This document shows, piece by piece, positions 1 to 47,787 of a DNA stretch of 47,787 nucleotides. A program made the position numbers and the translations under genes. Source of the stretch: an uncultured Roseburia sp. (GTDB lineage: Bacteria > Bacillota > Clostridia > Lachnospirales > Lachnospiraceae); contig CALWHT010000061.1 in NCBI GenBank assembly GCA_944380515.1, positions 1-47,787 on the forward strand. Reading direction: 5' to 3'. Position 1 is the first letter of the stretch; the number at the start of each line of letters is the position of its first letter. The notes under the pieces are model-generated. The model saw nothing but the letters and a program-made list of their open reading frames with translations, had not been told where the DNA came from and made no database searches.

Positions 1-133
1 ATTTTACCTGCCGCGTCAATGTGGTGTCCTGTGTGTCAATGTTTTATAGAATTTTAATTTGCAAATTCATCGTTATGGGACTATCCTTTATATTAAGAAG
101 ATACGTGTGTCAGAAAATTATATAGGAGAAGCC

Positions 134-838
134 ATGAGTCCATTTGTATCGTTTCAGCATGTCAATAAAGTGTACAAAACCGGAGAGGTGGAAATTACCG
201 CTCTTAAGGATGTCAATTTTGAAATCGAGCAGGGGGAGTTCTGCGTTATCGTCGGGGCATCCGGCGCTGGCAAAACCACCATTCTCAATATATTGGGAGG
301 GATGGATACGCTGACGGAGGGTCAGGTATTCCTGGACGGTCAGGAGATTTCAAAATACGACAAAAAACAGCTCACCGCTTACCGGCGTTTCGACATCGGC
401 TTTGTATTCCAGTTTTACAATCTGGTACAGAACCTTACCGCGCTTGAGAATGTGGAGCTGGCGGCGCAGATTTGCAGGGAGCCGCTGGACGCGGCCACCG
501 TTCTTAAGGAGGTCGGGCTTGGCGAGCGGCTTTCCAATTTTCCGGCGCAGCTTTCCGGTGGGGAGCAGCAGCGCGTGGCTATCGCCAGGGCGCTGGCGAA
601 GAACCCCAAGCTTCTTTTGTGTGACGAGCCGACGGGAGCCCTGGATTATAATACCGGTAAGGCAGTGCTTAAGCTGCTTCAGGATACCTGTCGAAAGAAG
701 GGCAGGACGGTTGTGGTCATCACGCACAACCAGGCGCTTACGGCAATGGCGGATCGCATTATCACCGTAAAAAGCGGAAGCGTTGCCGGGATGGAAAAGA
801 ATAAACATATCGTAGACATTGCAGATATCGAGTGGTAA
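134..838 (+). CDS. ABC transporter ATP-binding protein (MacB/LolD type)
   Basis: This is the ATPase subunit of a type VII (MacB/LolCDE-like) ABC exporter and should energise the FtsX-type permease that follows. The 234-residue protein shows Walker A GASGAGKT (about residues 41-48), the signature LSGGEQQR (about 140-147), Walker B LLLCDEP with the PTGALD D-loop (about 160-171) and an H-loop VITHN. I chose the ATG at 134 because AGGAG lies at 124-128; an in-frame upstream extension to 59 has no ribosome binding site. A weak promoter-like pair, TTGCAA 59-64 and TATCCT 82-87, lies upstream. It ends four bases before the permease start, so the two are translationally linked. The substrate cannot be told from sequence. 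Confidence 0.93.
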
Positions 839-842
839 CAAT

Positions 843-3803
843 ATGAAATCAATGATAAAGAAATCGACAGTAAGAGAAATCAGGCAGAGCTTCGGGCGTT
901 TTGCTGCCATCCTCGCCATCGTGGCGCTTGGGGTGGCTTTTTTTGCCGGACTTAAGGTTACGCAGTCGGCAATGCTTGCGACGACGCAGAAATATTGGGA
1001 GGAGACGGACTTTTATGATTACCGGCTGCTTTCTTCGCTTGGTTTTACGGAGGAGGAGGTAGAGAGCTTCCGGGAGCAGGAGGATGTGAAGGCGGCGGAG
1101 GGAGCCGTTTCCTTTGATATCATCAGCCAGGTCGACGGAGGGAGCGAGCAGGTTTTAAAGGCGCACAGTATCACGGAGAATGTCAACCGGCTGGTTGTCA
1201 CGGAGGGAGCGCTGCCGCAGGAGGCCGATGAGTGCGTCGTGGACGCGGCTCTTTATGATTCCTCGATCATCGGGAAGACCATCACACTTTCCGAGGAAAA
1301 CGAAGACGAGGATTTAGACCATTTTATATATCGGGAATATACCGTGACGGGGCTTGTTCAGTCCCCGCTTTACATTCAGTTTGAGCGCGGCACTACCTCC
1401 CTTGGAAACGGCAGGGTCAGCGCCTTTATGTATCTGCTGCCCGAGGGCTTTGCGGATGATTATTATACCGAGGCATATATCAAATTTGACGACAGCTTTG
1501 CACTTTACAGTGACGAATATGACGCTTATATGGACGAAAAGGAAAGCGTCTGGGAGGACTTGACGACGGATGCTGCCGAGGCGAGATATGACAAGCTTGT
1601 AAAAGAGGCCCAGGACGAAGTGGATGACGGAAAGGCTGAGCTTGCCGATAAGAAGGCGGAGGCCGAAGCGGAATTTGCCGACGCGAAGCAGGAGCTTGAT
1701 GACGCCGAGTCGCAGATTGCGGATGGAGAACAACAGATTGCGGATGCCAAAAACCAGCTTGAGGAGGCTTCCGCAGAGCTGGATAGCCAGGAGGCCGCAT
1801 TAAATCAGAAAGAACAGGAGCTTGCCGTGCAGGAGGCACAGTTAAATGCGGCGGAAGGTATGATGGACGCACAGCAGGCTGCACAGACGAGAGCGCAGAT
1901 AGAGGGCGCAAGGCAGCAGATTGCGGAAGGGAGAGCAGGCATTTCTGCGGCGAGAGAGCAAATTGAGAGCAGCAGGCAGGAGGTGCAGGAGCAGGAAGCA
2001 GAATTAAATGATGCCAAGGAGGAATACGAGGAAGGGAAAAAGGAGTACGAGGAGAATTTAGAAACCTATCAGCAGGAAATTGCGGACGCGGAACAGGAAA
2101 TCGCGGATGCGGAGCAGGAAATCGCGGATATAGAGGAGCCAGAGGGCTACGTCTTCGGCAGGGAAACCAATGTGGGCTATGTCTGCTTTGAGAGCGACTC
2201 CGGCATTGTGGATGGTATCGCGAATATTTTCCCGGTATTCTTTTTCCTGGTGGCGGCACTGGTCTGCATTACGACCATGAACCGCATGGTGGAGGAACAG
2301 CGGACGCAGATAGGCGTATTAAAGGCGCTTGGCTACGGAGAGGGCACCATTATGTCAAAGTACATGTTCTACTCCGGTTCGGCGGCGCTGCTCGGCTGTA
2401 TCACAGGCTTCTTTGCCGGAACTTATTTTTTCCCGAAGATTATCTGGTATGCCTACGGCATCATGTATCAGGTGGATTCCCTGTTATATATTTTTGATGT
2501 GAAGCTTGGAATTATTTCACTTGTGGTGTCCCTGCTCTGCTCGGTAGGAACGACCTGGGTTTCCTGCCGCTATGAGCTTTCGGAGGTCGCGGCGGAGCTG
2601 ATGCGCCCGAAAGCGCCCAAGGCGGGAAAGCGCGTACTGCTGGAGCGGGTGCCGTTTATCTGGAAACGCCTGAAATTTCTCCAGAAGGTGTCAATCCGCA
2701 ATATTTTCCGCTATAAAAAGCGGTTTTTTATGATGATTATCGGAATCAGCGGCTGTACGGCACTCCTTGTGACGGGCTTCGGCGTGCGGGATTCCGTGAC
2801 GGGGATTGCGGACCAGCAGTATACCGAGATTCAGATATACGATATCAGTGTGACCTATTCGAAGGCTGTGGGCGAAGATGACGAGGAAAGACTAAAAGAG
2901 CTTTCGGAGGAGGGGGTCGAAGCGTATACTTTTGTGTCAGAGAACAGCATGGATTTGCTGGGGGAAGACAGGACAAAATCCATCAGTGTGGTGACCGCCC
3001 AGACGGACACGGATATGACGCCGTTTCTGAATCTGCATACCACGGGGCAGGAGCCGATCACCTATCCGGGAAAGGGCGAGGCTGTGATTTCCCATAAGAT
3101 TGCGCAGGACTTTGGTATTGGGACAGGCGATACCGTTACGCTCAGAGACGAGGAACAGAATGAGCTGAAGCTTCGGATTACCGGCATTTGCAAAAATTTT
3201 GTATATAATTATATCTATATTTCCGCAGATACCTACGAGGAGCAGATGGGAGCTGCGCCGGAGTATAAGACCGCCTATGTCAATGCCGCGGAGGATACAG
3301 ACAGCCATATGCTCGGTACCAGCCTGATGTCACTGGACGGTGTGGCGTCCGTTTCTGTCAGCCAGGATGATATGGAACGTTTTTCCAGCATGATGAGCAG
3401 CATGAATTTGATTGTGGCCGTGATCATCTTCTGTGCGGCGGGACTGGCGTTTATCGTATTGTATAATCTTACCAATATCAATATTACGGAGCGGGTGCGG
3501 GAGATTGCAACCATCAAGGTGCTCGGTTTCTATGAAAAGGAGACCTCATCCTACGTGTTTCGGGAAAATAACATGCTGTCCTTTTTGGGAGCGCTTGTGG
3601 GCCTGGGACTGGGCGTCCTTCTGCACCGTTTTGTGATGAGCCAGATTACCGTGGATATGGTTGCGTTTGATGTACGTATCGAGCCCCAGAGCTATCTCTA
3701 CAGCGTGATTTTAACACTTGTATTCGCGGCGTTCGTTCATCGCCTGATGAAAAAGAAGATTGACTGTATCAGCATGACGGAATCCTTAAAGAGCGTGGAT
3801 TAG
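843..3803 (+). CDS. FtsX-family ABC permease with long extracytoplasmic coiled coil
   Basis: This 986-residue membrane protein is the permease partner of the preceding ATPase. Eight membrane segments are visible as 1+3+1+3: one near the N-terminus, three around residues 465-590, one after the RYKKRFF motif, and three at the C-terminus. Both FtsX cores are therefore present. Between the first and second membrane segments lies a large external part that includes about 190 residues of Glu/Ala/Gln-rich coiled coil (roughly 245-435), ending in tandem short repeats of the type QEIADAE. Such a stalk is known from some Gram-positive FtsX-like permeases and may reach into the wall, but the substrate is unknown. 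The ATG at 843 is preferred over an upstream in-frame TTG at 819; the site has only a weak Shine-Dalgarno, which fits coupling to the upstream gene. Confidence 0.9.
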   Translation: MKSMIKKSTVREIRQSFGRFAAILAIVALGVAFFAGLKVTQSAMLATTQKYWEETDFYDYRLLSSLGFTEEEVESFREQEDVKAAEGAVSFDIISQVDGGSEQVLKAHSITENVNRLVVTEGALPQEADECVVDAALYDSSIIGKTITLSEENEDEDLDHFIYREYTVTGLVQSPLYIQFERGTTSLGNGRVSAFMYLLPEGFADDYYTEAYIKFDDSFALYSDEYDAYMDEKESVWEDLTTDAAEARYDKLVKEAQDEVDDGKAELADKKAEAEAEFADAKQELDDAESQIADGEQQIADAKNQLEEASAELDSQEAALNQKEQELAVQEAQLNAAEGMMDAQQAAQTRAQIEGARQQIAEGRAGISAAREQIESSRQEVQEQEAELNDAKEEYEEGKKEYEENLETYQQEIADAEQEIADAEQEIADIEEPEGYVFGRETNVGYVCFESDSGIVDGIANIFPVFFFLVAALVCITTMNRMVEEQRTQIGVLKALGYGEGTIMSKYMFYSGSAALLGCITGFFAGTYFFPKIIWYAYGIMYQVDSLLYIFDVKLGIISLVVSLLCSVGTTWVSCRYELSEVAAELMRPKAPKAGKRVLLERVPFIWKRLKFLQKVSIRNIFRYKKRFFMMIIGISGCTALLVTGFGVRDSVTGIADQQYTEIQIYDISVTYSKAVGEDDEERLKELSEEGVEAYTFVSENSMDLLGEDRTKSISVVTAQTDTDMTPFLNLHTTGQEPITYPGKGEAVISHKIAQDFGIGTGDTVTLRDEEQNELKLRITGICKNFVYNYIYISADTYEEQMGAAPEYKTAYVNAAEDTDSHMLGTSLMSLDGVASVSVSQDDMERFSSMMSSMNLIVAVIIFCAAGLAFIVLYNLTNINITERVREIATIKVLGFYEKETSSYVFRENNMLSFLGALVGLGLGVLLHRFVMSQITVDMVAFDVRIEPQSYLYSVILTLVFAAFVHRLMKKKIDCISMTESLKSVD

Positions 3804-3830
3804 GAAAGGACGGAAGAAACAAAAATACAG

Positions 3831-3859
3831 TTGCCCCCCATAGCCGGAAGTGTTATAGT
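3831..3859 (+). promoter_or_regulatory. Sigma-A-like promoter before the cytidylate-kinase-like gene
   Basis: TTGCCC at 3831-3836 and TATAGT at 3854-3859 are separated by 17 bases. The pair lies 34 bases before the start codon at 3893 and would drive the kinase-like gene and probably the CorA-like gene after it. Confidence 0.6.
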
Positions 3860-3892
3860 CATAGTAGAAAAAGAAGGCAGGAGATGATGGCT

Positions 3893-4495
3893 ATGGCAAG
3901 AATTATAACAATCGGACGTGAGTTTGGAAGCGGCGGCCGTGAGGTGGGAAAGCGCCTTTCGGATAAGCTGGGGATTGCGTATTATGACAATGAGATTATC
4001 ACAGAAATCGCGAAGCGGACGAAGCTTGCGGAGGGCTATGTGCAGCACGTGATGGAGAACAGTCCGTCCACTCTGATACCGATTACAATCGGCAGGACGT
4101 TTTACATGGGCGTTGACCCCGTGATGGAGCAGAACAATGCCATTTACCGGGAGCAGAGCCGCCTGGTTCAGGAACTGGCGGAAAAGTCGGACTGCGTGAT
4201 TGTAGGAAGAAGTGCTGACTATATCCTGCGTGATAAGAATCCGCTTCGGCTGTTTATTTATGCGCGGATGGAAGCCCGGATGGAGCGCTGCAGGAAGCGT
4301 GCGCCCGAGCAGGAGCATTTTACGGACAAAGAGCTAAAACGCCATATCCAGGATGTGGACCGCAGGCGTGCGAAGTACTATCAGTTTTTCACCGGTCAGA
4401 CCTGGGGGGATAAGCTCAATTATGATTTGTGTGTCAATACCTCGGGGGCGGACATACCGGAGGTTGTAGAGGCGATTGCAAAGCTGGTAAAATAG
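3893..4495 (+). CDS. Cytidylate kinase-like family protein
   Basis: The 200-residue product begins MARIITIGREFGSGGREVGK, the hallmark opening of the cytidylate-kinase-like (AAA_26) family common in Clostridia. Known members resemble nucleoside monophosphate kinases, but their substrate is usually unproven, so CMP phosphorylation is only a guess here. An internal segment VIVGRSADYIL and the Arg-rich lid region (RMEARMERCRKR and DRRRAKYYQFFTG) fit the family. Three in-frame ATGs lie at 3884, 3887 and 3893. I prefer 3893 because AGGAG at 3879-3883 is then nine bases away and the protein starts at the usual place. The CorA-like gene follows after 44 bases, probably in the same transcript. Confidence 0.85.
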   Translation: MARIITIGREFGSGGREVGKRLSDKLGIAYYDNEIITEIAKRTKLAEGYVQHVMENSPSTLIPITIGRTFYMGVDPVMEQNNAIYREQSRLVQELAEKSDCVIVGRSADYILRDKNPLRLFIYARMEARMERCRKRAPEQEHFTDKELKRHIQDVDRRRAKYYQFFTGQTWGDKLNYDLCVNTSGADIPEVVEAIAKLVK

Positions 4496-4539
4496 CGGTT
4501 TCCCGGATTGAGAAGCCGTGTGACGGAATCGAGGATTGC

Positions 4540-5466
4540 ATGCAGGAATATTGTTTGGAAATCCCGGAAGGGAAATTATATAAAAACGGGCAAACAAAAG
4601 AAAATCAGCCGGGGTGTGGCACGCTCCGGCTGATGTCGCTTGAGGAATTAAAAATGCTGGAGGGAGACTACCCTCACAAGCGGAGCCTTTACCGGAGTAT
4701 GTGTCCGGTGCAGTACTGCAAGGTAGAGATTTACGGTGAATGTACGCTGGGCACGATGAAGATTCCGAGAGTGGCGAAGGGAAAAACGACATATGCGCTG
4801 TTTGGCTTTTATCTGAAGGGCGAGGAGCTGCTGTTGGTGGAGGATGGGAATTTCCTTAAGCCGTTTCTTGTAAAAATGGGAAAAAATCTGCCTGAAGGCT
4901 GCGATATGAGCCGGTTTCTCGTTCTCTTGCTGGAGCTTTTGATTGAGGATGACGTAATTTATCTGCAGCAGCAGGAGGAAAAGCTCTCATCCATCGAGGA
5001 GCAGCTGTTAAGGAAAATCCCGGAGCATTTTTATGAGACGATAGCCAGATACCGCAAGCATTTTTCAGCTTACCATTCGTATTATGAGCAGCTGATGAAT
5101 ATCGGCGACTTGATGCAGAGCGATTTCGGGCAGAAGATGACCGCGGAGGAGAGGATGCTCTGGCAGCTTTATGCGAACCGGGCGGAACGCCTGCACGATC
5201 ATGTAGAGCTGCTGCGGGAATATCTGATTCAGATTCGCGAGCTGTATCAATCCCTCATTGATGTGGAGCAGAATAAGGTTATGAGTATTTTGACCGTCGT
5301 GACAACGATTTTTCTGCCGCTCACGCTCATTGCTGGCTGGTACGGAATGAACTTTCCCAATATGCCCGAATTCGGCTGGAAATATGCTTACCCGGTTGTG
5401 ATAGGGGTCAGCATCCTGATTATCGCAGGCGAAATTATTTTTTTCCGGAAAAAGAAAATGCTGTAA
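4540..5466 (+). CDS. CorA-family divalent metal ion transporter
   Basis: This 308-residue protein has the architecture of CorA Mg2+/Co2+ channels: a soluble N-terminal part, a long helical stalk (about residues 150-235) and two C-terminal membrane segments. The signature YGMNFPNMPEF follows the first segment, with the GMN triad at about residues 269-271, and a short basic tail RKKKML closes the protein. Members form pentamers in the inner membrane and import Mg2+. The ATG at 4540 has GAGGAT just upstream; longer in-frame starts overlap the kinase-like gene and look unlikely. The N-terminal domain is Cys-rich and not strongly like E. coli CorA, so this belongs to the wider CorA-like group. Confidence 0.88.
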   Translation: MQEYCLEIPEGKLYKNGQTKENQPGCGTLRLMSLEELKMLEGDYPHKRSLYRSMCPVQYCKVEIYGECTLGTMKIPRVAKGKTTYALFGFYLKGEELLLVEDGNFLKPFLVKMGKNLPEGCDMSRFLVLLLELLIEDDVIYLQQQEEKLSSIEEQLLRKIPEHFYETIARYRKHFSAYHSYYEQLMNIGDLMQSDFGQKMTAEERMLWQLYANRAERLHDHVELLREYLIQIRELYQSLIDVEQNKVMSILTVVTTIFLPLTLIAGWYGMNFPNMPEFGWKYAYPVVIGVSILIIAGEIIFFRKKKML

Positions 5467-5485
5467 GAAAGAACGGTATTCTTCC

Positions 5486-5932
5486 CTAAAGCAGAATCCG
5501 TCTGAGCTGATAATCATTTTCCGTCAGGGTCAGCAGGACAAGGCTTGTGGAATCGCCCCGGCCCTGCGTGGTGCTTCCCGGATTGATAAACACCGTTTTG
5601 CCGCGCTCATAGGTGGTAAAATGGTGCGTATGTCCGAAAATAACAAAGTCTGCCTGCGACACGTCGGCAGTCAGATACATTTCATCATGAATAATGAAAA
5701 AAATCTTTCCGCCGATGGAAACCTGCAGAAATTCCGGAAGATATTTTGCCCATCTCCCGATGTCGTTGTTGCCCCGCACAAGGTAAAGCGGAATGTCAAG
5801 GGCCTTTATCGTTTCGTAACATTCTTTTGTGTGGACGTCTCCGGCGTGAATCAAATAGTCGCAGCCTCTCAGATAGCTGGCCCACTCATCGCGGAAAACA
5901 CCGTGCGTATCAGATAATATTCCTATTTTCAT
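5486..5932 (-). CDS. YfcE/MJ0936-type metallophosphoesterase
   Basis: The 148-residue protein carries all motifs of small calcineurin-like phosphoesterases: SDTHG at the N-terminus, GDVH, RGNND, an HDE segment and GHTH, with the conserved NPGS near the end. These ligate two metal ions (usually Mn2+) in the active site. The family hydrolyses phosphodiesters in vitro, and the cellular substrate is mostly unknown. The start is the ATG at 5932, preceded by AAAGGGA. The gene is convergent with the CorA-like gene and is 19 bases from it, with no strong terminator between them. A clear promoter lies at 5964-5992 on the minus strand. Confidence 0.9.
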   Translation of the reverse strand: MKIGILSDTHGVFRDEWASYLRGCDYLIHAGDVHTKECYETIKALDIPLYLVRGNNDIGRWAKYLPEFLQVSIGGKIFFIIHDEMYLTADVSQADFVIFGHTHHFTTYERGKTVFINPGSTTQGRGDSTSLVLLTLTENDYQLRRILL

Positions 5933-5963
5933 ATAAAATCCCTTTCCCAATTATTATCTTTCC

Positions 5964-5992
5964 ATTATATAAGAAAAAAGTGTGAAAGTCAA
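5964..5992 (-). promoter_or_regulatory. Sigma-A-like promoter of the phosphoesterase gene
   Basis: Read on the minus strand, TTGACT (plus coordinates 5987-5992) and TATAAT (5964-5969) are separated by 17 bases. The start codon at 5932 lies about 32 bases downstream of the -10 box. Confidence 0.75.
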
Positions 5993-6000
5993 AAAAACGC

Positions 6001-6032
6001 TTCCTTATTTTAGTATCCTGTATTATACTAAA
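6001..6032 (+). promoter_or_regulatory. Promoter with overlapping 8-bp palindrome before the GGDEF gene
   Basis: TTCCTT (6001-6006) and TATACT (6024-6029) are 17 bases apart. An inverted repeat TTTAGTAT / ATACTAAA with an eight-base centre spans 6009-6032 and covers the spacer and the -10 box, which is where a repressor would bind. Both the promoter and the operator reading are inferences from position. Confidence 0.45.
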
Positions 6033-6069
6033 GCGTAGCAGTGCAGTTGCGCTTTTGGGGGAAAAGACA

Positions 6070-6978
6070 ATGAATAGCTCAGTGATGGAGGAAAACATTC
6101 TAAAAAAAGTGATGAAGCATGTCCCAATGGGACTGGTGGTGAGCAGGGAAGGAAGAAAACGGAAAGTATATTATATCAATCAGATGGCGCACGAAATGCT
6201 CGGCTACACCAGGGAAGAATATATTCAGAAGGTAGAGGGCGGATGGAGTAAGTTCATGGACCTGGATTTAAAGGATATCATAAGGGACTATCACGAAAAG
6301 ATTATGGCGGGGGAACCGTTTGAAGTCACGGCTCCCGCAATGAAAAAGAACGGCGATATGCGCTGGCTGTTGCTTCAGGTCGTGATTCGCATGGAGCTTG
6401 AACCGGTCAGCTATGTCACGATGCTCGATGTGACGGACCGCATGGAGGAAAGCCGAAGGCAGGCACGGGAGCGGGAATATCTCAGGGAATGCGCGTCACG
6501 GGATTCCATGACCAGATTGTTAAACCGCGGTACCATGGAGTCGCTTATCCAAAGGAAGCTTGAACGTGCGGGCGATGGGGCCTATGCGTACATCACGTTG
6601 GATATTGATAATTTTAAACAGATTAATGATATATACGGACACTGGGTGGGGGACGGTGTCATTTTGGGGCTTTCCGGCATCCTTTCCAAGCAGTTTGGCG
6701 GTGGTGCCTATGTCGGCCGCATGGGCGGGGACGAGTTTGCGGTATTTTTAACGGAGGCAAACGATCGCGAAGCCATACGGCGGCAGGCCCAGGAGGTGCT
6801 TCGGGAGCTGCGGCAGCAAAAGGAGCGCATGGGACTTTCCGAGGAGCCGTCGGCCAGCATCGGAATTGCCTTTTATCCCGAGGGAGGAACCAGCTTTCAG
6901 GAGCTGTATCACCGGGCGGACGAGGCCCTCTATCAGGTGAAAAAAGAAAAAAAGAACGGCGTTGCCGTGTATGCCTGA
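6070..6978 (+). CDS. PAS-GGDEF diguanylate cyclase
   Basis: This 302-residue soluble protein would make cyclic di-GMP from two GTP. A PAS-like sensory domain spans about residues 15-120 and is joined by a short coiled segment to a GGDEF domain. The catalytic loop is intact as GRMGGDEFAVFL. The substrate-binding segment (DIDNFKQINDIYGHWVGD) and the C-terminal ADEALYQVKKEKKNG are also conserved. I see no RxxD inhibitory site just ahead of GGDEF, so feedback by c-di-GMP may be absent. The ATG at 6070 is used because GGGGGAAAAG lies directly upstream; a TTG at 6055 is the only longer alternative. The gene appears monocistronic. Confidence 0.9.
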   Translation: MNSSVMEENILKKVMKHVPMGLVVSREGRKRKVYYINQMAHEMLGYTREEYIQKVEGGWSKFMDLDLKDIIRDYHEKIMAGEPFEVTAPAMKKNGDMRWLLLQVVIRMELEPVSYVTMLDVTDRMEESRRQAREREYLRECASRDSMTRLLNRGTMESLIQRKLERAGDGAYAYITLDIDNFKQINDIYGHWVGDGVILGLSGILSKQFGGGAYVGRMGGDEFAVFLTEANDREAIRRQAQEVLRELRQQKERMGLSEEPSASIGIAFYPEGGTSFQELYHRADEALYQVKKEKKNGVAVYA

Positions 6979-7003
6979 CAAAAATTTTGGTGATTTCTAC
7001 CTA

Positions 7004-7032
7004 TTGCAATTTTCAACAATTCATAATAATAT
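7004..7032 (+). promoter_or_regulatory. Putative promoter of the ZTP riboswitch-pfl transcript
   Basis: TTGCAA (7004-7009) and TAATAT (7027-7032) are 17 bases apart. Transcription would start close to 7039, exactly at the first base of riboswitch stem P1. The -10 box is a weak match. Confidence 0.45.
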
Positions 7033-7038
7033 AAAATT

Positions 7039-7110
7039 GTTATATGACTGACGGAACAAGTGGAAGAACCACGTGGAGTATAACGTTTCAAATGCCGACC
7101 GTCTGGGCGA
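7039..7110 (+). ncRNA. ZTP (pfl motif) riboswitch aptamer
   Basis: This is a ZTP/ZMP-sensing riboswitch, the RNA first described as the pfl motif. Stem P1 is GTTATA (7039-7044) with TATAAC (7079-7084). The conserved GACTGACGGAACA follows P1, and P2 is GTGG AAGAA CCAC. The 3' domain contains the conserved CCGTCTGGGC at 7099-7108, which forms the pseudoknot with ACTGACGG. Binding of the purine-synthesis alarmone ZTP, which rises when 10-formyl-tetrahydrofolate is short, should free the 3' part from the terminator below. Formate made by PFL feeds formyl-THF synthesis, which explains the target. Confidence 0.93.
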
Positions 7111-7138
7111 GAGAACCCGGACTGTCGGCTTGTTTTTT
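7094..7138 (+). terminator. Expression-platform terminator of the ZTP riboswitch
   Basis: GCCGAC-C-GTCTGGG (7094-7107) pairs with CCCGGAC-T-GTCGGC (7116-7129), followed by TTGTTTTTT. The left arm includes the conserved aptamer sequence CCGTCTGGG, so aptamer folding and termination exclude each other. This is the classic ligand-on arrangement. Confidence 0.9.
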
Positions 7139-7199
7139 GCTCTATAGGAAATACCGTGTTGCATGAAAGCGTGAAATTGTAATTCCTATAGAGCAAAAA
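7134..7199. repeat. 66-bp element with perfect 17-bp inverted repeats
   Basis: TTTTTGCTCTATAGGAA (7134-7150) is repeated exactly as its reverse complement at 7183-7199, with a 32-base centre (7151-7182). The left arm's T-run is shared with the riboswitch terminator. It looks like a small palindromic (MITE- or REP-like) element sitting in the pflB leader. No coding potential is seen. Confidence 0.75.
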
Positions 7200-7266
7200 G
7201 CACTCCGTGCAGGATGCGCACCTCGCGGAAGGGAAGATAGCCGTAAACGGCATCGCTCGGGCGCGG

Positions 7267-7295
7267 AGAATCCGGCAGAGCCGGATTCTTTTTTT
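7267..7295 (+). terminator. Second terminator-like hairpin in the pflB leader
   Basis: GAATCCGGC (7268-7276) pairs with GCCGGATTC (7280-7288) across a three-base loop, followed by seven T. It lies between the inverted-repeat element and pflB, so transcripts that escape the riboswitch terminator meet another intrinsic terminator or stabilising hairpin before the gene. Between 7200 and 7266 I see only small GC-rich hairpins, such as GCCGTAAACGGC. Confidence 0.8.
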
Positions 7296-7352
7296 AAAAA
7301 CGATGCACGGCTGGGGAGAAATAATTTTGTTTTCAGGAGGAATGGAGGAAAA

Positions 7353-9581
7353 ATGCAGAACGAATGGAGAAATTTTAAAGGCGGAGCATGGGAGACTGAA
7401 ATCAACGTCAGGGATTTCATTCAGAAGAATTATACCCCGTATGACGGGGACAGCTCATTTCTGGAGGGGCCGACGCAGGCTACCACAGACCTCTGGAATG
7501 AAGTGCTTGAGCTTTCCAGGCAGGAGCGGGAAGCAGGCGGGGTATTGGATATGGATACGAAGATTATTTCCACGATTACCTCTCACGGACCGGCCTATCT
7601 GGATAAAGAGAAAGAAAAAATCGTGGGCTTTCAGACCGATAAGCCGTTTAAGCGCTCCTTACAGCCCTACGGCGGAATCCGCATGGCGGTAAAGGCGTGC
7701 GAGGATAACGGATATCAGGTGGATCCTGAGGTGGTGGAATATTTTACGACTCACCGCAAGACACACAACGCGGGAGTGTTTGACGCATATACGCCGGAGA
7801 TGCGCGCCTGCCGTTCCTCACACATTATTACCGGTCTGCCGGACGCGTACGGGCGCGGACGGATTATCGGTGATTACCGGAGACCGGCGCTTTACGGAGT
7901 GGACCGCCTGATTGCGGACAAGGAGGAGCAGTTAAACTCTACCAGAACCATCATGTATTCTGATGTGATCCGTGAGCGCGAGGAGCTTTCCGAGCAGATT
8001 CGGGCGTTAAAAATGTTAAAGGAGCTGGCAAAGATTTACGGCTGCGATATTTCACAGCCGGCAAATAACGTGCTGGAGGCAACCCAGGCAGTTTATTTTG
8101 CTTATCTTGCAGCAGTGAAGGAGCAGAACGGCGCGGCGATGAGCCTTGGCCGGACCTCCACCTTCCTTGATATCTATGCGGAGCGCGATTTGCAGGAGGG
8201 AACCTTTACGGAGAAGGAAATCCAGGAAATCATCGACCAGTTCGTGATGAAGCTGCGCTGCGTGAAGTTTGCCCGCACGCCGGAGTACAATAATATTTTT
8301 GCCGGGGACCCGACCTGGGTAACCGAGTCCATTGCGGGAATCGGCGTAGACGGAAGGCATATGGTCACAAAGATGTCCTATCGTTACTTAAATACCTTAA
8401 ACAACATCGGCGCGGCGCCCGAGCCGAATATGACGGTGCTCTGGTCCGTGAAGCTTCCGGAGAATTTCAAGCGGTTCTGCGCGGAGACATCCATCCGTCA
8501 TTCCGCTGTGCAGTACGAGAACGACGATATTATGCGCGTGGTGCACGGAGACGATTACGGAATTGCCTGCTGCGTATCCTCCATGCGGATCGGAAAGGAA
8601 ATGCAGTTCTTCGGAGCGAGGGCGAACCTTGCGAAATGTTTGCTCTATGCGATCAACGGCGGTGTGGACGAGATCACCGGAAAGCAGGTCGGCCCGAAAT
8701 ACCGTCCGATCACGTCGGAATATCTGGATTACGACGAGGTGTGGGACAAGTACAAGGATATGATGAAATGGCTGGCGGGAGTTTATGTCAACGCCTTAAA
8801 TATCATTCATTATATGCATGACAAATACTGCTACGAAAAAATCCAGATGGCTCTGCACGACAAGCAGGTAAGACGGTGGTTCGCGACCGGAATTGCAGGC
8901 TTTTCCGTAGTGGCGGATTCTCTTTCCGCCATCAAATACGCGAAGGTAAAGCCAATCCGTAACGAGAACGGAGTTACCGTGGATTTTGAGATTGAAGGTG
9001 ACTTCCCGAAATACGGAAACGATGACGACCGTGTGGATGAGATTGCCAAAGAGGTGCTTCATACCTTTATCAATTATGTAAAGGGCAATCATACCTACCG
9101 CGGAGGAATCCCGACCACCTCGATCCTGACGATTACTTCCAACGTCTCCTACGGAAAGAACACCGGGGCGACGCCGGACGGCAGAAAGAAGGGAGAGGCG
9201 TTTGCACCGGGAGCCAATCCGATGCACGGACGCGATAAAAACGGAGCGGTGGCGTCCTTATCCTCCGTTGCAAAAATGCCGTTTATGGATGCACAGGACG
9301 GAATTTCCAACACCTTTACGATTGTGCCGGAGGCGCTCGGAAAGGACGAGGAAAGCTCCGAAAATAATCTGGTAGCGATGCTCGACGGCTATGTGGAGAA
9401 GGGCGGACATCACTTAAATGTCAATGTATTGAAGAAAGAAACGCTGCTGGATGCGCAGAAGCATCCGGAGCAGTATCCGCAGCTTACGATTCGTGTATCG
9501 GGGTATGCGGTGAACTTCATCAAGCTGACGAAAGAGCAGCAGGATGAAGTAATTGCGCGGACATTCCATGAATTAATGTAA
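7353..9581 (+). CDS. pflB: Formate C-acetyltransferase (pyruvate formate-lyase)
   Basis: PFL converts pyruvate and CoA to acetyl-CoA and formate in anaerobic fermentation. The 742-residue protein has the adjacent catalytic cysteines in [12 protein letters not shown] (Cys406 and Cys407) and the glycyl-radical loop RVSGYAVNF near the C-terminus (radical Gly about residue 717). The Cys-Cys pair separates true PFL from glycerol dehydratase or choline lyase relatives. The ATG at 7353 follows GGAGG at 7344-7348. The enzyme needs activation by the radical SAM protein encoded 46 bases downstream. Expression is expected to respond to ZTP through the leader riboswitch. The length is close to that of other PFL enzymes. 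Confidence 0.97.
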
Positions 9582-9582
9582 A

Positions 9583-9609
9583 TGCGGCGGGCGGGCTGCC
9601 CGGGCCGCA
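9583..9609 (+). other. GC-rich intercistronic hairpin between pflB and pflA
   Basis: TGCGGC (9583-9588) pairs with GCCGCA (9604-9609), with further GC pairing inside. There is no T-run, so it is not a terminator. It could shield the 3' end of pflB mRNA and so set the pflB to pflA ratio; that role is inferred. Confidence 0.4.
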
Positions 9610-9627
9610 GGATTTGGAGGCTTAAGA

Positions 9628-10380
9628 ATGGGTTATATACATTCTCTGGAAACCTTTGGCACCGTGGACGGTCCCGGAGTACGTTTTGTCGTATTCTTTC
9701 AGGGCTGTCCGATGCGCTGCCAGTATTGTCACAATCCTGACACATGGAACCCGAAGGACGGACAGCAGATGGAGGCGGGCGAGATTATCGCCCGCTTTCT
9801 GCGCAATGCGTCCTTTTATAAGAACGGCGGGATTACCGCGACCGGAGGGGAACCGATGCTTCAGATTGACTTTCTGACGGAGCTGTTTGCCATGGCAAAG
9901 CAGCACGGGATCCATACCTGTCTGGATACCTCGGGCGTTATGTTCCCGGGAGAGGAGGAAACGGACGGCGCCGGACCGCGGAAGGGGCTGGAAAAAATAG
10001 ATGCAATGCTTGACGTTACGGACCTTGTGATGCTTGACATCAAGCATATCCGTCCTGCGGAGCATAAGGCGCTGACCGGACACTCCAATCGCAATATACT
10101 TGCGTTTGCCCGGTATCTGGAGCAAAAACAAAAGCCCGTGTGGATCCGCCATGTCGTTGTACCGGGCATCACGTTTGAGAAAGAGGAGCTGACGGAGCTC
10201 GGCCGCTTTTTAAAGACGCTTTCCAATGTGGAAAAGCTGGAGGTTCTGCCCTATCACGCCCTGGGGAAGGTAAAATATGACAATCTCGGAATTGACTATG
10301 TGTTAAAGGATACGCCGCAGCTTACGAAGGAGCAGGCGAAGGAAGCGGAGCGCATCATAAGGAGCGCGATGGAGGCTTGA
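9628..10380 (+). CDS. pflA: Pyruvate formate-lyase activating enzyme (radical SAM)
   Basis: This 250-residue radical SAM enzyme puts the glycyl radical on PFL. The [4Fe-4S]-binding CxxxCxxC motif is at Cys27, Cys31 and Cys34 in GCPMRCQYCHNPDTW. The TGGEP motif (about residues 71-75) for SAM binding is present, as are the downstream LDTSG and LDIKH segments typical of PflA. The ATG at 9628 follows GGAGG at 9616-9620. It is in one operon with pflB. Confidence 0.96.
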   Translation: MGYIHSLETFGTVDGPGVRFVVFFQGCPMRCQYCHNPDTWNPKDGQQMEAGEIIARFLRNASFYKNGGITATGGEPMLQIDFLTELFAMAKQHGIHTCLDTSGVMFPGEEETDGAGPRKGLEKIDAMLDVTDLVMLDIKHIRPAEHKALTGHSNRNILAFARYLEQKQKPVWIRHVVVPGITFEKEELTELGRFLKTLSNVEKLEVLPYHALGKVKYDNLGIDYVLKDTPQLTKEQAKEAERIIRSAMEA

Positions 10381-10451
10381 CAACACTTTTACGAGATTTT
10401 TACATTTTCATGCGAATATTCTGAAAAAAATAGGAAAGTACACATATTTTG

Positions 10452-10479
10452 TTGCCATCATTTGAAAATGTGTTATAAT
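10452..10479 (+). promoter_or_regulatory. Promoter of hpf
   Basis: TTGCCA (10452-10457) and a perfect TATAAT (10474-10479) are 16 bases apart. The predicted transcript has a leader of about 140 bases before the hpf start at 10629. A second TTGACA overlaps the pflA stop (10377-10382) but has no good -10 box. Confidence 0.7.
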
Positions 10480-10517
10480 AAGAACATGATATGAATCTTG
10501 GGTTTCCGTATTTTTAA

Positions 10518-10553
10518 GTGCCAAAAGAACATTGCAGCATGTTCTTTTGGCAC
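10518..10553. repeat. 15-bp inverted repeat (GTGCCAAAAGAACAT) in the hpf leader
   Basis: GTGCCAAAAGAACAT at 10518-10532 is mirrored by ATGTTCTTTTGGCAC at 10539-10553 around a six-base centre. It forms a stable hairpin in the 5' leader of hpf. No T-run follows, so termination is unlikely; an RNA-stability or protein-binding element, or a dispersed repeat, is more likely. An 11-base match to the outer arm occurs at 26046-26056. Confidence 0.75.
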
Positions 10554-10628
10554 AGTGAATATGCAATTTGCGGGAACGAATGCGTGATATGAATTCGTAT
10601 CAAATAAACGGCAAAGGGGTTGGACATC

Positions 10629-11159
10629 ATGAGAATCAGGATTACAGGGAGAAATATTGAATTGACCGAGGGACTGAAGGCGGCCGTGGAGGACAAGCTG
10701 AAAAAGCTGGAAAAATACTTTACGCCGGACACCGATGTCTATGTGACGCTGAGCGTTGAGAAGGAGCGCCAGAAGGTTGAGGTTACAATTCCGATGAAGG
10801 GAAATTATATCCGTTCCGAACAGGTGAGCAACGATATGTACGTTTCGATTGATTTGGTCGAAGAAGTGATTGAGCGTCAGCTCAAAAAATACAGAACGAA
10901 GCTTGTCGCAAAGCATCAGAACGCGGCGTCCGTGTTCAAACAGGAGTTTTTGGATGGGGGAGCGGAGGATGATGAGGAAATTAAGATTATCCGTACCAAG
11001 AAGTTTGATATGAAGCCGATGTACCCCGAGGACGCATGTGTGCAGATGGAGCTGCTCGGGCATGATTTCTTCGTATTTATCAATGCGGAGACAGAGGAAG
11101 TAAACGTAGTTTATAAGAGAAAAGGAAATACCTACGGTTTGATAGGACCGGAATATTAA
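10629..11159 (+). CDS. hpf: Ribosome hibernation promoting factor, long form
   Basis: Long-form HPF binds 30S subunits and dimerises 70S ribosomes into inactive 100S particles in stationary phase. The 176-residue protein has the N-terminal S30AE domain (MRIRITGRNIELTEGLK, about residues 1-100), a linker rich in Glu and Asp, and the C-terminal dimerisation domain (about 120-176) with the conserved EDACVQMELLGHDFFVF and GNTYGLIGPEY. The ATG at 10629 follows AAAGGGG at 10613-10619; an in-frame TTG at 10620 is less likely. A hairpin-bearing leader precedes it and a strong terminator follows. Confidence 0.95.
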   Translation: MRIRITGRNIELTEGLKAAVEDKLKKLEKYFTPDTDVYVTLSVEKERQKVEVTIPMKGNYIRSEQVSNDMYVSIDLVEEVIERQLKKYRTKLVAKHQNAASVFKQEFLDGGAEDDEEIKIIRTKKFDMKPMYPEDACVQMELLGHDFFVFINAETEEVNVVYKRKGNTYGLIGPEY

Positions 11160-11176
11160 AACAGAAAACACGGGGT

Positions 11177-11216
11177 CCCCGCGCATATGGCTGTGCTGTA
11201 TGCGCGGGGAATTTTT
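11177..11216 (+). terminator. Rho-independent terminator after hpf
   Basis: CCCCGCGCATA (11177-11187) pairs with TATGCGCGGGG (11199-11209) and is followed by AATTTTTA. It closes the hpf unit. Confidence 0.85.
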
Positions 11217-11262
11217 ATGCCCGAAAATTCTTAGATGGCGAGAATACGCTGCTCCGGGAAGA

Positions 11263-11291
11263 TTGACATTATTATTTTATTAAACTATAAT
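11263..11291 (+). promoter_or_regulatory. Consensus sigma-A promoter (TTGACA-17-TATAAT)
   Basis: A perfect TTGACA (11263-11268) and a perfect TATAAT (11286-11291) are separated by 17 bases. This is among the strongest-looking promoters in the window and sits 32 bases before the small unknown gene at 11324. Confidence 0.85.
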
Positions 11292-11323
11292 TGTAGTATA
11301 TTTCCGCATGATGCGAAAGTAAA

Positions 11324-11632
11324 ATGAAGATGAAAGATAAGAAAATTGCAGCAGGGAATCAGGAAAATCAGGAGGCTGTCAGCCTGGAGACATTGTTCCG
11401 GCTTATCTGGCAGGAACCCAAATTACGGAAAATTATAAGAAAGAATTGCGGTTTGGATACAGAGAGAATCGGGCTAATCTATAAAATCGTACTTGGAACA
11501 GGACAGCGGAAAAAGGAAGATATTGTAGGAGAACTTTACAGATACGGAAGTATGGTAAAAGAGCAGGATTTGATTGCAAGACAGTTTTTTTTATGGCTGA
11601 CTATGATGCTGTGGGACACTGAAAACGAGTAG
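11324..11632 (+). CDS. Small hypothetical protein
   Basis: I do not recognise this 102-residue protein. It is basic, has no signal peptide or clear membrane span, and is predicted mostly helical (SLETLFRLIWQEPKLRKIIRKN, ending with a hydrophobic LIARQFFLWLTMMLW). It reads as one continuous frame directly behind a consensus promoter, which supports expression. The Shine-Dalgarno is poor (GCGAAAG before the ATG). An in-frame ATG at 11330 is an alternative start. It is followed by ddl after 132 bases; a separate promoter-like TTGCCA...TACTAT lies at 11700-11728 for ddl. Confidence 0.6.
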   Translation: MKMKDKKIAAGNQENQEAVSLETLFRLIWQEPKLRKIIRKNCGLDTERIGLIYKIVLGTGQRKKEDIVGELYRYGSMVKEQDLIARQFFLWLTMMLWDTENE

Positions 11633-11764
11633 CGTCGGTCGCATATATACAAAAGAAAAAGAAGAAAGGCGCATCATGCGGGAATTAAGTAAGTATTCCT
11701 TGCCACAGATGAAGAAAAGGTATACTATAAAACAGAAATGTTTTTGGATGAAGGAGAGTATACC

Positions 11765-12832
11765 ATGAAGATTGTTGTTTTGGCAGGTGGATTAAGCACC
11801 GAGCGGGATGTTTCGCTTAAGACCGGCGACATGGTGACAAAGGCGCTGCGGGAGAACGGACACCAGGTTATTTTGCTCGATGTGTTTATGGGATACAGCG
11901 ATAAAGAGGAAGATCTGACGGGTATTTTTGAGCGCAGCGAAACGGTCAGCCTGAAGGTGGAGGATATCCCGGAGACTGCGCCTGATTTACAGCGTGTGAA
12001 GGAGTCGAGAAAGGACCAGTCCGACGTTTTTTTCGGACCGAATGTGATAGCTTTGTGCCGGATGGCGGATATCGTATTTGTGGCGCTTCACGGGGCAAAC
12101 GGAGAGGACGGCAGGCTGCAGGCGGCGTTTGATCTGTTCGGCATACGCTACACAGGTACCGGGTATCTGGGCAGCGCCCTGGCAATGGATAAGGGGATGT
12201 CGAAGAAGCTGTTTGCGATTGCCGGAATTCCGACGCCCGGCGGAGCCGCGATGAGAAAAGAGGAGCGCACGGATGACATCGAAAAGCTTGGCATTTCCTT
12301 CCCGTGCGTGGTAAAGCCCTGCTGCGGCGGTTCCAGCATCGGCGTCTCGATTGCCCACGACCGGGCAGAGTATACGGCAGCGCTCGACGAAGCGTTTCGC
12401 TGGGAGGACAGCCTGATTATTGAGGAATATGTAAAAGGAAGGGAATTTTCCGTCGGGGTCATTGACGGAGAGGCGCTCCCGGTCATTGAGATTGCGCCGG
12501 TGGAAGGCTTTTACGATTACAAAAACAAGTATAAGGCCGGCAGCACGGTTGAGACCTGCCCGGCAGACCTGCCCGCTGAGCTTTCCGCGCAAATGCAACG
12601 CTATGCCGAGCGGGCGGCGGAGGTATTGGGGCTTGACGCCTACTCGCGGACCGATTTCCTGCTGGATGAGCAAAACCGCATTTTCTGTCTGGAGTCAAAC
12701 ACGCTGCCCGGCATGACGCCCACAAGCCTGCTCCCGCAGGAGGCACAGGTGCTTGGGATGGATTTTTGCAGCCTCTGCGAAAAGCTGATCGAGGTTTCCC
12801 TGCGCAAATATAACGGCGCATCGGGGCAATGA
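11765..12832 (+). CDS. ddl: D-alanine--D-alanine ligase
   Basis: Ddl joins two D-alanines with ATP to make the dipeptide end of the peptidoglycan precursor. The 355-residue ATP-grasp protein has the N-terminal GGLSTERDVSLKTG, LHGANGEDG, the glycine-rich loop KPCCGGSSIGVS, and the omega-loop FYDYKNKY whose tyrosine is typical of true D-Ala-D-Ala ligases. The C-terminal metal-binding ESNTLPGMTPTSLLP is intact. The ATG at 11765 follows AAGGAG at 11751-11756; a longer in-frame start at 11738 lacks one. MurF, which uses the product, starts 25 bases after it. This pairing points to housekeeping wall synthesis and not to glycopeptide resistance. Confidence 0.95.
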   Translation: MKIVVLAGGLSTERDVSLKTGDMVTKALRENGHQVILLDVFMGYSDKEEDLTGIFERSETVSLKVEDIPETAPDLQRVKESRKDQSDVFFGPNVIALCRMADIVFVALHGANGEDGRLQAAFDLFGIRYTGTGYLGSALAMDKGMSKKLFAIAGIPTPGGAAMRKEERTDDIEKLGISFPCVVKPCCGGSSIGVSIAHDRAEYTAALDEAFRWEDSLIIEEYVKGREFSVGVIDGEALPVIEIAPVEGFYDYKNKYKAGSTVETCPADLPAELSAQMQRYAERAAEVLGLDAYSRTDFLLDEQNRIFCLESNTLPGMTPTSLLPQEAQVLGMDFCSLCEKLIEVSLRKYNGASGQ

Positions 12833-12857
12833 CAAAGGAAAGGCGAAGAGGGAAAGC

Positions 12858-14288
12858 ATGGAACAGATGACTTTGGAGCGCATTGCCGCGGCCTGCGGCG
12901 GCGTATATTATGGGGCTGAGGCGGACAGACAAAAGACGGCAGCCGGTGCGGTGATCGACAGCCGCCTGGTGGAAAAGGGAGATTTATTTATCCCCGTCAA
13001 AGGGGAGCGTGTGGACGGACATAAGTTTATTCCGGATGTATTTGATAAGGGAGCGCTCGCGGTATTATCGGAGCACAGGCTTTCGGACGCGAAGGGGCCG
13101 TATATTCTGCTGGATTCCACGCTTGACGCGATGAAAAGACTGGCAGAATATTACCGCAAATCGCTGGATATAAAGGTGGTAGGAATCACCGGGAGCGTAG
13201 GCAAAACCAGCACGAAGGAGATGATTGCCTCCGTGCTCTCCCAGAGATATCGCGTCTTAAAAACCGAGGGAAATTTCAATAACGAAATCGGGCTTCCGCT
13301 GACGATTTTCCGCATAAAAAAAGAGCACCAAATCGCGGTGCTTGAGATGGGCATTTCCGAGTTCGGGGAGATGCACAGGCTTGCCAGGATGGCGAATCCC
13401 GATGTGTGCGTGATCACGAATATCGGGCTGTGCCATCTGGAAAACCTCGGAACAAGAGACGGGATCTTAAAGGCAAAAACCGAGAGCTTTGCGCATTTGA
13501 CGCCGGATGGGATTGCCGTGTTAAACGGTGATGACGATAAGCTCTGTGATATTCGTATGGTAAACGGCAGGCCTCCCGTGTTTTACGGCCTTGGGGGAGA
13601 ACCCGGGCAGGTGGGCTTACAGGAGGGGGCAAAGACGCTTGCCCCCAGGCAGGTGTACGCCACTGACGTAGAGGCGCTCGGTTTAAGCGGAACGAGAGCG
13701 GTTATCCATGTGCGCAATCCGCAAGGCCCGGAGACGGTCTTTCCGGTGGAAATTCCCATCGCCGGGGAGCACAATGTATACAATGCGCTTGCGGCTGCGG
13801 CGGTTGCGGTGAAGCTTGGGCTTTCGGCGGAGGAAATAAAGCGCGGCATTGAAGCGGTGCAGACGATAGGCGGCAGGAGCAATCAGATTGAGAAAAACGG
13901 AATGATTATCATTGACGACTGCTATAACGCCAACCCGGTATCCATGAAAGCCTCCCTTGATGTCCTGGCGGAAGCGCCGGGCAGGAAGGTGGCGGTTCTC
14001 GGAGATATGGGAGAGCTCGGAGAAAATGCACGGCAGCTTCATGCAATGGTGGGAGAGCACTTTGCGGGGAAGGGAATTGACGCGCTGTTTTGCACCGGGG
14101 AGCTTTCCGGAGAGCTTGCGGCCGCAGTGGCAAAAAGCAGCCCGCAGACGGAGGTGTTTTATCTGGAAAGCAGGCAGGAGCTTTTCGATAAGCTGTGCGC
14201 TTATGTCAAAAGCGGCGATACCGTGCTTGTAAAAGCGTCTCATTTTATGGGCTTTGGCGAGCTTGTAAAACGGCTGTCTGGCAATTAA
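12858..14288 (+). CDS. murF: UDP-N-acetylmuramoyl-tripeptide--D-alanyl-D-alanine ligase
   Basis: MurF adds D-Ala-D-Ala to the UDP-MurNAc-tripeptide in the cytoplasm, the last step before lipid I. The 476-residue protein shows the Mur ligase N-terminal domain (DSRLVEKGDLFIPVKG), the ATP loop GITGSVGKTSTKE (about residues 112-124), the central EMGISEFGEM and NIGLCHLENLGTRDGI, and the C-terminal DDCYNANPVSMKASLD and LGDMGELG motifs. The ATG at 12858 follows GAGGGA. It is the second gene of the ddl-murF operon and ends at a bidirectional terminator. Confidence 0.96.
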   Translation: MEQMTLERIAAACGGVYYGAEADRQKTAAGAVIDSRLVEKGDLFIPVKGERVDGHKFIPDVFDKGALAVLSEHRLSDAKGPYILLDSTLDAMKRLAEYYRKSLDIKVVGITGSVGKTSTKEMIASVLSQRYRVLKTEGNFNNEIGLPLTIFRIKKEHQIAVLEMGISEFGEMHRLARMANPDVCVITNIGLCHLENLGTRDGILKAKTESFAHLTPDGIAVLNGDDDKLCDIRMVNGRPPVFYGLGGEPGQVGLQEGAKTLAPRQVYATDVEALGLSGTRAVIHVRNPQGPETVFPVEIPIAGEHNVYNALAAAAVAVKLGLSAEEIKRGIEAVQTIGGRSNQIEKNGMIIIDDCYNANPVSMKASLDVLAEAPGRKVAVLGDMGELGENARQLHAMVGEHFAGKGIDALFCTGELSGELAAAVAKSSPQTEVFYLESRQELFDKLCAYVKSGDTVLVKASHFMGFGELVKRLSGN

Positions 14289-14309
14289 AAGACCTTTCCT
14301 ATGAAATAA

Positions 14310-14367
14310 AAAAATACCGCATACCTTCCGGGTATCACAGAATATCCGGAAGGTATGCGGTATTTTT
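14310..14367. terminator. Bidirectional terminator between murF and plsC
   Basis: A 26-base arm (14310-14335) pairs perfectly with 14342-14367 around six bases. The stem begins with AAAAA and ends with TTTTT, so it works on both strands and serves the convergent murF and plsC. The 50 bases to the plsC stop hold nothing else. Confidence 0.92.
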
Positions 14368-14417
14368 GTCGTGCGGCCGGCGGCGCATGTTTATACGGCG
14401 CGGGCGTCCGTCTCTAT

Positions 14418-15152
14418 TTAAAGTTCTGCGTTATTTTTTTCAAGCATCTTAGCGATGATATCGCGGCAGTGGGAGCCAAGCTTCTTTTTTGTTTCCTTAT
14501 CCAGCTCCTTCGGGTAAATCGGCTTTCCGTATTCTAAAATTACATGTACGGATTTGGCCCTTGGAAACTGCGCCTCGAAAATTTCAGCGGAGCCGGAAAT
14601 TGCCATCGGCACAATGGCACAGCCTGTTTTTTCCGCCATCTTAAAGCTGCCCTCCTTAAACGGCAGCATCAGTTCATCGGTCTTGTTTCTGGTCCCTTCC
14701 GGGAAAATGCACATCGAAATACCGTTTTTGATATTGTCGACTCCTGTGAGAATGGTCTTTAAGGCCTCCTTGACATCCTCACGGTTTAAAAACAGGCAGT
14801 GCAGCCTGCGCATCCACAGCGAAAGCAGAGGAACTTTTTGCAAGGTGTCCTTTGCGACATAGCCGGTCAGACCGGGGCAGCGGGCGTAGGTAATAATAAT
14901 GTCGAAAATGCTCCGGTGGTTGCCGATGTAGAGGACAGCCTCATCTTTTGGGACATTTTCTTCCCCGATGACCGTCAGCTTCGTCCCGCAGAGAAATAAA
15001 ATGACGCGGAACGCCCACTGTACCATCCGCAGCTGGCTTAGGTCCGCAGCCTTTGGATTGAATTTTCCGATGACCCATTCCACGCAAAGTACCGGGATTC
15101 CGAGAATCAGATATAAAATGACAAATAGTAATGCAAGTAATATGCGCAGCAT
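14418..15152 (-). CDS. plsC: 1-acyl-sn-glycerol-3-phosphate acyltransferase
   Basis: PlsC transfers an acyl chain to lysophosphatidic acid, giving phosphatidic acid for membrane lipids. The 244-residue protein has an N-terminal membrane helix (MLRILLALLFVILYLILG), the catalytic HX4D motif NHRSIFD (about residues 73-79), and the glycerol-phosphate-binding FPEGTRNK. The start ATG at 15152 follows AAAGGA; the open frame upstream to 15242 has no ribosome binding site. It stands alone on the minus strand, sharing a bidirectional terminator with murF. Confidence 0.93.
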   Translation of the reverse strand: MLRILLALLFVILYLILGIPVLCVEWVIGKFNPKAADLSQLRMVQWAFRVILFLCGTKLTVIGEENVPKDEAVLYIGNHRSIFDIIITYARCPGLTGYVAKDTLQKVPLLSLWMRRLHCLFLNREDVKEALKTILTGVDNIKNGISMCIFPEGTRNKTDELMLPFKEGSFKMAEKTGCAIVPMAISGSAEIFEAQFPRAKSVHVILEYGKPIYPKELDKETKKKLGSHCRDIIAKMLEKNNAEL

Positions 15153-15316
15153 AATATGTCCTTTCCGAAAGCTCCCGCAGCTTATTTTACGGATTACGTT
15201 GGAGCCCTTATCTATTATAGCGGTAAATGCTGGGAAAAACAATCACAAAAACAGGCATATTTGCAGACGTATCGGCATAAAATAGGATAGAAGCGAAAAC
15301 TGTGGGGATTTTGAAC

Positions 15317-15736
15317 ATGTTCCAGTTAAAAAAAGTGAGTATTTCCGTTTTGACGGCGGCACTGCTGCTGTGCGGGCTTTCCGGCTGCAGCATTGAGGAG
15401 TCAAACGGAACAAAGGTCAGCGATCTTGATTATACCGTGGTGGAGGAGGCGGATTTGCCGGAGGAGCTCGCGGCAATCATTGAGGAGAAAAAAGCGGCGG
15501 ATTTTAAGACTACCTACGAGCTTGAGGATGAGATTTACATAGTGCGCGGGTACGGCGAGCAGGATACGGGGGGTTACAGCATCAGTATCAGGGATTTGTA
15601 TTTAACCACCAATGCGGTGCTGTTTGACACGGAGCTGATCGGGCCGAGAAAGGGAGAGACGACCAGCCAGAGCCCAAGTTATCCGTATATTGTGGTAAAG
15701 CTTAAAAACCAGGACAAAAGTATTATATTTGAATAA
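15317..15736 (+). CDS. Lipoprotein with PrcB_C-like domain
   Basis: This 139-residue protein starts with a lipoprotein signal: a basic MFQLKK, a hydrophobic stretch and the lipobox LSGC, so it should be anchored to the outer face of the membrane. The C-terminal half (GGYSISIRDLYLTTN through YPYIVVKLK) resembles the protease complex-associated PrcB_C domain. The function is unknown. I use the ATG at 15317, nine bases after GGGG; an in-frame GTG at 15302 is possible. It lies alone between plsC and veg, and a run of A/T follows its stop. Confidence 0.75.
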   Translation: MFQLKKVSISVLTAALLLCGLSGCSIEESNGTKVSDLDYTVVEEADLPEELAAIIEEKKAADFKTTYELEDEIYIVRGYGEQDTGGYSISIRDLYLTTNAVLFDTELIGPRKGETTSQSPSYPYIVVKLKNQDKSIIFE

Positions 15737-15772
15737 ATAATCTTATAATATTTTTAAATTTTGAAAATTTAT

Positions 15773-15801
15773 TTGACAAAAATTTAGCACAGTGATATAC
15801 T
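15773..15801 (+). promoter_or_regulatory. Strong promoter of veg
   Basis: TTGACA (15773-15778) and TATACT (15796-15801) are 17 bases apart. The veg promoter is known as a very strong constitutive promoter in Bacillus subtilis, and the near-consensus match here fits. Confidence 0.85.
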
Positions 15802-15858
15802 AAAGCGAAAAATAAATTCGGTGGCATCTGAAAATGCCGGATGAAGGAGGTAGACCAA

Positions 15859-16101
15859 ATGCAACAGGCAGACATCAACAAGGTCCGGGCTTCCGTATAC
15901 CAGAGGTGCGGCAGGAAAGTCCTAATTCAGCTTGACCGGGGACGCAACAAGGTTGATATTCAGGAAGGCGTCATCCAGAGTGCTTACCCGAGCGTATTTA
16001 CCATTTTGGTAAATGACGGGCACGAAGAAAATCCACCTCAGCTATTATCTTTCAGTTATTCTGATATTATTACACGCAATATCCGAATGAAGCTGTGTTA
16101 A
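15859..16101 (+). CDS. veg: Veg family protein
   Basis: The 80-residue product matches the Veg (DUF1021) family: DINKVRASVYQRCGRKV, then RGRNKVDIQEGVIQSAYPS and FSYSDIITRNIRMKL. In B. subtilis Veg stimulates biofilm gene expression through SinR, and the general molecular role is unclear. The start at 15859 is fixed by AAGGAGG at 15844-15850; an ATG at 15841 lies upstream of that site. The next gene's ribosome binding site is inside the terminator that closes veg. Confidence 0.93.
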   Translation: MQQADINKVRASVYQRCGRKVLIQLDRGRNKVDIQEGVIQSAYPSVFTILVNDGHEENPPQLLSFSYSDIITRNIRMKLC

Positions 16102-16144
16102 AACGGCGGGCGCCGTTTATTTCTCAACAGGTAAAGGCATAAAT

Positions 16145-16197
16145 TCCCCCATGTCCGAATAAGATGATTACAAAGATTCGGAATGGGGGACTTTTTT
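16145..16197 (+). terminator. Terminator of veg that buries the next gene's ribosome binding site
   Basis: TCCCCCAT-g-TCCGAAT (16145-16160) pairs with ATTCGGAATGGGGGA (16176-16190) with a single bulged G, and TTTTTT follows. The GGGGGA of the right arm is also the only Shine-Dalgarno for the GTG start at 16198. Confidence 0.85.
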
Positions 16198-17757
16198 GTG
16201 GAGTTAAAAAAAGTAAAGCTGCACAGATGCCGGGAGAAAGGAAGCGCCGTCAGCCAGATTACACTGGATGATGATTATAACGTGCCGGATTACAGGCAGG
16301 ATATCGTAAAGGTATTAAAAGAAAAGGGAGAGCTTCGATTCGACGAGGTCAAGGCGGCAAACGGGGCGGTGTGGGTGAAGGGAAGCCTAATTTTTAAGGT
16401 ACTCTACCGCAGCGACCAGCAGGACGGGAAAATCAGCTCCCTCCGGGGTGAAATACCGTTTCAGGAAAAATTGAATATTGACGGGCTGGCGGAGTATGAG
16501 CCGGTCAGCGCGAAAGGAGAAATCGAGGATCTCACCATCGGGGTCATCAATTCGAGAAAGTTAAGCGTGCGCGCCGTGGTTGTTTTAAAAGCGGAAGCGG
16601 AGGAGGAGCTGGACGAGGAATTGACCTGCGGTGTCGAGGACGGGGAGGAATACGAGCAGAATCTGGTCAGCAGGGGCGCCTTAAAGCTTCTCTTATCGCG
16701 TCGTGATGTCTGCCGCCAGAAAAGCGAGATTGTGCTCCCGTCCAGCAAGCCGAATGTCCGTGAAATACTCTGGAGGAGCATGGAGCTGCGCAATGTGGAA
16801 AGCCGTCTGGCGGACGGAAACGCGCAGGTGACAGGGGAGATCCTGGTATCCGTACTCTACACCGGAGAGGATGAGGGGGAGCGCCTGCAGTGGTATGAGA
16901 CGACCGTGCCGCTCGCCTGCGCGGCCGAGTGCGGAATTGAGGATGAGGACTGTATCTGCCGGATAACGGCGAGTCCGGTCATGCTCGAGCTCGAAATCAA
17001 GCCGGATTACGACGGAGAGGAGCGAATCCTCGTGCTCGAGCTTTCTCTGGCGCTGGATATCCGCGTCTGGAAGGAAGAGCGGATTTCGCTTTTACTGGAT
17101 TTGTACTCCCTGAAAAAAGATGTAACGCCCGTGAAAAAAGAGCGGAAAATTGAGCGGCTTCTGATTAAAAACAGCGCCAAATGCAGATTGACGGAGCGGA
17201 TGGAGCTGATGGAGAACCAGGAAAAGGTGCTCCAGATTTGCGCCTGTGAGGGCAGCGTGGTTCTTGAGAAAAAAGAGAAGGGTCCGGAGGGCGTGCTTGC
17301 GGAGGGAATTGTCATCGTAAGTATTCTTTACATAACGACAGACGATAATATGCCAATCGGTACGGTGCGGGAAATCTATCCGTTTTCCCAGCTCATCGAG
17401 GTTCCGGATATGGCGGACAATGTAAGGGTGGAGCTTTCCTCCGGGCTCGAGCAGCTCTCGGCGGTTATGCTGGATCAGGAGCATATTGAGATCAAGGCTG
17501 CGGTCCGTCTGGATTTAATCGCCTTTGAGGAGGAGACCGTAGAAAATATCGAGGAGGTAAAGGAGGAAGCCCTCGATATGGAAAAACTGCAGAACAGGCC
17601 GGGGCTCATCGGTTACATCGCGAAGGAGGGCGATAACCTGTGGATGATCGCGCGGGAAAACCACACGACTGTCCGGGACATCATGGAGACAAACCAGCTT
17701 AAGGAGGAGAAGCTTTCCGTCGGTGATAAAATATTGATTGTAAAACAGGTAGAGTGA
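16198..17757 (+). CDS. SPOCS (DUF3794) and LysM domain protein, probable spore-envelope protein
   Basis: The 519-residue protein contains repeated SPOCS/DUF3794 segments (for example the DDDYNVPDYRQDIVKVL opening) over roughly the first 440 residues. A C-terminal LysM domain (about 468-515: YIAKEGDNLWMIARENHTTV and SVGDKILIV) binds glycan. SPOCS is the domain of SpoVID-like spore coat morphogenesis proteins, so a role at the spore envelope is likely but inferred. I choose GTG at 16198 because GGGGGA at 16185-16190 is seven bases away; an ATG at 16183 lies inside the upstream terminator stem and has no ribosome binding site. The veg-SPOCS order is common in Lachnospiraceae. Confidence 0.85.
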   Translation: MELKKVKLHRCREKGSAVSQITLDDDYNVPDYRQDIVKVLKEKGELRFDEVKAANGAVWVKGSLIFKVLYRSDQQDGKISSLRGEIPFQEKLNIDGLAEYEPVSAKGEIEDLTIGVINSRKLSVRAVVVLKAEAEEELDEELTCGVEDGEEYEQNLVSRGALKLLLSRRDVCRQKSEIVLPSSKPNVREILWRSMELRNVESRLADGNAQVTGEILVSVLYTGEDEGERLQWYETTVPLACAAECGIEDEDCICRITASPVMLELEIKPDYDGEERILVLELSLALDIRVWKEERISLLLDLYSLKKDVTPVKKERKIERLLIKNSAKCRLTERMELMENQEKVLQICACEGSVVLEKKEKGPEGVLAEGIVIVSILYITTDDNMPIGTVREIYPFSQLIEVPDMADNVRVELSSGLEQLSAVMLDQEHIEIKAAVRLDLIAFEEETVENIEEVKEEALDMEKLQNRPGLIGYIAKEGDNLWMIARENHTTVRDIMETNQLKEEKLSVGDKILIVKQVE

Positions 17758-17825
17758 GAAATTATTAAGTATTTGTGAATTTCCGGAAATATGCACAAAA
17801 GAAAGTGAATTTATGCTAAAATAAA

Positions 17826-17858
17826 CAGGTATGGCAGAAAGCCGTACCTGTTTATTTT
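17826..17858 (+). terminator. Terminator between the SPOCS gene and the NlpC/P60 gene
   Basis: CAGGTATGGC (17826-17835) pairs with GCCGTACCTG (17841-17850), including one G-T wobble, followed by TTTATTTT. It is only 21 bases from the next start codon. Confidence 0.75.
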
Positions 17859-17879
17859 GTACATAAAGGAGAATGCTTG

Positions 17880-19214
17880 ATGAAGCAGAAAAAAGCATTG
17901 AGATACACCGGGCACGGGAAAAAGCTTCTCGCCTTTGTACTGGCGGGAATCATTGGTTTTGCCGGATTTTATTCTGTCGAGGCATCGGCCATTAAGGATG
18001 CGCAGAAAAAAAAGAATGAGGCGCAGGAAAATCTGAACGAGGTCAACGAGCAGATAGAGAACATTGAAAACGAGCAGAGCGCGCTGCAGCAGCAGATGGC
18101 GGACTACGACAGCCAGCTGATGTCGCTTTTGACGGATATGGAGCTATTGCGGACCGATATGGATAATAAGGAGCTGGAGGTGGAGCAGGCAAAAACATCC
18201 CTGCAGATTGCCCAAATGGAGGAGCAGCAGCAGTATGAAGCGATGAAGCAGCGTATCCAGTACATGTATGAAAACGGCGACTCATCGTTTCTGACCGCGC
18301 TGGTGGAATCCGAGGACATCAGCGATTTTTTAAACCGGGTGGAGTATGTGTCCGAGGTATACGATTACGACAGGGAGCTTTTGACTGCGTATCAGGACAC
18401 GGTGCAGCAGGTGGCGGATTTGACGGTGCAGCTCGAGAGTGAGCTCGCCCAGATGGAAGAGCTGGAAATCAGCTACGAGGAGCAGGAAAAATCCTTAAAT
18501 CAGGTGATCAATGAGAAAAGGGTTCAGATTGCGAATTTTGACAGTCAGCTTGCCGACGCGAAGGCGCTTGCGGGGCAATACGCCGAGACAATCCGCAAAC
18601 AGAACCAGGTAATTGCGGAGGAAACGGCAAAGAAAGAGAAGGCTGAGAGGGAAGCAGCGGAAAAAGCGAAAAAGAAAAACAAAAACAACAGCAATCAGGG
18701 TACCGCGTCGTCGGGCACGGATAAGACGCAGACCGGCACGTCGTCTGCCGGCAATGATACGGGAAGCAGCAATTCTTCCGGCACAGGTACATCCTCAAAA
18801 GGAGATTCTTCCTCGGGCAGCAGCTCCACGGGACTTACGGACACCGGGTTAAATCCGGGCTATGCGACCGGCGTAAGCGGCAGCAGTGTAGTGTCATATG
18901 CGAGTAAGTTTCTCGGAAATCCGTATGTGTACGGCGGAAACAGCCTGACGGAGGGCACGGACTGCTCCGGATTTGTGGCGCTGGTTTATCAGAATTTCGG
19001 GATTTCCCTGCCCAGGAGCTCGTATGCTCTGCAATCGAGCGGACAGGCAGTCAGCTATGAAAATGCGCAGCCGGGTGATATCATATGCTATCCGGGGCAC
19101 GTGGCGATTTACATCGGCGGAGGACAGATTATCCATGCGTCCACGCCGTCAACCGGCATTTGTTACGGAAGCGCGACCTACCGCACGATCACAACGGTAC
19201 GGCGTGTGCTTTAA
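17880..19214 (+). CDS. NlpC/P60 peptidoglycan hydrolase with PcsB-type coiled coil
   Basis: This 444-residue secreted protein has a signal peptide (basic start, hydrophobic LLAFVLAGIIGFAGFYSVEA), a long coiled coil (about residues 38-265) like PcsB/CwlO, and a low-complexity Ser/Thr/Gly linker (about 265-325). The C-terminal NlpC/P60 domain has the catalytic Cys in GTDCSGFVALVY and His in PGHVAIYIGGG. Such enzymes cut peptide stems of peptidoglycan and are often switched on by FtsEX through the coiled coil. The ATG at 17880 follows AAGGAG at 17867-17872. It is probably monocistronic. Confidence 0.93.
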   Translation: MKQKKALRYTGHGKKLLAFVLAGIIGFAGFYSVEASAIKDAQKKKNEAQENLNEVNEQIENIENEQSALQQQMADYDSQLMSLLTDMELLRTDMDNKELEVEQAKTSLQIAQMEEQQQYEAMKQRIQYMYENGDSSFLTALVESEDISDFLNRVEYVSEVYDYDRELLTAYQDTVQQVADLTVQLESELAQMEELEISYEEQEKSLNQVINEKRVQIANFDSQLADAKALAGQYAETIRKQNQVIAEETAKKEKAEREAAEKAKKKNKNNSNQGTASSGTDKTQTGTSSAGNDTGSSNSSGTGTSSKGDSSSGSSSTGLTDTGLNPGYATGVSGSSVVSYASKFLGNPYVYGGNSLTEGTDCSGFVALVYQNFGISLPRSSYALQSSGQAVSYENAQPGDIICYPGHVAIYIGGGQIIHASTPSTGICYGSATYRTITTVRRVL

Positions 19215-19289
19215 ATCCATGGAGGGCGGTTTTGGCGGACGCCTGGCGGGTAATGAGAAAAATAGCGTAATTTGGAGCAGGAAAAAATT

Positions 19290-19318
19290 TTGTTTTTTTT
19301 CCTGTATGGTGTTATAAT
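19290..19318 (+). promoter_or_regulatory. Promoter of the yqeY-like gene
   Basis: TTGTTT (19290-19295) and TATAAT (19313-19318) are 17 bases apart. The -35 box falls in a CAGGAAAA...TTTTCCTG hairpin (19278-19304) that may terminate the upstream hydrolase transcript. Confidence 0.65.
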
Positions 19319-19353
19319 TTGAGGTACTACAGCAATGTGAGGAGGAAATAAGC

Positions 19354-19791
19354 ATGCAGTTTGAGCAGTTGCAGAAAGATATGATAGCAGCCATGAAGGC
19401 GAGGGATAAAGTGCGTAAGGACGCGATTTCCGCGCTTGTGTCCGCGGCGAAGAAGGCGGCGATTGATGAGGGATGCCGGGATGATATCAAAGAAGAACTG
19501 GTAGACCGGATTATTTTAAAGGAAATCAAGTCTGTGAAGGAGCAGATTGATACCTGCCCCGCGTCCCGTGAGGATTTACGGGCCGAGTACCAGGCGCGGT
19601 ATGACATTTTTCAGGAATACGCGCCTAAGCTGATGTCCGAAGAGGAGGTCGAGACGTACCTTAAGGAGAAGTTTGCCGAGGTTTTGGCTGGCAAGAATAA
19701 AGGAATGATTATGAAGACGGTGATGCCGGAATTAAAAGGGAAGGCGGATGGAAGCGTCATTAACAAAGTGGTTGCGAAGCTATGTCAGTAA
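19354..19791 (+). CDS. GatB/YqeY domain-containing protein
   Basis: The 145-residue protein is a stand-alone YqeY-type domain related to the C-terminal tRNA-binding domain of GatB. Typical segments are MKARDKVRKDAISALVSA, ILKEIKSVKEQID, EIYQEYAPKLMSEEEV-like QEYAPKLMSEEEVE, and the end KGKADGSVINKVVAKL. The length is usual for the family. The function is not established; a role in tRNA amidation has been suggested from homology. GAGGAGGAA sits just before the ATG. Its last ten bases overlap the start of the next gene. Confidence 0.9.
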   Translation: MQFEQLQKDMIAAMKARDKVRKDAISALVSAAKKAAIDEGCRDDIKEELVDRIILKEIKSVKEQIDTCPASREDLRAEYQARYDIFQEYAPKLMSEEEVETYLKEKFAEVLAGKNKGMIMKTVMPELKGKADGSVINKVVAKLCQ

Positions 19792-20447
19792 GCTTTAAGG
19801 ACAGACAGTTTCGGAATACGGCATTTCTGTTGCTTCTGGTGTTTCTGACGCTATCCATGTCAGGAAGCTCTTATGTGCGGAGCTATCTGGATTTTGCCGA
19901 GTCCCTCGATAAGACGGCAGTGATTGTGGACGGACGAGAACTCACGCTTTCGGATCTCGCATTCTACATCGCCTACGAGGAGGGCGTGGTGGAGGAGACC
20001 GCTTTCATATATAATCCCGAAGATACGGGAGAGTACTGGCGGATTCACACAAACGGCGTTTTTATCCGGACCGAGGCAAAACAGACGGCAATGGATATGG
20101 CCGTTCATGACGAGATTTTTTATCAGCTTGCCTGTAACGAGGGGCTTGTGCTTACGGATGAGGAAGAAGCGTGGCTTGCAAACGACCAGTACGATTTCTG
20201 GAGTGATTTGGAGGAAGAACAACGGGAGGCGTTGGGCGTTGAAAAAGAGGTTCTCGACGAGACCATGCGAAAAATGGCGCTTGCCCAGAAAGCGCAGTCT
20301 CTTTACGCACAGATGAATGATACAGAAGAAGCGGAATATGATTTTAACGGGGAAGCGTATCAGGAGCTTTTGGAGAACCACGAGGTAGAGCTTGTGGAGA
20401 AGGTTTGGGACAGGGTTCATTTCGGAAGTATTACGGTTGACCATTGA
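19782..20447 (+). CDS. Membrane-anchored hypothetical protein with foldase-like helical region
   Basis: This 221-residue protein has one N-terminal membrane segment (about residues 13-33) and an acidic, helical outer part. The segment VDGRELTLSDLAFYI and the later predicted helices look distantly like SurA/PrsA N-terminal foldase regions, but I see no isomerase domain, so the family is uncertain. Its ATG lies inside the end of the yqeY-like gene (overlap ATGTCAGTAA), implying coupled translation. Methionine aminopeptidase follows after 48 bases. Confidence 0.7.
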   Translation: MSVSFKDRQFRNTAFLLLLVFLTLSMSGSSYVRSYLDFAESLDKTAVIVDGRELTLSDLAFYIAYEEGVVEETAFIYNPEDTGEYWRIHTNGVFIRTEAKQTAMDMAVHDEIFYQLACNEGLVLTDEEEAWLANDQYDFWSDLEEEQREALGVEKEVLDETMRKMALAQKAQSLYAQMNDTEEAEYDFNGEAYQELLENHEVELVEKVWDRVHFGSITVDH

Positions 20448-20495
20448 CGGCAGCATACCGGAATACAGAAAATAAAACAGAGAGAAGCAGAGATT

Positions 20496-21371
20496 ATGTC
20501 AGTAAAAATAGGTAGAAACGACCCGTGCTGGTGCGGGAGCGGCAAAAAATATAAGGCATGCCATCAGGGATTTGATGAGCGGATTGCGCAGATTGCCTCC
20601 CAGGGACATATCGTGCCGTCCCATGAGATTATTAAAAACGCGGATCAGATTGCGGGAATAAAGGAAAGCTGCAAGATTAATATTGCGGTGCTCGATTATA
20701 TTGAGAAAAACATTCACGAGGGAATGAATACGGCGGAAATTGATAAGATTGTTTATGATATGACGACAGACATGGGCGGGATTCCGGCGCCTCTGCATTA
20801 TCAGGGCTATCCCTACAGCGTCTGCACCTCGGTCAACGACCAGGTGTGCCATGGCTTTCCGTCGAAGGATGTCATTTTGCGTTCCGGGGATATTATCAAC
20901 GTGGATGTTTCCACGATTTTAAACGGTTATTTTTCCGATTCGTCACGCATGTTTTGTATCGGTGACGTTTCCCCGGAGAAGAAACGTCTTGTCGAGGTGA
21001 CGAAGGAATGTGTGGAGCTTGGACTCAAAGAGGTAAAGCCGTGGGGCTTTCTGGGAGATATGGGACAGGCGGTGCATGATCACGCATTTGCGAACGGTTA
21101 TACGGTAGTGCGGGAAATCGGCGGGCACGGCGTAGGGTTGGAGTTTCATGAGGATCCGTGGGTCAGCTACAACAGCAAGCGCGGGCAGGAGATGCTTATG
21201 GTGCCCGGGATGATATTTACGATTGAACCGATGGTGAACATGGGTAAGGTTGATATTTACGTGGATGCGAAGAATGACTGGGAGGTTTACACGGAGGACG
21301 GGCTGCCCTCGGCACAGTGGGAAATCATGGTGCTTGTGACGGAGGACGGACATGAGGTCCTCTGCTGGTAG
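20496..21371 (+). CDS. map: Type I methionine aminopeptidase with SEC-C zinc motif
   Basis: MetAP removes the initiator methionine from new proteins. The first 25 residues carry a SEC-C zinc-binding motif (RNDPCWCGSGKKYKACH), which is also found in other bacterial MetAPs and may dock on the ribosome. The remaining part is the metal-dependent peptidase: the conserved VCHGFPS, metal ligands in NVDVSTILNGYFSDSS, HGVGLEFHEDP, and IFTIEPMVN, with the final Glu in AQWEIMVLVTEDG. The length, 291 residues, fits the extended type I form. GAGAAGCAGAG precedes the ATG. Confidence 0.95.
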   Translation: MSVKIGRNDPCWCGSGKKYKACHQGFDERIAQIASQGHIVPSHEIIKNADQIAGIKESCKINIAVLDYIEKNIHEGMNTAEIDKIVYDMTTDMGGIPAPLHYQGYPYSVCTSVNDQVCHGFPSKDVILRSGDIINVDVSTILNGYFSDSSRMFCIGDVSPEKKRLVEVTKECVELGLKEVKPWGFLGDMGQAVHDHAFANGYTVVREIGGHGVGLEFHEDPWVSYNSKRGQEMLMVPGMIFTIEPMVNMGKVDIYVDAKNDWEVYTEDGLPSAQWEIMVLVTEDGHEVLCW

Positions 21372-21393
21372 ATGCCTGTGGGAGAATACATGG

Positions 21394-21436
21394 AAAAAGC
21401 CGCGGGAGGCGCCGGATGGCGCCGACCGCGGCTTTT
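21394..21436. terminator. Bidirectional terminator between map and plsY
   Basis: AAAAGCCGCGG pairs with CCGCGGCTTTT, with an inner GGCGCC / GGCGCC pair. Flanking A and T runs allow termination on both strands of this convergent pair. The hairpin just touches the plsY stop. Confidence 0.9.
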
Positions 21437-22058
21437 AGTGCAATTTTGATTTCCGCAGGGGCTTTCCGAGCAGCAGGACCTCCATCGGTTCGCCCTGATA
21501 ACGGAAGATATGTCTCAGGATGACGATGCAGGCGATGAGGAAGCATCCGACGGCAGCGGATGTACGGGGCACCCGCAGAAATACGGTGAGCGCGAACAGC
21601 CCAAAGGTCACGACCGTGCGGAGCGAATGCGGACGGAGGATGATGACCAGCGAAAACAGCAGAAAATATAAAATAAGGTATAGGAGCGGGCGGATTTCCG
21701 GAAGGAGACCGAGCATGACGCCGAAGGAAACGGCGATTGCCTTCCCTCCCTTTTCTTTATGGAAAAACGGAAAGGCGTGCCCGAACACCGGGGCGGCCAT
21801 GACCGGCACAAAGAGCAGGGAGGTGTTATCGGTAAAGCGGCTCCCGAGAAAAACAGGCCAAAAGCCCTTGCCCAGCTCGCATAAAAGCGAAAGGGTTCCC
21901 ACCCAAAAACCGCCGCAGACATAGGCGTTTGCGACACCCGGATTGTGATCTGCGGACAGCGCGCGGACATCGATTCCGCGAAGAAGCCTTGGAATCCAGT
22001 AGGCGAACAGTGTACTGCCGCATACAAACCCGAGCAGTGAAAAAAACAGATAACTCAT
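21435..22058 (-). CDS. plsY: Glycerol-3-phosphate acyltransferase PlsY family protein
   Basis: PlsY makes lysophosphatidic acid from acyl-phosphate and glycerol 3-phosphate in the membrane. The 207-residue protein has several hydrophobic segments and a recognisable SADHNPGVANAYVCGG loop matching the PlsY motif with NPG-x-x-N, plus GKGFWPVFLG. It diverges from housekeeping PlsY in places, so it may be a paralogue. The ATG at 22058 overlaps the stop codon of the upstream glycosyltransferase (TGATG), and GGGAGG lies ahead. The pairing suggests both act in glycerolipid synthesis. Confidence 0.8.
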   Translation of the reverse strand: MSYLFFSLLGFVCGSTLFAYWIPRLLRGIDVRALSADHNPGVANAYVCGGFWVGTLSLLCELGKGFWPVFLGSRFTDNTSLLFVPVMAAPVFGHAFPFFHKEKGGKAIAVSFGVMLGLLPEIRPLLYLILYFLLFSLVIILRPHSLRTVVTFGLFALTVFLRVPRTSAAVGCFLIACIVILRHIFRYQGEPMEVLLLGKPLRKSKLH

Positions 22059-23173
22059 CAATTTCCTCCCAGTTCTTCCAGTTTGTGTACAATGCGCACC
22101 GCAGCATCCGGCTTGCGGTGCTTTTTCTGTGCCTCGGAAATCTCCTGCCGGAGCGCGTCATCGGTAAGCAGACGTTTCCCAAGCGAAACCTGTTTTGACA
22201 GATGCCTTGAGGATACCGACAGGTGGCGCTTCACAAAAAAGTTGCGGTTGGCGGTCTCACAGCCCGGAATCGGCGCGGTATGGACAATCGGAATATTTTT
22301 TACCAGCGCTTCCGTCGAGGTCAGCCCGCCCGGCTTGGTGAAAATAATGTCGCAGGCCTCCATATAGAGGGCAACATGGGTCGTGTAGCCTAACACATGT
22401 ACGCGGCTGTTAAAATGAAATTCCCGGCATAAAATGCGGCGGATTTTTTCGTTGTTGCCGCAGATGATAATGATATGCTCGCCGTTTTTGCAGCGCAGGG
22501 CAAGCTCGGCGGCAAAGACGGCAAGCTTGCCGAAGCCCATGCTGCCGCTCATAACAAGGTAAATCGGCACATCCTGCGGAAGATTGCATTTGCTGCGGGC
22601 GGCTGCCCTGTGTGCAGGCTGCGTGAAAGCAGGGTGTACCGGGATACCGAAGGGCAGGAGCTTTTCGGCCGGAACGCCGCGTCTGGTATACTCCTGGATG
22701 AGGTCCTCATGGGGAAGAAAATAGCAATCGAGCTCCGTTTCCTCCCAAAACGGAATACAGGTATAGTCCGTGCCGATGGCGGCGGCGGGGATCGAAAGCA
22801 TACCCTTCCGTTTCATATAGGTCAATGTCTCCGCAGGATAAAGATGCGGGGTCACGATCACGTCATAGTCGTGCGTCTCCAAATATGCGGCAAGCTTTTT
22901 TGCCATCAGAGAATTGGCATAATAAACCGGCGATTTGTGCCGGGCGCTGGAGATGGCCATGCCGATCCGGTAGATGAAGCCAAACAGGAGCGGGGCATGC
23001 TTTACGACGCCCACGTAGGCGCCGCCTACCGCGTGCGCGGTTTTTTTGCCGGACAGAAGGAACATATCCAGCATATCGGCATGGTGCCCCATCAGCTTTG
23101 CGGTTTCCATCACAGCCCTTCCGGCAGCATTATGCCCTTCTCCGGTGTCGCAGGATAAAATTAATATTTTCAT
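22058..23173 (-). CDS. Diacylglycerol glucosyltransferase-like protein (MGDG synthase family)
   Basis: The 371-residue protein resembles MGDG synthase/UgtP glycosyltransferases, which add sugar to diacylglycerol on the cytoplasmic membrane face. The N-terminal ILSCDTGEGHNAAGRAV is diagnostic. The C-terminal donor-binding domain has VMSGSMGFGKL, the CGNNEKI segment, and FTKPGGLTSTEALVKNIP. The start at 23173 gives the usual N-terminus after AAGGAAC; a frame extension to 23248 lacks a binding site. It is first in a two-gene unit with plsY. The sugar donor and acceptor are not proven by sequence. Confidence 0.85.
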   Translation of the reverse strand: MKILILSCDTGEGHNAAGRAVMETAKLMGHHADMLDMFLLSGKKTAHAVGGAYVGVVKHAPLLFGFIYRIGMAISSARHKSPVYYANSLMAKKLAAYLETHDYDVIVTPHLYPAETLTYMKRKGMLSIPAAAIGTDYTCIPFWEETELDCYFLPHEDLIQEYTRRGVPAEKLLPFGIPVHPAFTQPAHRAAARSKCNLPQDVPIYLVMSGSMGFGKLAVFAAELALRCKNGEHIIIICGNNEKIRRILCREFHFNSRVHVLGYTTHVALYMEACDIIFTKPGGLTSTEALVKNIPIVHTAPIPGCETANRNFFVKRHLSVSSRHLSKQVSLGKRLLTDDALRQEISEAQKKHRKPDAAVRIVHKLEELGGN

Positions 23174-23320
23174 AAAGTTTGTGTTCCTTTTCTTATAAAC
23201 GTAGCAGTAACAGTTTACCACAACCGTGAAAAAAATACGATACCCCATGTAAAGATATTATTTTTTCGCATTTTCTTCAAAGAAAGTTCAAAAATTGTAC
23301 AACGGGACTTCACAAATCGC

Positions 23321-23336
23321 CGCTATAGTATAATCA
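23321..23336 (+). promoter_or_regulatory. Possible leader promoter upstream of the chemoreceptor
   Basis: A perfect TATAAT lies at 23331-23336 without a good -35 box. Overlapping it, GCCGCTAT at 23321-23328 is one base from the motility-sigma -10 element GCCGATAT, but no TAAA is seen at the expected -35. Either could start a leader RNA that runs into the terminator at 23388. Confidence 0.3.
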
Positions 23337-23387
23337 TCACTTAAGAGTGATAAAACTTTTTTTCATAAATTCTCCCCCTTTTTTTGG

Positions 23388-23420
23388 AATCCACCATTTC
23401 CCCAATGGTGGATTTTTTTT
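23388..23420 (+). terminator. Terminator in the chemoreceptor leader region
   Basis: AATCCACCATT (23388-23398) pairs with AATGGTGGATT (23404-23414), followed by an eight-T run. The nearest gene upstream is on the opposite strand, so this terminator ends no known coding transcript. It may end a small RNA or act as an attenuator for the chemoreceptor. The rest of the 23174-23529 gap holds only promoters. Confidence 0.85.
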
Positions 23421-23449
23421 AACCTGATTAGCTAAAAAATATTAAAATA

Positions 23450-23478
23450 TTGCTAAAATATGGAAAATGTGATATAAA
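23450..23478 (+). promoter_or_regulatory. Promoter of the chemoreceptor gene
   Basis: TTGCTA (23450-23455) and TATAAA (23473-23478) are 17 bases apart and lie downstream of the leader terminator, so the gene can also be read independently of the leader. Confidence 0.6.
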
Positions 23479-23529
23479 ATAAGAAGTTAAATTAATATCA
23501 TCTATCAAAAGTCAGGAGAGGTTATCATT

Positions 23530-26016
23530 ATGGAACAAAAGAAAAGGAAGAAAAATGCCAAAGCGCTGGGGAAAATCGGTTTTTTGCAGAGTATTAAGGG
23601 TAAAATTTGGATTATGGGAGGTACGGCCATTGCAGCATCCGCAATTTTGGGGGTGGTGGGTGTTAATTCACTGAATAAAAATTCTGATAATAATGACGTG
23701 CTGACCGAGCTGAACCACATTAATCTGTATCAGTATGAAAATCAGAGTCTTGACACTTCTTATCTTTATTTCCTTGAGGATTCGTATCTGGAAAGCATTG
23801 TTGAAAATCTCGGAAGCATGGAGCAGAGCGCCGCGCAGGCAAATAAGCTCTCCGGCCGTGCCGCGGGGGAGAAGATTGCGGAGATGGAGGATGTGATTGC
23901 CGAGTGCAAGAGCAATTATACATCGATTCGGGAAATTGCCGGCGAGCGTGGGTATACGGCAGGTGCAGGCGCCTATCAGGAATTTTTTGCGTCGGACGAG
24001 CAATTGATAGCCGATTTTCGGACGTTTGCGGATGATAAGTCCTGGCTGGACGGCAGATGGGTGGATATTGCACCGGCTGCGGAGCAGACGGAGATTGACG
24101 GAGCGCCCTATCTGCATATGGCATATGAATGTGAGCTTCCCAGCAGTGGAAAGCGTGATTATTTCCTTCCGAGAATCGGCGGGGATAATATTAATTATGA
24201 AGGGAAAATATACGTAACCAACATCGTATTCCATGGTCCGCAGGGAGATACGCTGCTGGACCTTTCAACGGTGGCGGAGCAGGATTTATCCGGTTCCTAC
24301 GGAGACGCTTTAAACGGGTATGCGATGGGACAGGTGCTCGGACAGGACTGTATCGAGGTGGACGGATTGTTTTCATCGGCGGAGGAAGCAGGCTGGAAAG
24401 AGATTAGCTTAAAGATACCGATTGAAAGCTATGATATCCAAAATTACACGAGCGTGACCTATGACGTTTATTTTGAGGGAACCGATGTCGGTGCATTGAC
24501 CGCGGCTTATGCTTTATCCGATAAATATGACTTTAGCGGAACCATAAGTGAGATTAACACGAATGCGGAGGCTTACAGCAAGCATGTCGTAGAAGGACAG
24601 GATACCTCGGAGGAAGCGGAGGCAATCCGCGCGCAGTTTGAGGAGATTCAGGAAAACCTCGAGGCCTATGTCAGCGATGAGACACAAAAAAGCAGCTTTA
24701 CGGAGCTTGTATCAAAGAAGCAGACGGCGTTTGAGACGATGGCAGAGCTGGACAGTCAGATTTATCAGTTAAAGCAGGAAAATATTACGCTGTCTTCAAA
24801 GCTGACAGAGCTGGTGGGTGAGGTCCGCGATTATGTCGAGGAGGATACGAGAAATACCCAGAGTGAGCTTACCATATTCATTGCGGTGATTCTCGTCGTA
24901 AGTGCCGCAATCCTCATTTTGATTACCCTGTATATCAGCAGAAGCATGAATCGGAGCATCCGTATTTTTAAGGATACGCTTTCGGAAATGACGGCGGGAA
25001 ATCTTTCCGTCCGGCCGAATATCAAAAGCAGGGATGAATTTCAGGTGTTTGCAAGCTATATCAACCAGTTTTTAGATAAGCTTTCCGAGGTCATCGCGTC
25101 GGCCCAGAAAATTTCGGGCGCGGTTAAGGAATCCGGGGAGCAGCTGGACGTCATGGCGGAGAACAGCGGCAATACATGTGCGGAAATCGGAAAGGCCGTT
25201 GAGGAAATTTCGACCGGAGCCACGAATCAGGCGGGTGAGACGGACAGCGCGGCCGGGGAAATCGAGCAGATGGGAAGCGTTTTTGAGGAAATTGTAGAGA
25301 AGGTGGAGCATCTGGGAGATATGGCCGGGGAGATGCATCAGGTCAGCTCGGAGTCCGCGCAGTTTATGGAGGAATTAAGCGCCGCGAACCGGAAGACAGT
25401 AGAAGCGTTTTCACAGGTGTCAAATCAGACGCACACGACAAATCAGTCTGTACATAAGATTCGGGAGGCAACCGAATTGATCACGTCCATTGCGAGCCAG
25501 ACAAATCTGCTGTCATTGAACGCGAGCATAGAAGCGGCGCGGGCCGGCGAAGCGGGAAAGGGCTTTGCGGTTGTCGCTACGGAGATTCAAAAGCTTGCGG
25601 AACAGTCCAGCGAGTCGGCGGATATTATTCAAAGGATTATTGAAGAACTGGCGAAGGAAGCAGACTTGACGGTTCACATTGTGGATGAGGTTACGGACAT
25701 TGTCAATACACAGCAGGAGAAGCTTGAGCAGACCAGGCAGCATTTTGCGGCGCTTGAGCAGAGCATTGCGTCTTCCAGCCGGGAGACGGATGAGATTAAA
25801 AAAGAGACGATGATCTGCGATGATGCAAGAAAGAATGTACAGAATATTATTTTGGGATTGTCGGGAATTTCGGAGGAAAACGCGGCGTCTACGGAACAGA
25901 CGACGGCGTCCATGTCGGAATTGAACACAACAATAGAACAGCTCATGGAGGCTTCCGGAAGCTTGAAGCAGATGGCGCAGCAGCTGGAAAATGATTTGAG
26001 ATTTTTCCGGATGTAG
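23530..26016 (+). CDS. Methyl-accepting chemotaxis protein
   Basis: This 828-residue transmembrane receptor has a first membrane segment at about residues 20-45, a large external sensing region to about 445, and a second membrane segment ([22 protein letters not shown]). A HAMP domain follows, then a cytoplasmic signalling domain with the highly conserved hairpin tip [21 protein letters not shown] and [14 protein letters not shown]. It should couple to CheA and CheW. The ligand-binding domain is not one I recognise. AGGAGAGG lies nine bases before the ATG. No che or flagellar genes are in the window, so it is an orphan receptor here. Confidence 0.94.
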
Positions 26017-26073
26017 CGCGGCTGTTTTTCGGGATAGGATTCGGGTGCCAAAAGAGTACAGCGCCGCCGTCGG

Positions 26074-26097
26074 GCCAATGTCATTTAGTTAAGACAT
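26074..26097 (+). repeat. Left terminal inverted repeat of the IS
   Basis: It begins GCCAATGTCATTTAG and matches the reverse complement of the right end at 22 of 24 positions. Confidence 0.85.
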
Positions 26098-26116
26098 CAG
26101 CAAGGGTGTTCCTCAT

Positions 26117-26157
26117 AGAGCAAGGTATATAGAAATATGTACCCTGCTCTTTTTTTG
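26117..26157 (+). terminator. Terminator inside the left end of the IS
   Basis: AGAGCAAGGTA (26117-26127) pairs with TACCCTGCTCT (26140-26150) with one mismatch, followed by seven T. It would block read-through from the chemoreceptor side into the transposase gene, a common self-protection of insertion sequences. Confidence 0.85.
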
Positions 26158-26241
26158 TAATTTTTCAGAAAAGTACTTGACAAGCATAAAAAAATTTGCG
26201 GCGAAGCCTCTTGAATGTATTACATTTTGGAGGTAACGCCT

Positions 26242-27546
26242 ATGATATTTGCTGAGCATGTAAAAAACAATCTATTATCCCTTATCCAGGAGATGGCAGT
26301 TGTCCCGTGGTTGTTCTCTAAAAATCCCTGGGCTGATTTTTCAAGAAGCAGAAAACTTGATTTTGCATCTACAATTCAATTAATCCTTTCCATGGAAGGC
26401 GGCAGCTTGAAAAAAGAATTACTGGATTATTTTCAATTCTCTGTCGATACACCTTCTGCTTCAGCTTTTAGCCAGCAGAGAAGCAAACTGCTTCTGGAGA
26501 CATTCCAATTTTTGTTTTATGAATTTAATTCTCTTTTTCCATTTCAAAAGAACTATCACGGCTATCAGCTGCTGGCCTGTGATGGCTCTGACCTGAATAT
26601 TGCCCGCAATCCGAAGGATATAGACACTTACTTCCAATCATTGCCGACAGATAAGGGATTTAACCAGTTTCATTTGAATGCGCTCTATGACCTGTGTGAG
26701 AAGCGGTATACCGATGTTTTGATACAGCCCGCGCGGAAAGAAAATGAGTCTCTGGCGATGACACAGATGATTGACCGCTGTACGGGACAAAAGAAAACCA
26801 TTTTTATTGCTGACAGGGGATATGAAACCTATAATATTTTCGCCCATATCCAAGAAAAAGAGATGTATTATGTGATTCGTGTAAAGGATGGAGGAGGGGG
26901 CAGCATGACAGGAAGTTTTGAACTTCCTGATGAGAAGGAATTTGACCATGCCATGCAACTTATATTGACCCGGAAACAGACAAAAGAAGTAAAAGCCAAT
27001 CCGAAACAGTATAAGTTTCTCCCGAAAGCAAGCCCTTTTGACTATCTGGATTTACATGATAGAAAATTTTATACTTTAAATTTCCGGGTGGTAAGGTTTG
27101 CCATTTCAGAGGATTCTTATGAGTGCATTATAACAAATCTGCCAAAAGAAGAATTTCCAACAGAAGAAATAAAGAAGATTTACGCAATGAGATGGGGGAT
27201 TGAAACGTCTTTTCGGGAATTGAAATATGCAATCGGGTTAAGCAGTTTCCATTCAAAAAAGGTGGAGTATATCATGCAGGAAATCTATGCACGTCTGGTT
27301 CTCTATAATTATTGCGAAATCATCACAATGAATGTAGTAATACATCAAAAAGATACAAAACATGTTTACCAGATGAATTACACAATAGCGATCCATATAT
27401 GCCGATATTTCCTGCGAAATAACATTTCTCCACCCGATGTTGAGAAGCTGATACAGAAAAATCTTTTGCCTGTCAGACCTGGACGCTCAGACCCTCGCAA
27501 AGTCAGGCCCAAGTCGGCAGTAAGCTTTCTGTACCGTGTAGCTTAA
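26242..27546 (+). CDS. IS4-family DDE transposase
   Basis: This 434-residue transposase cuts and pastes its element through a DDE active site. The first Asp is in ACDGSDLNIAR, the second in FIADRGYETYN, and the Glu in MRWGIETSFRELKYAIGL, which fits the IS4 Y-(2)-R-(3)-E-(6)-K signature region. The start is the ATG at 26242, nine bases after GGAGG; an upstream ATG at 26215 is in frame but before that site. The frame is intact, so the element may still be active. Confidence 0.93.
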   Translation: MIFAEHVKNNLLSLIQEMAVVPWLFSKNPWADFSRSRKLDFASTIQLILSMEGGSLKKELLDYFQFSVDTPSASAFSQQRSKLLLETFQFLFYEFNSLFPFQKNYHGYQLLACDGSDLNIARNPKDIDTYFQSLPTDKGFNQFHLNALYDLCEKRYTDVLIQPARKENESLAMTQMIDRCTGQKKTIFIADRGYETYNIFAHIQEKEMYYVIRVKDGGGGSMTGSFELPDEKEFDHAMQLILTRKQTKEVKANPKQYKFLPKASPFDYLDLHDRKFYTLNFRVVRFAISEDSYECIITNLPKEEFPTEEIKKIYAMRWGIETSFRELKYAIGLSSFHSKKVEYIMQEIYARLVLYNYCEIITMNVVIHQKDTKHVYQMNYTIAIHICRYFLRNNISPPDVEKLIQKNLLPVRPGRSDPRKVRPKSAVSFLYRVA

Positions 27547-27575
27547 CTTCTACAAAAGTATACCGTTTTTTCAGG

Positions 27576-27596
27576 CAGATAGCAATCTGTCTTTTT
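27576..27596 (+). terminator. Weak terminator after the transposase
   Basis: CAGAT (27576-27580) pairs with ATCTG (27585-27589) over a four-base loop, followed by TCTTTTT. Confidence 0.5.
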
Positions 27597-27632
27597 ATCA
27601 TACTTAAAAATAGACAAATATCCACCCAAAAG

Positions 27633-27674
27633 ACAAAAAGCAGGCAGAGATAGAGATTTCCATATCTCTGCCTG
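27633..27674 (-). terminator. Minus-strand terminator inside the right end of the IS
   Basis: CAGGCAGAGATA (27641-27652) pairs with TATCTCTGCCTG (27663-27674). Read on the minus strand the stem is followed by CTTTTTGTCTTTT. It blocks antisense transcripts entering from the right, mirroring the terminator at the left end. Confidence 0.8.
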
Positions 27675-27693
27675 AAAGAGCATAATCACGGCA

Positions 27694-27717
27694 ATGCCTT
27701 ATCTAAATGACATTGGC
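27694..27717 (-). repeat. Right terminal inverted repeat of the IS
   Basis: Its reverse complement begins GCCAATGTCATTTAG, as at the left end. Confidence 0.85.
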
Positions 27718-27750
27718 TTCTGCCCTCCCCCTTTTCGGTCGCCGACAAAA

Positions 27751-28095
27751 TTACCGTACCGGAACATAATCCATCACTGCCGGTTCTTCGGTCCGCTCCA
27801 GCTTCATAATCACAGGGCGCAGACCGTCGTTGCAGCTGCAGATTGCTACCCCCGGCTTGCGGATCCAGTCCCCGTAGTAGAATAATTCCTCCCCGGTGCC
27901 GTGGGCGAGGGCGAACACATATTGGTAAATGGCTTTCCAGGCCTCGTCACAGAAGCCCTCCGGCTTTGCGTAGTCGGCGTAAAATACCTGTCCTTCCTTC
28001 ATCATCGGGCAGGGACCAAGGCCCTCGACGCCGTATTCCTTTGCAAGTTCTTCGTTTAAGGTGGTTTTCAGAATTGTAATTTTTACTTTGTTCAT
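27751..28095 (-). CDS. TIGR04076 family protein
   Basis: The 114-residue protein resembles the TIGR04076 family: MNKVKITILKTTLNEELA, CPMMKEGQVF, the FCDEAWKAIYQYVFAL core, and ICSCNDGLRPVIMKLER. It has conserved cysteines and may bind a metal or cluster, but no reaction is established for the family. The start at 28095 follows GGAGAGGAAC. It is 20 bases downstream of the DUF362/ferredoxin gene and probably in the same transcript, suggesting a redox-related role. Confidence 0.75.
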   Translation of the reverse strand: MNKVKITILKTTLNEELAKEYGVEGLGPCPMMKEGQVFYADYAKPEGFCDEAWKAIYQYVFALAHGTGEELFYYGDWIRKPGVAICSCNDGLRPVIMKLERTEEPAVMDYVPVR

Positions 28096-28115
28096 AGTTC
28101 CTCTCCGTTTCGCGG

Positions 28116-29234
28116 TTAAATGGTAATCAGGTGATACTGATCGGTTCCGAGGCCGATTTTTACCGCATGGGCAATGCAGGACTTCCATTCGGTATCCGGG
28201 TGCGTCATATGGAAATGGTCATGGTGCTCCTCATTTCCGTGCTTCTTTAAATTCTCACCGAGAACGCTGTTTTCCACCGGAGCCATTTGGTTGCAGAGGT
28301 CCGCGCACGCCTGGTCAAGCGCGACCGGGTCAAAGGAGGCCAGCATGCCGACATTGGGGATAATCGGGATGTCGTTTTCCGCATGGCAGTCACAGTTCGG
28401 AGATACGTCGCAGATGAGCGATACGTGGAAGCACGGGCGTCCTTTGCAGACAGCAAGGCTGTACTCCGCCATTTTATAGTTGAGCATGGCGATAGAGTCA
28501 CTGAAATCCGCGGCGATGGCATCCTTGGGACAAACGGCAAGGCAGCGTCCGCAGCCCACGCATTTTTCATGGTCGATGGAAGCCTTCCCATTCGCGATTT
28601 GCGGTGCGTCGTGGGCGCAAATCCGGCTGCACGCACCGCAGCCGACACAAAGATTCTGGTCTACGCTGGGCTTGCCGTCGCAGTGCTGTTCCATTTTTCC
28701 GGCTCTGGAGCCGCAGCCCATGCCGATATTTTTCAGTGCTCCGCCGAAGCCGGCCATCTCGTGTCCCTTGAAATGCGTCAGGGAAATAAAAACGTCTGCG
28801 TCCATGATGGCATGACCGATTTTTGCTTCCTTGACATATTCACCGTCGATGGGAACGATGGTCTCGTCGGTGCCCTTTAAACCGTCGCCGATGATGACAT
28901 GGCAGCCGGTCTGGTAGGGGGAGAAGCCGTTGACATACGCCGTTTCCAGATGGTCGAGCGCATTTTTGCGGCTGCCGACGTAGAGCGTGTTGCAGTCAGT
29001 CAAAAACGGTTTGCCGCCAAGCTCCTTTACATAGTCTGCCACGACTCTGGCATAATTCGGGCGCAGAAACGCGAGGTTGCCGTACTCGCCGAAGTGAATC
29101 TTGATAGCGGCATATTTATCCTGAAAATCGATGGTCTCAAAACCGGCGGTTTTCATCAGCCGGTGAAGCTTCTGGAGCAGATTCTCACTGCCCGTAGCTT
29201 TAAAAGATGTAAAATATACATTTGACGGTTCCAT
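28116..29234 (-). CDS. DUF362 protein with two 4Fe-4S clusters
   Basis: This 372-residue protein has a DUF362 fold over most of its length, interrupted at about residues 190-250 by a bacterial-type ferredoxin module with two CxxCxxCxxxC motifs (CVGCGACSRIC and CVGCGRCLAVC). The C-terminus is rich in His (KKHGNEEHHDHFHMTH) and may bind metal. Such proteins are common in anaerobes and are predicted to be iron-sulphur electron carriers or oxidoreductases; the partner is unknown. The ATG at 29234 follows AGGAGG. A good promoter lies at 29281-29309. Confidence 0.88.
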   Translation of the reverse strand: MEPSNVYFTSFKATGSENLLQKLHRLMKTAGFETIDFQDKYAAIKIHFGEYGNLAFLRPNYARVVADYVKELGGKPFLTDCNTLYVGSRKNALDHLETAYVNGFSPYQTGCHVIIGDGLKGTDETIVPIDGEYVKEAKIGHAIMDADVFISLTHFKGHEMAGFGGALKNIGMGCGSRAGKMEQHCDGKPSVDQNLCVGCGACSRICAHDAPQIANGKASIDHEKCVGCGRCLAVCPKDAIAADFSDSIAMLNYKMAEYSLAVCKGRPCFHVSLICDVSPNCDCHAENDIPIIPNVGMLASFDPVALDQACADLCNQMAPVENSVLGENLKKHGNEEHHDHFHMTHPDTEWKSCIAHAVKIGLGTDQYHLITI

Positions 29235-29280
29235 ATGAATACCTCCTGTCAATTTTTGTTAGCTGTGTGCCTTAGCTTTT

Positions 29281-29309
29281 ATTATATAAAAAAAAACGTA
29301 AATTGTCAG
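29281..29309 (-). promoter_or_regulatory. Promoter of the DUF362 gene
   Basis: On the minus strand CTGACA (plus 29304-29309) and TATAAT (29281-29286) are 17 bases apart. Confidence 0.65.
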
Positions 29310-29364
29310 CAGAAAATCTTATGTTGTACGCAGAGGCAGGAGATGGGAAAACGGTGGAAAGCAG

Positions 29365-29393
29365 TTGAAATGCGGGGAAAAAACGGTTATGAT
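29365..29393 (+). promoter_or_regulatory. Promoter of aroE-aroK
   Basis: TTGAAA (29365-29370) and TATGAT (29388-29393) are 17 bases apart, 42 bases before the aroE start. Confidence 0.65.
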
Positions 29394-29434
29394 GAAAGGT
29401 AGAAAAAAGTTGCGCAGAAAAATGGAGGAAAGAG

Positions 29435-30304
29435 ATGGAAGGCAGAATTACAGGACATACGGGGCTGCTTGCGCTGATCGGTTCCCCGGTAGGACATTCC
29501 GGTTCTCCGGCAATGTACAATTACAGCTTTGAAAGGCTGGGACTCGATTACGTTTATGTGGCGTTTGACATTAAGGAGGAGGAGACAGGCGACGCGATTG
29601 CAGCGATGAAAACCTTCCACATGCGGGGCTGCAATGTGACGATGCCCTGCAAAACAGCGGCTGCAAAGTATATGGACGAGCTTTCTCCGGCGGCGCGGAT
29701 TATCGGCGCGGTCAACACCATTGTCAATGAGAACGGAAAGCTGATTGGGCATATGACGGACGGCGAGGGCTTTGTGCAGAATTTAAGGGATCATGGCATT
29801 GACGTTTCGGGCAAAAAAATCACGGTTGCGGGCGGCGGCGGAGCGGCCACGGCGATTCAGGTACAGTGCGCCTTAGACGGAGCGAGGGAGATTTCTATTT
29901 TTAATATCAGGGATTCTTTTTTTGAGCGGACGCTTGCGACGGCGGAGAAAATTAAAAAAGAGGTGCCGGGCTGCGAGGTGAATGTTTACGACATTGCCGA
30001 CACGGCAAGGATGACGGAGGAAATCAGGTCCAGCGATATTTTCGCAAACGCTACGATTGTCGGCATGAAGCCGATGGAAAATGAGAGCGTGGTCAAGGAT
30101 GTAAGCGCGTTTTATCCGGGGCTTGTGGTGGCTGACGCCGTATATAATCCCGAGGAGACCAGACTTCTGCGTGAGGCGAAGGAGGCGGGCTGTACCTGCA
30201 TCAATGGCAAGGGCATGCTGCTTTGGCAGGGCGTTGCCGCGTTTCGCCTTTATACCGGTATGGATATGCCGGTGGAGGAAGTCAAGGAAAAATTTTTCAG
30301 CTGA
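29435..30304 (+). CDS. aroE: Shikimate dehydrogenase
   Basis: AroE reduces 3-dehydroshikimate to shikimate with NADPH in aromatic amino acid synthesis. The 289-residue protein has the substrate site SPVGHSGSPAMYN, the catalytic lysine in NVTMPCK, the NTIVNENGKLIGHMTDGEG segment, the nucleotide-binding GGGGAATAIQ, and the C-terminal NGKGMLLWQG. GGAGGA precedes the ATG. Shikimate kinase starts 13 bases after it, so two consecutive steps of the pathway are co-transcribed. A quinate/shikimate dehydrogenase of the YdiB type is a less likely alternative. Confidence 0.93.
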   Translation: MEGRITGHTGLLALIGSPVGHSGSPAMYNYSFERLGLDYVYVAFDIKEEETGDAIAAMKTFHMRGCNVTMPCKTAAAKYMDELSPAARIIGAVNTIVNENGKLIGHMTDGEGFVQNLRDHGIDVSGKKITVAGGGGAATAIQVQCALDGAREISIFNIRDSFFERTLATAEKIKKEVPGCEVNVYDIADTARMTEEIRSSDIFANATIVGMKPMENESVVKDVSAFYPGLVVADAVYNPEETRLLREAKEAGCTCINGKGMLLWQGVAAFRLYTGMDMPVEEVKEKFFS

Positions 30305-30316
30305 CCGGGGGATGTG

Positions 30317-30811
30317 ATGACGAATATTTATCTGATAGGCTTTATGGGTGCGGGAAAGAGCACTGTGGCAAAAGAGCTTGCGTCTAAGACGGGTGCGAGA
30401 CGTATTGAAATGGACCAGATGATTGTGGAGCAGCAGGGAATGGCGATTTCCGAAATTTTTGAAAAATACGGGGAGGAACATTTCCGGGAACTGGAGACAG
30501 AGCTTCTGCGCTCCTTTTTGAAGGAAGAAAATCTGGTGGTTTCCTGCGGCGGCGGAAGCGTGCTTCGGGATGAAAATGCCCGGCTGATGAAGGAGAGCGG
30601 CAGAATCGTACTGCTTACCGCAGCGCCGGAAACGATTTATGAGCGGGTGCGCCACAGTACGGAGCGACCTATTTTAAATGGAAATATGAATGTAGCATTC
30701 ATCCGGGAGCTGATGGAAAAGCGCCGGGAGCGTTATGAGACGGTAGCGGACCAAACCATCGCTACGGACGGGAAAACCGCAGCGGAAATCTGCCGCGAGA
30801 TTCTTATGTGA
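30317..30811 (+). CDS. aroK: Shikimate kinase
   Basis: AroK phosphorylates shikimate with ATP. The 164-residue protein has the P-loop GFMGAGKST (about residues 8-16), the Asp of the shikimate site in EMDQMI, the FRELE segment, and the SCGGGSVLR glycine motif. The lid is RPILNG. The start is taken at ATG 30317 after GGGGGA; a GTG at 30314 is too close to that site. It is the second gene of the aroE-aroK unit. Confidence 0.94.
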   Translation: MTNIYLIGFMGAGKSTVAKELASKTGARRIEMDQMIVEQQGMAISEIFEKYGEEHFRELETELLRSFLKEENLVVSCGGGSVLRDENARLMKESGRIVLLTAAPETIYERVRHSTERPILNGNMNVAFIRELMEKRRERYETVADQTIATDGKTAAEICREILM

Positions 30812-30863
30812 ATTGCGCAGAAGGCTGCATAAGAGAGATTACGTGGGGGAGGAAGCCAGCCAT

Positions 30864-31463
30864 ATGAATTTTACATTTATGACGGAATGTGAGATAAGCG
30901 ACCCCGAGATGGAGCGGGCGTATCAGGAAATTTACCGTGAGCTGGAAGATGCGGAAAACCATTACTGGAAAGAGCCGCGCCAGTGCGGGATTATCCTGCG
31001 GGGCACCGCGGAGCGAATATGCCGGTTTTACAATGACCATTACGGCATTGGGTTTCCGGAGGGGACTTTACTGGAGGAATTTTTGTGCTACACGGATGAG
31101 GATGCCCACAATGTGCGGGTGAGCCGTTTCCTGAGTATGGTAAGGGAGCAGAGGGACCGCCTGAATAAGCTCAGGATGCTGGGGGACGACTGTATTCTGG
31201 GCGAGGAAGGGCCCGACCGCGGGATGGAATTTAACGAGAGGATGGCACAGAACGCGGAGAAGATGGCTGATACCATGATGGAGGTCATCAAGGCTATGTG
31301 TAAAAAGCTAAACGGCAGGACGGACGTGGACGGACTGGAATTTTATGAGGACTGGGTGCCCGGGTATTCCGAGACGGAGGAGCGATTCCCGAAAAAGCCC
31401 GTGGAAAAAAAGCAGTCCTTTGTTTCCAAACTGCTGCACCGGAAAAAACAGACAGGAGAATGA
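30864..31463 (+). CDS. Hypothetical acidic protein
   Basis: I do not recognise this 199-residue protein. It is acidic and predicted largely helical, with EISDPEMERAYQEIYRELEDAENHYW near the start, a long helix in the second half (NERMAQNAEKMADTMMEVIKAM), and a basic tail (SFVSKLLHRKKQ). It has no signal peptide or membrane span. The ATG at 30864 follows GGGGGAGG. It starts 52 bases after aroK and ends four bases before the response regulator start, so it may be co-transcribed with the two-component system. Confidence 0.65.
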   Translation: MNFTFMTECEISDPEMERAYQEIYRELEDAENHYWKEPRQCGIILRGTAERICRFYNDHYGIGFPEGTLLEEFLCYTDEDAHNVRVSRFLSMVREQRDRLNKLRMLGDDCILGEEGPDRGMEFNERMAQNAEKMADTMMEVIKAMCKKLNGRTDVDGLEFYEDWVPGYSETEERFPKKPVEKKQSFVSKLLHRKKQTGE

Positions 31464-31467
31464 CAGC

Positions 31468-32148
31468 GTGACGATACAGATTGTTGAGGATGACGGGGCG
31501 CTCAGCGACGGGATTGTGCTGGCGCTCCGTGAGCCGGAGCTTTGCTTTGTGCAGAGTAGGGATGTAAAGAGCGCAAAGGAGGACTTTACCGAAAGGTCTC
31601 CCGAGCTTGTGATTCTGGACGTGAATCTTCCGGACGGAAGCGGGTACGACTATCTGAAGTGGCTGCGGGAGCGCTCGCAGCTTCCGGTGCTGGTACTTAC
31701 GGCAAACGATATGGAAATGGATGAGGTGCGTTCCCTTGCGCTGGGAGCAGATGATTACATGACAAAGCCTTTCAGCCTCGCCGTGCTGCGTGCCCGGATT
31801 GAGGCGCTGATGCGCCGGAGCGGGGGAAGGCGGCAGACGGCATATACGGAGGATGGCTTTTTCTTTGATTTTGAGGAGCTTCGTTTTTTAAAGGACGGCA
31901 GGGAGCTTTCTCTGAGTGTCAATGAGCAGAGGCTGCTGCGGCTTTTGGTGGAGCACCCGGGTCAGCTTCTGACAAGAAATGTGCTGATTGACCGTATCTG
32001 GAGCGACGACGGCGCGTTTGTGGATGAAAATGCGCTTTCAGTTACGGTGAACCGACTGCGCGGCAAGCTGGAGGAAAAGGGCAAAGCATCCTACATCCAG
32101 ACCGTGTACGGACAGGGATATCTGTGGAAGAAAAGCCGGGAATCGTAG
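31468..32148 (+). CDS. OmpR-family response regulator
   Basis: The 226-residue regulator has a receiver domain with acidic pocket EDD (residues 6-8), phospho-acceptor Asp in VILDVNLPDGSG (about residue 50), and the conserved Lys in DDYMTKPFS. An OmpR/PhoB winged-helix domain follows and ends in YIQTVYGQGYLWK. The start is GTG at 31468, after ACAGGAGAA. It precedes the histidine kinase by 17 bases and, further on, an ABC exporter, as in Bce/Psd-type modules that sense and expel antimicrobial peptides; that function is inferred from arrangement only. Confidence 0.92.
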   Translation: MTIQIVEDDGALSDGIVLALREPELCFVQSRDVKSAKEDFTERSPELVILDVNLPDGSGYDYLKWLRERSQLPVLVLTANDMEMDEVRSLALGADDYMTKPFSLAVLRARIEALMRRSGGRRQTAYTEDGFFFDFEELRFLKDGRELSLSVNEQRLLRLLVEHPGQLLTRNVLIDRIWSDDGAFVDENALSVTVNRLRGKLEEKGKASYIQTVYGQGYLWKKSRES

Positions 32149-32165
32149 ATAGGAATGAGGTATAT

Positions 32166-33009
32166 ATGTTTACAAACAGGACGCTGGACCGGTTGGATGC
32201 CATGCTGGATGCTGCGATTGCGGGAGATTTCAGAGAAAGTGATTACGACGAGACGAAGCTTTCAAGGCTGGAGGCGAAATGGAAGCAGTATCTGGCAACA
32301 GCCAGTATGTCCCGTGCAAATCTGGAGCGGGAAAGGGAGAATATCAAAAGCCTTGTTTCCGATATTTCCCATCAGACCAAAACGCCGATGACAAACATCC
32401 GTCTGTACGCGGAGCTGCTTTCCGAGCGGCTTGCGGATGAGGAGAACCTCAGGCTGTTAGGGGAGCTTGTCCGTCAGACGGAAAAACTGGAGTTTTTGAT
32501 CCAGGCGCTGACGAAGCTTTCGAGACTGGAAGGCGGCCTTGTGACAGTCGCACCGAAGCAGGAGCGTATCGGCGCGCTGCTTGCGGGGGGCTGTAGCGGA
32601 GATTTTGCCGAAGGCGGAGAGGAAACACATTTCCGTCCGCAATACCTATGAGGGAGACGCGGCGGCTTTTTTTGACAGGAAGTGGACGGCGGAGGCATTG
32701 TTTAATATTTTGGATAACGCGGTCAAATATTCCGCCTGCGGCAGTACCGTCACCGTGTCGGTCATGGAATATGAAATGTATGCGGCCATCTGTGTGCGCG
32801 ATGAGGGCATGGGAATTTCCGAGGAGGAAATCCCAAAGCTGTTTGAGCGGTTTTACCGCGGAAGCCAGGCGGACGGGCAGGAGGGCGTCGGTATCGGACT
32901 GTATCTGGCGCGTGAAATCCTGCGCAAGGAAAACGGATATATCCGGGTGAATTCAAAATGCGGCGAGGGCACGGAGTTTCGCCTTTTTCTGCAAAAATAT
33001 GAGAGCTGA
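32166..33009 (+). pseudogene. Sensor histidine kinase, frameshifted at a G6 tract
   Basis: Together the two reading frames encode a complete kinase core of about 280 residues. The first frame (32166 to the tract) holds the phospho-acceptor box SDISHQTKTPMTNI. The second (from the tract to 33009) holds the N-box FNILDNAVKYS, G1 DEGMGIS, F-box LFERFYRG and G2 GVGIGLYLARE. The switch occurs at six G at 32585-32590; five G would keep one frame through IGALLAGAVAEILPKAERK. Downstream of the tract the first frame stops at 32651. This may be a true mutation, a sequencing or assembly error, or slippage. The kinase has no membrane segment or sensor domain, so it probably relies on the ABC permease for sensing. 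Confidence 0.85.
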
Positions 33010-33071
33010 CAGGAATCTTTCACAAGTGTTAGAATTTGGAAAGGGCACGGAAAGAATCGTCTGCTACAATG

Positions 33072-33102
33072 AGGACAGTAAGAAAACTGTCCTTTTCTTT
33101 TT
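33072..33102 (+). terminator. Terminator between the two-component system and the ABC genes
   Basis: AGGACAGT (33072-33079) pairs with ACTGTCCT (33086-33093), and the T-rich TTTTCTTTTT follows. It separates the regulator-kinase unit from the transporter unit, or attenuates read-through between them. I see no convincing promoter in the remaining bases before 33135. Confidence 0.75.
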
Positions 33103-33134
33103 GGGAAAGAGGAACAGGAACAATGGAGGTTTAT

Positions 33135-33818
33135 ATGGAAGTATTGCGGACAGAGAATTTGAAAAAATATTACGGGAGCAGCGAGACGATGGTGCGCGCG
33201 CTCGACGGTGTGGATTTATCGGTGGAGCGCGGAGAGTTTGTGGCGATTGTCGGAACCAGCGGCAGCGGGAAGTCAACGCTTTTGCATATGCTGGGCGGGC
33301 TGGACCGTCCGACGTCAGGAAAGGTGTTTGTGGACGGCAGGGATATTTCCGGGCTGAAGGAGGACGCGCTCTGCGTGTTTCGCCGCAGAAAAATCGGCTT
33401 TGTATTTCAGAGCTACAATCTGGTTCCGGTGCTGAATGTGTATGAAAATATCGTTCTGCCGATTGAACTGGACGGAAATACGGTGGATGAGAAGTATGTC
33501 AGGCAGATTATCGGGATTCTGGGGTTAAAGGAGCGGCTTTACGCGCTCCCGGCACAGCTTTCCGGCGGACAGCAGCAGAGGGTTGCAATCGCGCGGGCGC
33601 TTGCGGCAAAGCCCGCTATCCTTTTGGCGGATGAACCGACCGGAAATCTTGACAGCAGAACAAGCCAGGATGTACTGAGCCTTTTGAAGGTGACAGGGGA
33701 AAAATTCGGGCAGACGATTGTGATGATTACGCACAATGAAGAAATCGCGCAGCTTGCAAATCGGATTATACGCATCGAGGACGGAAAAATCGTAAAGGGC
33801 GGTGAGACTTATGCGTAA
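33135..33818 (+). CDS. ABC transporter ATP-binding protein (BceA/LolD type)
   Basis: The 227-residue ATPase powers the FtsX-type permease that follows. Walker A is GTSGSGKST (about residues 38-46), the Q-loop is in [14 protein letters not shown], the signature is [15 protein letters not shown], Walker B is [12 protein letters not shown], and the H-loop is MITHNEE. The ATG at 33135 follows GGAGG at 33125-33129; the longer open frame upstream runs through the terminator. Its stop overlaps the permease start (ATGCGTAA). Confidence 0.94.
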
Positions 33819-36408
33819 GGTAAATAATAAAAAGGTGATTCGGAGGATTGCGGATAAGACCAGAAAGGCAGGAAAAAAGAAAAATCTGATTGCGGTTCTG
33901 GCAATTGCAATGACGACTGTTTTATTTACGTCGGTGTTTACGGTTGGCGGGAGCCTGCTGGAAAAGCAGCAGCAGGCAACCATGCGTCAGGTCGGCGGAA
34001 GCGCCCATGCGGGCTACAAGTATCTGACCGAAGAGGAATACGAGCTGCTTGCGCAGGACGAAAAGCTGGAGGAGGTTTCTTACCGTATTCTGGTTGGAAA
34101 CGCCGTCAATGACGAGTTGAAAAAGCTTACGACCGAGGTCAGCTATTATGAGGATTTGGATGCGCGGTGGAGCTTTTGTTACCCGGTAGAGGGACATATG
34201 CCGGAGGCGGAGGATGAGATTGTCACCAGCGATTTGGTGTTGGAAGCGCTGGGAATTCCCTGCCGTCTCGGGGAATCGGTGCCGCTGGTGCTTGACGTGG
34301 CGGGAAAAAAGATAGAAAAAACCTTTACACTGTGCGGGTGGTTCTATGGGGATACCGTGGCGATGAGCCAGGTTGCGGCGGTTTCAAAGACCTATGCGAA
34401 TGAAGTTGCTCCGACACCGACAAATTCCGTTTTGGAGAGCGGAACCGACGCGTCCGATTATGCCGGCAGAATCATGGCGGATTTTAATTTTTCAAACAGC
34501 CTTGGACTGGAGCAGAAAACAGAGCAGTTAAACGAGCGGCTCGGCTTCCCGGAAACAGCGCCAATCGGTGTAAACTGGGCATATCTGGGTGGAAGCCTGG
34601 ACCTGCAGACGGTTCTTTTGGTGGTAGTGCTGCTGGCGGTGATTCTGGTTTCCGGGTATCTGATTATTTATAATATATTTTATATCAATGTTTTTGCGGA
34701 TATCAGGCATTACGGGATGTTAAAAACGATTGGAGCCACCGGACGTCAGCTTCGGAAAATTGTCCGCCGCCAGGCATATGCTTTGTCGTTGTACGGGATT
34801 CCCGTCGGACTGGTGCTCGGTGCTCTGGTCGGGGGAGGATTGCTCCCGGTTATTATGTCGCATCTTGTATTTTCCGAAACGACAGATACGAAAACGGAAT
34901 TGAATTTTTGGATATTTGCGGGAGCGGCGCTGTTTTCTTTTGTCACGGTCTATCTCAGTTGTATTAAGCCCTGCCGGATTGCCTCCGGCGTAACGCCGAT
35001 TGAGGCGGTACGTTTTACGGAGGGGCAGAAGCAGCGTCCGCACAGAGGGACAAAGGGCGTTTGCCGGGGGAGAAAAAAGGCAGAACGCACGCCAAAGGTA
35101 AATTCGCTGCGCATGGCGCTGGGAAATATCCGGCGCAGCCCGAAAAAGGTTGCTGTCGTTGTGGCGTCGCTGTCTCTGGCGCTGGTACTGTTAAACAGTA
35201 TTTACAGCTTAACCGGGGGCTTTGATATGGATAAATTTGCCTCCAGCCGGGTTGTCAGTGATTTTTCCGTGCAGGATGCCACGCTGGATAACACGTCGGT
35301 CGACAGCTTTGCGAGGGTGACTGACGGCGTGACGGAGGAGTTCCTTGCGGAGCTTTCCGAGCAGGAGGGTATCGAGGAGTCCGCCAATATCTATATTTAT
35401 AACCATGATCCCCAATTTACGGAGGCAGATTTTGCAAAGCTAAAGGAACGCATTCTGGAAAATGATACCGTAAAGAATGAGCTGGCTTCCTACGGCGTGG
35501 ATGACGAGGAATTGCAGATGTATGAGGATATGAGCTGGATGGACGGTAAGGTTTACGGAATCGGAAAGCTTGTGATGGAGAAGCTCGAAAACCCGCAGGG
35601 TGAATTGGATTGGGAGAAGTTTGCAACGGGAAATTATGTGATCGCAACCCGGTTTACCTTTGACGAGGGCGGCAATACTTATTTTTTCCAGCCGGGTGAA
35701 ACGGTGACGCTTTTTAATGAAGCGGGGGAGGCAAGGCAGTACGAGGTGCTGGCAGTGGCGGATATGCCTTACGCGTGCGAGCTGCAGGTGTACGGTCTGT
35801 TTAACTGTGATTATATTTTGCCGGAGCAGGAATTTTTGGATTTTATGGGAGAAACGCAGCCCATGCGCACGCTGTTTAACGCAGATGAGGAGCATGAGGC
35901 GCAAATAGAGGAATGGCTGACCTCCTATTGCGGAGAAGTAAACCAGGATTTGGACTTTACTTCAAAATCAAAGGTTGTGGAGGAGTTTCAATCCGTGAAA
36001 AATATGTATGCGGCGGTCGGCGGCCTTCTTGCGTTCATCCTGGCAGCGATTGGAATTTTAAATTTCATTAATACCATGATGACCTCGATTCTTACGCGCC
36101 GGCAGGAGCTTGCAATGCTGGAAGCCGTCGGGATGTCGCGGGGACAGCAAAGGAGGATGCTGCAATATGAGGGGCTCGCTTACGCGGTCCTGACCGGAGC
36201 CGTGTCCCTTCTGTTGGGCGGACTTTTGAACGCCACGGTCATCCGCTCGATGGGAAGCCAGATTTTCTTTTTTACCTGGCGTTTTACGGTACTGCCCGTG
36301 ACGCTCTGCCTGCCCGTACTGGTACTGGTTGTTCTTTTCGTTCCGTTGTTATGCTACAGGAGCATGTGCAGGGAAAGCGTCGTTGAGCGGATGCGCAGAG
36401 CAGAGTAG
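33811..36408 (+). CDS. FtsX-family ABC permease
   Basis: This 865-residue permease has about eight membrane segments: one near residues 33-53, three between about 260 and 390, one near 450, and three in the last 150 residues. There are two FtsX cores. Two large external regions are present, one after the first segment and one of about 250 residues after the fifth. This 4+4 layout is that of FtsX-type exporters and differs from the 10-segment BceB. The ATG at 33811 overlaps the ATPase stop by eight bases. The neighbouring regulator and kinase suggest regulated export of, or resistance to, a cell-envelope compound, but the substrate is unknown. Confidence 0.9.
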   Translation: MRKVNNKKVIRRIADKTRKAGKKKNLIAVLAIAMTTVLFTSVFTVGGSLLEKQQQATMRQVGGSAHAGYKYLTEEEYELLAQDEKLEEVSYRILVGNAVNDELKKLTTEVSYYEDLDARWSFCYPVEGHMPEAEDEIVTSDLVLEALGIPCRLGESVPLVLDVAGKKIEKTFTLCGWFYGDTVAMSQVAAVSKTYANEVAPTPTNSVLESGTDASDYAGRIMADFNFSNSLGLEQKTEQLNERLGFPETAPIGVNWAYLGGSLDLQTVLLVVVLLAVILVSGYLIIYNIFYINVFADIRHYGMLKTIGATGRQLRKIVRRQAYALSLYGIPVGLVLGALVGGGLLPVIMSHLVFSETTDTKTELNFWIFAGAALFSFVTVYLSCIKPCRIASGVTPIEAVRFTEGQKQRPHRGTKGVCRGRKKAERTPKVNSLRMALGNIRRSPKKVAVVVASLSLALVLLNSIYSLTGGFDMDKFASSRVVSDFSVQDATLDNTSVDSFARVTDGVTEEFLAELSEQEGIEESANIYIYNHDPQFTEADFAKLKERILENDTVKNELASYGVDDEELQMYEDMSWMDGKVYGIGKLVMEKLENPQGELDWEKFATGNYVIATRFTFDEGGNTYFFQPGETVTLFNEAGEARQYEVLAVADMPYACELQVYGLFNCDYILPEQEFLDFMGETQPMRTLFNADEEHEAQIEEWLTSYCGEVNQDLDFTSKSKVVEEFQSVKNMYAAVGGLLAFILAAIGILNFINTMMTSILTRRQELAMLEAVGMSRGQQRRMLQYEGLAYAVLTGAVSLLLGGLLNATVIRSMGSQIFFFTWRFTVLPVTLCLPVLVLVVLFVPLLCYRSMCRESVVERMRRAE

Positions 36409-36410
36409 CT

Positions 36411-36755
36411 TTAGAAGTTATTTCCGTTCCAGCCCCAGTTTTCGGTTGGGTAATAGGATACGTAGATACGCTCTGCGGGAATGCCGAGCTCTTTTTCGTA
36501 GAGGGCGCAGACCTCCTTTGTCATTGCGGCGCAGCCCGAAGCAGACGGCGTGCCGAACAGCTTGACCTCAACGTAGGCGGTGTCGCCGTTTTGGTTTCCC
36601 TGAAAATAAAGGCTGGCATTGTCCTCGTAGCCTGTCATAATCCAGGTTTCACCCTTATTTAAGCAGGACGAGGTGATTTTTCCGAGCGCGGCAGTTAAGC
36701 TGTCGCGTTTTGTCTTATCTAAGGATACGGTGGTTTTCGTGTTGATAAATGGCAT
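36411..36755 (-). CDS. MIF/phenylpyruvate tautomerase family protein
   Basis: The 114-residue protein belongs to the macrophage migration inhibitory factor-like tautomerases. The catalytic Pro2 is present (MPFINTKTT), with the KGETWIMTGYED and FGTPSASGCAAMT segments and a C-terminal WGWNGNNF close to the family's NWG-NG motif. These trimeric enzymes tautomerise phenylpyruvate-like keto acids; the physiological substrate in bacteria is mostly unknown. A good AAGGAGAG site precedes the ATG. It is convergent with the permease gene and ends two bases from it. Confidence 0.9.
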   Translation of the reverse strand: MPFINTKTTVSLDKTKRDSLTAALGKITSSCLNKGETWIMTGYEDNASLYFQGNQNGDTAYVEVKLFGTPSASGCAAMTKEVCALYEKELGIPAERIYVSYYPTENWGWNGNNF

Positions 36756-36798
36756 AGAAATCTCTCCTTTTTGATTATTTTAAATTTTTGATGGTTAC

Positions 36799-36827
36799 AG
36801 TATAACGGAAAATTCCCCGGCATACAA
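36799..36827 (-). promoter_or_regulatory. Promoter of the tautomerase gene, inside repeat copy A
   Basis: On the minus strand TTGTAT (plus 36822-36827) and TATACT (36799-36804) are 17 bases apart. The promoter lies within the first copy of the 58-bp repeat. Confidence 0.65.
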
Positions 36828-36857
36828 TCGAAAACGAGTATTGCCGGGGGATTTTTG
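36800..36857. repeat. 58-bp repeat, copy A
   Basis: The first 29 bases (36800-36828) are identical to 37683-37711, and most of the remainder matches. Internally CCCCGGCA pairs with TGCCGGGG and ATTTTT follows, giving a terminator-like hairpin on the plus strand. Confidence 0.85.
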
Positions 36858-37006
36858 CAGCTTGTGCGTAATGGACATGGAAACACGACGGATTCAACTG
36901 CTGATTGAATTTCAAGTTCAACGATAGATTGATGGAATATTCCGCGTTTTTTGGTACAATGAAATCAGGAAAAGCTTTTTCTAATATGTCAAAGTGAGGA
37001 TAAATT

Positions 37007-37671
37007 ATGTTTAACATGAGTCAAGTAGGAAGAAAAATTGTGACATTAAGAAAAGAGAATAATATGACGCAGACTGAATTGGCCGATAAAATGGGGGTAA
37101 GCTTTCAGGCGGTTTCAAATTGGGAACGCGGAAACAGTATGCCTGACATTTCAAAGCTTCCTGAGCTTGCGGAATTGTTTCATATTTCCGTCGATGAATT
37201 ATTAGGTGAAAAATCAAGCCTTTTAAATTCAGCAATCAATCATGAGCTTAAGGAATATGTAGAAAAAACGATGTTTCCCGTGAAGAACTGGAGGCCAATA
37301 TTCCTATACTAAAGCCCGGGCAAATCGAAATCATTGCGGAAAACATTGATTTAACCAGCGGGAACAGGGTAGAGGTCTTTTTGCCATACCTGAATGTTGA
37401 GACAGTGGCTGCGTTAGCAAGAAAGAGAGTGGAGAGGGGAGAATCGGCGGTTTCCTTTCTGCCATTTCTGGAGGATGATGTTTTGGAGGAACTGGCGCTG
37501 CTGAAGGAGGAAAAGGGTGAAAAGGTAATTGATTTTCTGCCATTTCTGAAGGAGGAAGCCTTAAAGCGAATCACTTTGCTCAGGCTGAAAAAGGGTGAAA
37601 CGATTCAGGATATACTTCCTTTCCTGGGTGCCGGTTTTCTGGGAGAAATTGTTTTAAAGTCCGGACAATAA
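37007..37671 (+). pseudogene. XRE-family regulator with FLPFL repeats, frameshifted at an A6 tract
   Basis: The first frame encodes a helix-turn-helix domain (about residues 5-65: LRKENNMTQTELADKMGVS, VSNWERGNSMPD, VDELLG) and then stops at 37312. From A6 at 37263-37268 a second frame continues without interruption to 37671. One extra A would join them as EYVEKNDVSREELEANI and give one protein of about 221 residues. The second part consists of about four repeats of roughly 28 residues, each carrying a VxxFLPFL-like core. The domain's role is unknown to me. GTGAGGA precedes the ATG at 37007. A mutation, a sequencing error or slippage are all possible. Confidence 0.8.
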
Positions 37672-37682
37672 AATAAGTTTGG

Positions 37683-37741
37683 GTATAACGGAAAATTCCC
37701 CGGCATACAATGTAAAAACAAGTATTGCAGGGGAATTTTTG
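37683..37741. repeat. 58-bp repeat, copy B
   Basis: It matches copy A at 36800. Here the hairpin is AAATTCCCC / GGGGAATTT with a less perfect centre. Its last G is the first base of the spoIIID remnant start codon, and the AGGGGA in the right arm serves as the ribosome binding site. Confidence 0.85.
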
Positions 37742-37872
37742 TGAAAACCTATATTGAGGAAAGAGCTATGGAGATAGCCAGATATATCATCGACAATAAC
37801 ACGACGGTGCGTCAGGCGGCAAAGCATTTTGGGATTAGTAAAAGTACGGTACATGTGGTTGTAACAATATAG
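37741..37872 (+). pseudogene. spoIIID: Truncated spoIIID (sporulation regulator) remnant
   Basis: Starting at GTG 37741, 43 codons read MKTYIEERAMEIARYIIDNN and continue with TTVRQAAKHFGISKSTVH, then VVVTI and a stop. This is the N-terminal half of SpoIIID, the mother-cell regulator that is normally about 80-95 residues. It includes most of the helix-turn-helix but loses the KDV... recognition end and the basic C-terminus. The frame is broken right after STVH. It is probably inactive; an intact copy would be expected elsewhere if the organism sporulates. Confidence 0.85.
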
Positions 37873-37924
37873 AATGGTTAAGAAGCAAGGTGATATGGAG
37901 AATTGAATAAGGGAAAAGCATAGG

Positions 37925-37957
37925 CACTCTCAGGTGGAAATCTGAGGGTGTTTTTTT
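37925..37957 (+). terminator. Terminator before the MarR cassette
   Basis: CACTCTCAG (37925-37933) pairs with CTGAGGGTG (37942-37950), including one wobble, followed by seven T. It marks the end of the core-like DNA. AT-rich accessory genes follow. Confidence 0.8.
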
Positions 37958-38026
37958 GAATGATAGGAAGATTATGAGAAAGAATGTTTTGGCGAGCTAA
38001 AGGATAGTGATTATTATGTGTACCTA

Positions 38027-38076
38027 TTGACAATAAAAAGGTAATGTGTTACCTTATATAAAGTAATATATTACCT
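38027..38076 (+). promoter_or_regulatory. MarR promoter with two palindromic operators
   Basis: TTGACA lies at 38027-38032. Two 16-bp palindromes follow: AGGTAATGTGTTACCT (38039-38054, perfect) and AAGTAATATATTACCT (38061-38076, one mismatch), centred 22 bases apart, or two helical turns. They overlap the expected -10 region and transcription start. This is the classic autorepression layout of MarR regulators. Confidence 0.8.
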
Positions 38077-38089
38077 AATGGAGGGCGCT

Positions 38090-38560
38090 ATGAATCTAAA
38101 GGAAGTAATTAGAAGTGACAAAGTTAATTTTATGGGCATTGAATCATCCTATTTTCTGTTAGGATTACTAAGTGCTTTTGAGAACAGATTTCAGGCAATG
38201 GCGGACAGTACTATGAAAGAAATTAGTTGGAAACAATTTTTTGCAATCATATGTATCAACTTGTGCAAAGTGCCCCCTACAGTTAAGGAATTAGCGGAAA
38301 TCATGGGTAGTTCTCATCAAAATGTGAAGCAGATACTGTTGAAACTTGAGAAAAAGGGGTTTGTAAGAATTTCTGTGGATGAGCAGGATAAGAGAAAACA
38401 ACGGATCGAACTTACGCCATATTGCCAGGAGTTTTGCGAGAAAAACGATGAAATGAGTATGACGCTTTTGCAGAGAATGTTTGAAGGGGTATCGGAGGAA
38501 CAGTTACAGATTACTATACAGACCATTGTGCAGATTGAAGATAATTTAAAATTGATTTAA
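38090..38560 (+). CDS. MarR-family transcriptional regulator
   Basis: The 156-residue protein has the winged-helix core of MarR: TVKELAEIMGSSHQNVKQILLKLEKKGFVRISVDEQDKRKQRIELT (recognition helix and wing at about residues 67-112), flanked by dimerisation helices. It should bind the twin palindromes upstream and repress this operon until a ligand or oxidant releases it. The ATG at 38090 follows GGAGGG at 38080-38085. The flavodoxin gene starts 12 bases later. Confidence 0.92.
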   Translation: MNLKEVIRSDKVNFMGIESSYFLLGLLSAFENRFQAMADSTMKEISWKQFFAIICINLCKVPPTVKELAEIMGSSHQNVKQILLKLEKKGFVRISVDEQDKRKQRIELTPYCQEFCEKNDEMSMTLLQRMFEGVSEEQLQITIQTIVQIEDNLKLI

Positions 38561-38572
38561 GGAGAAGAAGAG

Positions 38573-39100
38573 ATGAAGGCTTTGATAATTTATAAAAGTA
38601 AAACAGGGTTTACAAAATGGTATGCAGAATTCATTGCGAAAGAAGTAGATGGCAATCTGATGGATTTTAAGGAAGTTACAGCTGAAATAATGTCTGGATA
38701 TGATGTGGTTGTTTATGGTGGCGGGTTGTATGCAGGAATGATAAATGGATACAAAAAAGCAAAAGAGATGTTTGAAAAGAGTTCAGCGAACAGGCTTATC
38801 CTGTTTGCAACAGGTGGAACGCCTAATGAAGCCACAAAGGAGATTGAGGAGGTTTGGAAGAACAATCTGTCAGCAGAAGAATTGCAATCTATCCCTCATT
38901 TTTATATGCAAGGTGGAATCTGTTATGAAAAAATGTCATTTTCGAATAGGACAATTATGAAAATGATGTCTAAAGTGATGGATAAAAAGAAGGATAAGGA
39001 CAGCGCAGAAGAAGGTTTTGCACAGGCAATAAAAAGTTCCTATGATATTACTTCCAGTGAATATGCAAAACCACTTATTAAGTGTTTATTAGAAGGATAG
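38573..39100 (+). CDS. Flavodoxin domain protein
   Basis: The 175-residue protein starts with the flavodoxin-type FMN loop MKALIIYKSKTGFTKWYAE. It has VVVYGGGLYAGMINGYKK and a later FATGGTP segment, all typical of the flavodoxin_5/HemG-like group. It probably binds FMN and carries electrons or reduces quinones. It overlaps no gene, lies eight bases before the FMN-binding protein, and belongs to the MarR-led operon. Confidence 0.9.
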   Translation: MKALIIYKSKTGFTKWYAEFIAKEVDGNLMDFKEVTAEIMSGYDVVVYGGGLYAGMINGYKKAKEMFEKSSANRLILFATGGTPNEATKEIEEVWKNNLSAEELQSIPHFYMQGGICYEKMSFSNRTIMKMMSKVMDKKKDKDSAEEGFAQAIKSSYDITSSEYAKPLIKCLLEG

Positions 39101-39108
39101 TGGATAGC

Positions 39109-39501
39109 ATGAAGAAAGTAATCAGGATAGCGGTCATATTTTTATGCATTGTTTTTATAGGAGTAGTTGGATTCAAAACATGGAGTGCAAAGCTTGTAAA
39201 AGAAGCTATGGAACTTGAGGATGTCGTCATAGATTTATCAAAAGTAGAAGATGGGATTTATGAAGGACATAGTGAACTTGGTCCGGTTATTGTAGATGTG
39301 AAAGTAACAGTGAAAAAAGGTAAAATAAAAGAAATTGAAATTGTAAATCATCAAAATGGACTGGGACAGTCAGCAAATGTGATTGCTGATGAGATGGTAG
39401 ATAAAAATACATATGATGTAGATGCTGTTAGTGGAGCAACCGTATCAAGTGAAATTATTATGAATGCGGTTAATAACGCTTTGCAGAAAGGGTTGAAGTG
39501 A
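39109..39501 (+). CDS. Membrane-anchored FMN-binding domain protein
   Basis: The 130-residue protein has an N-terminal membrane anchor (about residues 3-22) and an outer FMN-binding domain of the RnfG/NqrC type. The motif DAVSGATVSS matches the DxxSGATxS sequence at which ApbE attaches FMN to Thr covalently. It should act as an extracytoplasmic electron carrier. No apbE gene is in the window. AAGGATAG precedes the ATG at 39109. Paired with the flavodoxin, it suggests electron transfer across or at the membrane. Confidence 0.9.
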   Translation: MKKVIRIAVIFLCIVFIGVVGFKTWSAKLVKEAMELEDVVIDLSKVEDGIYEGHSELGPVIVDVKVTVKKGKIKEIEIVNHQNGLGQSANVIADEMVDKNTYDVDAVSGATVSSEIIMNAVNNALQKGLK

Positions 39502-39513
39502 GTGGAGGAGAAA

Positions 39514-40560
39514 ATGAAAGGATATTTACCCATTATAGTAAAATATAGCCCTATTAGAAAGTTGGCGATAATTCCTTTTGAAAAGTCTCCGGATACCATT
39601 TATAGAGGTTTCGAACTGCAATATATTGATGGAGAACCATATGGAGTGGGATACCGAGTGCTTGCGTATCGAAATGATAACTATGTAGATGTATATGATG
39701 ATGTGGCATTGAATTTTAACGAAAATGAAAAGTTTAATGTTGTTGAGAATGGATTACATAAACATATTCAGACTCCAATTAACAATGTACAGTTTTGTAA
39801 AGAGAATAATAATCAGCTTATTAGCTTTCAGTTTGTTGATATACATGATAGAAAAATATCAGTGCACATTGAGGAAAAAAGTAAGAAAAAGTCAAAAGGG
39901 ATGAATTTGTTGGCACCCATTGGAATTGGTTCCAAGGCACCTGAATATCTACCGGTATTTTTCATGTACGACTTTGATTTCATACGCAAAAGTAAATCCA
40001 TTGTTGCTTGCACCATTGACGGCAAGGAAATTACAATAGACAATTTTCCAATGCCAATGAATGGTCAGGCAAGATTATATGCCAGATATAGTAATGAATG
40101 TGAATTGCTGGAATTTGCGAATACAAGTATGATGGAACTGCAAGAAATTGAACTGAATAATGAGAATACTTATTGGGATGGTAATATAGAGTATTTCTTT
40201 GACTATAAAGCTGATTTAGAGAAGGTGAGGGTACATTTGGGCGAAGATAATGTATACATATTCTTTAGTGGTGGATTGAGTTTGGATAAACCTTGTGCCG
40301 GTCAATTTACAATTAATCCGAGAGAACAAATGGGTTATGTACAGGGAGAATATAGCGTTCAGTGTGAAAATAATACACTAATATTTAAGATGACTCCAAT
40401 AGATGGATGGATATCAAAACCCAATAGTTTTATTACACGTTTAATTTTAGGTAAGAACTCTGTTTTTTGTGCTTGGAGTAAAAAGTATAGTTATGAAGCT
40501 ATTATTGATTTGGCTACCAGAAAGGTAGAAGCATATTGGAAAAACGGAAATCTGAAATAA
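39514..40560 (+). CDS. Hypothetical protein of the flavin cassette
   Basis: I do not recognise this 348-residue protein. It has no signal peptide, membrane span or cofactor motif that I can see, and is rich in aromatic and beta-prone segments over its whole length. That would fit a lipocalin- or CrtC-like beta barrel, though this is only an impression. The ATG at 39514 follows GGAGG closely; a GTG at 39502, directly after the previous stop, is also possible. It is the fourth gene of the MarR-led operon, so its role is probably linked to the flavoproteins. Confidence 0.7.
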   Translation: MKGYLPIIVKYSPIRKLAIIPFEKSPDTIYRGFELQYIDGEPYGVGYRVLAYRNDNYVDVYDDVALNFNENEKFNVVENGLHKHIQTPINNVQFCKENNNQLISFQFVDIHDRKISVHIEEKSKKKSKGMNLLAPIGIGSKAPEYLPVFFMYDFDFIRKSKSIVACTIDGKEITIDNFPMPMNGQARLYARYSNECELLEFANTSMMELQEIELNNENTYWDGNIEYFFDYKADLEKVRVHLGEDNVYIFFSGGLSLDKPCAGQFTINPREQMGYVQGEYSVQCENNTLIFKMTPIDGWISKPNSFITRLILGKNSVFCAWSKKYSYEAIIDLATRKVEAYWKNGNLK

Positions 40561-40598
40561 AAATGTGAGAAGTTATATCATATGAGGTGAAAAGAAAA

Positions 40599-41441
40599 AT
40601 GGGTGTTTTTATTGGAATAATAATTATTCTAGGAAGCATTTTAGTTTGGTTTCATATACCATATTCGCCTGTGGAGAGGTGTTTTGCAAAGGATGTTGAG
40701 AACTTGAAAGCTAGCAATAGGCTACAAGAAGAGGGACAAGTTTTCAGAAGTGAAGAATTTTCAAAGTTGCCCCTTGTGATTCAGAGATATATAGAATATT
40801 GCAGATATATTGGAACACCCAAAATGAGTTATTTAAAAATGGAATATCATGATGTGGACTTTATGCAGGGAAAAGATGGGCCGACACTAAGGATTGATTA
40901 TACACAGTATGATTTTGTGTCAGAACCTTGTAGAATGGCTTTGATTGACAGCAGTGTGTTTGGTGTGCCATTTGAAGGGTATGATTATTATCAAAATGGT
41001 GTTGGAGGGATGAAGGGAGTTATTGCGAAAGGGATAACCATATTTCATCAAACCGGAGAAGAAATGGATAAGGCTTGTTTGGTTACATACCTCGCAGAAA
41101 GCATGTTTGCTCCGGCTATTTTGTTGCAGGATTATATATCCTTTGAAGAGATTAGTGATTATGAAGTGAAAGCAACCATCTATTATGCGGGTCAATCTGC
41201 AAGTGGTATTTTCACGTTTAATGAGCAGTATGAATTTATTTCTTTTAAGACAAATGATAGAGGAGTTACAAATCCTGACGGAACTATGGAATATATTCCA
41301 TGGTCTGCAGTGTGTAGCAAATATGAATTATCTGAAAGGGGAATCAGGTATCCTACTAAGTTTAAGGCGATATGGAATTATCCGGAGGGGGATTTTGTAT
41401 ATTTCGATGGTGTAATTAGTACAGTGTCATATGATGAGTGA
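40599..41441 (+). CDS. DUF6544-like membrane-anchored protein
   Basis: The 280-residue protein has an N-terminal membrane anchor (GVFIGIIIILGSILVWF) and resembles the DUF6544 group: LPLVIQRYIEYCRYIGTPK, the YDYYQNGVGGMKGVIAKGITIF centre, and a beta-rich C-terminal half with KFKAIWNYPEGDFVYFDG. The function is unknown; the outer part may bind a lipid-like molecule. I use the ATG at 40599 after AGGTGA; a GTG at 40587 is in frame. It is the last gene of the flavin cassette, before the non-coding stretch with the terminator at 41552. Confidence 0.7.
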   Translation: MGVFIGIIIILGSILVWFHIPYSPVERCFAKDVENLKASNRLQEEGQVFRSEEFSKLPLVIQRYIEYCRYIGTPKMSYLKMEYHDVDFMQGKDGPTLRIDYTQYDFVSEPCRMALIDSSVFGVPFEGYDYYQNGVGGMKGVIAKGITIFHQTGEEMDKACLVTYLAESMFAPAILLQDYISFEEISDYEVKATIYYAGQSASGIFTFNEQYEFISFKTNDRGVTNPDGTMEYIPWSAVCSKYELSERGIRYPTKFKAIWNYPEGDFVYFDGVISTVSYDE

Positions 41442-41551
41442 GAGTAAAAGTCAGCTTATATGAAGAGGATGTTCCGCGGAAAAAATGAATGGGAATAGTA
41501 TTAAGTATGTTTACAGTAGGGGCTGATGTGCTAGGCTGTTACAAGAGCGAT

Positions 41552-41597
41552 AGGCTCTGGTTTCTATTGAATGGTAGAAATCAGAGCCTTTCTTATT
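41552..41597 (+). terminator. Terminator after the flavin cassette
   Basis: AGGCTCTGGTTTCTA (41552-41566) pairs with TAGAAATCAGAGCCT (41575-41589), with one G-T wobble, followed by TTCTTATTT. Confidence 0.75.
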
Positions 41598-41670
41598 TGC
41601 CTATCAGCGCATCAGCGGGTTCATGCCGTCAACATATGAGGAAGGAATTACAAATGCCAAGTTTCGGGTT

Positions 41671-41825
41671 CTAGGTCTCCTAGTGTGAACGCCCTGGGCG
41701 TGAAGTGTGCTGCTTAAAGTGATGCAACTTTAAGCGTATCCTGCTACTTTCGCCAAATAGTGGCGTTGCCTATTTTGACGTCGGAAGACACTGATTTTCA
41801 GATGAAGTCTGGAGGTTGGTGTCTT
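41671..41825. other. Non-coding region with five consecutive hairpins
   Basis: Inverted repeats follow each other with little space: CTAGG/CCTAG (41671-41683), ACGCCC/GGGCGT (41689-41701), GCTTAAAGT/ACTTTAAGC (41712-41735), CGCC/GGCG (about 41751-41765) and AAGACAC/GTGTCTT (41785-41825). The region lies inside a 690-base gap (41442-42132) that has no convincing gene. It may be a structured RNA, an origin or transfer region of the mobile element, or a leader of the replication genes. Confidence 0.5.
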
Positions 41826-41908
41826 TTGTTATGTCCGCCATGCACGGCTATTGTTCTCTGTAGTCAATTAATAAAAAATATTTTGATTTTTTGTCCGTCA
41901 ACAATTTT

Positions 41909-42074
41909 TGACTCAATGTAAATAGTGAAAAGAAAAATTATGAAAAAATATGTCACGTTTTTTGCAATCAGCTTTTTTTGACTCCAAGTACATAGTGAAA
42001 AACAAAAAGTTTTTAAAAAAGTTTGCCACATTTTTTGCAATCAGCTTTTTCTGACCCTAAGTACTTAGTGTAAG
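41909..42074 (+). repeat. Three iteron-like direct repeats
   Basis: A 23-base repeat of the form TGACYCNAAGTACNTAGTG occurs at 41909-41931, 41979-42001 and 42052-42074, about 70 and 73 bases apart. Between them a second repeat, TTTTTTGCAATCAGC, appears twice. They sit directly upstream of the replication module, as iterons or operator sites would. Confidence 0.7.
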
Positions 42075-42132
42075 AAAAATGTTTAAGCTGGCAAAATGTG
42101 AGATTTACAAGACGCAGAGAGGAGATAAGAGG

Positions 42133-42831
42133 ATGCAGTCAAAGGAAGCAATGAAAAAATTAGCGGACAACTATGAAACATTAGTATTTGTTAGTAAGCG
42201 TTATCCTAGTTCGATATCGCGATTGAAAAATCTGTTAATGTCGGAGGGCGTATCAGAAACTTCTGCCCGTAGAAAAATTGCAGAATTGGAGACGGAGGCA
42301 GGATGTCTGGTGTTGGAAAGAGGTGGAAGCCTGAAACTGAATCAGGAATTGATTTCACAAATGTTCTTACAAATACAGATGGAGCTTGATCTTCCAAATC
42401 GTTTGGCAGAGGAACAAGAGCAACAGTTAGCTACGTGGAAACGCAAGTTGGAAACGTTAGAACAGCAAAAGGCGGATGAAATTAAGGCGCTAAAAGCAGA
42501 AATCGAAAGCTATAAACGTATGGTGGAAAGACAGAAGAATGAATTTAAAACAGAGAAAGAACGCTATGAATGGAGCCGTAGATTTGACAGGGATTTATAC
42601 TTGGAAGTTTCCCGGAAACTTGAAGAAGCGGAAGAAAAAATTGCTGATATGAAGAAGGGTGTATGGTCGTATCTCAAGGTTTGCAGAAAAGACCGAAGAG
42701 AGGAACGTTTGAAAGAAAAGCGTCTCAAGAGAGAAAGAAAAGAGCGTCAGAAACTTTATGAAGAAAATGAGCGAAAGTACGCAGAAATGAGAAAGGAAAT
42801 GAAGGAATCCGGTTATGGGAGAGGAGTATAA
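42133..42831 (+). CDS. Coiled-coil protein with winged-helix-like N-terminus, replication module
   Basis: This 232-residue protein begins with a helix-turn-helix-like part (about residues 10-65, SISRLKNLLMSEGVSETSARRKIAELE) and continues as a long, highly charged coiled coil to the end (EKRLKRERKERQKLYEENERK). I cannot name a family. Its place directly after iteron-like repeats and before a RepA_N initiator suggests a DNA-binding accessory or partition factor of the element. The ATG at 42133 follows AGAGAGGAG; an ATG at 42079 lies upstream in frame but inside the repeat flank. Confidence 0.75.
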   Translation: MQSKEAMKKLADNYETLVFVSKRYPSSISRLKNLLMSEGVSETSARRKIAELETEAGCLVLERGGSLKLNQELISQMFLQIQMELDLPNRLAEEQEQQLATWKRKLETLEQQKADEIKALKAEIESYKRMVERQKNEFKTEKERYEWSRRFDRDLYLEVSRKLEEAEEKIADMKKGVWSYLKVCRKDRREERLKEKRLKRERKERQKLYEENERKYAEMRKEMKESGYGRGV

Positions 42832-42833
42832 GA

Positions 42834-43316
42834 ATGAGTAAATACATGTACGAACATACGAAGATGCCGCCATATTTGCCAATGCCACGATTTCTGTTGA
42901 ATTGTCCAATCAGTAACACGGCGAAGATGCTGTATATCCGGTTGTTGGGTAAAGCGCAACTGTCGCAAAAGAATCGTTGGCTGGACGGACAGGGAAGAGT
43001 TTACTTTATTTATCCCATCCATCAGATGGCTGCAGATATGAATAAAAGTGAAACAACCATCAAGGATGCAATGAAGGAATTGGTGAAGGTGCAGTTGTTA
43101 GAGAAAATCTCGGAAGGACGGGGACGACCTAACCGGTTATATATTTTATTTTCGGATGAGGAACATGGACAGAAATCCGCGGACGGAAATCCGACAGAAG
43201 TAGGGAAGAAAAACGTCGGTAACTATGGCGGAAATCAGTCCCCTAGTAAATATATAAGTAAAAAGAATAGTAATCCTTTAAGGGATTATGACTATGATGA
43301 AAAGGAGAGTTTTTAA
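42834..43316 (+). CDS. Replication initiator, RepA_N domain
   Basis: The 160-residue protein matches the RepA N-terminal domain of Firmicute plasmids and integrative elements: FLLNCPISNTAKMLYIRLLG, AQLSQKNRWLDGQGRVYFIY, and the winged-helix MNKSETTIKDAMKELVKVQLLEK followed by GRGRPNRLYILF. These proteins bind the origin and start plasmid-type replication. It begins two bases after the upstream stop, and the DnaC-like gene begins two bases after its own stop, so the three form one operon. It is shorter than full RepA proteins and lacks a long C-terminal domain. Confidence 0.85.
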   Translation: MSKYMYEHTKMPPYLPMPRFLLNCPISNTAKMLYIRLLGKAQLSQKNRWLDGQGRVYFIYPIHQMAADMNKSETTIKDAMKELVKVQLLEKISEGRGRPNRLYILFSDEEHGQKSADGNPTEVGKKNVGNYGGNQSPSKYISKKNSNPLRDYDYDEKESF

Positions 43317-43318
43317 CT

Positions 43319-44116
43319 ATGGGAAAAGAAAGAGAATTTTATATTGGTGAAGATGGATTAGAGCATTGTTCGGTATGTAAGGAGCCTTTAATGGTGTTGT
43401 TCTCGGAACGATTACAACACGTTGTTGGATTGAAATCGCATCCAAGATGGTGCGCTTGTCAAAGAGCAGAATTTGAAGGTGAAGAGCGTGAACGTAAGGA
43501 ACGTGAGCATTTACATGAGGTAGAGAAGAATACATTGGTGTGTTTTTCGGAGCGAGCTATGAAGGCGTGGAATTTTAACAATGATAATGGTTCTAATCCT
43601 TGTATGCCATATGCGAAGCAATATGTGGAGCATTGGGATGAAGTTAAGAAAAAGAACATAGGATTGTTGTTATGGGGCGATGTCGGTACAGGAAAAAGCT
43701 ATATGGCGGCGTGTATCGCCAACGCATTACTTGAGCAGGAGAAGAAAGTCCTTATGACTAACTTTTCCGCTATCAGTAATCAAATATTTGCTTCAACAGA
43801 CAAGAATGCATACATAGAAGCCGTTTGTTCATATGACTTATTGATTCTTGATGATTTGGGTTCAGAACGCAGTTCCAGTTATATGATGGAGAATGTGTTT
43901 CAAGTGACTGACAGGAGAGTATGCTCCGGCAAGCCTATGATCATTACGACGAATCTTACGGTAAAGGAAATGAGAGAGACGCAGAACATGGATGAAAAGA
44001 GAATTTACGACCGAGTACTCCAAAATTGCCAGCCTATTTGTGTGAATGGAGAGAACCAACGCAGAGAAAAGAGCAAGCAAAATAGAATTGAATTGGAACA
44101 GATTTTTCAAGGATAA
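43319..44116 (+). CDS. DnaC/IstB-like ATP-binding protein
   Basis: This 265-residue AAA+ protein probably loads the replicative helicase at the element's origin. An N-terminal cysteine cluster (CSVCKEP... and WCACQR) resembles a zinc finger. Walker A is GDVGTGKSY (about residues 118-126), Walker B is LLILDDLGSE, and sensor 1 is in MIITTNLT, with the C-terminal arginine region IYDRVLQNCQPI. AAGGAGAG lies before the ATG. It is the third gene of the replication operon. Confidence 0.9.
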   Translation: MGKEREFYIGEDGLEHCSVCKEPLMVLFSERLQHVVGLKSHPRWCACQRAEFEGEERERKEREHLHEVEKNTLVCFSERAMKAWNFNNDNGSNPCMPYAKQYVEHWDEVKKKNIGLLLWGDVGTGKSYMAACIANALLEQEKKVLMTNFSAISNQIFASTDKNAYIEAVCSYDLLILDDLGSERSSSYMMENVFQVTDRRVCSGKPMIITTNLTVKEMRETQNMDEKRIYDRVLQNCQPICVNGENQRREKSKQNRIELEQIFQG

Positions 44117-44215
44117 ACTGTCGTTTATATTAGCAAAAAAGGTAGGTCTAACTTAAGAAGCAATCTCATAGTATTGAAAAGAAAGACAAGCTGGAGAAGG
44201 AGGTGGAGATTCCGC

Positions 44216-44449
44216 TTGAAACAGAGAAAATTGAATTATCGCTTTCATAATCCGAATTCGGCGGAGGATACCGCTGACTTCTTGTGTAAGCTTTTGATTG
44301 AAGCAAACGTAGGGAAGGTGGAACGTGCGATTGATGAGGCTGCATCGAGGTGTGCAGAAGAAAGTGAGTACATAGCAGTGCCGGAGGACGTGAAGGTAGA
44401 TGCACTAGAGGAAGAAACGGTGAATATAAGACGAAGAAGAGCAAGGTAG
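44216..44449 (+). CDS. Small element-associated hypothetical protein
   Basis: The 77-residue product has the motif LNYRFHNPNSAEDTADFLCKLLIEAN, which I associate with small unnamed proteins carried by Lachnospiraceae integrative elements; the function is unknown. The likely start is TTG at 44216, 12 bases after AAGGAGG. A second short frame (44173-44250, without a standard start, ending in EVEIPLETEKIELSLS) overlaps it and looks like the end of a companion peptide whose start codon has decayed. A terminator overlaps the stop codon. Confidence 0.6.
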   Translation: MKQRKLNYRFHNPNSAEDTADFLCKLLIEANVGKVERAIDEAASRCAEESEYIAVPEDVKVDALEEETVNIRRRRAR

Positions 44450-44466
44450 AGATGCCTTGCTCTTTT
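44437..44466 (+). terminator. Terminator after the replication module
   Basis: AAGAGCAAGG (44437-44446) pairs with CCTTGCTCTT (44455-44464), followed by TT. It closes the element operon and isolates the next island. Confidence 0.8.
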
Positions 44467-44489
44467 ATGAAATAATTGGGCTCCTAATA

Positions 44490-44536
44490 TTGACTTTAAT
44501 ATAAAATTAAACTATAATGAATAAAAATAAACTATA
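44490..44536 (+). promoter_or_regulatory. Promoter and direct-repeat operator of the HTH-nuclease operon
   Basis: TTGACT (44490-44495) and TATAAT (44513-44518) are 17 bases apart. TAAACTATA occurs at 44508-44516, over the -10 box, and again at 44528-44536, 20 bases on. Such spacing suggests an operator bound by the small HTH protein encoded just downstream. Confidence 0.7.
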
Positions 44537-44545
44537 GGGTGTAAT

Positions 44546-44791
44546 ATGAGAACAAATTCTATTCACAAAGAGATAAAGATGAATTTGGCACGTTCTGGTA
44601 TGACACTAACTGAAGTGGTTAGTAGAATGAATAAGAACCGTTCCGAAGAGAATCAAACGACCATACAAAACATATCAAATAAAATCATGCGTGGGACAAT
44701 AAAGTATTCCGAAATCTTGGAGATAGCTGCCATACTAAACATGAGTATTGTATGGACAGAGGCAAGAGAGGAGGAAATGCAAAATGTATGA
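44546..44791 (+). CDS. Small helix-turn-helix protein
   Basis: The 81-residue protein looks like a lambda-repressor-type HTH (MTLTEVVSRMN, QTTIQNISNKIMRGTIKYSEILEIAAILNM). It probably controls its own operon through the direct repeats upstream. AGGGTG precedes the ATG. Its end overlaps the start of the nuclease gene (ATGTATGA), so both are translated together. A regulator of a defence or addiction module is the likely role, but this is inferred from arrangement. Confidence 0.75.
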   Translation: MRTNSIHKEIKMNLARSGMTLTEVVSRMNKNRSEENQTTIQNISNKIMRGTIKYSEILEIAAILNMSIVWTEAREEEMQNV

Positions 44792-45626
44792 TGAGATACT
44801 TAGTACTTATACGGATAGTGAGATAGTACAGATATGCAAATATTTAAACAAGGATTACAACATATATGAACCGGATGAAGTGCGATGGGAAAAAATAAAA
44901 TACGCATTTTATAAAACAAGTGAGCAAACAATTATCGAATTGCAGAAGGAAACTTTTTCTAATGAGTTTATTAATCGTCTTATGCTTAAGTATTATGCAT
45001 GCGAAAGAGTAATAAAATATCATTTTATAAAATATCTCAAAGATGCAATTCATGATATTGTAGCATTTGAAATGTCAATTGGAGATAGTAGAATTGATAT
45101 CTGTCGTATCAATGGTAAATTGTGTGCATATGAAATAAAGACAGAGTATGACAATTACGATAGACTTGAGACTCAGATGAAAGACTATTTTAGTGCATTT
45201 GAGAGAGTTTATATTATTGTTCCAATACAAAATGCGGAAACTGTACAAGAGTACATTCCTCCACAATGTGGAATAATAACATATAGATTAGATGAATGTG
45301 GTAATATGATTTTTGCATATAGGCGCTCGGCTCAAGATAATAAATGTGATATTGATTTCTGCTTAAATAGTTTATCTAGTAGCGATTTAACCAAAATAAT
45401 AAAACTTCTTAGATTAAAGCCGTGTAAAACAAAAAATGAAAATCTTGAGCTGTTACTAGGTGTTGCTAAAGAAAAAAATATATGGTCGATATATAAACAT
45501 TTCTTGAAAGAAAAGTATAAGGAACAATGGAATTATTTGAGAGGGAATTTTGATAAGATTTTACCGATTGATTGCCAGAGTTTTTTCTCATCGAAGATGA
45601 ATCCTGATTTGTTATATGAAAAATAA
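44784..45626 (+). CDS. sce7726-family protein, predicted PD-(D/E)XK nuclease
   Basis: The 280-residue protein matches the sce7726 family. The core reads EMSIGDSRIDICRINGK, then AYEIKTEYDNYDRLETQMKD, then VYIIVP, with the later PQCGIITY. The Asp of RID, the E-x-K of YEIKTE, and the following Gln fit the active site of PD-(D/E)XK nucleases. The family is named from a Sorangium protein usually encoded beside sce7725, as here, and I know of no proven function. The C-terminal 100 residues are unique to me. The start ATG at 44784 follows GAGGAGGAA. Confidence 0.85.
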   Translation: MYDEILSTYTDSEIVQICKYLNKDYNIYEPDEVRWEKIKYAFYKTSEQTIIELQKETFSNEFINRLMLKYYACERVIKYHFIKYLKDAIHDIVAFEMSIGDSRIDICRINGKLCAYEIKTEYDNYDRLETQMKDYFSAFERVYIIVPIQNAETVQEYIPPQCGIITYRLDECGNMIFAYRRSAQDNKCDIDFCLNSLSSSDLTKIIKLLRLKPCKTKNENLELLLGVAKEKNIWSIYKHFLKEKYKEQWNYLRGNFDKILPIDCQSFFSSKMNPDLLYEK

Positions 45627-45627
45627 A

Positions 45628-45668
45628 AGAATCATATGGCTTGTTTATAGCCATATGATTCTCTTTTT
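45628..45668. terminator. Bidirectional terminator between the two halves of the island
   Basis: AGAATCATATGGCT (45628-45641) pairs perfectly with AGCCATATGATTCT (45649-45662). T-rich runs on both strands (CTTTTTT and CTTTTATTTTT) serve the convergent sce7726 and sce7725 genes. Confidence 0.9.
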
Positions 45669-46720
45669 TATGCACCTGTTTCGTACATAGTATAAATATA
45701 GTGCAACATAGTGATCATTTTCCATTGCCCTTGGTTTTTCCCGCTTTTGACCTTGGCTAGAATAGAAAGAATTTCTTGACAACCAGGGCACTTTTCATGA
45801 TGTTCATCTGAAAATTCATTCCAATATTCAGATTCGACGATGCTCGGTGCAATATAGTCTGGAAATTCGGAAAGTTGTGCAGTTCTGCCTTTAAACGCAA
45901 CAAAGAAATTGTTGTCGTTTGAGTAGTAGACTCCAGCAGGACTAATGGCACCGCCTGTTGAAGGGAGAGATGCCACTATGCAAGCATAATCGCCAAAACC
46001 ATCAAATTTATTCATGATGCTTGTATTGTATAATTCCTTCAAACTATTATCAATCTGACCAATGGGTTCTTTGTCGGCCATTGATTTATTTGTTAATGTT
46101 TCTGGGCGATTTGCATTGATAACCACAGAAATAAAATTCCTTTGCTTTTTACTATCAGAAATCCGTTTGTAAATCTTTTTGAATACCGGGTTCATGTGTG
46201 AAGAGGATTCTATATCTAATAGAACGATATCATTTTCTGCTATTAAACCTTCTACATGTGAAAAGATATTCTCGAAATCTTGTGTTTTTATACGGAATGC
46301 AATTTTTGGAAATACTTTTCGATATTCATTAACTTCATGTGTCATTCTGTTTAAGGATACATTTTCGCTAAGGTAAGAAATAACGGGAATAACTCGTTCG
46401 GAAAATTCTCTTAATTTGAGTGTTTCTTCGATACAAAAGTCTACTTGACGAGTTGATAACGAAATGTAAGTTCTTACAGCATCTGTTGTACTATTCAATT
46501 TTGTTGATTTTAAGAAATCTATCATAAGAGCCATATCGGAGTTGGCACTTAATAATTCTGCTAAATCATCCAAGATGGTATTTTTGTTGTTTGAACGGGT
46601 TTTCTCTTGTATTAATTCAACTAATGGAAGGACAGAAGTGTTGCTAAAAACTCCTAATTCTGCTAATTGAGTTAATACGCTCATTTCTACTGTTCGGTTT
46701 TTAAGTATAGGAACATACAT
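45668..46720 (-). CDS. sce7725-family (beta family) protein
   Basis: The 350-residue protein matches the sce7725/beta family, whose members start with MYVPILKNRTVE and a PLVELIQEK segment and look like a TIM-barrel-type fold with alternating hydrophobic strands. The conserved C-terminus has CPGCQEIL and GKNQGQWKMITMLHYI. The molecular function is unknown; the family pairs with sce7726. GGGAGG precedes the ATG. Its start lies one base after the stop of the FRG gene, so the two are coupled. Confidence 0.85.
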   Translation of the reverse strand: MYVPILKNRTVEMSVLTQLAELGVFSNTSVLPLVELIQEKTRSNNKNTILDDLAELLSANSDMALMIDFLKSTKLNSTTDAVRTYISLSTRQVDFCIEETLKLREFSERVIPVISYLSENVSLNRMTHEVNEYRKVFPKIAFRIKTQDFENIFSHVEGLIAENDIVLLDIESSSHMNPVFKKIYKRISDSKKQRNFISVVINANRPETLTNKSMADKEPIGQIDNSLKELYNTSIMNKFDGFGDYACIVASLPSTGGAISPAGVYYSNDNNFFVAFKGRTAQLSEFPDYIAPSIVESEYWNEFSDEHHEKCPGCQEILSILAKVKSGKNQGQWKMITMLHYIYTMYETGA

Positions 46721-46721
46721 G

Positions 46722-47441
46722 TCAGATACCTCCCTTCGCTTTGTAATCTAAGTGGTAAGCTAATCCCTCAAGCCCTGGATATATGAAAGACCGGTTAATT
46801 CCGAACCAATCTAAATCGTTAACAAAATCTTTGATAATACTGTTTGGAATGATTAATTTATCTACCATACAGAGTTCATCATTGATTTTTGTTTTATCTA
46901 GTGGAACAGTTGGGTTTTTGTGCACGGTAAAAACACCTTTTTGCGCTATGATTCTTGGATGTATATAACTTGGTGCATAAAGAACAACGTCGTCTTCGTC
47001 CGATAAAGAAAAAACATCTAGAACATCTGCGGTATTAGAGTTGAATTGTGTTTTGTCAACAACGTATACTGCAACATCATTTCCGTTTGAATTTTCCGTG
47101 GCAAAATAAGCCGCTATAAGAGGATTTTCTGTCCAATCTAAGAATCTAGTAGGTAAGCCGTGATGTTGTCCTATAGTCCATTGGTCCCAGGAACTTATAT
47201 TTCTTAAATCCATATGCGGGATGGACATTTTAATAAACTCATTCATAATTCGTTCTTCCATGTCCTGCAAATCATCAACAATGGATTCTGCTTGGCATCT
47301 TGCAACATACGGTTCGCGTCCTATTTTAGGTACAAGTAAATAGTCTAAATGATTCATACCACGAAAAATATGATTTCTAGTATAGTTTTTCTCTACATAT
47401 GATAAATAGTCAATAAAGGAATTAATAGTTATTTCGTTCAT
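46722..47441 (-). CDS. FRG domain-containing protein
   Basis: This 239-residue protein has the FRG domain named for the motif seen here in HIFRGMNHLDYLLVPKIGR, with the second hallmark QHHGLPTRFLDWTENPLIAAYFAT at about residues 93-116. FRG proteins are frequent in mobile elements and in predicted phage-defence loci, and the biochemical activity is not established. AAGGAGG lies 12-13 bases before the ATG. A TATAAT box on the minus strand (near 47480) lies upstream without a clear -35. It is first in the operon with the sce7725-family gene. Confidence 0.9.
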   Translation of the reverse strand: MNEITINSFIDYLSYVEKNYTRNHIFRGMNHLDYLLVPKIGREPYVARCQAESIVDDLQDMEERIMNEFIKMSIPHMDLRNISSWDQWTIGQHHGLPTRFLDWTENPLIAAYFATENSNGNDVAVYVVDKTQFNSNTADVLDVFSLSDEDDVVLYAPSYIHPRIIAQKGVFTVHKNPTVPLDKTKINDELCMVDKLIIPNSIIKDFVNDLDWFGINRSFIYPGLEGLAYHLDYKAKGGI

Positions 47442-47595
47442 ATATTCAGCAAGCCTCCTTTTTGTCTATAGTGCCAATATTATACAACATATTTCCTTGA
47501 AATACTAGTAGTTATGCATATATAATAGTGAAATGAAAGTAGATTATTAAGAAGTTACGATAGATAAAGCAATTCAGCTTACGGAGGAAAATGGG

Positions 47596-47682
47596 ATGTC
47601 AAAATTAACTTGGGTAAAAGAGATTATTGTAAAAGAATTATATGCACCATATGAGGTGGAAAAGTTTGAAACAAATAAGTGA
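47596..47682 (+). CDS. Possible 28-residue peptide
   Basis: After ACGGAGGAAAATGGG an ATG at 47596 opens 28 codons (MSKLTWVKEIIVKELYAPYE and eight more residues) ending at TGA 47682. The ribosome binding site is good, and an AT-rich promoter-like TATAAT lies near 47521. It could be a real small protein or the decayed start of a longer one. The rest of 47442-47787 holds only a small hairpin (GCCA/TGGC near 47720) and no other gene that I can see before the window ends. Confidence 0.35.
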   Translation: MSKLTWVKEIIVKELYAPYEVEKFETNK

Positions 47683-47787
47683 AAGACAGCCAAGAAATAA
47701 AGGGCATAGCAAGTAAGCCATCTTTCGGTGGCTAAAAATAAAATATAGACGCAACACCTAATCAGGTAATCGGAACAGCATCATCTT

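Follow-up and report, generated by a model that had tools for sequence, protein, structure and literature searches.

The window analysed here, a stretch of 47,787 nucleotides from an uncultured Roseburia sp., carries towards its end an island of four genes, and the question it raises is whether these form an anti-phage system and, if so, which product kills and which restrains. The four genes, their junctions and the shared terminator were confirmed as real. The HTH-like gene (44546-44791, plus strand, 81 amino acids), a candidate autoregulator, is followed by the cII/sce7726 gene (44784-45626, plus strand), whose frame overlaps it by 8 nt and whose product, with a PD-(D/E)XK-like core, is 280 amino acids long counted from an ATG (the mechanical ORF list uses a TTG at 44748). 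On the opposite strand, the FRG gene (46722-47441, minus strand, 239 amino acids), which holds the position of gop in phage P4 and is the candidate effector, is separated by 1 nt from the beta gene (45668-46720, minus strand, 350 amino acids); being on the same strand with such a gap, the two are probably on one transcript. This FRG-beta operon converges on the HTH-cII operon across a bidirectional terminator (45628-45662) with a perfect 14-bp stem, a 7-nt loop and T-rich sequence on either side. The hairpin (-20.5 kcal/mol, z -6.0) was equalled in stability by none of 200 shuffles, and terminator calling predicted it on both strands. Coordinates and stem agree with a sequence-only reading of this DNA, which had described two convergent two-gene operons with overlapping or abutting frames and a perfect shared terminator. 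A sigma-70-like promoter of the HTH-cII operon is called at 44490-44518 on the plus strand (TTGACT-17-TATAAT, 11 of 12 consensus positions); since the whole scan returned 18 sites against a shuffle mean of 17.1, no excess, the support for this call is its position and the recurrence of both hexamers in a sister locus from another genus (L020).

Two of the four proteins, which had been taken for orphans with no established function, have relatives in cII and beta of phage P4. The sce7726 protein matches NF033832 (1.5e-33; 116 bits, cut-off 70), the PADLOC 'cll' model (7.9e-20) and P4 cII by BLAST (1.6e-11). The arrangement E...D...ExK...Q is the signature of PD-(D/E)XK nucleases, and its catalytic-type residues E96, D105, E117, K119 and Q131 are invariant among 23 aligned members, P4 cII included, which bears out the D...ExK...Q pattern noted earlier and makes a nuclease-like core plausible. 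The same signature is invariant in 52 cII relatives, a set in which part of ExK was imposed by the pattern used for scanning. Single members gave weak matches to HSDR_N_2, NERD and Tox-REase-9, and a PDB sequence search with cII, beta and FRG profiles returned no solved relative (best E 0.16-0.31, with unrelated names).

The beta protein matches PF14350 (3.3e-22; 79.9 bits, cut-off 27) and, by BLAST, P4 beta (5.3e-5), and has a further relative in component C of PD-lambda-2; the PADLOC beta and PD-Lambda-2_C models were not reached at E<=1. NCBIfam holds a sce7725 model, and none was reached by the protein at E<=0.1; the former label 'sce7725' is weak, and Pfam assigns the protein to Beta_protein. 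Searches for the window's beta in phage and plasmid records found nothing, nor did single-protein viral scans with beta, FRG and cII. The P4 gop-beta-cII system is reported to protect against lambda and P1 (Rousset et al. 2022, PMC9122126), and Gop to be toxic without beta (PMC9122126, citing Ghisotti 1990). The earlier proposal of an uncharacterised defence island is plausible as to defence, and has to be amended as to 'uncharacterised', the relatives of cII and beta belonging to this published system.

The FRG protein matches PF08867 (5.2e-22; 79 bits, cut-off 25). Seven residues (R27, G28, H93, T98, D102, F113 and Q167) are invariant in 45 aligned FRG proteins, a set for which H93-T98 and D102 were already part of the scan patterns. 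The FRG domain has been placed in the ART superfamily, and a possible NADase role in prokaryotic immunity suggested (PMC9503650), so the protein is predicted to be an ADP-ribosyltransferase-like enzyme. It was considered and rejected as a relative of Gop, the best alignment with P4 Gop having an E of 0.17 over 9 residues; PADLOC found no gop match among the four island proteins. A role as sensor or modifier had been proposed for FRG, but its place in the toxin slot points by architecture to an effector. The presence of FRG where P4 has its toxin gene is a hint that different killing enzymes can be fitted to a single defence core.

Beta and cII are conserved as a pair. PF14350 searches of four samples found 24 genomes, of which the window's (G000) and that of the other genus (G1227) share one lineage of the locus. 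In 22 of the 24, cII occupies the same place (convergent in 21); the pair is split by contig ends in one of the others and cII is absent from the last. These genomes are independent evidence for cII, whereas 56 of the 88 beta loci surveyed came from a cII scan (best 80 of 149), so that cII carries no such weight there. Duplicates had been removed by comparing the final 100 residues of beta, leaving the 88 loci, and L020 was omitted as identical to L122. Conversely, cII occurs without beta in 8 of 16 above-cut-off genomes of the order.

FRG is not a conserved part of such loci, a candidate arrangement that was rejected: it lies beside beta in 2 of the 88, the window and its counterpart in G1227 (L020), which count as one lineage of the locus. 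Among 30 FRG loci fetched from the order, the only one with a beta/cII neighbour was the window itself, the other 29 having none within 1.5-kb flanks, and none of 80 viral FRG loci had beta or cII within flanks of up to 4 kb. The conserved FRG linkage named beforehand as a test is thus absent from the collections at large and survives only at the level of one lineage. Of the 16 genomes of the order that have sce7726, 7 also have FRG (one-sided Fisher p 0.006); within the window's family this applies to 6 of 9 (p 0.11), and the association may therefore reflect kinship. In one genome (G180), FRG and sce7726 lie about 15 kb apart on one contig without a PF14350 gene. The literature covered, which took in few subscription papers or bioRxiv preprints, yielded no description of FRG with beta/cII.

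The HTH label given to the 81-residue protein is weak: of the Pfam models, only DUF6471 (3.1e-6) is over its cut-off, with Hom_end (3.6e-4) exactly at it, and PADLOC PDC-M64C, a model that also matches the HTH portions of proteins related to PD-lambda-2 B, gives 0.015. Among the loci profiled, a relative occurs only in L020, where it has 78 residues. A candidate operator (44508-44536, plus strand) consists of the repeat TAAACTATA in two direct copies spaced 20 bp apart, the first overlapping the -10 hexamer and both kept in L020; their core AAACTATA has one further copy in the window, at 11282. The autoregulation suggested earlier is therefore possible, with binding of the repeats as an operator being inferred from the sequence. 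The protein was also considered as an RES-type antitoxin, but no Xre/MbcA/ParS toxin-binding domain was matched at E<=1.

The replication module said to adjoin the island was found, profile matches identifying RepA_N (42834-43316) and a DnaC-like ATPase (43319-44116). With a 250-aa protein and the island, these two make up a 6.16-kb stretch (41506-47663) which, in a blastn comparison of the window with L122, is common to another genus of the family (G1227/SIG299) at 90.2% DNA identity, and which is probably a mobile module. RepA_N matches occur in 20 of 200 family genomes, the nearest besides that of the window at 51% identity. The remnant of an RES gene (47596-47682, plus strand, 28 codons) has as its intact counterpart in L020 (8814-9923) a 370-aa RES-domain protein, to which its first 23 residues align with 3 differences before divergence and a stop; a profile search found no RES match in the window's genome. 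The island is kept in both genera, with the FRG-beta arrangement retained at dS 0.5-0.9, and its three large genes are under purifying selection (dN/dS 0.02 for FRG, 0.07 for beta and 0.09 for cII).

Other beta/cII loci carry Gop-like genes (8), HigB with HTH-M78, M78 or RES genes. Pairs of HigB and HTH-M78 lie near beta/cII in 9 of the 88 loci, upstream of beta in three and divergent from cII in six; HTH-M78 was counted only where HigB was also present, the partner table applying the same label to lone phage-type HTH repressors. The four HTH-M78 proteins compared with PADLOC models all match PD-Lambda-2_B, and the identity of HigB is weak, PF05015 being below cut-off in three proteins and unmatched in a fourth. 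M78 genes, counted only if they lie upstream of beta at a distance of no more than about 30 nt, abut it in L109, L110, L115 and L133. RES genes, which encode a second ART-superfamily type, accompany cII-beta in 3 of 50 records searched, directly after the pair in L181 (gap of 2 nt) and L142 (4-nt overlap) and as an RES-Xre pair beside it in L110. In the window, none of the four proteins matches HigB or HTH-M78, and neither gene lies within 2.5 kb, the sequence ending 346 bases past FRG.

The island is best explained, with a probability of about 0.5, as a probably mobile abortive-infection module of the P4 type in which FRG is a swapped-in effector. FRG would be the toxin, consuming NAD+ or ADP-ribosylating a target; beta, from the same operon, would restrain it and help to sense infection; cII would complete the switch, either as a nuclease of PD-(D/E)XK-like type or as a DNA-binding partner; and the HTH-like protein may autoregulate the cII operon. 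Counting against this are the restriction of FRG beside beta to one lineage, the many beta loci (49 of 88) with no recognised partner, the varying position of partner genes (HigB and HTH-M78 upstream or divergent, RES after beta), the occurrence of cII without beta, and the failure of the window's beta to reach the PADLOC beta and PD-lambda-2 C models. FRG proteins, mostly found apart from beta, could act alone. A wider reading, held tentatively and at somewhat less than even odds, makes beta/cII a modular phage-sensing and restraint core of many bacteria with interchangeable effectors (Gop-like, HigB with HTH-M78, M78 peptidases, RES and FRG); HigB with HTH-M78 would join PD-lambda-2 to the P4 system, with RES on some branches and FRG on that of the window.

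Close to the sequence-only reading is the unlikely alternative that beta and cII are a complete two-gene core with cII as nuclease effector and FRG as accessory or modifier. The invariant cII signature fits it, as do the SAP domain in 6 of the 52 cII relatives and the 10 of 14 tandem cII-beta loci without a same-strand gene of at least 70 aa directly after beta. In 49 of the 88 beta loci, 13 of them close to the end of a contig, no recognised partner lies within 2.5 kb, and beta/cII may thus need no third gene; with seven profiles searched, however, this is an upper bound on true absence, and the profiles were seeded with proteins already seen beside beta, which are bound to match (all 8 Gop-like, 4 of 9 HigB, 5 HTH-M78, the 4 M78 abutting beta and 2 of 3 RES). 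The dN/dS of FRG, lower than that of beta or cII, also speaks against an accessory role, as does Gop being the toxic part in P4 (PMC9122126).

Defence genes cluster in genomes, and FRG might be an independent single-gene candidate that landed beside beta-cII, the two systems having no joint mechanism. The match to the PADLOC candidate system PDC-S15 and the FRG loci without beta/cII neighbours (29 of 29 others in the order, 80 of 80 viral) favour this account, but the 1-nt gap to beta on the same strand, the retention of both genes between genera and the occupation of the P4 toxin slot render it improbable. An addiction or plasmid-competition module of a mobile element, not mainly anti-phage, would suit the toxin-antitoxin-like layout, the adjoining replication genes and the stretch shared by two genera; it is rated very unlikely, the characterised relatives gop-beta-cII and PD-lambda-2 both being reported as anti-phage (PMC9122126, PMC9519451).

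If the modular reading is true, P4 gop-beta-cII and PD-lambda-2, described apart, are versions of one design; sce7726 and beta proteins, often annotated with no function, gain a role that can be tested; and FRG, a domain that is common but has no established partner, acquires one in beta, whose presence or absence should switch FRG toxicity.

Among known systems, RES-Xre resembles the island in that a small HTH-like protein lies close to an ART-superfamily enzyme, and RES is found with cII-beta elsewhere; the window differs in having FRG instead of RES and an HTH-like protein without the Xre/MbcA/ParS domain. The window's FRG matches PDC-S15 nearly full-length (1.9e-67), whereas other FRG loci are seen without coupling to beta. 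PD-lambda-2 (HigB, HTH-M78 and a beta-like C) shares a beta-family third component, related to a P4 phage antitoxin and reported as needed for defence (Vassallo et al. 2022, PMC9519451), but the island is without HigB or HTH-M78. The nearest likeness is to P4, whose record gives gop (247-648, plus strand), beta (651-1718, plus strand), a putative terminator (1720-1749) and cII (1746-2540, minus strand; annotated as sce7726 family). Both have beta and cII homologues, a gene in the toxin slot abutting beta, a convergent cII and an intervening terminator. The window differs in carrying FRG instead of gop, an extra HTH-like gene ahead of cII, and about 64 extra residues before the cII core, and in leaving the PADLOC gop and beta models without a match; given the missing gop match, the island is placed not as a member but as a variant of P4 gop-beta-cII.

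The island (44546-47441, spanning the HTH to FRG genes) carries HTH and cII (sce7726) genes on the forward strand and beta and FRG genes on the reverse strand. An ORF check agrees with the sequence-only reading on the four frames and their strands, the 8-nt overlap of the HTH and sce7726 frames, the 1-nt gap between FRG and beta, and the convergence of the operon ends. The shared bidirectional terminator proposed there is borne out: between the two convergent stop codons the sequence folds into a hairpin whose 14-bp stem is perfectly paired (-20.5 kcal/mol, z -6.0; 0/200 shuffles as stable), and this element is called as a terminator on each strand.

The sce7726 protein matches NF033832 of NCBIfam (1.5e-33) and the PADLOC 'cll' model for P4 cII (7.9e-20). 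The 350-aa protein is Beta_protein of Pfam (PF14350, 3.3e-22); its earlier name, sce7725, finds no support in NCBIfam, and the PADLOC PD-Lambda-2_C model is not matched. The FRG protein matches PF08867 of Pfam (5.2e-22) and the PADLOC candidate PDC-S15 (1.9e-67), and the HTH label is weak, with matches to DUF6471 (Pfam) and PDC-M64C (PADLOC). The D...ExK...Q pattern noticed in the sce7726 core holds: E96, D105, N110, E117, K119, D123 and Q131 are invariant in the 23 cII members aligned, P4 cII included, and form what we take to be a PD-(D/E)XK-type signature. R27, G28, H93, T98, D102, F113 and Q167 are invariant in 45 aligned FRG proteins. Judged by sequence, the cII and FRG proteins look intact. 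SAP domains in 6 of 52 aligned cII relatives hint at DNA binding.

PF14350 was surveyed in the order (4/196 genomes), class (6/391), phylum (12/398) and family (5/299), each sample containing the window's genome, giving 24 distinct genomes. Beta is nearly always accompanied by cII, and cII without beta occurs too, as cII lies at the same place beside beta in 22 of the 24 genomes (convergent in 21), whereas 8 of the 16 order genomes (of 196) with sce7726 above the cut-off have no beta. The rest of these 16 (18 at E<=0.001) comprise four with a PF14350 beta, three whose tandem beta-like gene escapes Pfam and one at a contig end. In G032 cII is on beta's strand with a toxin-antitoxin-like pair in between, in G477 the two genes are at the ends of two contigs, and G288 has beta without cII (1/24). 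On virus contigs, beta accompanies 62 of the best 80 of 149 cII loci. The 88 non-redundant beta loci comprise 69 convergent pairs, 14 tandem cII-beta, one tandem beta-cII, two with the pair far apart and two lacking cII; 56 came via the cII search, so the presence of cII there is not independent. In L063 (8692-11604) a beta without cII adjoins a 597-aa AbiU-like protein (PADLOC 1.4e-40). Some copies look broken: beta appears split into two frames in L103 (2790-3972) and L115 (4989-8510), the latter with other frames between.

Partners were counted over the 88 loci with profiles seeded with many of the same proteins, so that the counts are no unbiased census. Directly upstream of beta, a Gop-like small protein is found in 8 loci, P4 among them, and an M78 peptidase in 4. 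Three of the four Gop-like proteins scanned besides that of P4 reach the PADLOC gop model (4.6e-4 or better); that of Pmp11 does not. Of the 49 loci in which no partner was recognised, 13 lie close to the edge of a contig. HigB and HTH-M78 genes lie within 2.5 kb of beta in 9 loci, upstream on the same strand in L062, L129 and L130, and divergent from cII in L061, L064, L067, L124, L125 and L127, which suggests that cII is a frequent fourth gene of PD-lambda-2-type loci. PD-lambda-2 is described by Vassallo et al. 2022 (PMC9519451) as a HigB-like protein, an Xre-peptidase fusion, which they found to be the toxic component, and another protein, required for defence and 'related to a P4 phage antitoxin'. 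PD-Lambda-2_C is matched by beta relatives from the window's order (L060, 9.7e-30) and class (L065, 8e-62).

RES proteins occur in three beta loci (L142, L181, L122) and a RES-Xre pair in one (L110); RES was found in 6 of 50 records searched behind beta loci, beside beta/cII in 3. Two virus-classed contigs carry cII-beta-RES strings, L181 (4593-7620) with a 4-nt overlap and then a 2-nt gap, and L142 (957-3845) with RES overlapping the end of beta by 4 nt. In L020, the sister locus in the SIG299 genome G1227, a divergent RES gene (8814-9926, 370 aa) stands beside FRG; it matches PF08808 at the cut-off (7.3e-5) and a profile built from the RES proteins of L142 and L181 (4.3e-5). In the window a RES remnant lies next to FRG (47596-47682), its first 23 codons alone recognisable. 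A section of PMC9503650 includes both RES and FRG in the ADP-ribosyltransferase superfamily and mentions a possible NADase function of Frg.

Conserved linkage of FRG to sce7726 and beta, expected by the sequence-only reading, hardly exists outside one lineage. FRG is found in 2 of the 88 beta loci, the window and L122, and adjoins beta only in the window and the G1227 MAG, whose one locus was reached twice (L020, L122). Among 30 FRG loci fetched with 1.5-kb flanks, out of 34 places in 32/196 order genomes, beta is near one, the window itself. Neither beta nor cII occurs in the best 80 of 110 viral FRG loci, and the 30 FRG plasmid records listed of 40 share no accession with the 8 listed for P4-like beta. 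In the same genome, FRG accompanies sce7726 in 7 of the 16 order genomes (p 0.006) and, within the window's family, in 6 of 9, FRG being present in 10 of 22 family genomes (p 0.11). At 0.17 FRG per ~3-Mb genome, and assuming even placement, the chance that any one of the 88 betas has an FRG in the 200 bp upstream of it is roughly one in a thousand; the true chance is larger, because defence genes cluster.

The window's genome and G1227, of different genera in one family, have 41506-47663 in common at 90.2% DNA identity; these 6.16 kb include genes for RepA_N and a DnaC-like protein. NG86 dN/dS is 0.02 for FRG, 0.07 for beta, 0.09 for cII, 0.16 for RepA_N, 0.06 for the DnaC-like gene and 0.24 for a 250-aa protein; the HTH protein (78 aa in L020) differs by 7 bases and 3 residues. 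The stretch is probably mosaic, since dS varies from 0.25 (cII) to 0.87 (beta). Further along L020 (10036-11616), a large serine recombinase is encoded.

Behind the mechanism proposed here stand observed homology, geometry and conservation. FRG would act as effector, beta would hold FRG in check and contribute to sensing, cII would be a nuclease-like partner, and the HTH-like protein may regulate itself at two TAAACTATA repeats by the promoter. We infer toxicity, restraint, sensing and phage defence by the island.

In the P4 record, gop (133 aa) is followed after 2 nt by beta (PF14350, 4.3e-56), a putative terminator and, on the opposite strand, cII, annotated as 'sce7726 family protein'. P4 Gop is small, with one N-terminal hydrophobic stretch by a simple hydropathy count, and matches no Pfam family above the cut-off; BLAST finds no relation between it and FRG, ruling out FRG as a Gop relative. 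Rousset et al. 2022 (PMC9122126) report protection of E. coli from lambda and P1 by gop-beta-cII and cite earlier work for the toxicity of Gop without beta. The island is not classed as gop-beta-cII, because the gop test fails. The window has the order and orientation of P4 gop-beta-cII, except that FRG takes the place of gop, and we regard the island as a variant of that system, probably with a similar way of working.
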